Shown here piece after piece: positions 1 to 64,000 of a stretch of DNA of 64,000 bases; positions within the stretch are counted from its first letter, which is position 1, and each line of letters opens with the position of its first letter. Below the pieces are notes generated by a model. That model made no database searches. It was given only the letters and a program-made list of their open reading frames with translations, and was not told where the DNA came from. This DNA comes from Perognathus longimembris pacificus (taxonomy: Eukaryota; Chordata; Mammalia; Rodentia; Heteromyidae): positions 87,201,438 through 87,265,437 of the forward strand of contig NC_063162.1 of assembly GCF_023159225.1 (NCBI RefSeq), given 5' to 3'. The position numbers and the translations under genes are program-made.

Positions 1-71
1 GGTGGGAATCTGAAATCACAAGCTGTGGGGAAGTGGCCCTTTGTGGGTGGGTGTGGGGTTAAATAAACCCC

Positions 72-168
72 CAGTCCTGGTACTCAATGTTTCCCAGGCT
101 GTCTCAAACTCATGATCCTCCTGCCTCAGTCTCACGAGTATCTGGAATTACAGGCATACCACACCCAG
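72..168 (-). mobile_element. B1-like (7SL-derived) SINE fragment
   Basis: Read on the minus strand this gives the 7SL-type head (general form GG-TGGY, CTGTAATTCC, then a GAGGCTGAG-like block). It is an antisense partial copy with no tail left. Old and diverged. Confidence 0.6.
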
Positions 169-274
169 TTTATCCATCTGTTCTTTAAACAAATGGTTAC
201 TGAACACTTAGTATAAGCCAAGTTCCATCTTAGGTGCAAGCTTAAAGCAATGATTAACAAATATTTTGTGACTC

Positions 275-409
275 AGCTGAGCTTGGTGGCATGCACCTGT
301 AATCTCAGTACTTGAGAGGCTGAGGCAGGGAGACATTGAGTTCAAGCCTAGCCTGGACTACATAGTAAGACCCTATCTCAAAACAAAAAAATAAAATAAA
401 ACAAAATAA
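275..409 (+). mobile_element. B1-type monomeric SINE
   Basis: A 7SL-like head (CTTGGTGGCATGCACCTGTA) is followed by GAGGCTGAGGCAGG, GTTCAAGCCTAGCCTGG and CTACATAGTAAGACCCTATC, the usual rodent B1 order. It ends in an A-rich tail at 381-409. Unlike most 7SL-type SINEs in this window it has no Geo right half, so it belongs to an older or separate B1 line. Confidence 0.8.
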
Positions 410-516
410 CCTCTCCTCCTTTCCTCTAACAACAAAAAGGAATTCATCACCCAAACATCTTCTAATAGGTAGGGGAGATCGATAGAGTAATCATACAAAT
501 AAAAAATTATAATTTC

Positions 517-737
517 GGGGCTGGGGACATGGCCTAGTGGCAAGAGTGCTTGCCTCGTATACATGAGGCCCTGGGTTCGATTCCTCAGCACCACATATAC
601 AGAAAATGGCCAGAAGTGGCGCTGTGGCTCAAGTGGCAGGGTGCTAGCCTTGAGCAAAAAGGAAGCCAGGGACAGTGCTCAGGCCCTGAGTTCATGGCCT
701 AGGACTGGCCAAAAAAAAAAAATAATAAATAAATAAA
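517..737 (+). mobile_element. IDL-Geo dimeric SINE, full length
   Basis: The tRNA-Ala-derived ID-like left half starts GGGGCTGGGGACATGG. It has an A-box-like TGGCCTAGTGG and a perfect pol III B box, GGTTCGATTCC. The right Geo half (about 605-710) begins near CCAGAAGTGGCGCTGTGG, and an A-rich tail follows. Perfect 10-bp TSDs (attataattt) lie at 506-515 and 738-747. The intact internal promoter and TSDs make it a fairly young copy. Confidence 0.9.
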
Positions 738-967
738 ATTATAATTTGGGCAGCATTAGGAAGAAAAACAACATAGTGCTCTCACCTTTGAAACTTGACT
801 ATGCATAAGATTCAAGTCTAATTGACCCCATATTCTCTGCTCTTCTTCCTAAGCCCCCTTTGACTACTGCAAAGTAGCCCAAAACCTTAGCCTAAAGATA
901 ATATTGCTAACATTGCTTCTACAATTCCCTTTCCTTCCTTGAAACTGTTGAGAAAGGACCCTGTCAT

Positions 968-1158
968 TGCTGTGGTAGAGCAGCATGGTGCTTTAGATCT
1001 GGGAAGCCCCAGTTTTAAATTTACTTGGTTGCTTTCTATCTCTGTGAAGTTGGATAAGCTATCAGGCCTCTCTGATCTCAGCTGTAAAATGAGGTTGACT
1101 GTATATGCCAGGCATATGGGCCACTATGCATGTGCAATAAATGTCTATTAGTACTTAC
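968..1158 (+). mobile_element. MIR (ancient tRNA-derived SINE)
   Basis: It follows the MIR order: a head with GAGCAGCATGGTGC, the core, then CTGTGAAGTTGGATAAGCT, CCTCTCTGATCTCAGCTGTA, AAAATGAGG and a terminal AATAAATGTCTATTA. Divergence is high, as expected for this family. Confidence 0.75.
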
Positions 1159-1287
1159 CACTGAGGCTGTTATTGCCCATAAATTCAGAATACTTAACCC
1201 AGGAAAATAGGGTAGGGGACCCAAAATTAAAGTCATACTTGGTGTTTAAGGTAGAGTTTTATACCTTATGCTCATAAAATGTTTCTT

Positions 1288-1505
1288 TCTTTTTTTTTTT
1301 TTTTTTTTTGGCCAGTCCTGGGCCTTGGACTCAGGGCCTGAGCACCATCCCTGGCTTCTTCCCGCTCAAGGCTAGCTAGCACTCTGCCACCTGAGCCACA
1401 GCGCCCCTTCTGGCCGTTTTCCATATATGTGGTGCTGAGGAATCGAACCAAGAGCTTCATGTGTAGGAGGCAAGCACTCTTGCCACTAGGCCATATTCCC
1501 AGCCC
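1288..1505 (-). mobile_element. IDL-Geo SINE, antisense
   Basis: The T tract at 1288-1309 is the reverse of the A-tail. Then come the Geo half and the ID-like head ending at AGCCC. The B box is intact on the minus strand (GGTTCGATTCC). Short TSD tgtttctt at 1280-1287 and 1508-1515. It shares subfamily marks (CGCCCCTTCTGG, CAAGAGCTTCATGTGT) with the copies at 17215 and 34213. Confidence 0.9.
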
Positions 1506-2175
1506 AGTGTTTCTTGATATAAGAAAAAAAGCAATGAAAATATGTAATTATAAAAGAGAAAGACAAGCCCTTGGCATTTGTGTTGATAGAAGCATCATTT
1601 TGTGTTAAAGAAGCCATTTGAGAAAGCAGCTTCCAGCCAAAGCACTTTAGCTGGACATTTTGGCAGCAGTCAGGGGAGTGGTGTTGGCGCTCTTAAACAT
1701 CCTGTGTTTCTGGAAAGCTGGAGTCAGGGCTTTTGTTCCTGGAAGAGTGACGCTAGATTGTCCATTTGCATCCAGTAAGTCTATTATCCACAGATTGAAA
1801 TGCATCATAACCCTCTGGAGATATTGGGCATCAGTTCTATTACATTCTTGACTCTTACCTACTGCTTTTTTTTTTTTTGACACCTCAGTTTTATCCAGAT
1901 AAGTGTAGTAATTCTGATCACTTCTTTGGATGAGAGTATAAGTGACCTACACCCCTCAAGATGGAGGCTTGGAGACACATATGTAGAGGAGGCATTAATC
2001 ACTACTCACTAGCTGTTCAGTTCCTTCATCTTGGTTTCCTGTGCCTGACACTTAGAAGGTGTTTTAGGTATTATTACTGTTACATAGGTATTGTTCTTTC
2101 CATCTTCATATGGGAAATTCAGTGCGATTCAGAGCATACGGTTGAGATCCATATATTTGATTGATGGTGTGATCA

Positions 2176-2335
2176 GTGTTTCAACCAGGGCTTTTCAACC
2201 TTAGCCTTATGGATATTTGGGGTAGATAATTGTTGAAAGGAGGGTATTCTGTGCATTGTAGAATGTTTGTCAACTGTCTTTAGTAGATAGCAGTATCTAC
2301 CCTCACAAATCTCACCCAATATTGAAAAAAAAAGT
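2176..2335. mobile_element. hAT-Charlie non-autonomous DNA transposon remnant (MER20-like)
   Basis: Contains the blocks TTTTCAACCTTAGCC, GATAATTGTTGAAA and TCTGTGCATTGTAGAATGTT, which I recall from the mammalian hAT repeat whose other orientation appears at 10684-10872. The next SINE cuts off its end. Confidence 0.5.
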
Positions 2336-2357
2336 TTTAGGTAACTTTTGCTTTTGT

Positions 2358-2563
2358 CAATACCAGTGCTTGAATTCAGAGCATCGTGCTTGCTGGGCTG
2401 GAGTTCTACCATTTGAAACATACCTCCAGCTTTGTGTTTTGCTGGTTATTTTGAAGATGGAGACTAGTCGACTTTTTACCCTGGGCTAGCTTTAATCTGA
2501 GATCCTTGAGATCTCAGCCTCCTGAGTAGTTAGGATTAAAGGCATGAGCCACTGGTGCCCAGC
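2358..2563 (-). mobile_element. B1-Geo SINE, antisense, old
   Basis: The antisense order is the Geo half (CAGTGCTTGAATTCAGAGC), then GCTGGTTATTTTGAAGATGG, then the 7SL head (CTCAGCCTCCTGAGTAG, GGCATGAGCCACTGGTGCCC). It is diverged. Confidence 0.7.
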
Positions 2564-2593
2564 AAGAAACACTTTTAAAAAATCTGAGTCTTT

Positions 2594-2794
2594 GGGGCTG
2601 GGAATGTGGCTTAGTGGTAGAGTGCTTGTGTAGCATGCATGAAGCCCTGGGTTTGATTCTTCAGTACTACATAAACAGAAAAAGCCAGAAATGACACTGC
2701 AGCTCAAGTGGTAGAGTGCTAGCCTTGAGCAAAAGAAGCTTAGGGCAGTTCCCAGACCTGAGTTCAAGCCCCAGGACTGGAAAAAGAAAAAAAA
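2594..2794 (+). mobile_element. IDL-Geo SINE
   Basis: Complete head and Geo half, with an A-rich tail at 2781-2794. Imperfect TSDs (aaatctgagtcttt and aaatctgaattttt) flank it. The B box is mutated (GGTTTGATTCT), so it is probably not transcribed. Confidence 0.85.
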
Positions 2795-2812
2795 TCTGAA
2801 TTTTTGGAAAAA

Positions 2813-3243
2813 AATTATGTTGAGTGAAGTAAATCAGACTCAGAGAGACAAAGGGCACATGTTTTCTCTCATATGTTGAAGTTAGATCTAAAATGTAAAC
2901 ACACAAGATCATATGCATATACAGCATGCATGCTCAAACTAACTATAGTATACTCGGGGGTGGTTTCATGGTATAATTCCTTGAACAATTAACAGACAGT
3001 TTAACAAAATGAATACTAGGAAGCTGGTTTGAGGGGATGAAAACTAAGGGGAAGGAGCAGATGAATGAAGAGAGGAATGGTGAATAAATACAGTCATAAC
3101 TATGTACATATGTGAAAATAAAACTCAGAAACAAGTAGGGCTGGAATAAATAGGGGGTTTACACTGATTGAGATGCATTGTGCATATAAGTTGACATGCT
3201 GAATTAGAATCCTTTTATTTAAAATTATTGAAAACAAAAAAAA
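2813..3243 (+). mobile_element. L1 3' end, 5'-truncated
   Basis: GAGTGAAGTAAATCAGAC and the CATATGTTGAAGTTAGATCT-type block match the end of L1 ORF2 and the start of the 3' UTR. A low-complexity UTR follows and an A-rich run (AAAACAAAAAAAA) closes it at 3231-3243. No open ORF remains. Confidence 0.6.
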
Positions 3244-3305
3244 TTCAGGTTTTTGGAATACAAAGCCTATGATCATCCTACTCTATCACACTACAGTTCA
3301 TTTTG

Positions 3306-3525
3306 TGCTGGCATTGGAGCTTGAATTTAAAGCCTTGCCCTCTCATATAGCTTTTTTGCTCAAGGCTGGGACTCTGCCAGTTGAGCCACAGCTCCACTCT
3401 GGCTTTTGGGGTGATTCATTGAAGATTCTCTCAGACTTGTCTGCTGAGGCTGATTTTATACCACAATCCTCAGATTTCAACATTCTAAGTTTCTACGATT
3501 ATAGGAATAAGTCACTGGTACCCAG
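3306..3525 (-). mobile_element. B1-Geo SINE, antisense, old
   Basis: Geo half antisense at the left (GCTGGCATTGGAGCTTGAAT), 7SL head antisense at the right (CTACGATTATAGGAATAAGT). Heavily diverged. Confidence 0.65.
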
Positions 3526-3544
3526 ATTGATTCCTAAAAAACTT

Positions 3545-3631
3545 AAGGGTAGGAGCGGGGGTGTAGCCAGTATATGCTTAGCATACACAATGCATTGGGT
3601 TCAAGTCTTAGCACCAAAAGGAAAAAAAGAT
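3545..3631 (+). mobile_element. ID-like monomer
   Basis: A tRNA-Ala-like unit: GTGTAGCCAGTATATGCTTA, then GGGTTCAAGTCTTAGCACCA and an A-rich tail. It has no Geo half, so it is an older ID-type insertion. Confidence 0.55.
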
Positions 3632-3722
3632 AACTAAAAGAAATGTAAAGGAATGATTTTCTTTCTTTTTTTTTTTTTTAAAGTCACATATTAGTTCCAG
3701 GAATGGTATTAAACCTAACTCT

Positions 3723-3959
3723 GGGGCTGGGAATTTAGCTCAGTGGTAGAGTGCTTGCCTAGCATGCATGAAGTCCTGGGTTCAATTCCTCAGTACCACA
3801 TAAACAGAAAAGGCTGGAACTAGCACTGTGGCTCAAGTGGTAGAGTGCTAGCCTTGAGCAAAAGAAGCTCCAGAACCATTCCCAGGCCCTGAGTTCAAGC
3901 CCCAGGACTGGCAGGCAGATAGAGAGATAGATAGATGACAGACAGACAGACAGACAGAC

Positions 3960-3990
<31 letters not shown>
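3723..3990 (+). mobile_element. IDL-Geo SINE with GACA/GATA tail
   Basis: Complete head and Geo half to about 3912 (CAGGACTGGC). In place of an A-tail there is a compound tetranucleotide run, (GATA), then (GACA), then (GATA), at 3913-3990. Confidence 0.85.
3917..3990 (+). repeat. (GATA)n/(GACA)n compound microsatellite
   Basis: Six GACA-phase units sit between two GATA blocks, directly on the 3' end of the preceding SINE. It is likely to be length-polymorphic. Confidence 0.9.
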
Positions 3991-4742
3991 ATATCACTGT
4001 GAAGTCAGTAAATTGTGTCATTTTTATATAGTTAACCTCTTTTAATCTTGTAGTCATTCTTCATTTTGCCTTCTACGGTCTCCCACTTCAGGTACCCACT
4101 GATTTTTATGGTCTCCTTAACTCTATCACAGTCCTCCTTTCATATCAGGAGCAATGTTCTCTGTTCCAGCCTGGCCAAAATCCCTGCCATGACACTCTGG
4201 ATGTGTCTGCATGTTTACCGACAGTATGCAGCCTCCATTTCTCATATATGAATACCTTTGCACATGTAGTTTCTCCCCTCAACCAGCAAAGGCAACAATG
4301 AATGTGTCTCCTTGCTTCTTATTACAGTATGATCTAGTGCTTAAAACGCTCAACCACTTTGATGTATATTTTATGTTGACAGTAACACAGGTGGGTGGGC
4401 AGAGAACTGACAAGACACTGTCAAAATAGTATATATCATTGAAGATTCAGAAAACAGTGAATAATTTGCCTTGACTTATATGGTAACAAACATATACATG
4501 TGACCAGTGAGCTCTTGAAATAGAGCAGTCCTAATTGAGATGCACTGTGATATTGAGTTTATTAAGACATTACTAAAGTATATAAATATCTGGTTAATAT
4601 ACTTTAATTGGTTGCATGTTTGAATGACAATGCTTTCTGACATAATGTGATATGCATGTTATTAATGTTTTTAGAAAAACCAAAACCAAAATGGATACAT
4701 GGACTTGTTATGATTTGATTTGGCCATGGCATAATGACATAC

Positions 4743-5068
4743 TGTGTTAGTCTATCTCTCCATTGCTATGGTGGAATCTGTGAGGCTGAGTACTGAGAAA
4801 AACAGTTTCCAGAACACAGTTTACAAGTTCAAAGAGCCTGGCACCAGTTCTGGCAAAGACCTCCCTGGCTCCACAGCATCATGGCAGATGCAATCATCTG
4901 AGGAGCAAATGTGGTGAGAGGAAAAGATCACATGGTAAGAAAGAAAACTAGAGAACATACCAGGAACTGAGGTTCCATAAGAAATTATACTTGTTTTAAC
5001 ATGACCACACTGGAGACTGAGCTTCCAACATATGAACCCTTGAGGGATAAACCGCATTCAAACTAATC
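4743..5068 (-). mobile_element. MaLR-type LTR (MST/MLT1-like), antisense
   Basis: Starts TGTGTTAGTCTATC on the plus strand, the reverse of the usual MaLR 3' end. It continues through TGGCACCAGTTCTGGC and CACATGGTAAGA, and closes near ACCGCATTCAAACTAATC. An ancient LTR of a non-autonomous ERVL-related family, here without internal sequence. Confidence 0.6.
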
Positions 5069-5219
5069 TTTGGCTGTTATTAGAAAGGCCTGATTGCAAG
5101 ATGGGTCCTTGGCTGGCATCTGGAAATATGGAAGAAAAGCATTCCTTGTGCACTGAATGTTTGTGAAAATGGAGTTCCATGTGAAACACCTGCCTCCCTT
5201 CTACATTTGTCAGTTGAGC

Positions 5220-5640
5220 CACAGTTTCTTGTTTTGTTCTGTTTTGATATCTAAACTCTATGATCTACATCAGTCAGGGCAGAAATTTTGTCCTGGCTAA
5301 GTATGAAAGGACATAGCTCTCAATTCTAACCAATGAAACATGACAGTAACTTGGCCAGGGGCTTTTCAGAGGGACTTCCTGACTCATAGAATGTGGCTCA
5401 AGGAAGGGATATTCTCTTCTGCCTATGGCTGTCATAGTTTCCTGGACATGATCTTAGTAACTGCTGCTTCTGTATCACATCACCAAGAAGAAAAGCCCTC
5501 CAGGTGATTTTTGTAAATCAGAAAGACAGAAAGAACCGGAGTCTTTTGCTAATGTATTTGAACTATTGAATAAACTAATACCGAAATCACCATATCTCTG
5601 GATTTCTTGCTATGCATGTAAGATAATATATCCTGTTATT
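5220..5640. mobile_element. Possible ancient LTR remnant
   Basis: The stretch ending GAATAAACTAATACCG, TTTCTTGCTATGCATGTAAG, ATAATATATCC resembles the 3' end of MLT1-type LTRs (CTGAATTAAC, TTCTTGTTATGTGAGATAATA). The rest is too diverged to place by eye. Confidence 0.35.
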
Positions 5641-5996
5641 AAAATGGCTTTTAATTGAATTTCTCTCACTGCAGCCAATGTTTCCAGAAGATAATGGGAA
5701 CATAATTCTACTACCTATCAAGGAAGTCAGAGAGAAATTACGGAAATTACGTAAACATAAATTTGTATGTATTGTCCTTTACTTGAGGGCCTAGCGATCA
5801 TCTGATTACTCTTAATTCCTTGGATTCTATGGGGACAGCTATGACGAACTTCAGTCTAAAAACAAGAAGCAAAAATTTAGAAAGGTTAATTTACTTGCCT
5901 AAGAAGAAAGAACTATTAAACCGAAGAGTTAGTATTTAAATTGAGTTCTTCATTTTCAAAATTCAATTATTTTGTTATGGTATATGTTTAATTGAT

Positions 5997-6246
5997 TTTT
6001 TTTGTTGTTGTTTTTGGTCGGTTCTGGGGCTTGAACTTCAGGCCTGGGCACTGTCCCTGAGCTCTTTAGCTCAAAGCTAGTACTCTACCACTTGAGTCAA
6101 AGCACCACTTCTAGCTTCTTCTGGTGGTTTATTGGAGATAAGAATGTCAGGGACTTTTCTGCTTGGGTTGGCTTTGAACCATGGTCCTTAGATCTCAGCC
6201 TCCTGAGTAGCTATGATTACAGGTGTGAGCCACTGGCACCTGGCCA
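5997..6246 (-). mobile_element. B1-Geo SINE, antisense, full length
   Basis: The Geo half antisense starts at about 6015 after a T-rich tail; the 7SL head ends GCCACTGGCACCTGGCC. Perfect 10-bp TSD tttaattgat at 5987-5996 and 6247-6256. A GTTGTTG-like run sits in the tail. Confidence 0.85.
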
Positions 6247-6510
6247 TTTAATTGATGTTATACAGATTGTTTCAACATTTTTCATAATCTTCACCATAAC
6301 ATCTTAGTGAATTCATAATATTCTGTTGATAGTTATAAATCATTTATAAAATCACATACATCAAAGCAAATATAGTTTATATTTTTATCCTAAAATTGCA
6401 ACAACATGAAAAAGTACTAGAACTAAACATTGAATGATAAAAATAGATCCTTTTGTAGGTAGCCTAACAATTTTATTCACTTTAACTTCTTTTAGGTTTT
6501 AGCTTTGCTA

Positions 6511-6788
6511 CTTTTTTTCTGTGTGTGTGTGTGCATGCATGTACACATGCACATGTGCTGGTACTGGAACTTGAACTCATGGCCTCACACTTTCTCTTGG
6601 CTTTTTTGCTCATGGCTGGAGCTATACCACTTGAGACACAGCTCCACTTCTGGCCTTTTCCTGGTTATCTCAGGATAAGAATCTGACAGACTTGGCCTTT
6701 TTCTGCTCAGGATGACTTAGAACTGTAATCCTCAGATCTCAGCCTTCTGAATAGCTAGGATTATACGCATGAGCCACCAGCACCTGGT
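6511..6788 (-). mobile_element. B1-Geo SINE with (CA)n tail, antisense
   Basis: A (TG)n run at 6520-6534 and a TGCA-rich stretch precede GGTACTGGAACTTGAACTCA, the Geo end. The 7SL head ends CAGCACCTGG. Flanks agctttgcta (6501-6510) and agctttacta (6790-6799) are a near-perfect TSD. So the microsatellite lies inside the inserted unit and is the SINE tail. Confidence 0.85.
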
Positions 6789-7406
6789 TAGCTTTACTAA
6801 TCTTTTGCTCTACTGGAACTTTATTCTTTCAGAACTACACTCTGTTCTGTTCCACAACCCCAGAAAATTACACTCACTTTCAGAGGAAAAGAAAAGTATC
6901 AGCTTCATATACCTTTTATTAAGAACATATATACTATTCATAGACAAGTTTATTTTCAGTCCCAAGACTTCACTTTATTGCTTTAACAATCTGTAAGAGC
7001 CAGAACAAGGCAAACTTTCTTCCCCGAAGTGCTAATTCCATCTGAGCACGATATTCTGGTTGCTACAGGCCAGTAGAGAATTGTAAATAATACACATCAG
7101 GGAACAAAGTATTTTCTTTAGACAAAATTATTCGATACAAATCCTGACAACACTGTAGAGAAACAGAGAGACTCACACAAAGGGAAAACCCCACTTCCAG
7201 AAAAGGCAAAAATACATCTGCTAGAGGATTTATATTTTTGATTTCTGTAACTGGGGGAGGGGGTGCTATGTTTGTGAGAACCATGAAGCCCACTTCCCAG
7301 TGTCTACATTTGGTAGAGCTGATATGAAAATGTGGAGGATGTGAGGAATACAGTAAAGGAGAGAAAGAGAAAATTTAAAGTTAGGTAAGTTGAGTCCATG
7401 GCAAGT

Positions 7407-7440
7407 TTATTATTATCATTATTATTATTATTATTTATAA
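7407..7440 (+). repeat. (ATT)n microsatellite
   Basis: TTA/ATT repeats with one interruption, directly at the tail side of the antisense SINE that follows. Confidence 0.85.
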
Positions 7441-7670
7441 TTATTTTGTCGGTCATGGGGCTTGAATTCTGGGCCTGGGTACTGTCCCTGAGCTCCTCAG
7501 CTCAAGGCTGGAGCTCTACCACTTTGACCCATAGTACCACTTCTGTTTTTCTGGTGGTTAATTGGAGATAAGAGTTTCAGAGACTTTCCTGCCTGGGCTG
7601 GCTTTGACTGTAATCCTCAGATCTCAGCCTTATGAGTAGCTAGAATTACAGGTGTGAGCCACTGGTACCT
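7409..7670 (-). mobile_element. B1-Geo SINE, antisense
   Basis: Geo end GGTCATGGGGCTTGAATTCT, then GGTTAATTGGAGATAAGAG, then the 7SL head to GCCACTGGTACC. Near-perfect TSD tggcaagttt (about 7399) and tggcaacttt (7671-7680). The (ATT)n run forms its tail. Confidence 0.85.
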
Positions 7671-7843
7671 TGGCAACTTTAAAGAAGACAATCTTTCTGA
7701 TGTTGAGGGCTATACAATTCCATCTAGGATTTGGACTCTGAGCAGTTGGTAATTCCAAAGTTTGGGGTGGGCACTCACCTCTAATCCCACATTCCAGCCA
7801 CCATGAAAGTTCATTCTTTGAACAAATATTTGAGGGCTTATTA

Positions 7844-8023
7844 AGCTAGGAGCACACACTTGTGCCTAGCTCTTCAGGAGGCTGAGATCTCAGGATAGTA
7901 GTGTGAAGCCAGTCTGGGCAGGAAAGTCTACAGAGACTCTCATATTCAATTAACCACCAAAAAGTCAGAAGTGTAGGTGCAGGTCAAGAGGAAGAGTACC
8001 AGCATGAGCAAAAAAAAAAAAAG
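7844..8023 (+). mobile_element. B1-Geo SINE, Geo half incomplete
   Basis: The 7SL head (GTGCCTAGCTCTTCAGGAGG) is followed by TCAATTAACCACCAAAAAGT and the start of Geo. The A run begins right after AGCATGAGC, so the last third of Geo is missing. Confidence 0.7.
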
Positions 8024-8941
8024 AAGAATATGAGGCCAGTATCATGCACAAGCATTGGGTGGTTCAAACACACAAGGTGGCATCCTGTGGCATTTATAAT
8101 CCAGTTGGAAGACAGAAATTAATTTTTTTAAATAATCACAAAATAAATTACAACTGTGATACATGCTACTGAAGTAAATAACTCCCATACAAACTAACAC
8201 TGCTCCCCCCGGCCCCACTATTTCATCCAGATCAATACAGATTGGATCATGAGAGTTAGGGAAGATGTCCATCCCTAATGGATGAGTCAGCATTAACTAA
8301 ATGAAGATACAAAACAGTGTGTACCAGAACCCTGGGTCAGGAAGGAACAAGGTCCTGGAGCAGACCAGTGTGAAGAAAGAGGAATGAAGAAGGGTTCAGG
8401 TGGAATGAGGCGAAGTAGTTGTGTGTTTTTCTTAAGAATAATAAGTTTCATGATTAAATTTGGATTTAAAGAGAACCACTTGAACAATGGATTTATGGAG
8501 CAGAAGATAGTTCCTATTTTACAGTGTTTTAAAGACGCATTGGTGGTGCACAAAAAGATGGTGAGTTAAGGGAAATTGTGAAGGACTTCTAGCTTATTCT
8601 ATAAAAATGGAAACATTAAAGAGGGCATAGTATACATTTTTTCTTCTGCTTATCTATTTGCCAGAGACTTGGAGAAGATATGGTGGATGCTGTGGCTTGT
8701 CTCACCCAGCTTCTAACTTAACTTCCCTCTAGCAGGCCTTCTGGTTGTGCAGAGGATAGAAGGACAAGGATTCAATTGCCTTGCCTCCCTTGCAGCTAGA
8801 TTTGCAGATGGAGATTGTGTAATATACAAATCAGACCTATTTACACAAAACATACATTTGGAAATGAGATAATAAGGGAGAACAACAAGGTTTCAGGTGT
8901 ACATTTTGCTGGGTGTGGTTTGTAACAGAAAGGGTGTAGTC

Positions 8942-9147
8942 CTGGATGGGAATGTAGCTTAGTGGTACAGTGCTTGCCCTAGAATGCATGAAGCCCTGGG
9001 TTCGATTCTTCAGAACCACATAAACAGAAAAAGATGGGAGTGGCACTGTGGCTCAAGTGGTAGAGTGCTAGCCTTGAGTAAAACAAGCACAGGGACAATG
9101 CCCCGGCCCTGAGTTCAAGCCTCAGGGCTGGCAAAAAAAAAAAAAAG
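8942..9147 (+). mobile_element. IDL-Geo SINE
   Basis: Head with GGTTCGATTCTTC, full Geo half (GAGTTCAAGCCTCAGGGCTG) and a 14-bp A run. Slightly diverged at the 5' end (CCTGGATGGG in place of GGGGCTGGG). Confidence 0.85.
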
Positions 9148-9349
9148 GGAGAGGAAGGAGGGGAGCCTTGGTATTTCTGCTAAATCTTCTGATTTGACTG
9201 GTTGGCCCATGACAGTGGCTGAATCAGTATCAGTCTTGGCAGCTCAGTCGTGGCCCAGAAATGTTTACTACTTGTGAGCTATTATTACACTTTGTATTTA
9301 CAGCAGATAATTGTACAGGACATGCATGTGCTATAGAGTTAGTACTTAG

Positions 9350-9385
9350 GGGCTGGGAATATGGCCTAGTGGTAAAGTGCTTGCT
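9350..9385 (+). mobile_element. Tailless head-only IDL insertion (tRNA-half-sized)
   Basis: 36 bp identical in type to the first part of the IDL head (GGGCTGGGAATATGGCCTAG onward). It stops after GTGCTTGCT, the anticodon-loop position of the tRNA-like fold. There is no rest of the head, no Geo half and no A-tail. Perfect 16-bp TSD tagagttagtacttag at 9334-9349 and 9386-9401. It fits the class of tailless retropseudogenes derived from 3'-truncated tRNA or tRNA-SINE RNA. Confidence 0.85.
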
Positions 9386-9401
9386 TAGAGTTAGTACTTA
9401 G

Positions 9402-10683
9402 TGAAATGCTTTTCCTGACTCCTGAGGTAGTTCAGATCTGGAGGAAAATCTGTTCAGTGATTTGTGCATGACACTTATATCTCTCAGTCCCAGTATGTTC
9501 CTTTGTTACTAGTATGCTCCTAAGGAAGATCATGCTTAAGAAACTGGCCCTGATAAATGCTTGAGAAAAAGCTGTCTTGTTGTTCTGAAAGGGGAACAAT
9601 CTAGAACATCCCAGACATTTTAAATATCTGATTTAAGAAATGACTCACAATTAGAATGAACTGTGATCTTAAGATGCACTGATGATAACCGGTTACATTA
9701 CACAGGAACTGTCTCTGAACTAGGAAACCTAACAGTGTGGCAACTTCCTTTATGAGAATGACTTTAGTATAATAAATACAATAATCTTTTATCAAAAGTT
9801 AAAAATGCCAACAAAGGCATGCAGGAAGTGACTCTCTGCTCCTAATTCTCAAAATAATCTCTCTTTTCTCTGAACACATTTTTAGTACCTCTCCTAGGAC
9901 ATTTTCTATTCTTCAGTTTGCACTGTAGTTATTTATACACATATTTGATCTGCCCCATAGATGAAACTGTAAAAGCAACAAGGGCAAGAATACTTACCGC
10001 TTCATCTTTTTAGCTCTTAAGTGCCTGCTAAGAATGGTTCCTTATACCATGCAGGAAATCAACTTATATTTAATTCCAGGAGTGGATAAAGTCTTGTATA
10101 ACCTTTGTCATGAGTTTACTAACACTTTCCAAAGATCAGTTCCAATGTATTCATAATGCAATAAAATAGACTCATTTCCCCAGACAAAAGTGAAGAAGGG
10201 AGATGGATATGAGTGTGTATATCTCTGCTCCAGACAAATGCTTTCTCTGCCTCCCCAGGTGAGGAGAATGGCTTATGGGGATAGGAGATCCAGCTTCAGG
10301 GCTATATAATTATGATCAGAATGTTGGAGTTCCTAGGGCTGGTCCCCTATTCCTCCATGAAAAGGGTTGATGGAGTGATTTGCTGGTTCCATCTCAATTG
10401 TTGTCACCATTCCAAAACACTGAAGGGTATTAGGATCTAAAAGGTCCTCTAGCCCCAGGATGGCCATTCAGCACTCACTTATCTGCTGACTCTGCTCTAT
10501 CACTCGTGGCTTCCTGTAGCAATGTGTTAAGGATTCTGAGGCTGTATTTGAGTTAGGTGAGGAAGCCAACCTTGACTTAACATTTTTCTGCCACAAGACA
10601 GAGAAGGGAGAAGCAGCCATCCTCCATGCAGTTCAGTCACTGGGTTTCTGCTATATGAAGGCCAGTAGATCTCAGACAAGGGT
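9402..10683. other. Mostly unique sequence, no gene seen
   Basis: No open reading frame of note, no lineage SINE and no splice-site pair I can defend. Ordinary AT-rich noncoding DNA. Confidence 0.5.
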
Positions 10684-10872
10684 GATTGTACCCTGTAGAA
10701 GGCATTGGATGGTGTCTGGAGACATTTTGGTTGTTACAACTAGGAAGAAGAGGGTACTACTTGCAGTTAGTGGGGAGAGGGCAGAGATGCACTAAATTTA
10801 CAGGAAAGACTCTTCTCTATAATTATCTGGCCCAAATGTTACTACTTGAGGTTGAGAACTCTGTGCTAGGCT
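10684..10872. mobile_element. hAT-Charlie non-autonomous remnant (MER20-like)
   Basis: Blocks GGTGTCTGGAGACATTTTGG, TTGTTACAACTAGG, GTGGGGAGAGGGCAGAGATG and TTGAGGTTGAGAACTCTGTG follow the order of the mammalian hAT repeat whose consensus reads GTCTGGAGACATTTTTGGTT. Opposite in orientation to the copy at 2176. Confidence 0.6.
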
Positions 10873-10894
10873 AGGTGATAGGTGTTTTCAGATG

Positions 10895-11045
10895 GTCAGA
10901 CTCTGCAGGTACAATTATTATTTCTACTTTACAGAGTAGGAAAGGGATCTCAGAATCAAGAAGTACATAGGACAAAACAAGAAGCCAGGTGCCCTGATTC
11001 AAGAATCCATAGTTCATGTCTATATTCTATTGCAATCAGGTTCCT
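10895..11045. mobile_element. Possible MIR-class remnant
   Basis: ATTATTTCTACTTTACAGAG followed by AAGTACATAGGACAAAAC and a CAGGTGCCCTGATTC block resembles the common 'cccattttacagatgagg' ancient repeat. Weak, by eye only. Confidence 0.35.
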
Positions 11046-12444
11046 TTTTCTATCAAGATATGCAAACTTAAGTAGCGCCTGCTTATGTTCTATAAAGTTC
11101 AGATGCTAATTAACATCCCTCAGCCAATTGTAGGAAAATTTATCCTGGTGGTGAAGGGCTCTAGAAACATTTACTATGCAACCATTGATCCTTCTCTAGT
11201 ACATCCAGATCATTGCTTTAAAATAAAACTCCAGGAGAAAGCTAATTTTAGAACATTAACAAGCTTTTTCAAGAATAATTAGCTCTGCGTGGGTTTCACC
11301 CTTAAATTTTTCCCTCTTTTGATGGTAGGAGCTGGAGTGCCTGGAAGTTTATTTAGAAGAGGAAATGAAACTGAAGAGATACAGTAAGATTCCTCTTTCC
11401 TGGAGGCAAGACAGAATTGGAATATGAATAACTTTTCCATGCTGACTAATTAAAGGCCTCTTGTGCCAGTAGAGAAACACACACACATACACAGCTATTT
11501 GGAAGAAATTAGAAAAACAAAAGGTCAAGAACTAGATGCTAAACAATAAAAAGAAATTCCTTTTGTATTAAAGGCCAATCTGCCTAAAACAAATGCTGTT
11601 CTGTCAGGTGATGATGGTAAAAAAATGGAGATGGGGTGGGGAGCATGAGTGAAGCAGGGGCATGAGGAGTGCAATGCTGGCTTCTTTCTGAAGGGTTATT
11701 GTAAAAGAGAGTGTAGTGAGCGATGCAGGTAACACAGATGGGGGTGGGCAAGGTGTTCCCTTGAATTCAGGATGAATGGTTTACAAGGGCCAGACCGGTT
11801 CCTCTAGCAATGTTCACAGGTGTCTGATGGGGGCGGTTTAGGAACCTCAGCAACATTCCGTTTGAAGCCGCCAGCCCAGTTCGTGTGCCAACGTGGCAGC
11901 ACGTCAGCCAGTACATTCTGTGGCATCTAGGGATCTATCTTCTGCTGTCGCCCGAAAGCATGCAGTCCCATGCACTCTGCGACTGGGAAGGTTCCCCAAA
12001 GCAGAGGACTGAACGAATGAATGAAATGTGGATAGCACAGCCGAGGAAAGAATCTTAGAAACTTTAGTTGGGGTTAATTTGGAGACTGAAGATGCATGCA
12101 CCCATGCCTGCAGGTGGTGGTTGGCACGGGAACTAGGCTTTCTGGAATGGGTATAGTGTGCCAGGAGCCCGATGCATTGCCAGCTCCTGATGGGTCTTCA
12201 GAGAGGTTGAATACTTTGTTTTTGCTCTTCTCCGGGCCTAGAAAGCTCTTCCTGAGATTGGGTGTGGCAGATCCTTTTCTAGTTTCAGAGATCTTGCGGG
12301 ACAGCCACCTCCTCTGAGAAGCTCTCAGGGCACCGCAGCTTCACTTCTGAAAGCTCTGCCCTCACATCAGCATTCACAGTGCAGCAGCATTTTCAGTGTT
12401 TCCTGCAGCTGTTTTTCAGCAGTAGTGTTTAGAGCAGTATATTT
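11046..12444. other. Unique region upstream of the CpG island
   Basis: No transposon of the young rodent families and no recognisable exon. CpG dinucleotides become more frequent from about 11780 on (for example GACCGG, GGCGG, GCCGCCAGCC), suggesting the edge of a regulatory domain. Confidence 0.45.
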
Positions 12445-12575
12445 TCTTTTGTTTATTTTCTCTCTCCCCACTAAAATGTGAGCTTAGTGAGGTCAGAAAC
12501 CTTGTGTACCCTATCACAGGCAGAGACCACCACTACTCCTGAAACCAGCAGGTGCTTAGCAAGTGCTGCTTATTT
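12445..12575 (+). mobile_element. L2 LINE 3' fragment
   Basis: CTCCCCACTAAAATGTGAGC, TTAGTGAGGTCAGAAACCTT and a following block ending GGTGCTTAGCAAGTGCT match the usual L2 3' end (CCCACTAGACTGTGAGCTCC, GAGGGCAGGG). Confidence 0.6.
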
Positions 12576-12729
12576 CCCTTTGGCCCTGCCCCCTGTAGTC
12601 TAATTACCAGTGGCCAGCATTCAAGCGAGGGTCCAGAGGGGCCAGGCTGGAGTAGGCTGTCAAGCTAGGTTTGACATTGCTGTTTAGCAAGGAGCGCCGA
12701 CATTTATTATTTATTTAGAGGGGTGGTTG

Positions 12730-12953
12730 GTGGTGATACTAGAGCTTGAACTCAGGGTCTGAGTGTTGTTCCTTAGCTCTTTCCGTTCGACTGGCCCTCT
12801 ACCACTTGAGCCAGACCTCCACTTCCGGCTTTTTGCTGGTTAGAGATCCAAGTCTCATGGACTTCCCTGCTCTAGCTGGCTTCAAACCGCAATCCTCAGA
12901 TCTTAGCCTCTACAGTACTTAAAGATTACACGTGTGAGCCACCGGCATCCGCC
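12730..12953 (-). mobile_element. B1-Geo SINE, antisense, old
   Basis: Geo end TACTAGAGCTTGAACTCAGG, then CACTTCCGGCTTTTTGCTGG and the 7SL head to GAGCCACCGGCATCCG. Last transposon before the CpG island. Confidence 0.75.
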
Positions 12954-13398
12954 TAAGCTCCTGCGTTTTAATTGCACCCCACGGAAACTGCAAGAACAAT
13001 TCGAACATTTTCCCTCACTCCTCTCCTGAGCCCCCACCCATCGGCACGACCGTCTCGGGAGTCCTGGCCACCGTCTCGGAGCCCAGCGTCGACCTCGGGC
13101 GCCCACCATCCTTCCCTTGCCTATCACAGTGCTCTTGAGCCCTTCCCCCTCCCCCCTCCCCCCCCCCCGGCCTCCGTCTGATTTTTGCAATCTGTGGAGT
13201 GAATCTTCTCTTTAAACCAATCCTCCCGTGCAGCCCTCACTTCCTTCCCTCTGAAATGCCATTCGGCAAATACTTATTAAGCGCCTATGGCACACAGGCA
13301 CAGTGATGGGCCACTGGGAGCGCCCTGCCCCTCACCGCCGCAACGCTCAGCTTCCTCCGCCCGTTCGACCGCTCCCAAGCCCGGGGTCGCAACTCTCC

Positions 13399-13560
13399 TG
13401 ACGTAAGGAGGAATCCGCCAGCTTCGCCCGCCTCCTTCCTAGGACTGGCTCCTCATTGGTGAGTGTGGAGGTCACTCTGCCATTTCCCCCGCCCTCCCCA
13501 GGTAGACCCGCCCCGTTGGTGGGCGCAGGCTCCTCCCACTCGTTCCCGCCCCTAGCTCGT
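13399..13560 (+). promoter_or_regulatory. Core promoter region of an unnamed plus-strand gene
   Basis: Seen directly: TGACGTAA (CRE/ATF-type) at 13399-13406; an inverted CCAAT box (ATTGG) at 13455-13459; GC boxes CCCGCCCC at 13507-13514 and 13545-13552. There is no TATA box in the expected place, as is common for CpG-island promoters with several start sites. The transcription start is inferred to lie roughly at 13540-13620. A GTGAGG donor-like site on the minus strand near 13335 leaves room for a divergent transcript, but nothing else supports it. Confidence 0.6.
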
Positions 13561-13579
13561 CGGCTCTGGCTGCTCGCCG

Positions 13580-13901
13580 GGAGGCGCGCGCGAAGTTCTT
13601 GGGCAAAGTGCTGGGAACTGGTCGCGCAGCCGCGGCGCTATCGCGGCACGAGCCGGGACCTGGAACACAGCGCCTCGCGGCCGGTGCTCCTGGAAGGCTC
13701 CCGCCCCGCAGTGCAACCGCGAGTGGCGTCCCTTTACTCCTGTTTCCTGCGGCGGGAGCGAGAACTGTCAGCTGCGCCGTTGCTCTGCTCCGGGACTGGA
13801 GAGGTGCGGTCCGGTCTGCCTCCGCTGTGATCTGGGGTGAAGCCCGGAGCTGGGCACCCGGGAACGAGGCCAGTCTTCTTGCCCCGCGGCCGAGCGCGCA
13901 G
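13580..13901 (+). other. Putative noncoding first exon with splice donor
   Basis: A GC-rich stretch downstream of the GC boxes ends in CAG|GTAAGC, with the GT at 13902-13903, an almost ideal mammalian splice donor. I find no ATG between about 13560 and the donor, so it would be wholly 5' UTR, with translation starting in a later exon. A long open frame runs through it (251 codons from a TTG at 13599 across the donor), but that is expected from high GC content and has no initiator ATG. The gene could not be recognised. The 5' boundary is a guess. Confidence 0.55.
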
Positions 13902-14892
13902 GTAAGCGGCGGGGGGCCCTGTCAGAACGGTGCTGGGGTGCCGTGGATGCCTGGAGCCTTTGGGGGTCTCGAAGCGCTGAGGTGTGGAAGTGCGGTGTCA
14001 CCACGCGAGGGCCGAAGTCCTGTCCTCTGTGGGAGAGCTAGCGGGCGAGGCACCCCCGGGCCTGAGAGATGGCCTTGGTGCCACCGCTCCCTTCCTCCGG
14101 AGCGACCCGGGGCCACCGTCCTGGGGTCTGCCCCCTCGAAGGACAGCCTAGCGGGGCTTGACCGCCGGAAGTGGCCATGCGCAGCGCAGAGCCTGGGCGC
14201 CGGCGCGGGTGCGGCCGGACTCGGCGCGGAGGAGCTAAGCTGTCCCGGGCAACGACCGGCGCTGCGCCGGGGCGGGAGGCCCAGGAAACCGGACTTAATT
14301 GGACCCTCCGCGAAGCTTTTGCCACATCCGCGGGTTTGGGACGCAGCGGGCTAACTCGGTAGCTGCGGGTGCCCCTCTAGCTGAGCTCGCTCACAGGTGT
14401 CTGGGCTGCACTTCAGGAGCCGTCGCCCCGTCGGGCTTGCAGGCGCCCCGGAGGGAGGGCATTTGCCCCGCGGGGGTCGTCGCCTAGTGTTCCGATACTT
14501 CTTAATTCAGGGCGCTCCTCTCCGACTCTTGGAACCGAAAGGGCTATAAAGTTGTCGCTTTCCGTAGGTCTGGAAACTGCTGGCGCGGGAGTCCCCAGAG
14601 ACGTCGCACCACCTTTAAATACCTCTAAATACAGTGGTGGGGATGTTTAAAGTAGCTGCAAAAGAATAAACCTTCAGAGAGTAGGTCTAGAGTAAGTAAG
14701 CAGTAGATCTGTCTTTTAATTGTCCTCCCACCTCCCCCCAAATATTATACAAGTTGAGGTCCCTCTTCTGGCCAAACGATATTTTTCAGGTGAGCCTGGG
14801 TTGTATCCAAGATGAATTTTTGCCCTGTCCACCGACTCCACATGGTACTGTCCTCTTGTCTTCTTTGTTGCTGCTGCCGGTCCTACCCCTCC

Positions 14893-15095
14893 TTTTTTTT
14901 TTTTGCCAGTCCTGGGCCATGGACTCAGGCCTGAGCACTGTCCCTAGCTTCTTTTTCGTTCAAGGCTAGCACTCTGCCACTTGAGCCACAGCGCCACTTC
15001 TGGCCGTTTTTTATATATGTGGTGCTGGGGAATCGAACCCAGGGCTTCATGTATACAAGGCAAGCACTCTTGCCACTAGGCCATATTCCCAGCCC
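14893..15095 (-). mobile_element. IDL-Geo SINE, antisense
   Basis: T tract, Geo half, then a head with an intact B box (minus strand GGTTCGATTCC). Perfect 16-bp TSD cctacccctccttttt at 14882-14897 and 15096-15111; the T tract overlaps the duplication. Confidence 0.9.
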
Positions 15096-15130
15096 CCTAC
15101 CCCTCCTTTTTCAGTGGTGTTCCTACAGGG

Positions 15131-15523
15131 GCATGCACTCAGCTTGGAGCCAAACATCCACTTCTGACTTTTTTGTTTTCTTTGTCTCAGTCTTGGGGTT
15201 TGAACTCAGGGCCTGGGCCTTGTCCCTCAGCTCTTTTGCTCAAGGCCAATGCTCTACCATTTGAACTACAGCTCCACTTCGGTTTTCTGGTGGTAAATTG
15301 GACTTTCCTGCCGGGGTTGGCTTTGAACCGCAATCCTCAGATCTCAGCCCCCTGAGTAGCTAGAATTACAAGTGTGAGCCAGTTACTACTGGCTCAGTTC
15401 TGACTTTCTGCTAGTTAAAGGTAAGCATCTCAAAGACTTTTCTGTCCAGGCTTTCTTCTAACAATAATCCTCATTTTAGCATACCAAGTAGCTAGGATTA
15501 CAGACATGAGCACCTGCACCCTG
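15131..15523 (-). mobile_element. Old B1-Geo SINE, antisense, split by a younger copy
   Basis: The left piece (15131-15176, GGAGCCAAACATCCACTTCT) and right piece (15397-15523, TTCTGACTTTCTGCTAGTTA to CATGAGCACCTGCACC) join into one antisense element. The element at 15177-15396 sits between them, with a TSD-like CTTCTGACTTTTTT / GTTCTGACTTTCT. Confidence 0.65.
15177..15396 (-). mobile_element. B1-Geo SINE, antisense, nested
   Basis: Geo end TTGGGGTTTGAACTCAGGGC; the 7SL head ends GTGTGAGCCAGTTACTACTG. A deletion has removed the GAGATAAGAGTCTC block between the two halves (GGTAAATTGGACTTTCC remains). Confidence 0.75.
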
Positions 15524-15539
15524 TTTCTGTTTTGTTCTT

Positions 15540-15752
15540 TCTTTCAGCATTTATCACTCTGAAATGATCTTGGTTCATTTACTGTCTGCCTTCCCCTACT
15601 GGAATGTAAGTTGCCAGAAAGCAGAGACCTTATTTGTTTTGTTCTTCATCACTGAGTCCATCACTGAGTCCAGTTCATCACTGTTCATCATCAGTGTCAT
15701 GAACACTTGGCCGTGCACACAGTAGGTCCACAATTCATATTTGTAGAATGAA
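15540..15752 (+). mobile_element. L2 LINE 3' fragment
   Basis: GCATTTATCACTCTGAAAT, CTTCCCCTACTGGAATGTAA, AGAAAGCAGAGACCTTATTT and the terminal CACACAGTAGGTCCACAATT follow the L2 3' end. A small tandem expansion of a CATCACTGAGTC unit lies at about 15648-15690. Confidence 0.7.
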
Positions 15753-15834
15753 CAAATGAAAATTTATGGCTTTGATCTTTTTTTTTTTTACTTTTTATCT
15801 ATTTTTCTGTTGAGGAAATTAAAGAGTGATAACC

Positions 15835-16285
15835 ACTTTTGATAAGCACCTACTAAGCACCAAGATGTAGTCAGGAGCTTTGTATAATTTGTCTCATTAA
15901 ATATGAAAATAATCTTCTTAGACAAATTAATTCTTCAGAAGATTAACCAACTTTCCTCCCAACGTTATCATGGATCCCAATCAATTTTTTCTCTTTATTG
16001 TGCTAGGCCAATTCTAAGAAATTATAATATGGTTTTCATTAGTATGAGGAATAGACAAACTAGCTTTATTTGAAACAAAATCTATTTCTTTGTCACTGGG
16101 CTATAGTCTCAGTAATAACTAATAGGCTGCTACAGGTTGTCACACTTAACCTTCAAGATCTTCTTAGGCAGCATTGTAACATTCTTTAATTTTTTTCAGG
16201 TGAGAAGAAAAAAACAACAACTGAGGATAAGTTTAGTAATTTGTCCAGAGTCAATAGTAAATTGCCAAGGTAGTTTTTACTACTT
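15835..16285. mobile_element. Possible MIR-class remnants
   Basis: GATAAGCACCTACTAAGCAC with GCTTTGTATAATTTGTCTCA, and later TTTTTTTCAGGTGAGAAG with TAATTTGTCCAGAGTCA, resemble the 'gagcacctactatgtgcc' and 'acagatgaggaaac' parts of ancient mammalian repeats. Confidence 0.35.
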
Positions 16286-17204
16286 AGCTTTTGGATTCTA
16301 AACTCTTAGCTCCTTCCACTCTATTCTAGCACTTCTCCCCATCCCCACCATTTAATTGGATATTAAGTCATAATGATAGAGCCCAATGATACAAATCCAA
16401 TGATACAACATGTTAAAACCATCTGAGGTTGAAAACTTGCTGGTTCCAGGATGAAGTGTCTATGTGTACCATTTCTGAACTATGGGACCTTTTAACTACC
16501 ATTCATTTTTGTGGTATAGTGTATGGTTTGTGGACCTAGTAGTTTGGTGGTTTCTAATAGAGGAGGAAAGAAAGTCATACTTTCACTTAAATCTAAAGAG
16601 AAATCAGATTAGTTTTAATCACTTGGTTGAATGTACTCTGAAGTATGATGCTTACTACCTCTTAAGTGTAGGGAAGCCAGCAAATCTACCTTTTCCATGT
16701 GTAGAAACCACAGATTCCTAAAGTTTCTGCTGCAATAAACTTTAGTAAAACAGTAGCATCACAGGTCCTTTCTTTCTTGCATGGAAACTGATAAGTCAAG
16801 TGGTCTAGAAAGAGTATCATGATTATTGCCTAAAGGACTAATGCAGAAGAGGGCATGGGGAAAAAATTAGAGATGCATTTTTCTCTACTTCATTCCAGTT
16901 TTGAGGTAATAGAATGTTTTTCCATGCATAATGGTCTGCTGGATAATCCAGTTTTATGTTTAATGTGCTTCTTGGCAGGACTGTGTTTTTGTAATTGTCA
17001 TTTCCATTTCAGGAGAGCCCCAGGAGGGCTGGAGTACAGTGCTCAGGGACGTGGGGTGGGGTGGGAGGCACTGTGGAAGGTGGAATCTGTTAGGTTGAAT
17101 AATTCCATGAATAATTGAGTGTTGTTTATAGTGCTCCTCAAATTCCTTTCCTATCTAGATCTACTTTGCCAGCTTTCTGGCCTTCTTCTCTGGAAAAGCC
17201 TATG
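16286..17204. other. Unique intronic-looking sequence
   Basis: No transposon, no exon with flanking splice sites and no structured repeat was recognised. Confidence 0.4.
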
Positions 17205-17214
17205 CTTTATCTTC

Positions 17215-17393
17215 CTTTTTTTTTTTTTTTTGGCCAGTCCTGGGCCTTGGACTCAGGGCCTGAGCACTGTCCCTGGCTCCTGAGCCACAGCGCCCCTTCT
17301 GGCCGTTTTCCATATATGTGGTGCTGGGGAATCGAACCCAGAGCTTCTTGTGTAGGAGGCAAGCACTCTTGCCGCTAGGCCATATTCCCAGCC
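17215..17393 (-). mobile_element. IDL-Geo SINE, antisense, with internal deletion
   Basis: T tract 17216-17231, then Geo. The stretch between CCCTGGCT and CCTGAGCC (about 30 bp present in the related copies) is missing. The head has an intact B box. Perfect 10-bp TSD ctttatcttc at 17205-17214 and 17394-17403. Confidence 0.9.
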
Positions 17394-17403
17394 CTTTATC
17401 TTC

Positions 17404-18140
17404 TTTTTTTTAAAAAAATTAAATATTATTGACAAGGTGTTGTGCAAAGGGGGTACAGTTACATAATAAGGCAGGGAATACATTTCTTGTGATATCTTAC
17501 ACCCTTCCTCCCTTCACTAGATCAAGTAGGCATATATACAATATCCAGTGTACCAAAATTATATACACTAACCATGTAGCGTACGCCACAGGAAATTTAC
17601 CTAGAACTTTAAAGGTAAAGTCAATAGTAGAATCCTCCTGTGTCCTTTTCTTGGAGTTGTTTTTGCTTATTCTCGTCTTATATGATCATGTGTACATAGC
17701 TGTTGAGCTATTGTGATCCACTGATAGGTTTATTCTAGACCTTTTTATGTTTAGTAGTTGTTTGGTTTCCAGATACATAATGTGAAGTCACTGACCAAAA
17801 CATGTGGAAATGCCATTTGAAAAGAAGTTTGTTGTTTTGCAGACCTGGTCTCTACTGTCCTCCTCCCTCCCTAATAGTCATCTATCAAGGAAATCATGCC
17901 CCTTTGTTCTCTGTGTTCTAGGCTTGTCTTGCTCAACATTATTCAGTCAAGTTCTAACCATTTCCCTGCGAATACCAATATTTTATCATTTCTAATCGCT
18001 ATGTGGTATTCCATTGTGTATAGGTACCACAGTTTTTGAATCCATTCATCTGTAGTGGAGCATCTGGGATGTTTCCATATTTTGGCTATTGTGAATTGTA
18101 CAGCGATAAATGAACATGAATGTGCAACTGTCTTTATTGT
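17404..18140 (-). mobile_element. L1 3' end, antisense
   Basis: T-rich start, then a 3' UTR in reverse, then the reversed ORF2 C-terminal region: GGTATTCCATTGTGTATAGG, AATCCATTCATCTGTAGTGG, TTTTGGCTATTGTGAATTGT. The frame is broken by stops. An older subfamily than the copy at 46322. Confidence 0.75.
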
Positions 18141-18180
18141 TTTATCTTCTTTTGTGTTTGTTTTATCTTTTTTTGTGTGT

Positions 18181-18391
18181 CTTAACTAGGGTTTGAACTC
18201 AGACTTCTTTTTCCCTTGATTTTGTTCACAAATTGACTATCATTTGGGTCACCCTTCCACTTCTAACTCATTGCTGGTAATTGGAAATTGTAGTCTTGTG
18301 GACTTGCCCTGGCTGGCTTCCAACTGTGATCCTCATATCTCAGACTCCTGAGTAGCTAGGATTATAGGTATGAGCCCTTGGTCGTTGGCTG
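18181..18391 (-). mobile_element. B1-Geo SINE, antisense, old
   Basis: AGGGTTTGAACTCAGAC (Geo), TTGCTGGTAATTGGAAATTG, then the 7SL head CTCCTGAGTAGCTAGGATTA. Confidence 0.7.
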
Positions 18392-18502
18392 GAAAAGCCT
18401 TTCTTTTCTTTCCAAGTACTGCTGTTCTAATCCTGTTCACATTCAAACCAGCTCTTTTCTCAGTTTTTTGCATGAGTTCTTCCTGTTTCCCCATTGGAAT
18501 AT

Positions 18503-18698
18503 CTTTTTTTTTTTTTTTTTTTGGTCAGTCCTGTGGCTTGAACACAAGGCCTGAGCACTGCTGTCCCTGGCTTCTTTGCTCAAGGCTAGAGCCACAGTGC
18601 CACTTCTGGCCTTTTCTATATATGTGATGCTGAGGAATTGAACCCAGGGCTTTATGTATGTGAGGCAAGTACTCTACCACTAGGCCATAGGCCCCCAA
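18503..18698 (-). mobile_element. IDL-Geo SINE, antisense, partial head
   Basis: 20-bp T tract, Geo, then the head to GGCCATAGGCCCCC. Part of Geo is deleted (AGGCTAGAGCCACAG). It abuts a 12-C run and another SINE. Confidence 0.8.
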
Positions 18699-18710
18699 CC
18701 CCCCCCCCCC

Positions 18711-18914
18711 TTTTTTTTGGCTGTACTGGGGATTGAACTCAGGGCACTGGTGCTGTCCCTTAGCTTTTTTGCTCAAGGTTCGTGCCCTACAACTTCCGCC
18801 ACAGCTCTAAGAGTCTCATGAACTTTACTGCATGGACTGGTTTTGAACCATTATCCTCAGATCTCAGCCTCCTGAGTAGCTAAGATTATAGATATGAGCC
18901 AAGGACACCTGGCT
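18711..18914 (-). mobile_element. B1-Geo SINE, antisense
   Basis: T run 18711-18718, Geo end GTACTGGGGATTGAACTCAG, and a 7SL head ending GACACCTGGC. Lies head-to-tail with the previous IDL-Geo; the pair shares one TSD-like flank (ccattggaatatct before, ccatgcaatatct after). Confidence 0.8.
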
Positions 18915-19534
18915 CCATGCAATATCTAAGTTCAAGGTCTTAGGGACTTCTTACCTCTGTACTAACAGGTAGATTTTCCTCTCTCTCTCCCCTTCATACT
19001 ATACATACTTAGAAAATTTCTTTAAGAATTCTGATAATATTATTTGTGAATAGCTTATATACTTAATAATAATATTAGCAACAGCTATTGAACTGTCATG
19101 TGACAAATGCTGTCATCAGTTCTGTATGTGTATCATGGAATCTTGAGAGTCATATCAAAGTAGATGTGTTATACTCTCAAGCTCTAGCTAGATGAGGCTA
19201 AGAAAAGGCAAAGTTCATGCCTGCTTTTCAACTAATAAGTATTGAATCTGAGATTGTGCCCCAAGTTCTTTTCTTTGCTTTTTAGGCTAATGTCAGGATC
19301 CAGCAGTCTAGACTCAATGTTGGTTCCTCTCCCATCATTGCCCTGGCAATCTGAACTTCATCAGCAAAACATTTTGCCTTTGTACAAACAGTCCTGTTGC
19401 CTGGATAGTTCTCTAACTGAAAACCCAATCTTTCAAGAACTCTAAACTATTTCTACCCCCTAATCTCCAACTTAAACACTCTGAACATTTACAAACACAA
19501 ATGGAATCTTTAATATGTTGCTTGTTTCTTTCAT

Positions 19535-19640
19535 CTGTTTAATTCTTTCTTCCCTTTAATTGTTTCTTTCTTCCCTCCCTCCCTCCCTCCTTCCCACCCT
19601 TCCTCTTTCCTCCCCTCCCTCCTTTTCTTTTCTTTCATGC
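19535..19640 (+). repeat. Polypyrimidine tract (TTCC/CCCT-rich)
   Basis: Almost unbroken C/T sequence with CCCTCCCTCCCTCC and TTCTTTC units, next to the tail of the antisense SINE that follows. Confidence 0.85.
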
Positions 19641-20100
19641 TGGTAGTGGGTCTTGAACACAGGGCTTAGGTCTTACTTAGTTTTTTTCATTCAAGGCTTG
19701 TGCTAAACCACTTGAGCCATACCTCCACTTTGATTTTGCTGGCTAAATGGAGATAAGAGTCTTATGGAGGGCTGGGAATATGGCCTAGTGGTAAAGTGCT
19801 TGCCTCATATACATGAAGTCCTGGGTTCGATTCTTCAGCACCACATACACAGAAATAACCAGAAGTGGTTCTGTGGCTCAAGTGGTAGAGTGTTAGCCTT
19901 GAGCAAAAAGAAGCCAGTGACAGTGCTCAGGCCCTGAGTTCAAGCCTCAAGACTGGCAAAATAAAGAAATAAATAAAATAAAAATATTTTTAAAAAAGAG
20001 TCTTATGGAATTGTATGCCTAGTCTGGCTTTGAACCATAATCCTCAGATCTCAGTTCCCTGAGTAGCTAGGATTACAGGTGTGAGCCACCAGAACCCAGC
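19637..20100 (-). mobile_element. B1-Geo SINE, antisense, split by IDL-Geo
   Basis: Pieces 19637-19768 and 20010-20100 form one antisense element (GTGGGTCTTGAACACAGGGC; then GTGAGCCACCAGAACCCAGC). The insertion between them duplicated 14 bp of the host. Confidence 0.85.
19769..19995 (+). mobile_element. IDL-Geo SINE nested in B1-Geo
   Basis: Complete head (GGGTTCGATTCTTC), complete Geo and an A-rich AAATAAATAAAAT tail. Perfect 14-bp TSD aagagtcttatgga at 19755-19768 and 19996-20009, both within the host SINE. Confidence 0.95.
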
Positions 20101-20579
20101 TACGTTTTGTATTTTTGTTTGCTCCCATCCTCCTGTTCCATTATCTTTTGTCCCAGTTGTTTATTCAAATATATCACCTCTTTTCCTAGGTTTTAAATGT
20201 TTTGAAGGAAGAGTGTGTATTCCTCATTTTTCTGTCTAAACCTCTTGTCTAATCAGCCTATTGTCCTATTCGGCTACTTGATTTTAAACTAACTATTGAA
20301 CAATTATTACTAGTTACATTTTATTAGAAAACAAGTAGTTAGAAGGTAGCATTTCATTTTCTAGTTTTTGATCCACAATATTTCAATGCCCCTTATATTT
20401 AAGATGAAGCAACAGAATAAATTCCAAGTTAAATCTAAGGAAAGCACTTATTCTGGTTGCCCTTACCATTAGACCATGGATCTATTGCCAGGAAATCACA
20501 AATTCATACAAGAAACCAGAATAAATACCTTACATATAATTTGTGTCACTTTTTGCTGTTATTAAAATGTATTAAACAC
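20101..20579. other. Unique sequence, nothing recognised
   Basis: AT-rich, with no ORF, repeat or structured element I can support. Confidence 0.4.
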
Positions 20580-20815
20580 ACACTGGTAGCTCAATCCTGT
20601 AATCCTAACTAGTCAGGAGGCCAAGATCTGAGAATCAACTTTCAAAGGCAGCCTGGGCAGGAGAATCTATGAGATGCTTTATGTCCAATTAATCACCAAA
20701 AACCTTCACTCTTGTGAAGCAGTGGTTTAAGTGGCAAAATGCCAGTCTTGAGCAACAAAAGCTAAGGAGCAGCACCCAAGCCCTGAATTCAGGCCCAGGA
20801 TCAGCACACATGCAC
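20580..20815 (+). mobile_element. B1-Geo SINE
   Basis: The 7SL head (GGTAGCTCAATCCTGTAATC), AATTAATCACCAAAAACCTT, then Geo ending CCCAGGATCAGCACACATGC, which is the CA-type 3' end of this family. Confidence 0.75.
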
Positions 20816-21037
20816 ATTCTTATGTGTAAACATATACAGTATTAAAACTGTTCTGGAATTCAAACTGTATTTTTTAACTCAATGAATATTTCCCATTTTA
20901 ACCAGATTTAGGACATCTTGAATCAGCTCTCTGCTTTCCTGTCCAGCCTCATAGCACACCAATTAGTCATCCTTTGCACTGTTCAGTTACACTGAAGTAA
21001 ATACAATGTGGTATATGTATATGTATGTGTGGAGGGG

Positions 21038-21260
21038 GTTGGCTTCTCAGTGTTTGTACAGTCTTTTGTCTACTTCATAATCTTTTATTCCTTATCCACA
21101 TTGACCTCATTCATTCCTAGTCACATATCACATGGTAGCAGGAATGCAATTTCTAGGAAGACTTCCTCAGCCCCCTTCAAATTGGAGTTGGAGAGGCTCA
21201 CCACACTCGGTGTCTACCTATTTTGTAGAAAACAATTATCCTACCACTGTACAGCTGTCA
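21038..21260 (+). repeat. Local duplication, copy 1
   Basis: From GGTTGGCTTCTCAGTGTTTG to CTACCACTGTACAGCTGT. It is matched by the copy at 21870-22080 over nearly its whole length with scattered substitutions and small indels. It is not a family I recognise. Confidence 0.85.
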
Positions 21261-21282
21261 GGCTGAAGCCTGCCCTAAACCA

Positions 21283-21395
21283 CTGTTTCTCCTTTGGCTT
21301 ACATTAGAATTAATTAAGAATTCCTTAGGAACTTCCTCTACCTAGGTTCTACTCCTAAAGTTAGGGGATCAAGTGGCCTAGGGTTGAGGAGAGTC
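21283..21395. mobile_element. MER5-like hAT remnant
   Basis: AACCACTGTTTCTCC followed by TTAGAATTAATTAAGAATTC and CTAGGTTCTACTCCTAAAGT follows the MER5A-type order (tip, ATCACCTGGG-like, CCCACCCC-like). Confidence 0.45.
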
Positions 21396-21469
21396 AGTGA
21401 CTAGATTTTTTTTTAAGGCATTCTCTCATTGTATTTATAACTGAATAATGTTTCATTGTGTAAATGTGG

Positions 21470-21800
21470 CATACTTTATTCAGTTACTGTTTTTCAAACT
21501 AACAGCTATATTGAGATATATTTACATATACAATTTAACCGGTTGAAGTATACAATGTAGTGCTTTTTACATATTCATAGAGTTGTGCAACTTTCACCCT
21601 AACTAATTTTAGAACATTTTATCATCCCTACTTTGTATGGAATTGCCTATTCCATAAATGATGTCATACTTACAATGTATAGCCTTTTGTGTGTGGCTGT
21701 TGTGTTCAGCATGTTGTTTTTAAGGTTCATACCTGTTGTAGGAGGAGGCATTTTTTTATTGCTTAACAATAAATACCCTGTTGTAAATGCACCATATCAC
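21470..21800 (-). mobile_element. Old L1 (L1M-type) 3' region, antisense
   Basis: AACAGCTATATTGAGATATA, AGTTGTGCAACTTTCACCCT, ATTTTAGAACATTTTATCAT, then GGTTCATACCTGTTGTAGGA and the AATAAATACCCTGTTGTAAA block reproduce the reversed 3' end of old mammalian L1. Confidence 0.65.
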
Positions 21801-21869
21801 CACCACCCTCAGAGCAATAGCAATGTGATGTGGGCCGGGGGGTGGGGGAGTGAGGGGGGAGAGGAAGGA

Positions 21870-22080
21870 GGTTGGCCTCTCAGTGTTTGTGTCTTTTGTC
21901 TACTTCATAATCTTTTCTTCCTTATCCACATTGGCTTCATTCATTCCCAGTCACCTGTCACATGGTAGCTGAAATGTGACTTCTAGGAAGACTTCCTCAG
22001 CCTCCTTCAAGTTGGAGTTGGAGAAGGCTCTGTGTCCACCCATTTTATAGGAAACAGTTATCCTACCACTATATAGCTGT
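21870..22080 (+). repeat. Local duplication, copy 2
   Basis: GGTTGGCCTCTCAGTGTTTG through TCCTACCACTATATAGCTGT, about 832 bp downstream of copy 1 in the same orientation. Shared runs such as CTACTTCATAATCTTTT and TCTAGGAAGACTTCCTCAGC are long enough to exclude chance. Confidence 0.85.
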
Positions 22081-22361
22081 TAGTCACTTGTCCTGCCCAC
22101 ATTTTATTTATCCATTTATCCATTTGTCAGCTGGTGAAGCTGGTATTATAAAGCTTTCTTGCGAAATTCTCATGTGCAACCAGGAAACCAAACTAGAAGT
22201 TTCTTTGAGTATTGTTCTTATGCTTTGGGCTAGAACAGTGTGGCTAGAATAGTATTACTCACCTGTCCTATTACATAAGACAAGTGTATAATTAACACCT
22301 GAATGAATAAAGAATTATGCTAAAAGTAAAACTATTAGGTTGGGGTTATCAAAAATCTTCC

Positions 22362-22446
22362 CCCCCCACCCCGTAGTGTTGTAGTTCAAACCCAGGGCCT
22401 TGGGTAGTCTAAGCAAGTGCTCTACCACTGAGCTATATCCTTGTTC
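22362..22446 (-). mobile_element. ID-like monomer, antisense
   Basis: GTTCAAACCCAGGGCCTTGG, then AGCAAGTGCTCTACCACTGA and GCTATATCC is the reversed tRNA-Ala-type unit without Geo. Confidence 0.65.
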
Positions 22447-22496
22447 TGAATTTTGTCATTAAAAGTCCCCATTGTTGATTGTTGAGCTCCCAGTTT

Positions 22497-22705
22497 TTTG
22501 TTTTTGTTTTCTTTTTGCCAGTCGTGAGGCTTGAACTCAGGGCCTGAGCACTGTCCCTGGTTTCTTTTTGCTCAAGGCTAGTACTCTGCTACTTGAGCCA
22601 CAGTGCTACTTCTGGCGTTTTCTATATATGTGGTGCTGAGGAATCGAACCCAGGGCTTCATGTATATGAGACAAGCACTCTTGACACTCGGCCATATTTC
22701 CAGCC
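22497..22705 (-). mobile_element. IDL-Geo SINE, antisense
   Basis: T-rich tail, Geo end GTCGTGAGGCTTGAACTCAG, and a head with an intact B box. Imperfect 14-bp TSD tgagctcccagttt (22483-22496) and tgagctcttagttt (22706-22719). Confidence 0.9.
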
Positions 22706-22845
22706 TGAGCTCTTAGTTTGAACAAACCAGCTGTAGAGAGATGGAGGTGGGGAGGTGAGGGTGGGATGGGAATCAGAGACAGAGGGGAGCTAGAGAGAAT
22801 AAGGAATTTTTAAGTCTTTTTTTTTTTTTGGTCTTTATTATTTTG

Positions 22846-22915
22846 TGCTGGTGATCAAACCCACGATGTTGTACTGGTTAGGCAAGTACTTTGCTACTGA
22901 ACTACATCCCAGCTT
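22846..22915 (-). mobile_element. ID-like monomer, antisense
   Basis: GCTGGTGATCAAACCCACGA, AGGCAAGTACTTTGCTACTG, AACTACATCCCAGC; diverged, with a T run before it. Confidence 0.6.
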
Positions 22916-23190
22916 GAATGAGGAAAATTTGAACACTGATTTTTAGGATTTACTTCAAAATAAATAGCCCATGAGCATGGAGGAAATGTAGAGTAAACAA
23001 GGCTGGGATGTGCTGATTTCTGAAGCTGTAAGAATGACTGCAGTATTCGCATCTGTACTGTCCACTAGGCAGCCATTGGCCACAGGTACTCCACTAGAAT
23101 TGTGGCCATTCCTTATTGAGGAGGTGTAAAAACACACTGAGTTCTGAGGATTTGGTGTGAAAAGAATGTAAAAATAATTGGGAAACATTT

Positions 23191-23972
23191 TGTTGATTAT
23201 TTGTTGAGATAATATTTCAGATATAAAATATATAATAAATAATGTTACTTCCTTTTACTCTTTGAGTTGGCTACTTAAAAGTTACATATGTGCCTCATAA
23301 TACATTTCTCTTGGATAGTGCTGCTCTATTCATTTTGTATGTGTTGGAAATTTTTATAGTAAAATGTTTTAAAATCACAGACAGTTGAATTTTTTTTTAA
23401 AGTATGGAGTAAAACATTTTTGTAAAGGATTCCTCTCATATGAAAAAATTAGGAAATTCTGATTTGTTAAAGTTTCTCTTTTGCAAAAGCTAATAGCAGA
23501 AAGGCTATAGTCTTCCATTTTCATTCCTGGGCTTATTTCATCCATGTGAAAAATTGGAAATCCTTTCATAATAAATGGAATTAACAGCTAGAGGCAGAAA
23601 AAGAATTGCCTTTTTGGTTATTTATCTGATTCTTCTGAACTTGATGAAATATTTCTTTCATCATGGAAAAATATAGACAACAATGATAACTTATTTTTCT
23701 TAGTCATATTGTTTATTATTCTGAAATGATTTTGTCCTTGGGCTTGCTTTATAACTGCCTCTACCTAAATTTGTTTGGGAGTTAGGACGTGATTGTTTTT
23801 AGACTCTCCAAGACCTCTTGAGTATGAGTAGAATATGACTCCTAAAGCGATAATAGTGTGTGGATTTGAAGTTAAGAAGCAAATTGCTTTCATATAAAAT
23901 TTCTTTAGGTGAAAATTATATCAACTTTCTAGATATCTGTGTTTATTCACAAAATAAATGTGGCAATAGTGA
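23191..23972. other. Unique AT-rich sequence, nothing recognised
   Basis: No repeat family or gene feature seen. Confidence 0.4.
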
Positions 23973-23980
23973 ATCTTTCC

Positions 23981-24178
23981 TTTTTTTTAACCAGTCCTGG
24001 GGGTGGACTCAGGGCCTTGAGCACTGCTCCTGGCTTCTTTTTATTCAAGGCTAGCACTCTACCACTTGAGCCACAGCGCCACTTCTGGCTTTTTCTTTTT
24101 ATGTGGTGCTGAGGAATCAAACCCAGGGCTTCATGCATGCTAGGCAAGCACTCCACCACTAGGCCACATTCTCAGCCC
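23981..24178 (-). mobile_element. IDL-Geo SINE, antisense
   Basis: Short T run, Geo (GGGTGGACTCAGGGCCTTGA), then a head with a mutated B box (minus strand GGTTTGATTCC). Flanks TGAATCTTTCC and TGAATCCTGTTTC are a degraded TSD. Confidence 0.85.
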
Positions 24179-24424
24179 CTGAATCCTGTTTCAATGAGCA
24201 GCTGGACATGAGATCAGCAGAAGATCACAGGCTTTGAATATACAGACTTTGAATATATATAGTTGACCATTTTTCCCCACTCTCTATGGTTAAATTACTA
24301 AATGTTTTTGAAATTTTATGTAAGTCAAACATATACATATACATGTATGATTTTTAGTGTCACAAATACTAAATTTAAGTAAATGCCTTCAGAATTAAAG
24401 CATGTAGTAAGGTTTTTGTTTATG

Positions 24425-24560
24425 TATTTCATAAATATTTGTTGAGCATGTGCTAGGTGCTCAGCATTGAGCTGGGAAACGGGATATGGTGATGAATTAC
24501 ACAGAAGTGGAAGCTGTCTTCAATATTTTACAGTCTAGAAGGGGATTTAGATATCAAACA
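24425..24560. mobile_element. Ancient mammalian repeat of the 'gagcatgtgctaggtgct' type
   Basis: TTTGTTGAGCATGTGCTAGG, then GGATATGGTGATGAATTACA and ACAGTCTAGAAGGGGATTTA match a widespread old repeat I know by pattern but cannot name with certainty. Confidence 0.4.
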
Positions 24561-25617
24561 GAGAATTCATTAATTATAATGGTGATACGTGGCTCAAAGG
24601 AAAGAGTCTGGTTTTTAATTGGGACCCTGGGGAGAAAAGTTCCATTTTCCTGTAGGTCTTGATTCAGGCTACAAAGAACTGACTAAGGAAGAGAAAGAGA
24701 ATGTGGCTGGGGAATCCTCCCAGGAGAATGAGATGAGCAAAGTTCTGCCCTTTAGTGTCTGCTGATTGTAGGAGGTCATGCAGAACCAGTAGAAGAAGGG
24801 TTTTATCTCTTGTTCTGAGGGTTTGACTTTCTCTCTGTGGTGCCACACACAGGCTTGTTTACTTGTTAATGGGAATTGAATCCAGAGTTAAATTTGTATC
24901 AGTTTTATAACTGAATCTGGACAAGATCTAACAACCATCTTCCAGCATAGCTCTGAAAATAGCTTAATATAACTGTACTACAGTTCTAGTATAGCTCAGT
25001 TGTCTTTCTGAGATGAGCTAGAGGTATTTCAAGGTCCAAAAGAATAGAATGGAAACCCACTTGGGTTTTTCTCTCACAAGTTCAACTGCCACAAGCTAAT
25101 TTCTGATGTATGCAGAAGTGTCTGAGGTTTATTTCTGTGTACCTTGTGGAATCATTAGGGGATGAGGAGTCATCCTGCCTTTAAAGATAGTAATGAGAGT
25201 CAAACAATAATAAGAATAATAATAAGAATAATGGTGGCAGCCAGTGTCCATGGAGAATTCTGTGCCAGGTTCAGTGATTTACTTACACTGCTTCATTGAA
25301 TCTTACAATTGCATGGTTATTATTTCAGTTTATCAATAAGAGAACAGAAGCTGGGAGCAGTTACTTGCTCTTGGGTTAGACAATATCCATTTATCCTACT
25401 TGGTTCCCACTTGAAAAACCACTTCTTGCCTTTGAACCTCAATTTCTGGTAGCAAAAATGAGGATTCTATTCTCTCAGCCTTGGGTTGCCTTGTGCCAGG
25501 ACCTGGATCCTGACTCTGGATCCAAAGCGAAGAGGAATGGAGATTCTGCTGTCTGTGTGCATCCTGAGCAGACTGTCGTGGCTCTCACAGGTTTGGTCTG
25601 ATCCAGCTTCCTTGCTT

Positions 25618-25826
25618 CCTTTTTTTTTTTTTTTTGGTCTGTCATGGGGCTTGAATTCAGGGCCTAGGCACTGTGGTTGAGCTTTTTTGCTCAGACTAGT
25701 GCTCTACCACTTTGAGCCACAGCTCTACTTCCAGTTTTTCTGGTAGTTAATTGGAGATAGGAGTCTAATGGATTTTCCTGCTTGGGCTAGCTTTGAACTG
25801 TGATTCTTAGATCTCAGTGCCTGGTC
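25618..25826 (-). mobile_element. B1-Geo SINE, antisense, head deleted in part
   Basis: T tract, GTCATGGGGCTTGAATTCAG (Geo), GGTAGTTAATTGGAGATAGG, then the 7SL head in which GATCTCAG joins directly to TGCCTGGTC; the CTGAGTAGCTAGG block is missing. Confidence 0.75.
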
Positions 25827-25829
25827 TTT

Positions 25830-27750
25830 TAGTTCTTCAAATGGACATTTTTCTAACATATTTTTGTTTATATTTACCAGATTATTTCTTATATATAAAC
25901 AGATACTGAAGGAGCTAAGAAGACTAATTCGGGAGATGCTGATGTAGAGCAGTGGGCATTTGAGCCTTGCCTTGAAGATTGGGATAGTAGAAAGGACATG
26001 GTAGGCAGAGAATGCAGGATGAACCAAGGCACAATATTTAAGAATCAAAGGGCCCTCCAGTTTGATAAAGGAAGGGACTGTTCAAAAAGGGAGATAATGT
26101 CATGGAATTTCCTAGAGTGTAAACCAAGAGTGATACACTACTCTGTGCGCTTTTTGAAGGAACATCATCTGATTTAACTGTCTTGACTAGGTTCTGTTTT
26201 CATTGATAACCATTGAGGGGGGAGAGGGTAATTGCAAACATTACAGCAGGAGAGATCTGAGAGGGATCTTAATAGAGTTGGGACTGTGGAGTGGGGTGTA
26301 ATTTTAAAAGGTAGAGAAGCAGGGAAAGATACTTCAGATCAAGGGGAGTGATGCAAAAATGGAAAGCTGGCTATTCTTTGTAGTTTGAAGGTAGGAACTG
26401 GGGAGAGACTCCAGTGGGTGAATGACTACTCCGTTGTCTATCAGTTGGAGAGCCATCAGTGGAGAGTAAGGGATCATACATCCATCAGCTCAGTAGACAG
26501 AGAGGTTATATGTTTCATTACTGGGCACTATTATGTATCCTCAAATTGAAGGAAAGATGGCTGGTAGGAGTCAGGAAATATCACTATAATGTGAGATAAG
26601 TAGTACAGTGGTCTTGACCACAGACAAGAGTAGTTGATATTTTAGTATAACATTGTAGTTGGTATTATAGTAGAAGTAGTTAGTATTGTCATGTCTTGTC
26701 AGTATGTTTTGTGCTAAGTTGAGTTTGCCTAGATATGTGTATTATGTACATTTTTATCTATCAGTAACTTACACACTATAAAGAATACTGAATGCAGGAT
26801 ACTAAGAAAAGTAGAGGTGAATAAAGAAATGATTATTTGTTGACATGTATTTATACATGTATGATTTATCCATAGTTGTGCCTGAGAAGTAGTGTTTCCT
26901 CTCACAAGCACACACAAACCTTGTCTCTATTCTTTGGGGGACACTAGATACCTAAAGTTTTTTCATCTTGTACATAAGTACAAACATGATGTAAAAATTT
27001 CCCCAACAAGGTATTTAGCTCAGACTTTGTTTAGCCCAGTGTGCTGTTAACAGTCTGGTGTGTGTATGTTGTTACATGTCATTAAGGAAACATAATAAGG
27101 CATGTGAAAGGGATCAAGATTATGCCCTTGGTTTAAAAGGACTGTAGACTTGTTGGGCAAACCTGCAAAGGCATCAGGCATCATACTTCTGACTTGTAAT
27201 TCCTGTTTTTCTAGTCATTCATTTCACAACTAGAATAGCATTTCAGTGTGTTTGTTAAGAGTTCTGCCTGGTATGTTCCCATGATTAAGGGATTGGGAGC
27301 CTCTTTTGCTCTCTGGTAACTAGAGGTCTTTTTTTCACTGGTCTATGTGGATATTTATGGAAGATAGCCTTTTCTGACATACAGATTGATACCTTTGTCT
27401 GACAAATGCCAAAGGATGGAATGTAGGAATTTGGATTTCCTCTGCTAAATAAGAGATGTGTGGTCCCCATAAGTACCTTGACTTTTCCTTCACTGCTACC
27501 GACAGGTTAGGCAAAGTTATTGTGTTACAGGAGGTGAAGTAGTTGGGTCTTGCTGTAGATGGTTAACTCATGCTCACCTTTGGCAAGTCTTGGACCTATC
27601 TGCGTACCTGTAGATAGGATTGCCTCTCTGTAGCTGACTGTTAATAGGTGAAACAGGGCTCTCCAGGAAACCAGACCCTGCTATTGCCAGCTGAACAGGG
27701 AGCTAGCTGGAGGAGAAGGACCATGGGAATAAAACATCCAATAATAGACA
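25830..27750. other. Long SINE-free stretch, no gene recognised
   Basis: About 1.9 kb without a lineage SINE or L1 piece that I can see. No exon is supported. It is AT-rich with simple purine-rich patches. Confidence 0.4.
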
Positions 27751-27751
27751 G

Positions 27752-27880
27752 TGGTTCTAAGCTTCAGCAACACCAGAATGCCCCAAAGGGCTTGTTAAAA
27801 TACTGATTGTAGGCCATACCTCCAGGTTTCTGATTTAAACAGAATGAGAGATCCCACATTTCCAGAAACTTCTCATGTGT
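27752..27880 (+). mobile_element. MER5-like hAT remnant
   Basis: CAGTGGTTCTAAGCTTCAGC, AAAGGGCTTGTTAAAATACT, CATACCTCCAGGTTTCTGAT follow the MER5A/B order from the left terminal repeat. Confidence 0.6.
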
Positions 27881-28092
27881 TATTATGGCTGCTAGTCCAG
27901 GGACTACTTTGCACATCCAAGCCTTGGTGTACTGGGAAAAGACTGAGTGATAACCAGCTTCATGTCTACTATGATTGGAGGAAGAACCAGAGAATTCTGG
28001 ATGTCAGTATGTTGTCAAAACCTCCTTATTTTGAAATGCATTTCTAAGTTTGTAATTTTGCCCACATTAGTGTGCTTTGCTCAGCTCTGGTT

Positions 28093-28740
28093 TGGAAGGA
28101 TCTCCCAAAGGCTCATGTACTAAAGGCTTGGTCAGCAGCCTCTGGCATTATTGAGAGGTGGTGGGCCTAGTGGGAGGAAGTTAGGTCATTGGGAATGCAT
28201 CCCTCAAAGTAATATTGAGAATATTTGGACCTTGACTCCTTCCTGTCTCCTCTTGTTGTCCTCCTGTCTCCTCTTTTTGTCTTCCTGTCTACTGGGCCAT
28301 GATGAAGTAAGAATTCTTCATTTACCATTTGCTCCTGTTGCTGCTTTTCTCCTCCTCCTCCTTCTCCCCTTTTGATACTGAGCCTTGAACTCAGGACAGT
28401 GGACAATCTCCCTTAATTTTTTCACTCAAAGCCCTAGTGCTCTACTGTCTGATCCATACTTTCACTTTCAATGTTTACTGGTTAATTGGAGGTAAGAATT
28501 TTATAGACTTTTCTGCCTGAGCTTGCTTCAAACCATGATTCTCAGATCTCAGCTTCTTGAATAAGTAGTATTCCAGGTGTGAGCCACTGGCACCTGATTC
28601 CTGCCATCAATATATATTGTGCTCCTTATGGCAGCACAAGGTCCACAACCTCTGAAATTGGAACCAAGAAAGCCTTTCTAATTAAGTTGATCTTCTCAGG
28701 TATTTTTCCCAAGGTGATGGAAAGTTGGCTAATCCAACTT
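28093..28740 (+). mobile_element. Old LTR-type repeat (MaLR-like), split by a SINE
   Basis: The left piece has AAAGGCTTGGTCAGCAGCCT, GGTGGTGGGCCTAGTGGGAG and TTAGGTCATTGGGAATGCAT. The right piece (from about 28600) has TTGATCTTCTCAGGTATTTT and GTGATGGAAAGTTGGCTAAT. Together they follow a common mammalian LTR-like repeat, interrupted by the SINE at 28370-28597. The family name is uncertain. Confidence 0.5.
28370..28597 (-). mobile_element. B1-Geo SINE, antisense
   Basis: TTTTGATACTGAGCCTTGAA (Geo), TACTGGTTAATTGGAGGTAA, and a 7SL head ending GAGCCACTGGCACCTG. CTCC-rich sequence precedes it. Confidence 0.75.
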
Positions 28741-29275
28741 CTTACAACACACCAGTCTTTAGAGGAAGGCAGGATAGGAATTGTCCATTGGATACCTGTG
28801 GAACATTAGCCTGAGGCTAGTGAGTAACACACCAGGGGTATGGGGTTTAGTGGAGACTTGGTGTCTTGATGTTCTTTCCATCAATTTCATACTCTTTAAA
28901 GATGGAAAAACTTGGAGCTTACCTGCTTAGAAAATCTTCAAAGCTTATCCAAGTTTGCTTGTTTATTTTAATCACACTCTCCCAATACAAAAATAACTTA
29001 CTTAATTTTAGGGTAACAGAAAAGTTGTAGAGATGGTACAGAGAGTTCCCAGGTGTCCTGGCCTGGTTTACCCTACTAGTAAGGGTCATACATCATAGTT
29101 AACCAATGAATAATAAAACAGTATTACTAAAGCCTATGCTTTATTTAGATTGCCTGACTTTTTTTTCTGATGACTTTTCTAGGATCCCATTGAGGTTTTG
29201 TCTTGCATTTAATTGTCTTTAAGCTCCTTAGAAAAAGTATCTTTAATCTCCTCTTAGTTTTGACAGTTTTTAAGA

Positions 29276-29640
29276 TGTCTTAGTCCATTTTATGGTGTTA
29301 TAACTGAATGTTTGGGATTTGGTTATTTATAAAGAAGGGAAATTTATTCTTTTACAGTTCTAGAGGCTGCAATCTTAATCTGAGATGAAGTCACCCACAT
29401 CTGATAGGGGCTTTCTTAATGCATCCACATGGGGGGGAGCAGAAAGGCAAACCAGAGAACCCACTCTCTTAAGCACCTTTATACAACCCACTCCTAAGGC
29501 TTTAATTCTCATGACCTAGCTACTTCCCAAAAGACCTTCCCTCCCAATACTGTTCACTGAGTCTTAAGTTCCTAACAGATGAATGTGGACAATGAATGTG
29601 GACAGATGAATAAAGATGAATGTTCAGACTATAGCCACAG
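29276..29640 (-). mobile_element. MaLR-type LTR, antisense
   Basis: CTTAGTCCATTTTATGGTGT, TTATAAAGAAGGGAAATTTA, CTAGAGGCTGCAATCTTAAT, then ATGTTCAGACTATAG at the far end. The typical reversed MaLR LTR order. Contains a small duplication of AATGTGGACA near 29583-29608. Confidence 0.6.
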
Positions 29641-30126
29641 ACTTTCCTAGCTTTTGGTGATCTTGACAGCTTTGAGTAGTTGTTAGTTTTGAACAGACTA
29701 TCCCTTTATTGAGATTTGTCAGTTTTTCTCTTCACTAGATTACATCACCTCATATCAGAGCCATGTGCTGTCATGAGCTATGTGCTCTTGTCATCATGAT
29801 AGTACATCATGAGAGTACATAGTACGTTCACGCTCATGTCAGTCTTCATTGTCTGGATGTAATAATGTTTGTCAGATTTCTCCACTGCACAGTTACCCTT
29901 TCCTTCCTCTTTCTATTCTGTACTCTTTGGAAGGAAGTCACACTATATACTGTGCAGAATATCTTTAAGGAGCAGGGAATTGTTCTCCAGCTCATTCAAG
30001 GTGAAGAATCCTTCTAAGTTACTTGGCATTCTTCTGTGTGGCAGACTTGTATGTTCTTTCCACTTATTTATTTTATCAGTATTTACGTCTGTAAGTAAAT
30101 GGAATTATGAATCAGAATAAAGAAAG

Positions 30127-30570
30127 GGCAAAAAGCAAACTCAGCAGACCAACAGACTTTCATTTTGGGCGTGTAAAAGCCTGAGCAGGACCACAGTCTT
30201 CCAGCCGGATTGGAAAGACAATGGCACACACTCTTACAACTGAGGTCTCTTTTTATTAGGCAGGGAGAATCAAATCAGGTGGGGCAGGGGCCTGGAGTAG
30301 TTTGTCATAGGAGAGGAGGCAAGATGGGAACAGAGGAAGAGGCTTTTTGTGCAGAGATGGGATCTTGAGGTATAGGGAAAGGTTTTTTTTTGTTGTTGTT
30401 TTTTTTTGCATTTGTTTTTTTTAGCAGATTTGTCAACGAAAGTTGTGGCCCTCAATTCACAGGTTATCCCTTTTACAGCAGGGTATGTTCAGGGAGGGGA
30501 AAGGAATTGGGAGATGATTCTGCAGCAAAAGCAGCTCTAAGATGTGGCTGTCAGGGGGAAAAGTGTTTTT
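30127..30570 (-). mobile_element. Possible LTR, antisense
   Basis: On the minus strand there is an AATAAA (30252-30257) inside CCTAATAAAAAGAGACC, followed by a short U5-like region ending near TGCTGAGTTTGC. Upstream comes a pyrimidine-rich U3-like part. I see no convincing TG...CA ends or TSD, so this is tentative. Confidence 0.3.
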
Positions 30571-30899
30571 AGTTTAAGTCATTTTTCATCAATGTCTGTT
30601 TGAATTTATGAATATTTTGTATTTTGGGTTGTAAACCTATATACTTTGCTTTGTTTATTAAAGTGTTATAGCGTTGTCTATTATGAGCTCTTCCCATTGG
30701 CTCCTTTGCCTCTTTTAACCTCATTGTGGATTTTTTTTTATTTTTTTTAGTGTAGCCTACTTCTGTTAGTGCAGATGGCTCCAGGCTCATTTTGTATATT
30801 CTCTGCACTAGCCCTAGAATCATTTTGGTAAGTTGGTCTTGATCTACTACATCAACTTGACTACCCATTGCAGGGATCACTACCCGCAGTGAAAAATAG

Positions 30900-32269
30900 T
30901 GATCCTTTTCAATCCCTCACATTATAGGTAAATGTATCACCTTGAAAGGTGAAATGACTTGTTCAAGACCACTCCTACTTGGTTAACACTGATTTCTCTG
31001 GACTTCCAGTTCTTTCCACCACTTCATGCAGGAAGATTCTACCATTGGCTACTAGGGTTACATAGTCCTACCCCATCCATTGTCAGTCAGATATGAGCTC
31101 TTTTGGATGTGTTGTTGTCTAGTCACAGCAAGTATCAGCAGGAAGGGGCAAAAGGTGCTGGCCAGACTCCTGTGGAGGCCACTATAATGCTTCTATATTA
31201 TTCAGTCAACATGGGGATTTGTAATGGTGAGTGTGTTGCAAACTCACAGAATGTGATTGCTGGCATCTGCCCTTTGCATCTGTGCTTTGACCATATAACT
31301 GTGCTTGGTTTTGTGGGGAAGTGGGCCAAAGATAGTCTTGTAGAGTCTCACACATTCTGTTTGTGGTTTCTTCTCCTTTCCACAGAGAAGAATGAATTCA
31401 AGAAAGAAGCAAATTTAGAGAAAGAAGCAAATTTAAGCAAAAAACTCCCCTCAAAACAAAAACACCCTGGAATTTCATTTTATTCTATGAACTCCTGGGA
31501 ACCACAAACACAAAACTGAACAGACAGGTTTTTGATCTCCTGAAAGATTAAACAACTTGGTATTAAGGTTGGGTGTAATTAATCAGTTGCACAAAAAAAG
31601 CATAATTTCCTTGTGAGAAAAGAAATAATTCAGTTATTCAAATGTTCCTGTGATGAAGGTAGTACAAAAAGGGCAATCTTATTGCAACCTTATTTTCATT
31701 CTCCAGATTATTCCATTTCAAAAGATTTCTATTTATTTTTTATAATCCAGGGTAGGCACTCTGGCTAAAGGTTTTTTTTTGTTTGTTTGTTTTGGTTTGG
31801 TTTTAGGAATTTGACCGCTAAGATATTTATTTGCAAGTAACAGAAATCTAATCTAGCATCAAAACAACTTAAAGTAAAATTAATTGGCTTACGTTACTAT
31901 ATAGTTCCTGAGTAGGACTAGCTTTAAGCAGAGCTGGATTTAGGGGCTTGAGCATACCCTAGCATGCTGAGTAACTGGTTCCACAAATGCTTGTTTGTTG
32001 TGATTGTTCCGGCTGGGTCATGCTGCAGGGACCATGGTTATTGAGGCTATTATGAGCCAGGCATGGGTTGGGCAGACAAAAATAATGGATACCTAACAGC
32101 CTCAGTGTTGTGAACATGCAGGATAAATGCTTGATGAAGAACTCAATGTCTAGCTCTAATCCTATCCCTGTGTTTGCTTGTTGAGCCCCTTGCCAAGCTA
32201 CTGACTTACTCTGTGGACTTTTGAGTTCTACTAGTTATCCCTCAATTAATGAATCATTCTGACTGCCTT
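30900..32269. other. Mostly unique sequence with a weak MIR-class remnant
   Basis: TTATAGGTAAATGTATCACC and TGAAATGACTTGTTCAAGAC near 30925-30970 look MIR-like. A frame of 138 codons at 31103-31519 includes an 18-bp tandem repeat (GAAAGAAGCAAATTTA) and has no recognisable domain; I do not call it a gene. Confidence 0.35.
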
Positions 32270-32700
32270 AGTCTGTTCAGGTTGCTATGAGAAATGATCA
32301 TAAACTGAGCAGTTTATAATTAATAGAAATGTATTACTTCTAGTCTGGAGACTGAGATCAAGGTACGCAGATTCAGGTTTTGGTGTCAGTCTTCCTCCTA
32401 ACTATATTCATTTTTGGCATTATGGAGTTTGAACCCAGGACTTTGTACTTGCTAGGCAGGTTCTCTACTGCTGCTGAGCCAAGCCTCCAGTCCTCTGGCT
32501 GTGTCCTTACTTGGTCGATGTAGCAAAGCAACCCTCTGGAGCTTCTCTGATAAGGACATTAATTCTGTGCATTAGAGTGACACCCTGTTATCTAATCAAA
32601 ACCCATAGGTTTCCCCTTCTCATTACCTCTTAACCTGGAGGTTCTGATTTTGGTAGATGAAGCTTGGGAGGGAGGAGGATACATTCAAACTATAGCAAGT
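32270..32700 (-). mobile_element. MaLR-type LTR, antisense, split by an ID element
   Basis: CCTTAGTCTGTTCAGGTTGC, GTCTGGAGACTGAGATCAAG, then after the insertion CTGGCTGTGTCCTTAC, CATTACCTCTTAACCTGG and CATTCAAACTATAGCA, the reversed order of a MaLR LTR. Confidence 0.6.
32408..32492 (-). mobile_element. ID-like monomer, antisense, inside the LTR
   Basis: GGAGTTTGAACCCAGGACTT, TACTTGCTAGGCAGGTTCTC, GAGCCAAGCCTCCAGTCC; a reversed tRNA-Ala-like unit with no Geo half. Confidence 0.6.
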
Positions 32701-33730
32701 TCTCAACTCCAATACTTCTTGCTTGTTTCTGTTGCTCATTTCAGCTAGTCTTGCTTAGTTAGATTGTGGTGATCCTTTCTTCCCTGAACCTGCTTAACCA
32801 GGTCAGTCTTAGACAATTTGTGATTGAGTTTGGTGGATGGTCAACACAGATGCTTTAGTACTGGGGGAAAGATCTTCCTTTTTCCCTTCATCACAAGTAT
32901 AGCCTCAGATCATAAGTGGTTGATTAGATTTCTTTCCTTTCTTTTTTAAAGAAATTGTTGAATGAACCAAGTCTAATTCATTCCAAATTTTTAAAAAAGT
33001 CATTTAAGCATTATTTCTTGTTTTTCTTGTTGCCATCTGCCCTCTGTAAATGTCATTGCATGTTAGTGCCTCTGCCTTAAGGGGCAAGGTAAGATTGAGG
33101 GTAACTAAATCCTTGACAGCAGCCCACCTTCTGTCTGTCTTTGTTTTCTCTGGAGACTTCAGAGATGAGTCCATGCAAAACCAGTTTTATATCTTGACCA
33201 AAAGAACTATGATAGACTAACTGTAAGTATCCATTAATAATCTTCTTGGTGTCTCCTTGTACAACAGGAAATTGAAAGTCACCTTCCAAGGTCACCTCTG
33301 AGTAGTTGCATACACTCACATTTTTTCATTTGCCTTTCTCTTGAGTCCTGCCAGGATCAAATTAAACATGAATAAATGCCAAGTTCAGAAGCAGGTGACT
33401 GGGTTTGTTCTGTTTGTCAGTCTCAGAGTGTCTATTACTTCTCAGTCCAGTTGGAAAAGAGTCTGTTTCTATTAGCACATCTAATTGAATTTACTATTCT
33501 TGATTGTGGGTTGTCTGCTTTCTTTGTTTATTTTAAGTCCTATGTGGCTACTTCACAGCCATCTATTTTCTTTAACTTTGTTTTTTATTTATTTGTTTGT
33601 TTTTAATCTCCAAAGTCTTTTCATCTAGGCTGTGGTCAAGACTCACAAAAGCTGTTTTGATTAGGTTTCTCTCATTCATTGATATATCACAGGAGCAGGA
33701 CATGGCTTCATATTATAAGAATACTTTAAA
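32701..33730. other. Unique sequence, nothing recognised
   Basis: No repeat or exon that I can support. The minus frame at 33077-33319 has no known domain. Confidence 0.4.
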
Positions 33731-33960
33731 GCTGGCACTGGTGGCTTATACATACAATCATAGCTACTCAGGAGGCTGAGATCTGAGGACTGGTGTTTGA
33801 AGCTAGCCTGGGCAGGAAAGTCTATCTCTAATAAACTACCAAAAAGCTGGAAGTGAAGCTGTGGCTTAAGTGGTAGAGTGCCAGTTTTTAGTACAAAAGC
33901 TCTGGGACAGTGCCCAGGCCTTGATTTCAAACCCCAGTACTGGCACAAAGAAAAAATAAT
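33731..33960 (+). mobile_element. B1-Geo SINE
   Basis: Head GCTGGCACTGGTGGCTTATA, CTACTCAGGAGGCTGAGATC, junction TAATAAACTACCAAAAAGCT, and Geo to CCCCAGTACTGGCACAAAG. The 3' end reads GGCACA, then an A-rich tail. Confidence 0.85.
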
Positions 33961-34212
33961 TAGAGAACTAATGAGGTGGTAGGGTTGTGTTTCATTTCTC
34001 TTCATTTCCATCTGTTCAGGCACCTGCATTTGCCATTAATTACTATTCCTGTGGTGAGTTCTCTCTTTCTTTGTTTTACCAGGGCTTTAAAATGATCTCA
34101 GAAGGAAAGCTGATATGGAGGCACATATCTGCATTAGAATAGGTATTTGCTTTTATCTTGGTAGTTCAACGTTATCGTTAAGACTCAGAGCTATTTTAGT
34201 CCCCCCCCCCCC

Positions 34213-34413
34213 TTTTTTTTTTTTGGCCAGTCCTGGGCCTTGGACTCAGGGCCTGAGCACCATCCCTGGCTTCTTCCCGCTCAAGGCTAGCACTCTGCCA
34301 CCTGAGCCACAGCGCCCCTTCTGGCCGTTTTCCATATATGTGGTGCTGGGGAATCGAACCAAGAGCTTCATGTGTAAGGCAAGCACTCTTGCCACTAGGC
34401 CATATTCCCAGCC
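34213..34413 (-). mobile_element. IDL-Geo SINE, antisense, young subfamily
   Basis: T12 tail at 34213-34224, full Geo, and a head with an intact B box on the minus strand. Perfect 13-bp TSD ctattttagtccc at 34191-34203 and 34414-34426. A run of 12 C lies between the left TSD and the T tail. Confidence 0.95.
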
Positions 34414-34759
34414 CTATTTTAGTCCCATTTTTAAGGATATTCTTTTTATCTTCTCCTGCTGTCTCTGCTTATTCTCTATAGTTCAACCACTTTGGTCACA
34501 TCATTTTTTTTTTTTTCTTAGCAAGAAATATTTGAATACTATTTGTGGCTCCTACTTTGTTTTAGAAGTAGAAAAATGCCTTGTTTGATATTTCTTTTCA
34601 GTAATAGGCACTTGGGTCAAACCAGTGCAAATCAATTTGCAAGTGGTTGGTAATCACACAGCATTAAAATAACAAAACAAGCATTTATTTATGAAAGACA
34701 TTTTAAAGGGAATATATACTCTATTTGGAGGTTCCACTTGCTGCTTTTATTTTAGGTAA

Positions 34760-35480
34760 ACATTTTGTACAGCATATGTACAGAAAACTTTATAAAGCAT
34801 AAATGTATAGTTTAATGAATTTTCATAAAATAAATGAATCTATGTAGCCAACGTCCAGATTAAGGAATAGAAGGTTTGTTATTAACTCTTTTAATCCTTG
34901 GACACCTAGCTCTATTCCAAATGGATAGTTCCTCACCTGGTTTATTATGCCATCAGATAAAATTTGCTTGTGTTTGTAAAATTTGCTTGTTTATGAGTCT
35001 ACTGACTCAAAGTCTGTATTACAGTCTGTATTACAGACTTTGAGTCAGTAGACTCATTCATGTTTTGTTTGATGTATGGTTGTAGTTCTTTCATTCCTAT
35101 TGCTGTTTGAATTCCATTGTTTGTGTGCCAAACTTTATTCAGTTTAATAGTGGTAAGCATGCGGGTTTTTCCCATTTTGGGCTGTTTCTGATTAGTGCTG
35201 TTGTGTGGATTCATGTATGTGGCATTTGGTGAATATACTCATGGATTTTTATTGGGTGTAAGGGCTGGATTACAAATTGATGTATGACTAACTTTGATTC
35301 TCCCACATGTTGTGTCAATTTGCATCTCCATTGTTCATTTTAGCCATTCTGGTTAGTTTGGCGGTTTCTTATTATTTTTAATTCTTGTGACCTTGTTTGG
35401 TAAAGAAGACAATCATCTTTCCATAGGCTTATCAGGCATGAGTATACTTTGATCTTAGTTATGTTTTTAGTTATTTAAGT
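34760..35480 (-). mobile_element. Old L1 (L1M-type) 3' region, antisense
   Basis: AATGAATTTTCATAAAATAA, ATGTAGCCAACGTCCAGATT, TTCATTCCTATTGCTGTTTG, CCCATTTTGGGCTGTTTCTG and TTTTAGCCATTCTGGTTAGT follow the reversed old-L1 3' end. The minus frame at 34999-35214 still shows a weakly ORF2-like end (NKVWHTNNGIQ). An inverted repeat sits inside it. Confidence 0.7.
34993..35057. repeat. 24-bp perfect inverted repeat with 17-nt spacer
   Basis: Left arm 34993-35016 (ATGAGTCTACTG to AAAGTCTG), right arm 35034-35057, complementary at all 24 positions. The spacer holds part of a tandem 12-mer (AGTCTGTATTAC twice, 35011-35034). It can form a hairpin or cruciform. Confidence 0.95.
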
Positions 35481-35587
35481 CATAGCTCACATTAAAAGAG
35501 CAAGCAAACATTAAACAACTTCCAAGAAAGATTTATCAACATTCATTAAATTGTGGTATGAACTTCTAGGCCAATAGCAAGTCTTTA

Positions 35588-35793
35588 TTTATTTATTTCT
35601 TTGCCAGTCCTGGGCCTTGGACTCAGGGCTTGAGCACTGTCCCTGGCTTTTTTTTGCTCAAGGCTAGCACTCTGCCACTTGAGCCACAGCGCCACTTCTG
35701 GCCTTTTCCATATACATGGTGCTGGGGAATCGAACTCAGGGCTTCATGTATATGAGGCAAGCAATCTTGCTACTAGGCCATCTCCCCAGCCCC
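35588..35793 (-). mobile_element. IDL-Geo SINE, antisense
   Basis: ATTT-repeat tail, complete Geo and head. Perfect 15-bp TSD aatagcaagtcttta at 35573-35587 and 35794-35808. Confidence 0.95.
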
Positions 35794-35808
35794 AATAGCA
35801 AGTCTTTA

Positions 35809-36486
35809 GATCTTTGTTAATTTATTATTATTAGATTTTAAAACATAAGTGCAAATTAGAAATACAGTCTTTTTTATGGTCCTGTGGCATACTTCTAGAG
35901 CACTTTTGTTTTGTATTTTGTTTCCTAGATAGTCTTGTTGCTACCTTTACCTGGGTTGATACAATTTATACTTCAGTCCTTTCTCTGCCTCCCAAGTAGT
36001 GGTATGTCCCACTACTTCTGGTTCTACAATCTTTCTTTCTAATTGAGTCTTATTGTACAACATAGGAGATCTAAGGTGAAGGATGTAGTCTCAATTTTCA
36101 AGGAGCACACATGTAAGCTGGGTGCTGGTGGCTCCCAGGATGACAGTGACCATGCTAACACCTGGATATGCTATTGCAAACTTTGAAAATGTACCTTGAT
36201 TACTTTGAGGAAGAAGAGGTGAGCCCTTTGAAAGGAACACAGGAACATATCAGAAGATTTGAAATGCCTTTGAACTTCACTGTCAAATATCTTTATAAGT
36301 GAAAGATGGAAAGAACAAGCTTTTTCCAAAGTTTTGTGCATTTGAGGGATATCAAGTAGCTCAGAGTGGCTGAATTATAGGAGATTCAGAGTGATATAGA
36401 GGAAGAAAGTTTAAAAGAGAGTAAAATCAATTATCTTAATATTCAAAGCAAGCCTGTTTTAATAAATCAGAAAGCCTCATTAGCAA
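35809..36486. other. Unique sequence, nothing recognised
   Basis: No gene feature or repeat family seen apart from weak ID-like text near 36110-36140 (GCTGGGTGCTGGTGGCTCC). Confidence 0.4.
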
Positions 36487-36496
36487 AGCAAATTAA

Positions 36497-36700
36497 GGGG
36501 TGGGAATGTGGCTTAGTGGTAGAGTGTTTGCCTAGCATGCACGAAGCCCTGGGTTGATTCCTCAGTACCACATAAACAGAAAAAAGGTGGAAGTAGCCCT
36601 GTGGCTCAAGTTGTAGAGCAGTAGCCTTGAGCAAAAAGAAGCTCAGAGACAGCATCTAGTTCCTGAGTTCAAGCCCCAACAGGACCAGTAAAAAAAAAAA
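36497..36700 (+). mobile_element. IDL-Geo SINE
   Basis: GGGGTGGGAATGTGGCTTAG head; the B box has lost its C (GGGTTGATTCC). Geo ends AGGACCAGT, then A11. Perfect 10-bp TSD agcaaattaa at 36487-36496 and 36701-36710. Confidence 0.9.
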
Positions 36701-37117
36701 AGCAAATTAAAACACATAGAGATAGACATAGAGAAAAACATTGAGATTTAACTGTCTTTGTTAAATCTTTATTATACTGTCTTTGTTATACTGACAAGTG
36801 TGTGGAGAAATGGTCTCCATTTTATGGCTGGCTTAAATTGCTCTATCACTCTATGATAGGTGATCCGGTCATCTTTTTCAAAATTGAAAATGTGCATACT
36901 TTTTCACCCAGTAGTGCTTCTTGTTGGAAATATATCTTGTTGAAAGTGAACTCAATGTGAACAAAAAGCTATAATAATAAATTATTGGAAATAACCTAAC
37001 TAAAAGAGAATGTTTAATTGTGCTTTATCTATTCAATGGCTTTCTGCAGCCAATAGATTTGGTGAAAATTCCTTTATATTGGTGCACTATTATGGAACAA
37101 CCTTCAAGATATATCAT

Positions 37118-37192
37118 GGAGCTCTCTCTCTCTCGTTCTCTCTCTCTCTAGTATATATATCACACACACGCACACACACACACACATATATG
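37118..37192 (+). repeat. Compound (CT)n-(TA)n-(CA)n-(TA)n microsatellite
   Basis: CTCTCTCTCTCTCG, TATATATATCACACACAC and CACACACACACACATATATA follow one another. Four dinucleotide phases occur in about 75 bp. Confidence 0.9.
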
Positions 37193-37535
37193 ATAGTAGC
37201 TATGTAAAAATTTGGGGACATTTTATCTGAAAAAAAAAGATGAAATTGCTGATACTGTTTCCTGAGAGAATGAGGTGTCTGAAGTCCAAGAGAGACTTTT
37301 TGCTGCACACCCTTTTACAACTTTAGGATTGTGAACTCTTGGGGTATAGTATCTATCCCAAATAAATGGAATTATCTCGCCAATCGCTCTGCCCTCCTCC
37401 TCCCAAAATAGAATGAGATCATGGAAGATTTTGAATTATAGTCAACCAACTATATTTTTAGGTCTTTTAAAATTTATTGAAGTGTATTACTTCCTTTAAT
37501 CCGACATTAACAAAGTGAGGAAGCAGTTATTTTTT

Positions 37536-37754
37536 ATTTATTTATTTATTTATTTATTTTTTTGGCCAGTCCTGGGCCTTGGACTCAGGGCCTGAGCACT
37601 GTCCCTGGCTTCTTCCCGCTCAAGGCTAGCACTCTGCCACTTGAGCCACAGCGCCGCTTCTGGCCGTTTTCTGTATATGTGGTGCTGGGGAATCGAACCT
37701 AGGGCCTCGTGTATCCGAGGCAGGCACTCTTGCCACTAGGCTATATCCCCAGCC
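37536..37754 (-). mobile_element. IDL-Geo SINE, antisense
   Basis: (TTTA)n tail at 37530-37560, Geo, and a head whose B box is intact. The head keeps a GTATCCGAGG anticodon-arm variant. TSD near TATTTTTT is short because of the tail. Confidence 0.9.
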
Positions 37755-37755
37755 C

Positions 37756-37930
37756 TATTTTTTTAAAGTAGCTTATATTAGTTATACATGGGGTAGAAAT
37801 TCATTGTTACATCTTCACTCATATTGGCAGTGTATTCCAATCAATCTCACACTTTAGCATGCTCCCTGCCCCTCCCCCATAAAAGCATTCCCAACCATTT
37901 TCTTTGTGCTATTTTCATAGTTGCAAATAA
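37756..37930 (-). mobile_element. Possible L1 3' UTR fragment, antisense
   Basis: TTAGTTATACATGGGGTAG, AATTCATTGTTACATCTTC and a CCCTGCCCCTCCCCC block resemble the layout of the other reversed L1 3' ends (VTACATnnTTC then C-rich). Weak. Confidence 0.35.
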
Positions 37931-40840
37931 CTTATTTGGATAATCTTCAGCCTCCTTCTGCCGGGCACTTTTATTTATTTATTTTTAATTTATGTTTAAA
38001 AATTGATTGTAAAGCTGATGTTCTAGATTACTTTTAGGCAAAGTGAACACATACCAAGTAATAATTGCAGCCTAGTGATTTGAGAAGCATTTATTAGCAA
38101 TTTTTACCTTGATCTGTAGCTGTTTATCTTTTTATACCAGATCTGGTCTTGGCTCTTCAACCTTGATTTCAAAATCATTAGCTGTCGGTGGCAAATTTGA
38201 AATTCATTAATAAAGAAGAGATAGTTGAAGGCTTGATTATTTGTTGCTTAATGCAACCTCGGGGCTTTGTTTAGAATTACATATAATCCTTTTTTTTATT
38301 GATAGGAAGGCAATTGGATTTCATTTCTAAACCTTAGACTGATAATGATGAAGTTTGTCCCTTTTTTGCTTCCTTTTTCTATTATGTCTCAGCTACAGAC
38401 AATAAGAAAGAATTAATGTGACTTCAATAGCTTTGGACACCTTTCAAAGTATTAAGTCCACTTTTAGTAGAAACTATTTCAAAAAGGCTTTTTCAACAGA
38501 TCAAAGTAGCTCCATAGCAAAAAGAAATGGTAGAAGGTAAAAGAGTCACAAGAGGAAAAGAAACAAAAAACAAAAACTGAATTTCCCCATAAAGAAACAG
38601 ATGGTATTGTTTTAGGGAAAAAGTCAAGTTTAATTTCTCCAATGAAATTGCACAAGTAACTGGGAAGACAAATGGGAAAAATCAAAATGTGTCTCAGAAG
38701 ACCACCTTACCAAGGAACACTGTAAAGCATCCAAAAATGTGAAGTTTAGCAATGTGACCAACTTTATAAACAGAATTCCTCTTTTCAGAAACGAATGCTT
38801 TGAGTATACACAAGACAAAGGAAGGTCAAGATAGGGTAGTTACAAGAAGATTCAAGAAAAGTAGTGGAAGCTCTAGTGTTTTGCTCTTCAGTTCTTTCTA
38901 ACCAGAGATACATGGGATGAACATGGGTGGGAAATAAAGTTAGGAGTAGAGAAAATGGGTGAAGGATAATTTTTTAAGGCTAGCTATGACTAGCTAGAGT
39001 GGTTTGCTTGAGTGAAGAGAACAATTCTGTCTAATGTGTGTTGTGCAAATGTGGATGTGGCTAAGAAAAGACTAGTTAGCTGGGAGCAAGTTAGTGCCCT
39101 TGGGGCAAAGCTAAGGATCCCTTGGGGCAGTGTGGCAATATTTCAATCTCAGGATGGAAGCTTTCATGACCAAGTGGGTGATGTGACTAAGTGGGTGGTA
39201 GATGATGGGAGTCAGCATTGAATCTACCATAAGATGTTGGCTGTGGATCACTGTTATCCTGTGAGGAGTCAGTAAGTATTTTTCATGGAGACTGATCTAG
39301 GTTTTGTGGAAATAGACATTTTAATTAGTGAACTGAAATGTGAAGTGGGAATTACACTATTATGGTGTGTAGATGTACAAGCAGTTGGTAAGTTGGAGAT
39401 AGTTGGGAACAGTGTGATCTCATGGCTATAAATGTCCTATTTTTTCCATAGGATCAAGAGCTAGTTTTGGTGAAAAACATCTGTAAGATCACAGTGACTA
39501 AGCTACATGTTAGTTGGTTTGCTGAAGGAGCTTAATGATTGTGTGCTTTAACGAACATTTATTCTGTAGCTGTTAACTTGGTTTCAACTATTATGTCAAA
39601 CATTAGAGTGTCCTGGGATTATAGCAGTGAGCTAAGTCTCTACTCTTGTGGAATTCACATCATAAACAAATACAGGAATATGTAATTGCTAGTGAGTGCC
39701 ATGGCTAATTTAAAGCTGTGGTAAGAAGGTTAGAGTGAACTGAGGACTCAGAATTGCCATTTGATTTTATTTAGAATGATAGAAGGCCTCTCTGTAACAT
39801 TTGAGAACAGATCTAAAAAGGAAGAGAGGAATAACACCTCTGGGGAAAGAGCTCTCCAGGTAGAGGAAACAGGAACTGCAAAGGCCCCAAGGCGACCCCT
39901 AAAACCTGTCCTCCATAGACCAGCTAAGGAGAGTCCCAAGAATGGAAACTCTAGGAGGGAAGAAACTCCGTCTTTCTACCACTGCTATCTTTCTAAATAC
40001 CTTTCTTTGTGGTAGAAATGCTTAGGTTAAGGATCTCTGTGATGTGTCTATATGAATTCAGATAGTACATATGATTCTTGGAATAAGAACATAAAACTTT
40101 CATTATTATACAGAACTTATAAAGCTACTAACATACCTAGAGACAGAAAGATTTTGACATCCTTATGGAGGATGGAAAGTAATAGTGGGTTTTTTTTGGT
40201 GCAGAGAATAAATAATAACTTTGTCTAAATATATTTTAATTTACAACAACAATAGTGACAATCTAGACTGTTTGATCCCACACATTTTCAGTTCTTGTTA
40301 ACATAAGTGGAAGATGTTGGGGTTCAGACAGTGTTTTGGCTTGAGTGACTGTATGTGTGGGTATTATTGACTTTTGTTACCCAGGTGAAAAAATGTAGTG
40401 GGGTGTCAAAGTATAGAGTGGAATACTAGAAAGGAAGGAGAAAGATCTTGGGTGAGAAAAAGCTGCACGTGTGACCCACGTGGACTGCATATTTCTAAAG
40501 TTCAGCATCTGAGGAAGAATTTCAGGCTGATTGTCATTGTTGCTTGTGATGGATGTCGATTTCTTCATGAGCTGTTTTGTCTCCCATTTTGTAGCAGGAG
40601 CTGTCCTCATGCATCCTTCCAGGTCATGTCACTCAACATTTATTGCAATGTCTGGTGCCACTATTTTTTTTAAATGGAGCCTCACTGTGCCTTAGTTTAA
40701 ACTTATTTATTAGAGTTTTGTTTTCTTTCACTCCATTTCCATAGCATGTATTAAGCAACTACTATGGGCAGGATATGAATAGGTACTGAGTGCAAACGTG
40801 TGCATATATTTAAAATGAACTTCCAGGTCAAGGGGTTAGA
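37931..40840. other. Long SINE-free stretch; old repeat at about 39560-39890
   Basis: The block with GAAGGCCTCTCTGTAACATT, TGAGAACAGATCTAAAAAGG, AAGAGCTCTCCAGGTAGAGG and ACTGCAAAGGCCCCAAGGCG matches a common ancient mammalian repeat ('caagtgcaaaggccctgagg'). Nothing else was recognised. Confidence 0.45.
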
Positions 40841-40841
40841 G

Positions 40842-40935
40842 TAGCCCTATGGTAGAGCAAGCAAACCAGCAATCAATCACTATCTGTAAGGCCCTGAGTT
40901 CAACCACCAGCATCTCTTACCCAAATAAAAATAAA
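40842..40935 (+). mobile_element. ID-like monomer, diverged
   Basis: TATGGTAGAGCAAGC and GGCCCTGAGTTCAACCACCA, then an A-rich tail (AAATAAAAATAAAG). Confidence 0.45.
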
Positions 40936-41336
40936 GAGAGCTTCTCTCCTTGGCCATAAACTACTTAATTAGTGATACAAATCTAGTGCTTCATAATGTG
41001 CTTAATTCTTTTTCTGATAGCTACTTTGTTTTCATACTGAGAGTCATTACAGGTACTCAATCAGTAAATGATTAAGAGGAAAATTGAAAATCTAGTTAAA
41101 ATTCAGCAAACATACAGTACTTAAATAGGAGACATTTAAACCTACCTTTTGAGCAACTTTTCCCACAGGGATAGGAAATGAGAACCTTCTGATATAATTT
41201 TCTCTGAAAGAAACCCTAGGAGAAAATTGCTTGGTTTGGCAGGATGTGGCTGGCTCCCTGGCAGAGCTGACAAGTGGTTGGACATCAAGAATCGAGGTGT
41301 AGATGGTTGTCAGAGCAATTAAGAGTGATTAAGCAG

Positions 41337-41540
41337 GGGCTAGGAATATGGCCTAGTGGCAAGAGTGCTTGCCTCCTATACATGAAGCCCTAGGTTTGAT
41401 TCCTCAGCACCACATATATTGAAAACGGCCAGAAGTGACACTGTGGCTCAAGTGGCAAAGTGCTAGCCTTGAGCAAAAAGAAGCCAGGGACAGTGCTCAG
41501 GCAAAAAATAAAAATAAATAAACTAACAACAACAACAAAA
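41337..41540 (+). mobile_element. IDL-Geo SINE lacking the last part of Geo
   Basis: Head and most of Geo; after GACAGTGCTCAGGC it passes directly into an A-rich tail, so the final 30 bp or so of the family consensus (CCTGAGTTCAAGCC region) are absent. Perfect 16-bp TSD aagagtgattaagcag at 41321-41336 and 41541-41556. Confidence 0.95.
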
Positions 41541-42096
41541 AAGAGTGATTAAGCAGAATGACTTGAGAGAAGGTTTTCAGGTGTGATGATGTCTGAAAAA
41601 GCTGTTACTTTAGGTGAGGTGGAGGAAGGCAAGAAATGAGAAGGGATAGGCAAAAAATGTTGTTAACCTAAGAACCTCAATGGTGCTTTTACTTATGGAT
41701 TCACCTAATGGTTTGCATGTTGTCAGGGCCAGGGAACCTTAAAATGACCTAACCTTGGTCTTTATAGTGTTGATGTCAAGCACACAGTTATGAATGTGTT
41801 AGGACTTTGCCTGTGAATTTACAGAGGCCTGGCATGAATTGCTTTGAACTGGAGGAACAATTTGAGTATGTGGTTCATAGGAGGGACTTCCCAAATCAAT
41901 AGAGCAACATTTCAATTCATCCAGTTTCCTGTCATTCTTTGAAGGTAGTAAAATAATTTTCCAGACATGGTTTCTGATGTTTCAGTCTTCTGCAGTGCAC
42001 TGCATTGTGGATCACAAGACCTAGATGATTCCATAGCATTAGGTAAATCTTAAACCTAGGGCCTCAGTTTCCACATTCTTAAAATCAAGGGTTGAG

Positions 42097-42305
42097 GAGT
42101 CTGGGCATGGTGGCCCATGACTGTGGTCCCAGTTACTCAGGAGACAGAGGTAAGAGGACCACAGTTCAAGGCCAGGTTGGACAAAAGCAAGAGACTGAAA
42201 AACAAACTAACAACAAAAGAACTGGGTGGTGATTCAAGTGGTAGGCAAGTCCCTGAGGTTAGTCCCACTAACCTCCCCACCAAGAAAAAACCTTCTAAAA
42301 CAAAA
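42097..42305 (+). mobile_element. B1 + ID-type dimeric SINE (no Geo)
   Basis: 7SL head GGGCATGGTGGCCCATGACT, GTTCAAGGCCAGGTTGGACA, then an A-rich linker and a diverged ID-like right half (GTGATTCAAGTGGTAGGCAA, CCCACCAAGAAAAAACC). TSD-like caagggttga / caagggttgg. It resembles older B1-ID dimers of other rodents. Confidence 0.55.
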
Positions 42306-42320
42306 CAAGGGTTGGACTGA

Positions 42321-43358
42321 TTATGTTTTTCTTAGCTTCTTACCTTCACCAAGTATTAGTCTTGCTGAACATAATTTTGGGTATCATCCTAGCCCTGGAT
42401 AGTTCTAGTGCCTCCTGTATTCTGACACTTGACACATGTATAAGCTCCTTTTTCAAAGCTTGAAAGAATAGCCCCAGAGGTGGTCTCTTCACCATCTTGC
42501 CTGTCCTGCCTCTTGGTTATTTGGTTACACAATCCTGTTCATAAGTATCCCTAAATAGTGTTCCCATTATCGGCACTAAAGATCTCTACAGTCTCATTTA
42601 TGCTTGAGTAAAATGATTCCTTTTGATGTTTAAAACAGAAATGAAAACATTTGAGGTCTCACTGGAGGTGTTTATTCATTGAAGCTGAAAGATGTGCCAT
42701 GGGTGTTCTGTCTGACTCTGGAGAGCTTTTGTAGCAGGGTTGTATCTGAAGTGTTTGCCTTTGTTTATTTGTATTTGTCTAGACTGAAATTAATAGAAAC
42801 TTTTCTTGCAATCGCTGGGGATCTTTAATATAGTTTTCTTCCCTGAGGTGCTTTTTGTCAGCCCTTACCTGACAGAACATTTAAAAAGTATTGTTTGTTT
42901 TATTTAAGCTCGAGCTTTCATCTTTTACCAATAAACTGGAGAAGTTGGAGAAGACAGTATATGCTTATATATGTTCACAATAATAAGGTTTAAGTCATAA
43001 ATGCGAGTAGCCTTTTGTAAAGCAAATTTCTTGTGTAGATCTCAGTGCCACCTTTTAAATTAGCATTCATAGGCATGGATTTATATATATATATATATAC
43101 ATATATATAATAATATTCAATCATCTCTTGGTTTGCTTTTATTTTCCATTTTCCTCTATTTCAAATGGAAGGGATATATTGGATATCAGTTTTCTAGGCA
43201 TGTGAAAAAGTGATTTTGTATTTTTTTTACTTGAACAAGTTGCTTTTATTGAAAAGCATTTTTATTGTTAATAAATTTGAAAGGAAACAATGACCACCCA
43301 ATAATCCACTGAAAAAGATATTTAAAACATTTTAAAATGATATTACTGTAAGGTGTTT

Positions 43359-43360
<2 letters not shown>
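42321..43360. other. Unique sequence with (TA)n at 43080-43112
   Basis: A TATATATA-type run with one ACAT interruption; otherwise no recognised element. Confidence 0.5.

Positions 43361-43405
<45 letters not shown>
43361..43405 (+). repeat. (TG)22 microsatellite
   Basis: 45 bp of uninterrupted TG, directly on the tail side of an antisense B1-Geo SINE. Confidence 0.95.
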
Positions 43406-43406
<1 letters not shown>

Positions 43407-43598
43407 GGTACTGAGGCTTGAACTCAGGGCCTTGCACTCTTGGGTAGCTTTTTTTCCTTAATGCTGGTGTTCTACTCCTTGAACTACTCTTGTATTTGTA
43501 GCTTTTTGCTGGTTAATTGGAGATAAGAGTCTGACTGGATTTTTCCTGCCTGCACTGGCTTCAAGTCTTAATTACAGGCATAAGCCACCAGTACTCAG
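43406..43598 (-). mobile_element. B1-Geo SINE with (CA)n tail, antisense
   Basis: TGGTACTGAGGCTTGAACTC (Geo), GGTTAATTGGAGATAAGAG, and a 7SL head shortened to TTAATTACAGGCATAAGCC. Confidence 0.85.
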
Positions 43599-43789
43599 TT
43601 TACCATAAGATTTTGATGGATTTCTTTCATAATCTATTTTTATAATCCAAGATAACAACATTTCTTTCTCTTCACATTCTACCTCCTGATGCACAAGAAT
43701 AAAAAATTGTAGTGAGCAGATAATAATTGTAGGGGGTTGATATGATTTCATACAGGTGCAATTTTAATCCATTAATGAAGATTTAGCAG

Positions 43790-43875
43790 ATCTGAGACTA
43801 TAGCTAAGTGATAGAGCATTTACTTTAACATTTGTAAGGCTTTGGGTTCAGTCTCCAGAAGTATGTGTGAGGAGG
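43790..43875 (+). mobile_element. ID-like monomer, diverged
   Basis: CTATAGCTAAGTGATAGAGC, TTTGGGTTCAGTCTCCAGAA; a tRNA-like unit without Geo. Confidence 0.5.
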
Positions 43876-44081
43876 TAGGGATTGAAGGCTAGTTTTGGGT
43901 ACATATAAAACCTAAAAAATATTTTTCAACTAAAACTCAGCTTTGTAACTTGAGTTTTGGCTGTTGTGCACTGACTTTAAATTGTGCAGTATGGTGACTT
44001 GAGTTTCAAATTTCACAACTTCAATTCTGAAGACTTTCAGAAAAAAAGAAAAAAGAGGCAAATACATTAAAAGTCAAGTGT

Positions 44082-44310
44082 TTTTGTTTGTTTGTTTGTT
44101 TTGTTGTTGTTGTTTTTTTCCAATCCTGGACCTTGGACTCAGGGCCTGAGCACTGTCCCTGGCTTCTTTTTGCTCAAGGCTAGCACTCTGCCACTTGAGC
44201 CACAGTACCACTTCTGGCCATTTTCTGCATATGTGGTACTGGGGAATCGAACCTAGGGCTTCATGTATTCGAGGCAAGCACTCTTGCCACTAGGCCATAT
44301 CCCCAGCCCC
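44082..44310 (-). mobile_element. IDL-Geo SINE, antisense
   Basis: (GTTT)n/(GTT)n tail at 44082-44118, complete Geo, and a head with an intact B box (minus strand GGTTCGATTCC). Confidence 0.9.
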
Positions 44311-45354
44311 TAAGGGTTGTTTTTAATGTGCTCTTTTTTTCCTTTTACTTCTTTGGCCAAGAAGTTTTGTATGTGTTCTGTGATAAACTACATTGTTTCT
44401 GCTTTTTTCCTTTTGAGAGCTCTAATGAGTTTAACTTTTTTTTTTCATGAGTCTATCTTGGATTTCAAGTTATAAGTAGGTATAAGGTCTCCCATGAATA
44501 TTGATATAGGCATGCTGGTTTATCTCTGTATGTGTATATGTATATATGTGTCAAAGTGGGTGGAGCCTTCATTGCATATTAATTTTTTTCTGATAAGGAA
44601 ATGTATTATGATAGTGTCTCCTAGGAACTTTTAAGCTAGCACTATGCTGTTACAGAGTAAATTCATTTTAATACCTGACTTGGGGACCTAATCATTTTAT
44701 AAAAGAATTTCTATAGAGAAAAGCAGACTTCAAATTCCAGGCAGTTGATTTACAAACACACTTGTGACTCAGAAAGCCCTGCTAAGTTGGAGACTAATTA
44801 AATAGTTCTCTAAGCCCCAAGCTTTGTTTTGATTTCCCAGAATTTGCCCTAATTTGGTTCCTGTGAAAGCAGTGCCTGAAGCCAGGATTTGCGTAAGGGT
44901 GGTTTAAGATGATCCCAGGAAGCAGGGATGGGGAGCAGGGAGAGAGTCTGAGAAGGAGGAAAAGTCTATAGCAGACAGTGTTGTGAAGATGGATGCTCTA
45001 GGCAATCTGATTCTGTCCTTAGATTCCTCTTTTCAAAAGGCAGGAGCTAGAGCATTTGTATCTGGGTCATTCATGCTTCCACACATCTGGACTACACTTG
45101 TTTTTTTGTCCAAGTGGGAGCCTTGCTTTAGAAAAAGCCACCGAAAAAAGAATATACCTTGCACTCTGCCTGTGGTAGAAGGCTAGTCTGTTTGGAATTG
45201 CCTGCCATAGCCATGGCTGAAATCGGAGCTGAGCTGAGAGAATAGGACAAGGGATGTCGAGTATCTGCACTCAACACCCAAGATGGATTTATTTTGTACA
45301 GTTCAGCCAACTATTCATTGAATCAAAGCCCATATTTATTGGAAGATCTACCAT
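44311..45354. other. Unique sequence, nothing recognised
   Basis: Frames here (44983-45186 plus; 45067-45310 minus) have no domain I know. No repeat seen. Confidence 0.4.
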
Positions 45355-45370
45355 TAATTTATGTACCATT

Positions 45371-45410
45371 GGGCTGGGAATATGGCCTAGTGGCAAGAGA
45401 GCTTGCCTCG
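45371..45410 (+). mobile_element. Tailless head-only IDL insertion (tRNA-half-sized)
   Basis: 40 bp: GGGCTGGGAATATGGCCTAG plus the next 20 bases, ending GCTTGCCTCG, the anticodon-loop position. No A-tail and no Geo. Perfect 16-bp TSD taatttatgtaccatt at 45355-45370 and 45411-45426. An independent second case of the class at 9350. Confidence 0.9.
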
Positions 45411-45542
45411 TAATTTATGTACCATTAATAGAAAATGTATCACTAAGTAATTAAAATAGGCTGCCAAGTAAACCATGATGCGCATTAACTGTGAGTCATG
45501 CCCAGTACTGGAGATGGAAAGTGTGAGAAAAAGCATGTTCCA

Positions 45543-45752
45543 GCCAGGCCTTGGTAGCTCATACCTGTAATCCTGGCTACTCAGGAAGCTGAGATCTGAG
45601 GATCATGGTTTAAAGCCAGTCTGGCAGGAGAGTCCAAGAGACTTTTCTCGAATTAACCATCAGAAAACTGGGAGTGGCAGAGCAAAAGAGCTCAGGGACA
45701 GTGCCCAGGCCCTGAGTTCAAGCCCCATGACCACCACCACAAACAAAATATG
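45543..45752 (+). mobile_element. B1-Geo SINE with deletion in Geo
   Basis: GCCAGGCCTTGGTAGCTCAT head, GAATTAACCATCAGAAAACT, then AGTGGCAGAGCAAAAGAGCT, where the TGTGGCTCAAGTGG block of Geo is missing; ends in a CCACCACCACAAAC tail. Confidence 0.8.
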
Positions 45753-46321
45753 TCCTAGAACTAATGAAACAGTATGCAATAAGTATTTGTCCTCATGGAA
45801 AGACACCTGCAATACACTGCTAAGTGAATTCATTGTTATACTGTCACTAGAACATTGTTAAGTGAATACATGGTTATACTCACTGGATCCCAATGAAAGT
45901 TTGTGAAATTTCTCTCTAAAAGTTAGGGACTCTTCACTTAGGGTCATTGTCTAAGATCACAGAATAAGAATTTCTGGTCACAATGATAAGGGACCTTGGT
46001 AGGGCTTTGTTAAATAAGCAAGCAGGCAAGTAGACAAGAAGCAGACAGACAAGCAGCAGAGGCACACTCTAACAGTCATGTAGGTGCTCAAAGGGAGACA
46101 CTGAGCTCTTTGACATCTAGGATATTTATATGATAAAGGGGGTGAATCTGACTTAAAGTAATGTAAGAATAGGTGTTTATCTTGGCTCTTAATTTCTCTT
46201 GGTGTTACACTTTCACCACTTGGGCTCAGGGTCTCCAGGACTGACCTGTACTTTAAATATATGGCCATTATGTTAGGGTGTCCCTTTTAGGAAAGTATAC
46301 ATCCTACCATATATTTTATTT

Positions 46322-47088
46322 ATTGATTAATTGATTGTCAAAGTAATGTACAGAAGAGGTTACAGTTTCGTATCATTTTTAAAATAATAATTACTTATTG
46401 TCAAAGTGATGTACAGAGGGGTTACAGTTTCATATGTAGGGCCATGGGTACATTTCTTGTACTATTTGTTAGTACACCTCCCTCTCCCTTTCCATCTCCC
46501 CCCCAGGAGTTGTTTAGTTGGTTTACACCAAATGGTTTTGCAAGTATTGCTTTTGGAGTCGTTTGTCTTTTTATCCTTTGTCTCTCGATTTTGATAATCC
46601 CTTTCACTTCCCTAGTTCTAATACCAGTATGTACAGTATCCAGGGTACTCAGATGAAATACAGTGATGGCACAGGGACAACCACAGGAAGGGGATACAAG
46701 AGGATCATCAACAAAAGAAGCTACGGTTTCAGATGGCATGTTGAAAGTAATTACGACACAGTGATTTAACTCATTTCCATAAAATGGAGTTCATTTCACT
46801 TAGCATCATGTGTGTTTATAAGGTTATAGCTATTGGGCTCTTGTGATCCTCTGCTGTAGCCTAACCTGTGCTTGTTATTCCCTATGAGGGAAACCATAGA
46901 GTCCATGTTTCTTTAGGTCTGGCTCACTTCACTTAGTATAATTTTTTCCAAGGTTCTTCCATTTCCTTATGAATGGGGCAATATTATTCTTTCTGATAGA
47001 GGCATAAAATTCCATTGTGTATATGTACCACATTTTCCTGATCCATTCATCTACTGAGGGGCATCTGGGTTGGTTCCATATTTTAGCT
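46322..47088 (-). mobile_element. L1 3' end, antisense (young-looking)
   Basis: Reversed 3' terminus GTCAAAGTGATGTACAGAGG, TTACAGTTTCATATG; C-rich UTR block; then GGTTATAGCTATTGGGCTCT, CCATTGTGTATATGTACCAC and GGGCATCTGGGTTGGTTCC from the reversed ORF2 end. The same family as 56571-57063 but on the other strand. TSD-like taccatatatttt / tatcatatatttt. A second short copy of the terminus precedes it. Confidence 0.8.
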
Positions 47089-47329
47089 ATGACAAATCAT
47101 ATCATATATTTTTAAAATGGGTATCTATCCTTGATAAAATGAATGCCTTCGGCCACAGATGTTTATCCTTTGAGATAAGCACTTTGTGCAAGGAGAAGCC
47201 ATTTTTCCAAGTATTTGCTTCTCCAGGATATGTGTCTTAAAAAAAAATGTTATCCTTTCTCAGTTTTCAGAGCATACTAATTGTTTGGGGGACAACAGGC
47301 AAGGCCAGATGGAGAAAGCTGTTCTTGCT

Positions 47330-47815
47330 CTTTTTTTTAATTTAAGTTTTATTGTAAAGGTGATATACAGATGAGTTACAGTTCCATAAATAAGGTAATG
47401 TGTACATTTCTTTTTGAACAGTGTTACCCCCTCCCTCATTTTCTTCCACTTCCTCCCTCCCCTCCCTACCAAGGTATAAAGTTTATTTCCAACATACTTT
47501 CTAGTGAGTATTAGCGTTAAATTGGTTCGCCCTTTGTCCCACTGTATTTGTAATTCCCGTTCCCTTCCCCAAACCGGATAAATACATAAGATTAAGGGTA
47601 CAGAAATCACAAAACTCTACAACAGGGAATAAAGCAAAGGGGGAGAAAAGAAAGAAAAAGGAAATAACTGAAATCAGTACAATAAAAAAACCTCTTGTTT
47701 CCATTTCCTGGAGTTTATTTCAATAAGCATCATTTTATATGGTCATATGCACATAGCTATTGATCCACTGTGATCCTCTCCTAAGGCTATTCTCCTTTGT
47801 TCTCCAGTATGATGC
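47330..47815 (-). mobile_element. L1 3' UTR, antisense, second subfamily
   Basis: TTTTATTGTAAAGGTGATAT, ACAGATGAGTTACAGTTCC, CCCTCCCTCATTTTCTTCC, later GGTCATATGCACATAGCTAT. The layout is the same as the other L1 ends but the sequence is clearly different, so it belongs to another lineage. Confidence 0.65.
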
Positions 47816-48224
47816 TTAGAGTGCTGTTTAATTAATCATGTCCAAGTATAATTATTTGCTTTTTACTATCCATTGGATTAACTTTTCCTTGTGCTATTAC
47901 TGCAACTTCTGAAGGAATGCAAGAGCTAAAACAAGGAAGGTAGTATTTCTATGTTTTTAAATATACTGTTTCTAAATTCCTGGCTGCCTTTCACCATAGC
48001 TTATTTTCCCTATTCTAGCCTGCCTCAAAGACAACGTTATGTGGTGAGTGCCAAGCAAGAGTGTAAGGCCCTGAGATCAAGCATCAGTACTGACAGAAAA
48101 AAATACTCACAAATAAAACCCCAATGTGAAACACGATTCCATTAATATGAAGAAATAGACGGATAATTCTAAGGAGATTTACGCACATTATATTGGTTGA
48201 GATGTCAGTCTCATGTACTTTTTG

Positions 48225-48309
48225 CCTCGACTATCCTTGACCTGAAGCCTTCCTCCTTTTTGCTTTCTGTGTATCTAGGATTTCAGGTGATGAGCTACCA
48301 TGCCAGGCC
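48225..48309 (-). mobile_element. B1-like fragment, antisense
   Basis: CTATCCTTGACCTGAAGCC, GTATCTAGGATTTCAGGTGA, TGAGCTACCATGCCAGGCC is a reversed 7SL head. Confidence 0.6.
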
Positions 48310-49219
48310 TTTTCTGATCTCTTGCTACCCCAAATTATGAGCTAAATAAAGTAGTTGCTTAAAGTTCTAAGTTTTGGAATACTTTGTGGTTTAGCAACAA
48401 CAATCAGAAAAAAGTACTAAGAAATAAAACTATAATTAGCTGTGTTACACATCTCTCTAAATTTCTTTCTACTCCCTTTGAACAGAGCCTACACATAATT
48501 TGCACCTCTTGTGAACATCTTATGTTGTGATTGATGTAGTTATGTCCTCAAGATATAAAGTGAGTTGCAGAGGGGAGTCTAGACAGCTCAGTTTATCAAA
48601 GTTTAAGGCATACTTCAAGTATTTTCTTTCATTTCACAGTATCTGAGCTTGTCACTTTCAATATGCTAGATCATGTTCAAAATCATTGTATTCTGATTCA
48701 GGTATAACAGCTCATGCAAAATGTTTTCAACAAAGCTTGAGTGCTTACTTGGTATTTGACATTATTCACAGTGCTAGATGAGATGCGAAGCTTCCAGAAA
48801 GCAGCAATTTTTTGTCACTGATGTGTCCTGAGTTCAGTGACTAATGCCTGGTGTTTGCTAAGAAGGTAGATTGAGTAGATGTGGGATACTGTGTAAGGTG
48901 GTCAGAATAGACTATGCCATTAGAAGAGCAAAGAAGATGGAAAAAGAACTGGAGGCTGTTTTGTAGAGAATGAGTGGATTAGAAGGGATATTTATCTTGC
49001 AAAATGAAGAGTTACTTAAAGAAGCCAAGGGTGCTAGGTTTGAAGCCAAATGTTTTTCTTCTTGATTTGTCTCTTTAGTACTAAGTAAGAGTAATCAAGT
49101 CTCAGGTAGAATTTATCATCACATAGCCTGGCAGGGTGTGGACTTTCTTAAATACAGGGGGAAAAAAAATCTAGTCTTGGAATTCATCAGGAAAAGAACT
49201 CAGATGTTTGTCACTTTGG
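48310..49219. other. Unique sequence, nothing recognised
   Basis: No gene, SINE or LTR visible; possibly very old repeat text near 48720-48800. Confidence 0.4.
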
Positions 49220-49235
49220 ACAAAAATCATTGCTT

Positions 49236-49692
49236 CATGCTGGATGCTTTGGCTCAGGCTTGTAATCTTATCTAGTCATGAGGCTTAGATCTGAGGATCA
49301 CAGTTAAAAGCCAGCCCACCAAGCAGGAAAGTCTGTAAAACTCTTTTTTTTTTTTTTTTGCCAGTCCTGGGGCTTGGACTCAGGGCCTGAGCACTGTCCC
49401 TGGCTTCTTTTTGCTCAAGGCTGGCACTCTGCCACTTGAGCCACAGCGCCACTTCTGGCCATTTTCTGTATATGTGGTGCTGGGGAATTGAACCCAGGGC
49501 TTCATGTATATGAGGCAAGCACTCTTGCCACTAGGCCACATTCCCAGCCCCTGTAAAACTCTTATCTCCAGTTAACAAGCAAAAAGCTGTAAGTGGAGCT
49601 ATGGCTCAAGTGGTGGAGTAACAGCCTTGAGCAAAAAAAGCTAAGGGAGAATGCACACCAAAGAATTCAAGCTCCAGTACTAGCACATACAC
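49236..49692 (+). mobile_element. B1-Geo SINE, split by IDL-Geo
   Basis: The pieces 49236-49345 and 49564-49692 form one element: the 7SL head, CCAGTTAACAAGCAAAAAGC, and Geo ending AGTACTAGCACATACACAC. Its own perfect 16-bp TSD is acaaaaatcattgctt at 49220-49235 and 49693-49708. Confidence 0.95.
49346..49550 (-). mobile_element. IDL-Geo SINE, antisense, nested
   Basis: T tail, complete Geo, and a head with a mutated B box (minus strand GGTTCAATTCC). Perfect 13-bp TSD ctgtaaaactctt at 49333-49345 and 49551-49563, within the host SINE. Confidence 0.95.
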
Positions 49693-49708
49693 ACAAAAAT
49701 CATTGCTT

Positions 49709-50784
49709 AGTATTTTGTGGCTTCTAAAATACTTTTTTGATAGTCATGTGGCTGATGTATATTATTCACTCATTTATAATGCCAGGATTGAAGAGAACAA
49801 GAAGGGATGAATGGAGAAATAACACACCTTACTACATGAGAAAAAGATAAACATCATTTTGTAATGCAAACCTTTGAATAAAACTGTGGATACAGAAGAG
49901 CTTTGGTAGTCCTTTCTGAGAGAGGGGGTCAGATCGTTGAAATTTGAAAAATTTAATGTTGCCATTTTGTTTTTAGCACTTGAAGTTTCTTGTCAGCATC
50001 ACCAAGAAGTCTCAGTAATTGATCAGGTTGAGTTTAATGCAAATGAGAAAATGGAAACTCAGGGGATTAAAGTCTCTTGATAAGTGTTAGAGGTGTTACT
50101 GCATTTTTATGAACCAAAATGTCAACATCTTAGAATATAAAGAATTCTGATATTTCTCTATCAGGGTCAGTTTTAATCAGTTGTTTTCTCCTCAATAAAA
50201 TTCTGTTCTTAAATTATCCTTGACTTTGGGTTGGCAAGTTTTTAATTTCTTCATTGATTTCCTCTGCTTATTAAGGGTAGTCTAGCCTCCTAGCTATACT
50301 GGGAACACTGATTTATGAAAGGACTTGTAGTTCAATAGTTGCTGTCTCCCATAGTTTGTGTTTAGTTTGAAAACAAGGTAAAATTCACACAGTGACTTCT
50401 CTGAGAGGGAGTATATCATAAATGGTAAGGAAGATTCAGAATGGACTAACCAAACCCACATTGTTAGTAATATTTATTCTGGGTAGTGACATTTTCAGCA
50501 CTCCATCTGGACTGGCTTCTTCATAGTGAAGATATAATCAGTACCACGGACTGCGAAAGCTTTTCTTAGAGTCCCATTTCCCTTTTATTGAATTTGACAT
50601 GCCTGATTTGTTTCAAAATTTAATCTGTTTCATAGCATGACTGTAATATTAGATGGGTTTCCTTGGAGATAGATACAGATAGAATTAATATTGCGAACTC
50701 TGATCCTATCTAGTTTAAGGGAATTATTCTTAGAAAGGTATGCTTTTGTTTAGGTTAAAATATCCCATTAAAGTAAATACAAAT
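49709..50784. other. Unique sequence, nothing recognised
   Basis: No repeat family or exon supported. Confidence 0.4.
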
Positions 50785-51020
50785 GCAGAGTGCTTAGTGG
50801 CTTATGCCTGTTCCTAGCTACTCCAGAAGCTGAGATCTGAGGATCATGGATTGAAGTCAGCTGGGGCAGGGAATTCCGTGAGTCTCTCACCACCAATTAA
50901 TCACCAAAAAGCTGGAAGTGGAACTGTGGCTCAAATGGTAGAGTGCTAACATTGAATGAAAAAAAGGGACAGCACCCAGTCCCTGAGTTCAAGCCACACT
51001 GGCACACAACCAACCAACCA
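50785..51020 (+). mobile_element. B1-Geo SINE
   Basis: GCAGAGTGCTTAGTGGCTTA head, CAATTAATCACCAAAAAGCT, and Geo ending GCCACACTGGCACACAACC followed by a CCAA-repeat tail. Confidence 0.85.
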
Positions 51021-51703
51021 AGGATCAAAATCCCCACAAGCTATGCAGGTAAGGTTTGAGGTGATGCATTTCTGGTTGTGAATGTGGTGAATGGGTTGGG
51101 GACAGTTTGTTTTCTTTCACAGTCTCATTCCAAGCCTTTGCATTTGTCTTGATTTTTTTAGATACAGAGCCAATCAGAAGAAGTTCCCTAAAATTTTATT
51201 TACAGCCGCTAGAGCTACTGATGTCTTCCTCTTGATTGACATCACTAGCTTCTTAGCCATTGAACTGAGCTGTTCCATTCTAAATCCTCACTGTCTCTCC
51301 AGTATCTCCTAGTGACACCCCAACCTGTCTATAACATGTGGTGCTATTGACTATTAGGATGATTTTGGATGCAAGTAGCAGAAAACTCAAAGAGGCAGAT
51401 GCATTGTACTTATAAACTGATTCGTTATATGGCAACTCCTTTGTACAACTACTTAATGATAATAAAAATACAATTAAAAAACAAAAGAAGCTACATAAAA
51501 GAAATCTAGAAGTAGGTAGAACCAGAGTGGCTCCATTCATTGTCTTGACTGTGTCATAGAGGATTCAGTTTATTTTGTCCTTCCTCCTTGTCCTCATTAG
51601 CACCTTAGCCTTTTAATCCCATATTTTCCCCAGGGTTGCATTGGCCATAATTGCTTAAGCAATTACACAATTGCTTAAGCTAATCAATAGCAATGAAGGG
51701 CAT

Positions 51704-51756
51704 AGGCTCAGACTGTGGCATCACTAAGATCACAGGCACAAGCCACCATTCTCAGC
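51704..51756 (-). mobile_element. B1-like head fragment, antisense
   Basis: TAAGATCACAGGCACAAGCC, ACCATTCTCAGCC only. Confidence 0.4.
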
Positions 51757-53384
51757 CACTCAGCATATTGATGGAGATGAGGATCTCACTAACTCAAAGG
51801 AAACATACTTATACTCAGAAAGAATACTCTTTCTGTCTTCACAGATTTATTTACATTACAAAGTTTTGAGTATTTCATATAAGGGTAACCATGTGTAAAA
51901 TGGAAACTCAATATTTTTATTAATGAGAATATCATTTGGATCAACTAGCTTAGCACTTTGGCAATAAGTTTGCTAACTTTAAGTTATTTCATATCCAATA
52001 GCACCACATCTAGAAATTCTACTTCTAGGTAGGTAAAAGTATCATATACCTCTATTTGGAGATATATCTGTTTGGTTCACTGCTGTATTATTTGGTGTAT
52101 TATTCAAAAAATTAGAATCAACCTATGTGCTCATGAACAGAATGGGTTATTTACCAATAATTATAGTGTATTCTATTGTTAAAAATTTTAGAGAGTACCT
52201 AAAATAAGCTAGATATATCATAATGGATATATATATACATATATACCTTCAGTAATGTTGAACAAAAAAGTCAAATTGTAGATTATACACAGCCAATACC
52301 ATTTGTATTGTTAAAAATTCAAATAATAATAGACTCATTAGCATCTTCTCTTTTGCAAATACTATGGCTATTCCTAGTGAGAGCCTCTTTAACTTTCATT
52401 GGCATATTGTTAAGAGCTCAGTATTTGATCCTTCTCTTCCATTCTTTTCATTTTCCTTCTATTTCCCACTGCATATAGGATAGTGCAAGCAAACCTCTAC
52501 AGTATCCAAGATCTTCCCAGCATGATATCCCTTGACATCTTCCTGAACCTGTACCTCACTCTTCTTCTGCAAGCCAAGTTCTGTGCCTACCAGGCAGCCT
52601 GTGGCTGAAATGGTCCACTTCACTTAAACTATCTCCTTTAAGCTTGGCAGAAGCCCAAATAGAGGCTTTCAAGACCCAGAGCCAGAGCCTTCCTTTCTTC
52701 ACTATTCTTCCACTTTTCCATTCTAGACTGAACTGGTTGTTTGCTTTTCCATATGTTCCAAGAACTTTATTTTTGTAAGAACTTAGTTTGTTGTGTTACC
52801 GTTTTGACCTTGTTAAGAACAGGGCATTTGTTTTCTGCATCTTGAAGTTTTGGAGCACCTTCAGCCTGATCTCAGCATATAATCAGTGTTCATTCAAACT
52901 TGTATTGGAAAAAAAATTATAATTTCTTTTCACTGTTTGGGCCTTCTTTGAAAATTGCTCCCATAATCCCACACAGAGCCTCACCGAGATGAAGCTTTAG
53001 TTCATCCTTTGCTAGAACCAGTGGCCTGTTCTTCACTGTGAAGTTGTCAGAGATTGTGGGATAGAGTAGGAACCATTCAAATTAATGTTCTAGCCAGCAG
53101 AAATTTAAGAATGGATTAATTGGTAAGGAAATAATATTTCTTCAATACCATACAGTTTTTTCTTTGTATTTTCCTTCAAATTATTAAGGCAATTCTTGTT
53201 AACCTCAAAAATAGATACCAGAAAACATGAAATATTTTCTGTAGAGGAAAAGTAAATACTAATATTTGGGAAGATTTTTTCCCACCTCTGGACAATAGAG
53301 ATACACTATATGAAAATGAGATCATTTGTTGATTTGTAACTTTGTAAGTAATTCAATGCATTATGTCATCCAATAGAGCTTCAT
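51757..53384. other. Unique sequence, nothing firmly recognised
   Basis: About 1.6 kb. The part at 52660-52880 (CTTTCAAGACCCAGAGCC, CATTCTAGACTGAACTGG) may be an L2 remnant; too weak to call. Confidence 0.35.
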
Positions 53385-53397
53385 CATCATTCTCTTT

Positions 53398-53706
53398 GTA
53401 TTATTTATTTGTGTGTGTGTGTGTGTGTGTGAGTACATGTGTGCATGCATGAATGCATGCATGTATGTGCTTGTACAGCAGTACTGGGACTTGAAATCAG
53501 GACCCCAAGCTCCACCTTGGTTTTTTCCACTCAAGGCTGGCATTTCACCACTTGAGTGATACCTCTACTTCTAGGTTTTTGGGTGGTTAATTGGAAATAA
53601 GAATCTCATAGATTATTTTTGCTGGTGCTGGCTTTAAACCTTGATCCTCAGATCTCAGCTACCTGATTAGCTTGGACTAAAGGCATGAGCCACCAGTGCT
53701 CCGTTT
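53398..53706 (-). mobile_element. B1-Geo SINE with (CA)n tail, antisense
   Basis: (TG)10 at 53411-53430 plus a TGCA-rich stretch, then AGTACTGGGACTTGAAATCA (Geo) and a 7SL head to GCCACCAGTGCTCC. TSD catcattctcttt (53385-53397) and catcattcttttt (53707-53719), so the TG run is part of the insertion. Confidence 0.9.
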
Positions 53707-54177
53707 CATCATTCTTTTTAAGTTCAGGAAGAATTGATCATCTGTATTGAATGAATCTGAAGAATACAACATAACTACCACTTACATCAAGATTGAGGAC
53801 ATGTTAAGTACAATGAAAGGGTCTCTGTAGTTCTTTCATGGTGATTAGGTAGTTCTGTGTCTTTGTTGTGCTGCCAGCCACATAAATCTGTACATAATAC
53901 AATTTTATGGGCTGTACCCAATACATATAAATACACATAGACACAGATGAGGTAAAAACTTGTGAATTTCTAAGTAAGCTCTGTAGCTTTCTGTAATTTT
54001 ACAGTCCACTGTATTGTGTCTAGTGTTAATTTCCTATTTGGGGTTATAGTTATAGTATAAACATTAGTGGTACTGGGTAAGAGGTACATTGGTTTTCTCT
54101 GAACTATTTTTTGCAACTTCTTGTGAAAGTGGATAGTGTCTTAAAAGTCATATAAATATGCCATGAAATATTTAAAA

Positions 54178-54383
54178 TTTTTTTTTTTTTGGCCAGTCCT
54201 GGGGCTTGGACTCAGGGCCTGAGCACTGTCCCTGGCTTCTTTTTGCTCAAGGCTAGCACTCTGCCACTTGAGCCACAGTGCCACTTCTGGCCGTTTTCTG
54301 TATATGTGGTGCTGGGGAATTGAACCCAGGGCCTCATGTATACGAGGCAAGCACTCTTGCCACTAGGCCATATCCCCAGCCCC
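54178..54383 (-). mobile_element. IDL-Geo SINE, antisense
   Basis: T13, complete Geo, complete head. TSD gaaatattta before the tail (54165-54174) and at 54384-54393. Confidence 0.95.
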
Positions 54384-54456
54384 GAAATATTTAATTTTTA
54401 ATTCAATTTTTTAACCAACTTATTTTATTAGCATTTAGATATTTTCTAGATTTCTT

Positions 54457-54700
54457 CTCCTCCTTCTTCCCCAACCCGCCCCAGTCATGGGGCTTGAACT
54501 TGGGGCCAGGGCACTGTCCCTGAGCTTTTTGCTCAAGCCTAACTCTCTACCACTTGAGCCACAGCCCCACTTCCAGCTTTTCTTGAGTAGTTTATTGGAG
54601 ATAAGAGTCTCCTGAACTTTCCTGTGATTCAAACAGCAATCCTCAGATTTCAGACTCCTGAGTAGCTTGGATTACAGGCATAAGCCACTGGAGCCTGGCT
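54457..54700 (-). mobile_element. B1-Geo SINE, antisense
   Basis: A CTCCTCCTTCTTCC tail, CCAGTCATGGGGCTTGAACT (Geo), and a 7SL head to CCACTGGAGCCTGGC. Perfect 10-bp TSD tagatttctt at 54447-54456 and 54701-54710. Confidence 0.9.
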
Positions 54701-54710
54701 TAGATTTCTT

Positions 54711-56135
54711 ACTAGCACAGAAAACTCAGTGATGAGCAACTTTTTACAGTTACCTTTTCAAGGGCAGTCTTTTAAAAGAAGCCACTACAAAGTTCTCATG
54801 ATTCATTTCCAATGTACGGTGTTTCTTTCATTTCATAAAACGTAACAAACTTGAGCAGTAGGGATAATTACATTTTAAGCCTCCTCTTCCCTCAAAGAAG
54901 GCATGTCAACAAAATGGTCCACATTTCTGGCTTTTCCATCTTTTTGTTTTCCAAAATTCCAAGCATGTTGTACCCTGAGCCAAGAATATAATGCCAGTTG
55001 GCCTAATTCAAACCCAAGCCTTTATCTTACTTCTCAAGGATGAAATGAAGTAGGTCTACAAAAGATTCACTTGAAGATAAGCTGCATGGAAAACTCAGTT
55101 TCATAGTCTATAGAATTTCTATTTGGGCAGTAAGGCTGTTTTTCTAGTGTTGTGTATTCTGACTTCAAGTCTCATTTTTTTTCTTTTACAAGACCTGGAC
55201 ACTAATTGAGACCATAATGTACTTTAAGTTACTTCTCAGTGGTCAAGGGCCAAAAGATAACTATGTTTTTGGTAAATCATGCATTATCTAAGAGTTATAT
55301 TCAATTTCAATGCAGCATGTACTTTATTCTCTAGCAGGTAATAAAGGCATTTTGTTCTGTTTTGTTAACAAGCACTGAACTCACTTCTTTTCCTGAAGCT
55401 TGTGTCTTTGATCTAAACAACTTTATTATTTATCATTAAAGTTCATAACTCAGACCCTTGAAAGGATTGCAATGAAAAGATTATTGCTTCTCAGATATCC
55501 AGGAAAGACTTACACTTATCAATAAGATAAATGCTGAGCATGCTGTGTTTTTCTGTGTAATTTTTTTTAGTAAAAGGGGTTTTCAAATGAGGCCTCTATT
55601 GAAGTGGTAGGATTTAACTTTTCAAATAAAAAAAAAAACACCCTGTTCTTGTATGACCTGATTTTCCATCACTACCAAGCCCTAACTCCTGGATCCAGCT
55701 GATAAAATCAACTTCCCCTTGGAGTTCCTTGTTTGACTTTTTATACTGAGGGTGGAACTTCATCCTCCCACAACTCCATCACATTTGTTCCTCGCCTTCT
55801 TTCAAACATTGCTTTCCTTTTTTTTTTTTTTAAACCACGAGGCTATTTATAGACCAAACTGATAGAATGCCAACACATTTTATTGTTTTATCCTATTTAT
55901 GCCATGCATAATGCAGGTAAATATTTTATACAGGATATGTCACACTGTTTGGTTAAAATTCCAAAACTAATAGCAGAAGCAGATAGTTCTTAAATTTGTG
56001 GACTATCAGTTACCTTATTTCCCTCCTAACCTGTTACTTAAATATCAACTTCTAGTCAGAACTGGGAGCATAGGCCAAATACTTTGCCTTGGATGGAATT
56101 TAAGATAAATTATAGAGAAGTACATTTATTTCTTT

Positions 56136-56138
<3 letters not shown>
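54711..56138. other. Unique sequence, nothing recognised
   Basis: T-rich runs at 55561 and 55818 only. No exon or repeat family supported. Confidence 0.4.
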
Positions 56139-56175
<37 letters not shown>

Positions 56176-56396
56176 ATGCATGTGTCCTAGGGCTTGAACT
56201 CAGGGTCTTTGGTTCTTGGCTTATTTTTAAATGTAAGACTTCCACCTGAGCCACACCTGTACTTGTAGTTTTTTGCTGGTTAATTGGAGATAATAATTCC
56301 CTGCAATTTCCTGTTTGGGCTAGCTTTGAAGAGAGATTCCCAAGATCTCAGACTCAAAGTAGCTAGGATTACAGTTGTGAGCCACTGGCACCTGGC
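56139..56396 (-). mobile_element. B1-Geo SINE with (CA)n tail, antisense
   Basis: (TG)n at 56139-56174, GCTTGAACTCAGGGTCTTTG (Geo, shortened), TTGCTGGTTAATTGGAGATA, and a 7SL head ending GCCACTGGCACCTGGC. Confidence 0.85.
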
Positions 56397-57166
56397 TTTT
56401 TTTTTTTTTTTTTTTTTGCTTAACCATGTCTGTGCCAGTACTGGGGCTTGAACTTGGCCTAGGTACTGTCCTTGAGCTTTTTTGCTCAAGGCTAGCACTT
56501 TACTGGTTAAGCCATAGCTCTACTTCCAGCTTTTTGAAGGTTAATTGACTGGAGATAAAGAGTCTCACAGGGATCACAAGAGCCCAATAGCTATACCCTT
56601 ATGATCACATAAGATGATGCTAAGTGAAATGAACTCCATGTTATGGAAACGATTGTTATATCACAGTTGTAACTACTTTCAACGTTCCATGTGTATCTGT
56701 AGCTTCTACTTTTGATGATGTTCTTGTATCACCTTCCTGTGGTTGTATCTACACTATCTCTGTAATCTTATCTGAGTATATTGGAAACCAGTCTATACTG
56801 GTATTAGAACTAGGAAATTGAAAGGGAATACCAAAATCAAGAGACAGGGTAAAAAAAGACAAACAACTACAAAAGCAATACTTGCAAAACTGTTTGGTGT
56901 AAGTGAACTGAACACCTCATGGGGGGAAAGGGAAAGGGGGAAGAGGAAGGGGGGAATGAGGGACGATATAACAAACAGTACAAGAAATGTATCCAATGCC
57001 TAATGTATGAAACTGTAACCTCTCTGTACATGAGTTTGATAATAAAAATTTGGGGAAAAAAAAAGTCTCACAGATTCCTTCCCAGGCTGGCTTTGAATGG
57101 TGATCACCCTCACATCTCAGCCTCCAGAGTAGCTAGGATTATAGATATGAGCCACCAGTGCTCAGC
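56397..57166 (-). mobile_element. B1-Geo SINE, antisense, split by L1
   Basis: T tract 56397-56417; Geo from GCCAGTACTGGGGCTTGAAC; broken after GAGTCTCACAG (56570) and resumed at 57074 (ATTCCTTCCCAGGCTGGC) to GCCACCAGTGCTCAGC. Confidence 0.9.
56571..57063 (+). mobile_element. L1 insertion, 493 bp, 5'-truncated
   Basis: GGATCACAAGAGCCCAATAG to the terminus GAAACTGTAACCTCTCTGTA, GTTTGATAATAAAAATT and an A-tail. Perfect 10-bp TSD agtctcacag at 56561-56570 and 57064-57073. It consists of 3' end only, with a G-rich GGGGGGAAAGGGAAAGGGGG-type UTR block. Confidence 0.9.
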
Positions 57167-57251
57167 ACATGCCCAGCTTCTTAAGCACATTTTTTTCTAT
57201 TTATACAGTAAACTTGCCCTTTTTCACAGGGACTAGTTTTATTTGAAATAG

Positions 57252-57559
57252 TGTTGTGCCAAGTTGCAAGACCACCCCCAAGAAGACCACCGAGATTCAG
57301 ACACTCCGAAATGCAAAAGCAAGGCAAGGCTTTATTTAACGAGCTGCCAACTCGGGCCTCGTCCTACCCACCAACACAGCGGAGGTTAGGGGGAAGCCCC
57401 GAGCTGTGATTACACAGGGCTTATAAAGGCAAAGAACAAGGTTACAACAATCAGCTGTGCAAGCGAGATTAGAACACAGGTACAAATCTGATTGGCTCAG
57501 GGTTCGATTCTAAAATGGGGTTCACGTGGTGGGGCCTGACTTCAAAGTCTGGCACCTCA
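57252..57559 (-). mobile_element. Solo LTR of an endogenous retrovirus (class I-like), antisense
   Basis: 308 bp. On the minus strand it begins TGAGGTGCC and ends GGCACAACA (TG...CA). It has a CCAAT box (AGCCAATCAG), a TATA-like CTTTATAAGC and a poly(A) signal AATAAA near CTCGTTAAATAAAGCC. A perfect 4-bp TSD, atag, lies at 57248-57251 and 57560-57563. A 4-bp duplication is usual for gammaretrovirus-like ERVs. There is no internal retroviral sequence on either side, so it is the product of LTR-LTR recombination. Confidence 0.8.
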
Positions 57560-57563
57560 ATAG

Positions 57564-57584
57564 AAGCAGAAGCAGAAGCAGAAA
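57564..57584 (+). repeat. (GCAGAA)n short tandem repeat
   Basis: Three to four units of AGAAGC directly next to the right TSD of the solo LTR. Confidence 0.8.
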
Positions 57585-58240
57585 TATGATTAATGATCTG
57601 AGTGTTCACATTGCAGGTGATTCTAGTTTGGATATTAGACTGGCCAGTGAGTATAAATGTTCTTACTGTTTTTTGGGGGGTTATTTTTATTCTTATATTC
57701 TGCCTCTTCATAACTGCTCATAAACTTAAGATACTGTTATGGACATACAGTTACTTAGTAGATTTGGGATCACATCAGAGTACACACTGGAAAAGAATAT
57801 TCTGAGGTATGTTTGCATTTTTTTGATGCCATGGCAGGGTTAATAAGTTGTCAAGGTGAAATTCCTAATTTGGACTCCCTTTCAGGGTGTTTACAGGTGA
57901 TATTAATGACTTTTCCCCATTGAACATATGTAACTGATTGTCCTTCTCCTCTCCAGTCTCCATTTTAACCTTGAGCAATGAGCCCCCCGTCAGCTGGGAC
58001 CCAGTTTGCAGGCGTCTGCTGGCTGGGTCTGTTATTACTCTGTGAATCATTGCTGGCCTTATTAAACTATTTTGGGCAGCAGCCTTTCTAGTCTCCTCCT
58101 GTGAACTGTGAAGCCTGGAGCTGCTACAGCAACATCATGTCTGGTGTGGAATTTGGATATGGACTGGTTCCTAACACTGCATCTTTCCTTGCCGGGGCCA
58201 CTTTGTGCTTTGAAATTTTTCTTTTCTCAAAAGTTACCAC
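57585..58240. other. Sequence next to the solo LTR, unassigned
   Basis: About 57890-58090 (AGCCCCCCGTCAGCTGGGAC, TTATTAAACTATTTTGGGC) could be an old repeat that I cannot name. Confidence 0.3.
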
Positions 58241-58252
58241 AGAAATGTCATT

Positions 58253-58496
58253 CTTTTTGTTGTTGTTGTTGGTCATGGGGCTTGCACTCTGTCTGGGCCT
58301 GGGTGCTGTCCCTGAGCTCTTCAGCTCAAGGCTAGTGCTATATCACTTGAGCCACAGCGCCACTTCTGCTTTTGGGTGCTTAATTGGAGATAAGAATCTC
58401 ACAGACTTTCCTGTGCAGGCAGGCTTTGCACTGTGGTCCTCAGATCTCAGTCTCCTGAGAAGCTAGGGTTACAGGCATGAGACACTGGCACCTGGC
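58253..58496 (-). mobile_element. B1-Geo SINE, antisense
   Basis: GTTGTTGTTG tail, GGTCATGGGGCTTGCACTCT (Geo), and a complete 7SL head ending GACACTGGCACCTGGC. Perfect 12-bp TSD agaaatgtcatt at 58241-58252 and 58497-58508. Confidence 0.95.
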
Positions 58497-58610
58497 AGAA
58501 ATGTCATTTTTGAATGTCATATAAGGTATAGAAGACAACTTGTTTTCAGTTTGTGGAGTTATAACAAAATATAAGAAATAAATGAATTGTTTATAAAGAA
58601 CAAGGATTTA

Positions 58611-58837
58611 AAGCTGGTCACTGGTGGCTTACACTTGTAATCCTAGTTACTTTGGAGGCTGAGATCTGAGGATCAAGATATAAAAGTCCACGAGACTCTT
58701 TATCTCCAAATAACTATCAAAAAGCTGGAAGCAGAGTTGTGGTTCAAGTGTCAGCCTTGAGTAAAAAAAAAGAAAAGCTAAAGCGTAGCATGCAAGACCC
58801 TAAAGTCAAGCCCCAGGATTGGTGCCCTCCCTCCCCC
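58611..58837 (+). mobile_element. B1-Geo SINE
   Basis: AGCTGGTCACTGGTGGCTTA head, ATAACTATCAAAAAGCTGGA, and Geo ending CCCCAGGATTGGTGCC. TSD-like caaggattta / taaggatttg. Confidence 0.8.
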
Positions 58838-58844
58838 TTAAGGA

Positions 58845-59065
58845 TTTGTGCCAGCAGGTCTGGTTCATACATGGTGTCTTCTTGCTATGGTGAAGGGACC
58901 GGGCAGAGGTTTGAGGCCTCTTTCATAAAGGCACTGATCACATTTTGGGGGCTTTCCCTTCATGATCTAATCACTTCCTAAAGGCCCACTTCCGGTTGCC
59001 AATCAAATTGCAATAAGGATTCAGCTCATGAATTTGAGGGAAGATAGTTCATGCCACAGTATATT
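58845..59065 (-). mobile_element. MaLR-type LTR fragment, antisense
   Basis: TTCATAAAGGCACTGATCAC, CTTCATGATCTAATCACTTC, CTAAAGGCCCACTTC and TCAGCTCATGAATTTGAGGG follow the reversed MaLR LTR order. Confidence 0.55.
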
Positions 59066-59701
59066 CTCCCCTTCCCCCTCTCATTCACTTTAGCATATTC
59101 ATGATTCTGGTTTGTGTTGCTGATGTTTGCTCACTTTTGCTGAACTCCACTTCAGTTCTATGGTCCAACCTCACCACAAAAGGCAGCACAGTGCCAGGGA
59201 TGAGCAGGTAGTCTGTATCCAACTCCCACCAGTAGGGGCAAATGGCATATCCTTGTCAAGCCCCAGTTGCTAAAGCTTTAAACTGAGGGAAATGGGCCCA
59301 ACCTGACATGGTAGCATTAGTACTAATTAGAATAGGGCTTGTCAGATTTGGTTGGTGAGAGAACCAACCATGGGCTAGAACTCATCTATAAAAAAAAGTC
59401 TTCTGGCCTGTTAGGAGACATGATAATTCTTGTATTTCATTATATCAGTTAGTCACTAAGACCCTGAAAAGATGTGCTTCCTGCCTAATGCCACAAAACT
59501 GAAGGACAAAAGCTCAGGTTTTCCATCCCTAGTCTTCATTTAGCTGCATAGCTATCCCTCTTGTTGTTGGCTCAGAGCCTCATTTGAGTTATTCTCCGTC
59601 TTGTTCATAAGAAAATACCTTTTCTGTATGTTATTTCATGCTTTTCCTCATTTCCCTGTTCCCTCACAGAAACAAAACAAAATAAACAAACAAAAAATCA
59701 A
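59066..59701. other. Unique sequence, nothing recognised
   Basis: Only an A-rich AAACAAAACAAAATAAAC run at 59670-59695, which precedes the next SINE. Confidence 0.4.
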
Positions 59702-59955
59702 GGCCCAGTGCTCAAGTCTCATGCCTATAATCGTAGCCACTCAGGAGGCTGATATTTGAGAATTGAAGTTTGAAGCCAGCCTGGGCAAGAAAGTCTGTGA
59801 CACTTTTATACCCTATTAACTACCAAAAGAGCCAGAGTGAAGGTGTGGCTCCAGGGGTGGAAAGCTCTAGCCTTTGAGTGAAAAAGCTTAGGGACAGTGC
59901 CTAAGGCCTGAGATCAAGCCCCAGGACAGGCACAAAACAATCACACACACCCCAA
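59702..59955 (+). mobile_element. B1-Geo SINE with CA-type tail
   Basis: GGCCCAGTGCTCAAGTCTCA head, CCTATTAACTACCAAAAGAG, and Geo to AGGACAGGCACAAAAC, followed by CACACACACC. Confidence 0.85.
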
Positions 59956-60899
59956 ATAATAACAACAAACAAAGGCAGTATATTAATTTCCTTCTGCTAC
60001 TATAGCAAATTATCCTAGTAGCATACACAATTGTAGGGGACAGAGGCCTTAAATCAGGTGTCAGCAAGACTTATTTCCTTTGAGGATCAGGTGGAGAATC
60101 CACTCCTGACTTTATAAATTCACAGAGGCTCCTGCATTCCTTGGTCAATGGCCTCATTTAACACCTTTTCCTTCTCTGTATCTATCATTGCTTGCCTTTA
60201 TATAGTATTCCTCTGATAGTGCTTTGTAATTGGATTGGATCTACCTGGACAATCCAGAAGAATTTTTCCCTCTTCAGGACTTTCACCTAATAGATACATT
60301 TGCAAAATTCCTTTTGCTGTATAAGTTTACATTATACAGATTAAGATTAAGATGCAGACATGATTGGTGCCATTATTCTGCTTACCATAGACAAACACTT
60401 GCTTTACAACCCAGAATTCCCAAATTGTCTCTTCTCACCTGTGGTTTTAAGCTTTTCCAAATTAAACCATATTTTTCAGTCTGTTCGCATGCATTTTTCT
60501 AGCTGAACACTCTTCCTCTCTCTGTTCCCCATATGAATACTTGATTTTAGGGCAGACTTATTGTAGAAATGAGAGGCTGTGACACCACACACCCAAATAA
60601 ATAGCTGTATAAATGTGTCAGCTCTGATGTGAAGGTGATGATGGCTGGGGGATGGGAACCTGGGGGCATTCTGTCTTCCCACAGCTCATTTTCTGCCTCT
60701 GAATATATACTTCCTGTGAGACTGTTAAGCAGTTTTTGGAATTTAAGAAAATCATCTTCATATAGTACCACATTTGAGTTAGACATTTGCTGTGAAGAAC
60801 TTGCTTTCTTGGTTTTGGATATTGGCTGTATTTGAAATATTGGCAGCAGAAATCTTACTGGTGAATTCAATCAGGGATCCTTCATCTAAACCTAGGTCT
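59956..60899. other. Unassigned sequence with two open frames
   Basis: A minus frame of 107 codons at 60547-60870 and a plus frame at 60230-60502 have no domain I recognise and no splice-site framing; left uncalled. Confidence 0.35.
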
Positions 60900-61035
60900 C
60901 AAGCCAGGCACAGTGTTTTCACCTGTAATCTCTGTTACTCTGGAAATGAAGGCAGGAGGAGTTTGAGGCTCATCTAGTTTGTATAGTAAGATCCTATTTA
61001 TAAATAATCAATCAATCAATCATCAACCAGTCAAT
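60900..61035 (+). mobile_element. B1-type monomeric SINE with (AATC)n tail
   Basis: AAGCCAGGCACAGTGTTTTC, CCTGTAATCTCTGTTACTCT, GTATAGTAAGATCCTATTTA, then AATCAATCAATCAATC. Confidence 0.65.
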
Positions 61036-61680
61036 TAGTCAAACCTAGATCCCCCCAGTTGTTAAAGGCTTCATATCAGGACTTAAAACAGATCCCTTGG
61101 GACTATGCAAAAGCCATACAAACATTTTCCAGAAAGACTGGACCACAAGCTTCATTCGATTTTCAAGAGGTTATATTGACCAACTGAGTTGATGGTGAGT
61201 GGATTACTTTCCAGTTTCCCCTTAGGTAAAAGGCCCTTGGAAGTGTTCTGCGTTTATGGTGGTGTTTTTTTTTTTTTTTTTTTTTTTAATATGTGCTCTT
61301 TTTTTAGCAGCAACTCAGCTTTCTCATTCATATTGTAATAGACCTCCCACTGAAGCCCTTGTCTTTTCTGCTGTCAGCAATAAAAGGTTTGTTCTGTTTC
61401 AGTTGGTGCATTGTGAGATATCTTTAGAACAAGATATGGGAAACCTTTGTTAAGTATAATCTGTATCTTGGATAGGCAATATATAATTTGTTTGTTTAGA
61501 CAGGAATTGAAGATGAAAAGTGTTGTCCCCCCATCCCCACACAAACACCAGATGTGCTATTTGCATTTTTTTCTTTTAGTCCATGTAACTTGGGAACCAA
61601 ACAAAACTAATTTCCTTCAGTATTTTGCTATGAATTTCCTCTCATTCTGATCACCATTTACCCCTTCTTTTGCCTCATGT

Positions 61681-61682
<2 letters not shown>

Positions 61683-61725
<43 letters not shown>

Positions 61726-61951
61726 ACACTGTTACTAGGACTTGAACTCAGGGCCTGGGTTATTGTCCCTTAGCCTTTCCATTCAAAGTTAACATTTTAC
61801 TACTTGAGCCACAGTTCCACTTCTGGTTTTTGCTAGTTAATTGGACAAGAGTTCAATTTACTTTCTGCCTGAGCTGGCTTTGAACCTCTATCTTCAGATC
61901 TTAGCCTCCTGAGTAGCGAGGATTACAGGCATAAGCCACCATTGCCTGGCA
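61683..61951 (-). mobile_element. B1-Geo SINE with (CA)n tail, antisense
   Basis: (TG)17 at 61683-61717, TACTAGGACTTGAACTCAGG (Geo), GCTAGTTAATTGGACAAGAG, and a 7SL head to GCCACCATTGCCTGGC. Confidence 0.85.
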
Positions 61952-63106
61952 CCAGACACTTACATATTACATTATTCTATTTTTATGAAGTTCTAGAACA
62001 AGTCAGAGTAACCAGCAGTAGTGGAAATCAGATGGGTGAGGATTGGAGTTGGTTGCCAGGATCATGAGAAATTATGGGGGTGAAGAAATGTTGTTGATTA
62101 GAATGGTGGTTCCATAGATTTACACAATCATTCCAAATTCTTCAAATACACTTAAACAGGAGTATGAGACATAAACCTCAATAAAGATGGTTAAGCTAAG
62201 GTGTTGATAGCGACATCATACTTGGCATAATGCATAGAGTATTTTAACTATGCCATTGACTTTTCTCTGATCTCATGTTTTCCTCTCAAAACTGTGGTCA
62301 TTTTGTCACTGTTCCCCTGCCACTTGTCCAAGAAGACAGATGGAACCACAAGCCAGTGTGCCACTGTGGAGATTGAACCATCTACTGTCCCCATTCCTAT
62401 GAGCCAGTTACTTCTGTGCCTCAGGATATTTTATCAATGTCAGCGGCAAGCACGGGAACCATTTAGAACTTCAGTTATTACTTCTTCTTTAGTTACCAAG
62501 AATTTACTAGGAAAACTACATATGCAAATAAAGTAATGCCTGAGAAATGCCAAGTGCTTTTCTAGTCTCCAGAAGGAAGTTTAGAGGATTTGTAGACTGA
62601 GTGGGTTGAACTTACTGCAATATTCTGTACTTTAAAAAAAAGCCTAAAAATAAAACGTTGGCATTACAGTTGGTGTTCTGAGTCATATTTTAAATCCTGT
62701 AAGCCTGCAGCTTAGAAAAATGCTATTTAGAAAACTCTAAACCACACATGAAATACATCTACATCTTGCCAGTTGTCTTGCCAGCTTCTTATTTCAGAGT
62801 TTTATCCATGAGATGTCTAGGACTAGGATGGAAAGCCTGTGGGGCCACTAATATAGTGAGTTCCACATGGGACAAGACAGCAGCACTGCTTCTCACAGCC
62901 CTTCCCCCCAAACTCTCTTTAAGCCTCTGCTCCAAGGTGGTAGAGGAACTCACTGAACCAACAACTTACTACATACAGACAACCTAGTTAAATAGAAACT
63001 AGAGACTACATCCATTTTACTTTCTTTTTCTTAATTAAAATAAAATAATTCTAGCAGTCTTTTTTGTTGATGTTGGCTATGCTGTTTGTGCATGGAAAAA
63101 TTTATT
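61952..63106. other. Unassigned sequence
   Basis: A plus frame at 62294-62536 ends just before an AATAAAG (about 62526), which looks like a transcript end. I see no splice sites, A-tail or homology to support a gene or retrocopy. Confidence 0.3.
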
Positions 63107-63360
63107 GGTCCATGCATTGGAATTTATTGAGAACCTATCCTAACACATGCCACAGATTTTGCTAGGCAGCAGGGTATAAAGTTCAAAACAAAAACAAAAA
63201 CAAAAACTCTGTGCCTTACAGAAACTTATTATTTAGCAAGGATGCAGACATGTAAACAAAATAGCCTCTTATAATAAAGTCAGTTGGGAAAATTTTGTGT
63301 GTGAACAGCCTGGTGTGCTCCAGCCAGAGGATTCTAGGAAGAATGGGTCCTCCCCACTGC
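63107..63360. mobile_element. Ancient mammalian repeat remnant
   Basis: GGAATTTATTGAGAACCTAT and GCTAGGCAGCAGGGTATAAA, then TATTATTTAGCAAGGATGCA with AACAAAATAG, fit the 'attgagcacctac...gtgctaggc' repeat also glimpsed at 180-250, 13260-13310 and 24425. A (CAAAAA)n run is inserted at 63185-63210. Confidence 0.4.
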
Positions 63361-63559
63361 AAGGTATAACCTGGGTGCTTCTGTGTCCATGATGGAATTT
63401 GGAGGTGGTTGCTTCAAAGGCTCTGAGGCAGGCTGTGGGTAATGCCAGTGAACTGGTATTATGGAAGGTGAAATGTGAGATGTGTAGTTATAGGAATTGA
63501 GGCTTGTGTTTAGCACAGAGTACCCAGGTTTCCTTTTATGTCAGTAGTCAATACTGTGA

Positions 63560-63940
63560 TGTGTGTCTGTGCATGTGCACATGCTCGTGCAAATGAGTAC
63601 TGGGGTTTGAACTCAGGTACTCTTGTTTGACTTTTTTTTTTCCTGGTCCTGGTACTTGAACTCCAGGCCTGGGTACTATCCCTGAGCCTCTTTGTGTTCA
63701 AGGATAGTGCTCTATTACTTGAGCCACACCTCCACTTTCAGCTTTTTCTAAGTTTATTGGAGATAAGAGTCTCATGGACTTTCCTGCTCATGCTTGCTCT
63801 GAACCATGATCCTCAGATCTCAGCCTCCTGAGTAGCTAGGATTACAGGCATGAGCCACCAGCACCCAGCTCTTGCTTACTTTTTTTGCTCAAGTCTGAGG
63901 CTCTACACTTGAGCCACATCTCTACCTCTGGCTGTTGCTG
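63560..63940 (-). mobile_element. B1-Geo SINE, antisense, split by a younger copy
   Basis: A TGTG/TGCA-rich tail, GTACTGGGGTTTGAACTCAG, a break at about 63631, then Geo resumes at about 63876 (TTTTTTTGCTCAAGTCTGAG, CACTTGAGCCACATCTCTAC). The 7SL part is replaced by the CTT run at the window edge or lies beyond it. Confidence 0.65.
63632..63870 (-). mobile_element. B1-Geo SINE, antisense, nested
   Basis: T9, GGTCCTGGTACTTGAACTCC (Geo), TTTATTGGAGATAAGAGTC, and a complete 7SL head ending CCACCAGCACCCAGC. TSD-like cttgtttgac / cttgcttact. Confidence 0.85.
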
Positions 63941-64000
63941 CTTCTCCTTCTCCTCCTTCTTCTTCCTCTTCCTCTTCCTCTTCTTCTTCTTCTTCTTCTT
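63940..64000 (+). repeat. (CTT)n/(CTTCCT)n polypyrimidine repeat at the window edge
   Basis: CTCC, CTT and TTCCTC units grade into pure CTT; it runs off the end of the window. Confidence 0.9.

Follow-up and report, generated by a model that had tools for sequence, protein, structure and literature searches.

A tailless 40-nt copy of an ID-like SINE head between perfect 16-bp target-site duplications: a probable case of internal priming

Positions 45371–45410 (forward strand) of the window, the 64-kb stretch of DNA that was analysed here, hold the initial 40 nt of a tRNA-derived, ID-like SINE, a piece that stands without an A-tail inside perfect 16-bp target-site duplications. The sequence and a direct-repeat scan place the 5′ duplication, TAATTTATGTACCATT, at 45355–45370 and its perfect copy at 45411–45426 of the same strand, with the initial TA of the latter also matching the element. 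The insert itself, GGGCTGGGAATATGGCCTAGTGGCAAGAGAGCTTGCCTCG, was recovered by pattern search and by BLAST; its terminal bases are GCTTGCCTCG, no oligo(A) tail follows, and internal runs of A do not exceed two. Comparison with the longer copies in the window shows that it begins exactly at element position 1, and with 40 nt out of an element of ~191 nt plus tail it is 3′-truncated. BLAST aligns it with a long copy at 95% identity along 42 nt, the final two of which are common to the duplication. The end at 45410 is accordingly a minimum: the TA that follows it fits the duplication as well as 10 of the 19 longer copies. In these respects, a tailless 40-bp SINE-head insertion and its perfect 16-bp duplication, the preliminary description was confirmed from the sequence. 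The family name (ID-like, or IDL) and the rodent group (kangaroo-rat kin) are ones that we assume, and a literature search for IDL-Geo returned no papers; the insert presumably lacks box B. We consider it probable that the insertion is a tailless retropseudogene of the SINE RNA that was primed internally.

A companion insertion lies at 9350–9385 (forward strand), between the duplication TAGAGTTAGTACTTAG at 9334–9349 (found in the sequence and by the direct-repeat scan) and a perfect copy of it at 9386–9401 (direct-repeat scan), both on the forward strand. Sequence comparison identified the copy at 19769–19965 (forward strand; delimited by BLAST and Rfam alignment) as the nearest long relative of this head, from which it differs only at its own last base. 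The preliminary description had given this insertion the same 40-bp design and the same end as the one at 45371. It measures 36 nt and its final bases are GCTTGCT, not GCTTGCCTCG; "nearly the same cut-off" is a fair description of the pair, with the reservation that the 9350 insert ends ~3 tRNA positions earlier. The duplications do differ, as had been claimed, and the two cases bear out the proposal of independent, retroposition-like insertions of a SINE 5′ half, tailless and with perfect duplications. An intact 5′ start, 3′ truncation, a missing tail and perfect duplications are thus observed at two unrelated sites.

The source SINE is abundant in the window. BLAST with one long window copy as the query, in which matches starting at query position 1 or 2 were counted as heads, detected 21 SINE heads, of which 19 extend into the second unit and two stop short, after 36 and 40 nt. 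A pattern search tolerating as many as three mismatches yielded 17 heads. The reference for the searches was the full-length, A-tailed copy at 54183–54382 (reverse strand; BLAST and alignment). A weak match at 22440–22389 (query positions 8–60, 73.6%), by eye an old ID-like copy, was left out of the heads. Matches to the 191-nt body reach at least position 189 in 17 of the 19 longer copies, and positions 183 and 166 in those at 36497 and 41337, respectively. The 40 nt at 45371 correspond to the head of these ordinary ID-like SINEs, whereas the second unit and the A-tail are missing. An A-rich end is present in 18 of the 19 longer copies (the exception is the copy at 3724) and in neither of the two inserts, which argues for the tailless reading. 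We accepted a duplication for 13 of the longer copies: nine are perfect and at least 11 bp long, two are longer with one or two mismatches, and two are short (8 and 9 bp). Among the other six, four have no duplication and two are doubtful. Exact-pattern scans of viral, bacterial and archaeal contigs gave no matches, a result that is uninformative for rodents.

A stray SINE fragment lying by chance between unrelated repeats would be a trivial explanation, and related sequence pieces are indeed common in the window. We scanned the window for perfect direct repeats of at least 12 bp flanking 20–150 bp, with low-complexity repeats filtered out, and obtained six pairs. Only two of these reach 15 bp, namely the pairs that flank the insertions at 45371 and 9350; both of the window's strongest short-range repeat pairs enclose SINE heads. 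In 20 first-order Markov simulations the mean number of pairs of at least 15 bp was 0.05, and the probability of a perfect 16-bp flank arising at any of the 21 heads over 220 offsets is ~2e-6. On the strength of the latter value we rejected a chance repeat, which we regard as practically negligible. With up to two mismatches allowed, the scan returned 16 clusters, which include both insertions; several of the others fall, by eye, within SINE copies or local repeats. At 46332–46440, imperfect direct repeats at distances of 62–63 resemble a local tandem duplication.

Deletions are common in general, and a full-length A-tailed copy might have been inserted at each site and have lost its body and tail later, at 45371 perhaps guided by the 2-nt TA repeat. 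Such a history requires two independent events, each ending exactly at an intact 16-bp duplication with no tail base left behind. In addition, of the 13 duplications accepted for the longer copies, 10 begin with A (where A's meet a tail, their assignment is uncertain), whereas the bases directly after the tailless inserts are TAATTT (45371) and TAGAGT (9350). For both reasons we rejected secondary deletion as very improbable. Perfect 16-bp duplications that directly adjoin an insert whose first base is element position 1 instead favour direct insertion of a tailless retropseudogene.

The SINE head is tRNA-like. The copy at 3724 scores above the Rfam tRNA cut-off (32.6 bits versus 29); those at 19769 and 54382 can be aligned but stay under that threshold (20.2 and 20.8). 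No tRNA gene was predicted by ARAGORN. When the 54382 copy is aligned to Rfam tRNA, its anticodon loop reads CUCGUAU, which we take to be positions 32–38 in standard tRNA numbering, and in the 19769 copy the loop reads CUCAUAU; in both alignments two of the five pairs of the anticodon stem are non-standard. The 45371 insert ends after G35, or after A37 if the shared TA is counted, and the 9350 insert at position 32 (T replacing C), or 33 with the shared T. The suggestion that the inserts end in the anticodon loop thus holds for both in the Rfam tRNA alignment, with reference copies that score below the cut-off, and this position is a further argument for the preferred reading. Energy folding of the SINE copies yielded no cloverleaf. 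The fold of the 54382 copy puts position 40 into an apical stem and position 42 into the loop of that stem, and single-sequence folds disagree among copies: by eye, an unpaired base was counted at position 40 in 3 of 18 and at position 42 in 11 of 19. The loop claim therefore rests on the tRNA alignment and not on folding. Under uniform truncation, two ends within one 7-nt loop have P ~0.002, to which we attach little weight because the loop was chosen after looking and because known tailless copies prefer loops.

Tailless retropseudogenes are reportedly a class founded by the paper of Schmitz et al. (2004). According to the sections available of a later study by Noll et al. (2015), they are copies of tRNAs and SINEs that are truncated at the 3′ end and flanked by target-site duplications (PMC5322556). 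As given there, the screen accepted a nearly complete 5′ end (with a tolerance of 5 nt of mismatch), a 3′ loss of at least 10 nt, a length of at least 30 nt, and duplications of 8–35 nt that are at least 70% identical (PMC5322556). The 45371 insert agrees with this definition in its 5′ end, 3′ truncation, length, duplications and lack of oligo(A), and on these grounds we assign it to the tailless retropseudogenes; it belongs to a published class and is not new. Two further features reported in those sections are complementarity of the target to the terminal 2–18 nt of the RNA, and truncation within loops or single-stranded parts of the RNA (PMC5322556). The published cases that we could compare are likewise 5′-complete, tailless and flanked by duplications, and they end within a tRNA-like RNA's loop, as the tRNA alignment suggests for the present insert; the present case differs in that an ID-like SINE of a species other than that of the detailed human set is involved and in that the target sites match the published consensus only partly (PMC5322556). 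SINE transcripts, with ID among the examples, are called significant sources of tailless copies there, the data not being shown (PMC5322556). Similarly, as far as the text of another report extends, 22 of 25 recent ncRNA retrocopies lack poly(A) and are usually 3′-truncated (PMC2912911).

For the 45371 insertion, the preferred reading implies that the target DNA would have been nicked by an L1-type enzyme and that the freed DNA 3′ end would have primed inside the anticodon-loop region of the RNA, not on an A-tail. Reverse transcription would then have proceeded to the RNA 5′ end, and joining would have left the 16-bp duplication. That the enzyme was L1, and that priming was internal and did not start from a pre-cut RNA, is what we infer. 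If priming was internal, the RNA bases that follow the break should stand at the start of the duplication. An overlap of 2 nt (TA) exists at 45371 with 10 of the 19 possible sources, three of the four best-scoring ones among them, and none with the other nine; at 9350 the best source and 12 others share 1 nt, three CTAG-type copies share 3 nt and three copies share none. The TA overlap, together with the features shared with the published class, speaks for the preferred reading, but as ~7% of random window sites show a 2-nt overlap it is weak evidence, and these overlaps (2 nt; 1 to 3 nt) do not discriminate between internal priming and a pre-cut RNA. The target sites, AT/TAATTTA at 45371 and TA/TAGAGTT at 9350, are a partial fit to the published TT/WAAAAWW. 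Internal priming is thus weakened by the shortness of the overlap, the disagreement of the folds about the loop and the partial fit of the target sites.

Alternatively, as the preliminary description proposed, an RNase that halves tRNAs may have cut the SINE RNA in the anticodon loop, after which the L1 machinery would have captured the 5′ half and copied it from its 3′ end; we think this unlikely. It is consistent with the position of both ends, which the Rfam alignment places in the anticodon loop, and with the range of possible ends at 45371, which takes in a U-A step. In addition, the part of a 2026 Cell Genom. report that was available suggests tRNA halves as the origin of half-length tRNAs (1–37) found in chimeras with LINE-1 (PMC13174262). 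Those chimeras likewise have duplications and a tRNA part that ends in the anticodon loop, but there the half is fused to a 3′ piece of LINE-1, for the most part in antisense orientation to it, while here the half stands alone (PMC13174262). Against cleavage, the ends of our two inserts differ (C32/U33 versus G35 to A37). Noll et al. also looked in human small-RNA libraries for 5S and U2 transcripts that end at the breakpoints, and in the genome for truncated copies carrying an A-tail; in the sections available, neither search gave a convincing case and internal priming was concluded (PMC5322556). The published data and the 2-nt overlap lean towards internal priming over a pre-cut RNA, and the published work is the stronger support of the two.

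Rather doubtful, in our estimate, is an extension by which ID-like SINE RNA would regularly be cut into 5′ halves at the anticodon-loop region in this lineage and L1 would insert the halves as recurrent mini-elements, perhaps one for every ten full-length copies (2 versus 19 in the window). By itself the 45371 insertion is ordinary, and its possible use lies in the frequency of the source SINE. Two of 21 heads are tailless in one 64-kb window; two cases give no rate, and if 2/21 held genome-wide there would be many junctions per genome at which internal priming could be weighed against pre-cut halves. On this question the 2015 (PMC5322556) and 2026 (PMC13174262) papers, in the parts available, lean opposite ways.

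Observations were also made on three long copies. The one at 34217–34414 (reverse strand) has a G run between its A-tail and the duplication. That at 3724–3930 (forward strand) has the most tRNA-like head, GATA-like repeats replace its A-rich tail, and no duplication was found at its flanks. The copy at 41337–41550 (forward strand), in which the match to the body reaches only position 166, continues into an A-rich tail and is flanked by a perfect 16-bp duplication; this is the form that would be expected of a truncated and then adenylated RNA, or of an internal deletion or a variant source.
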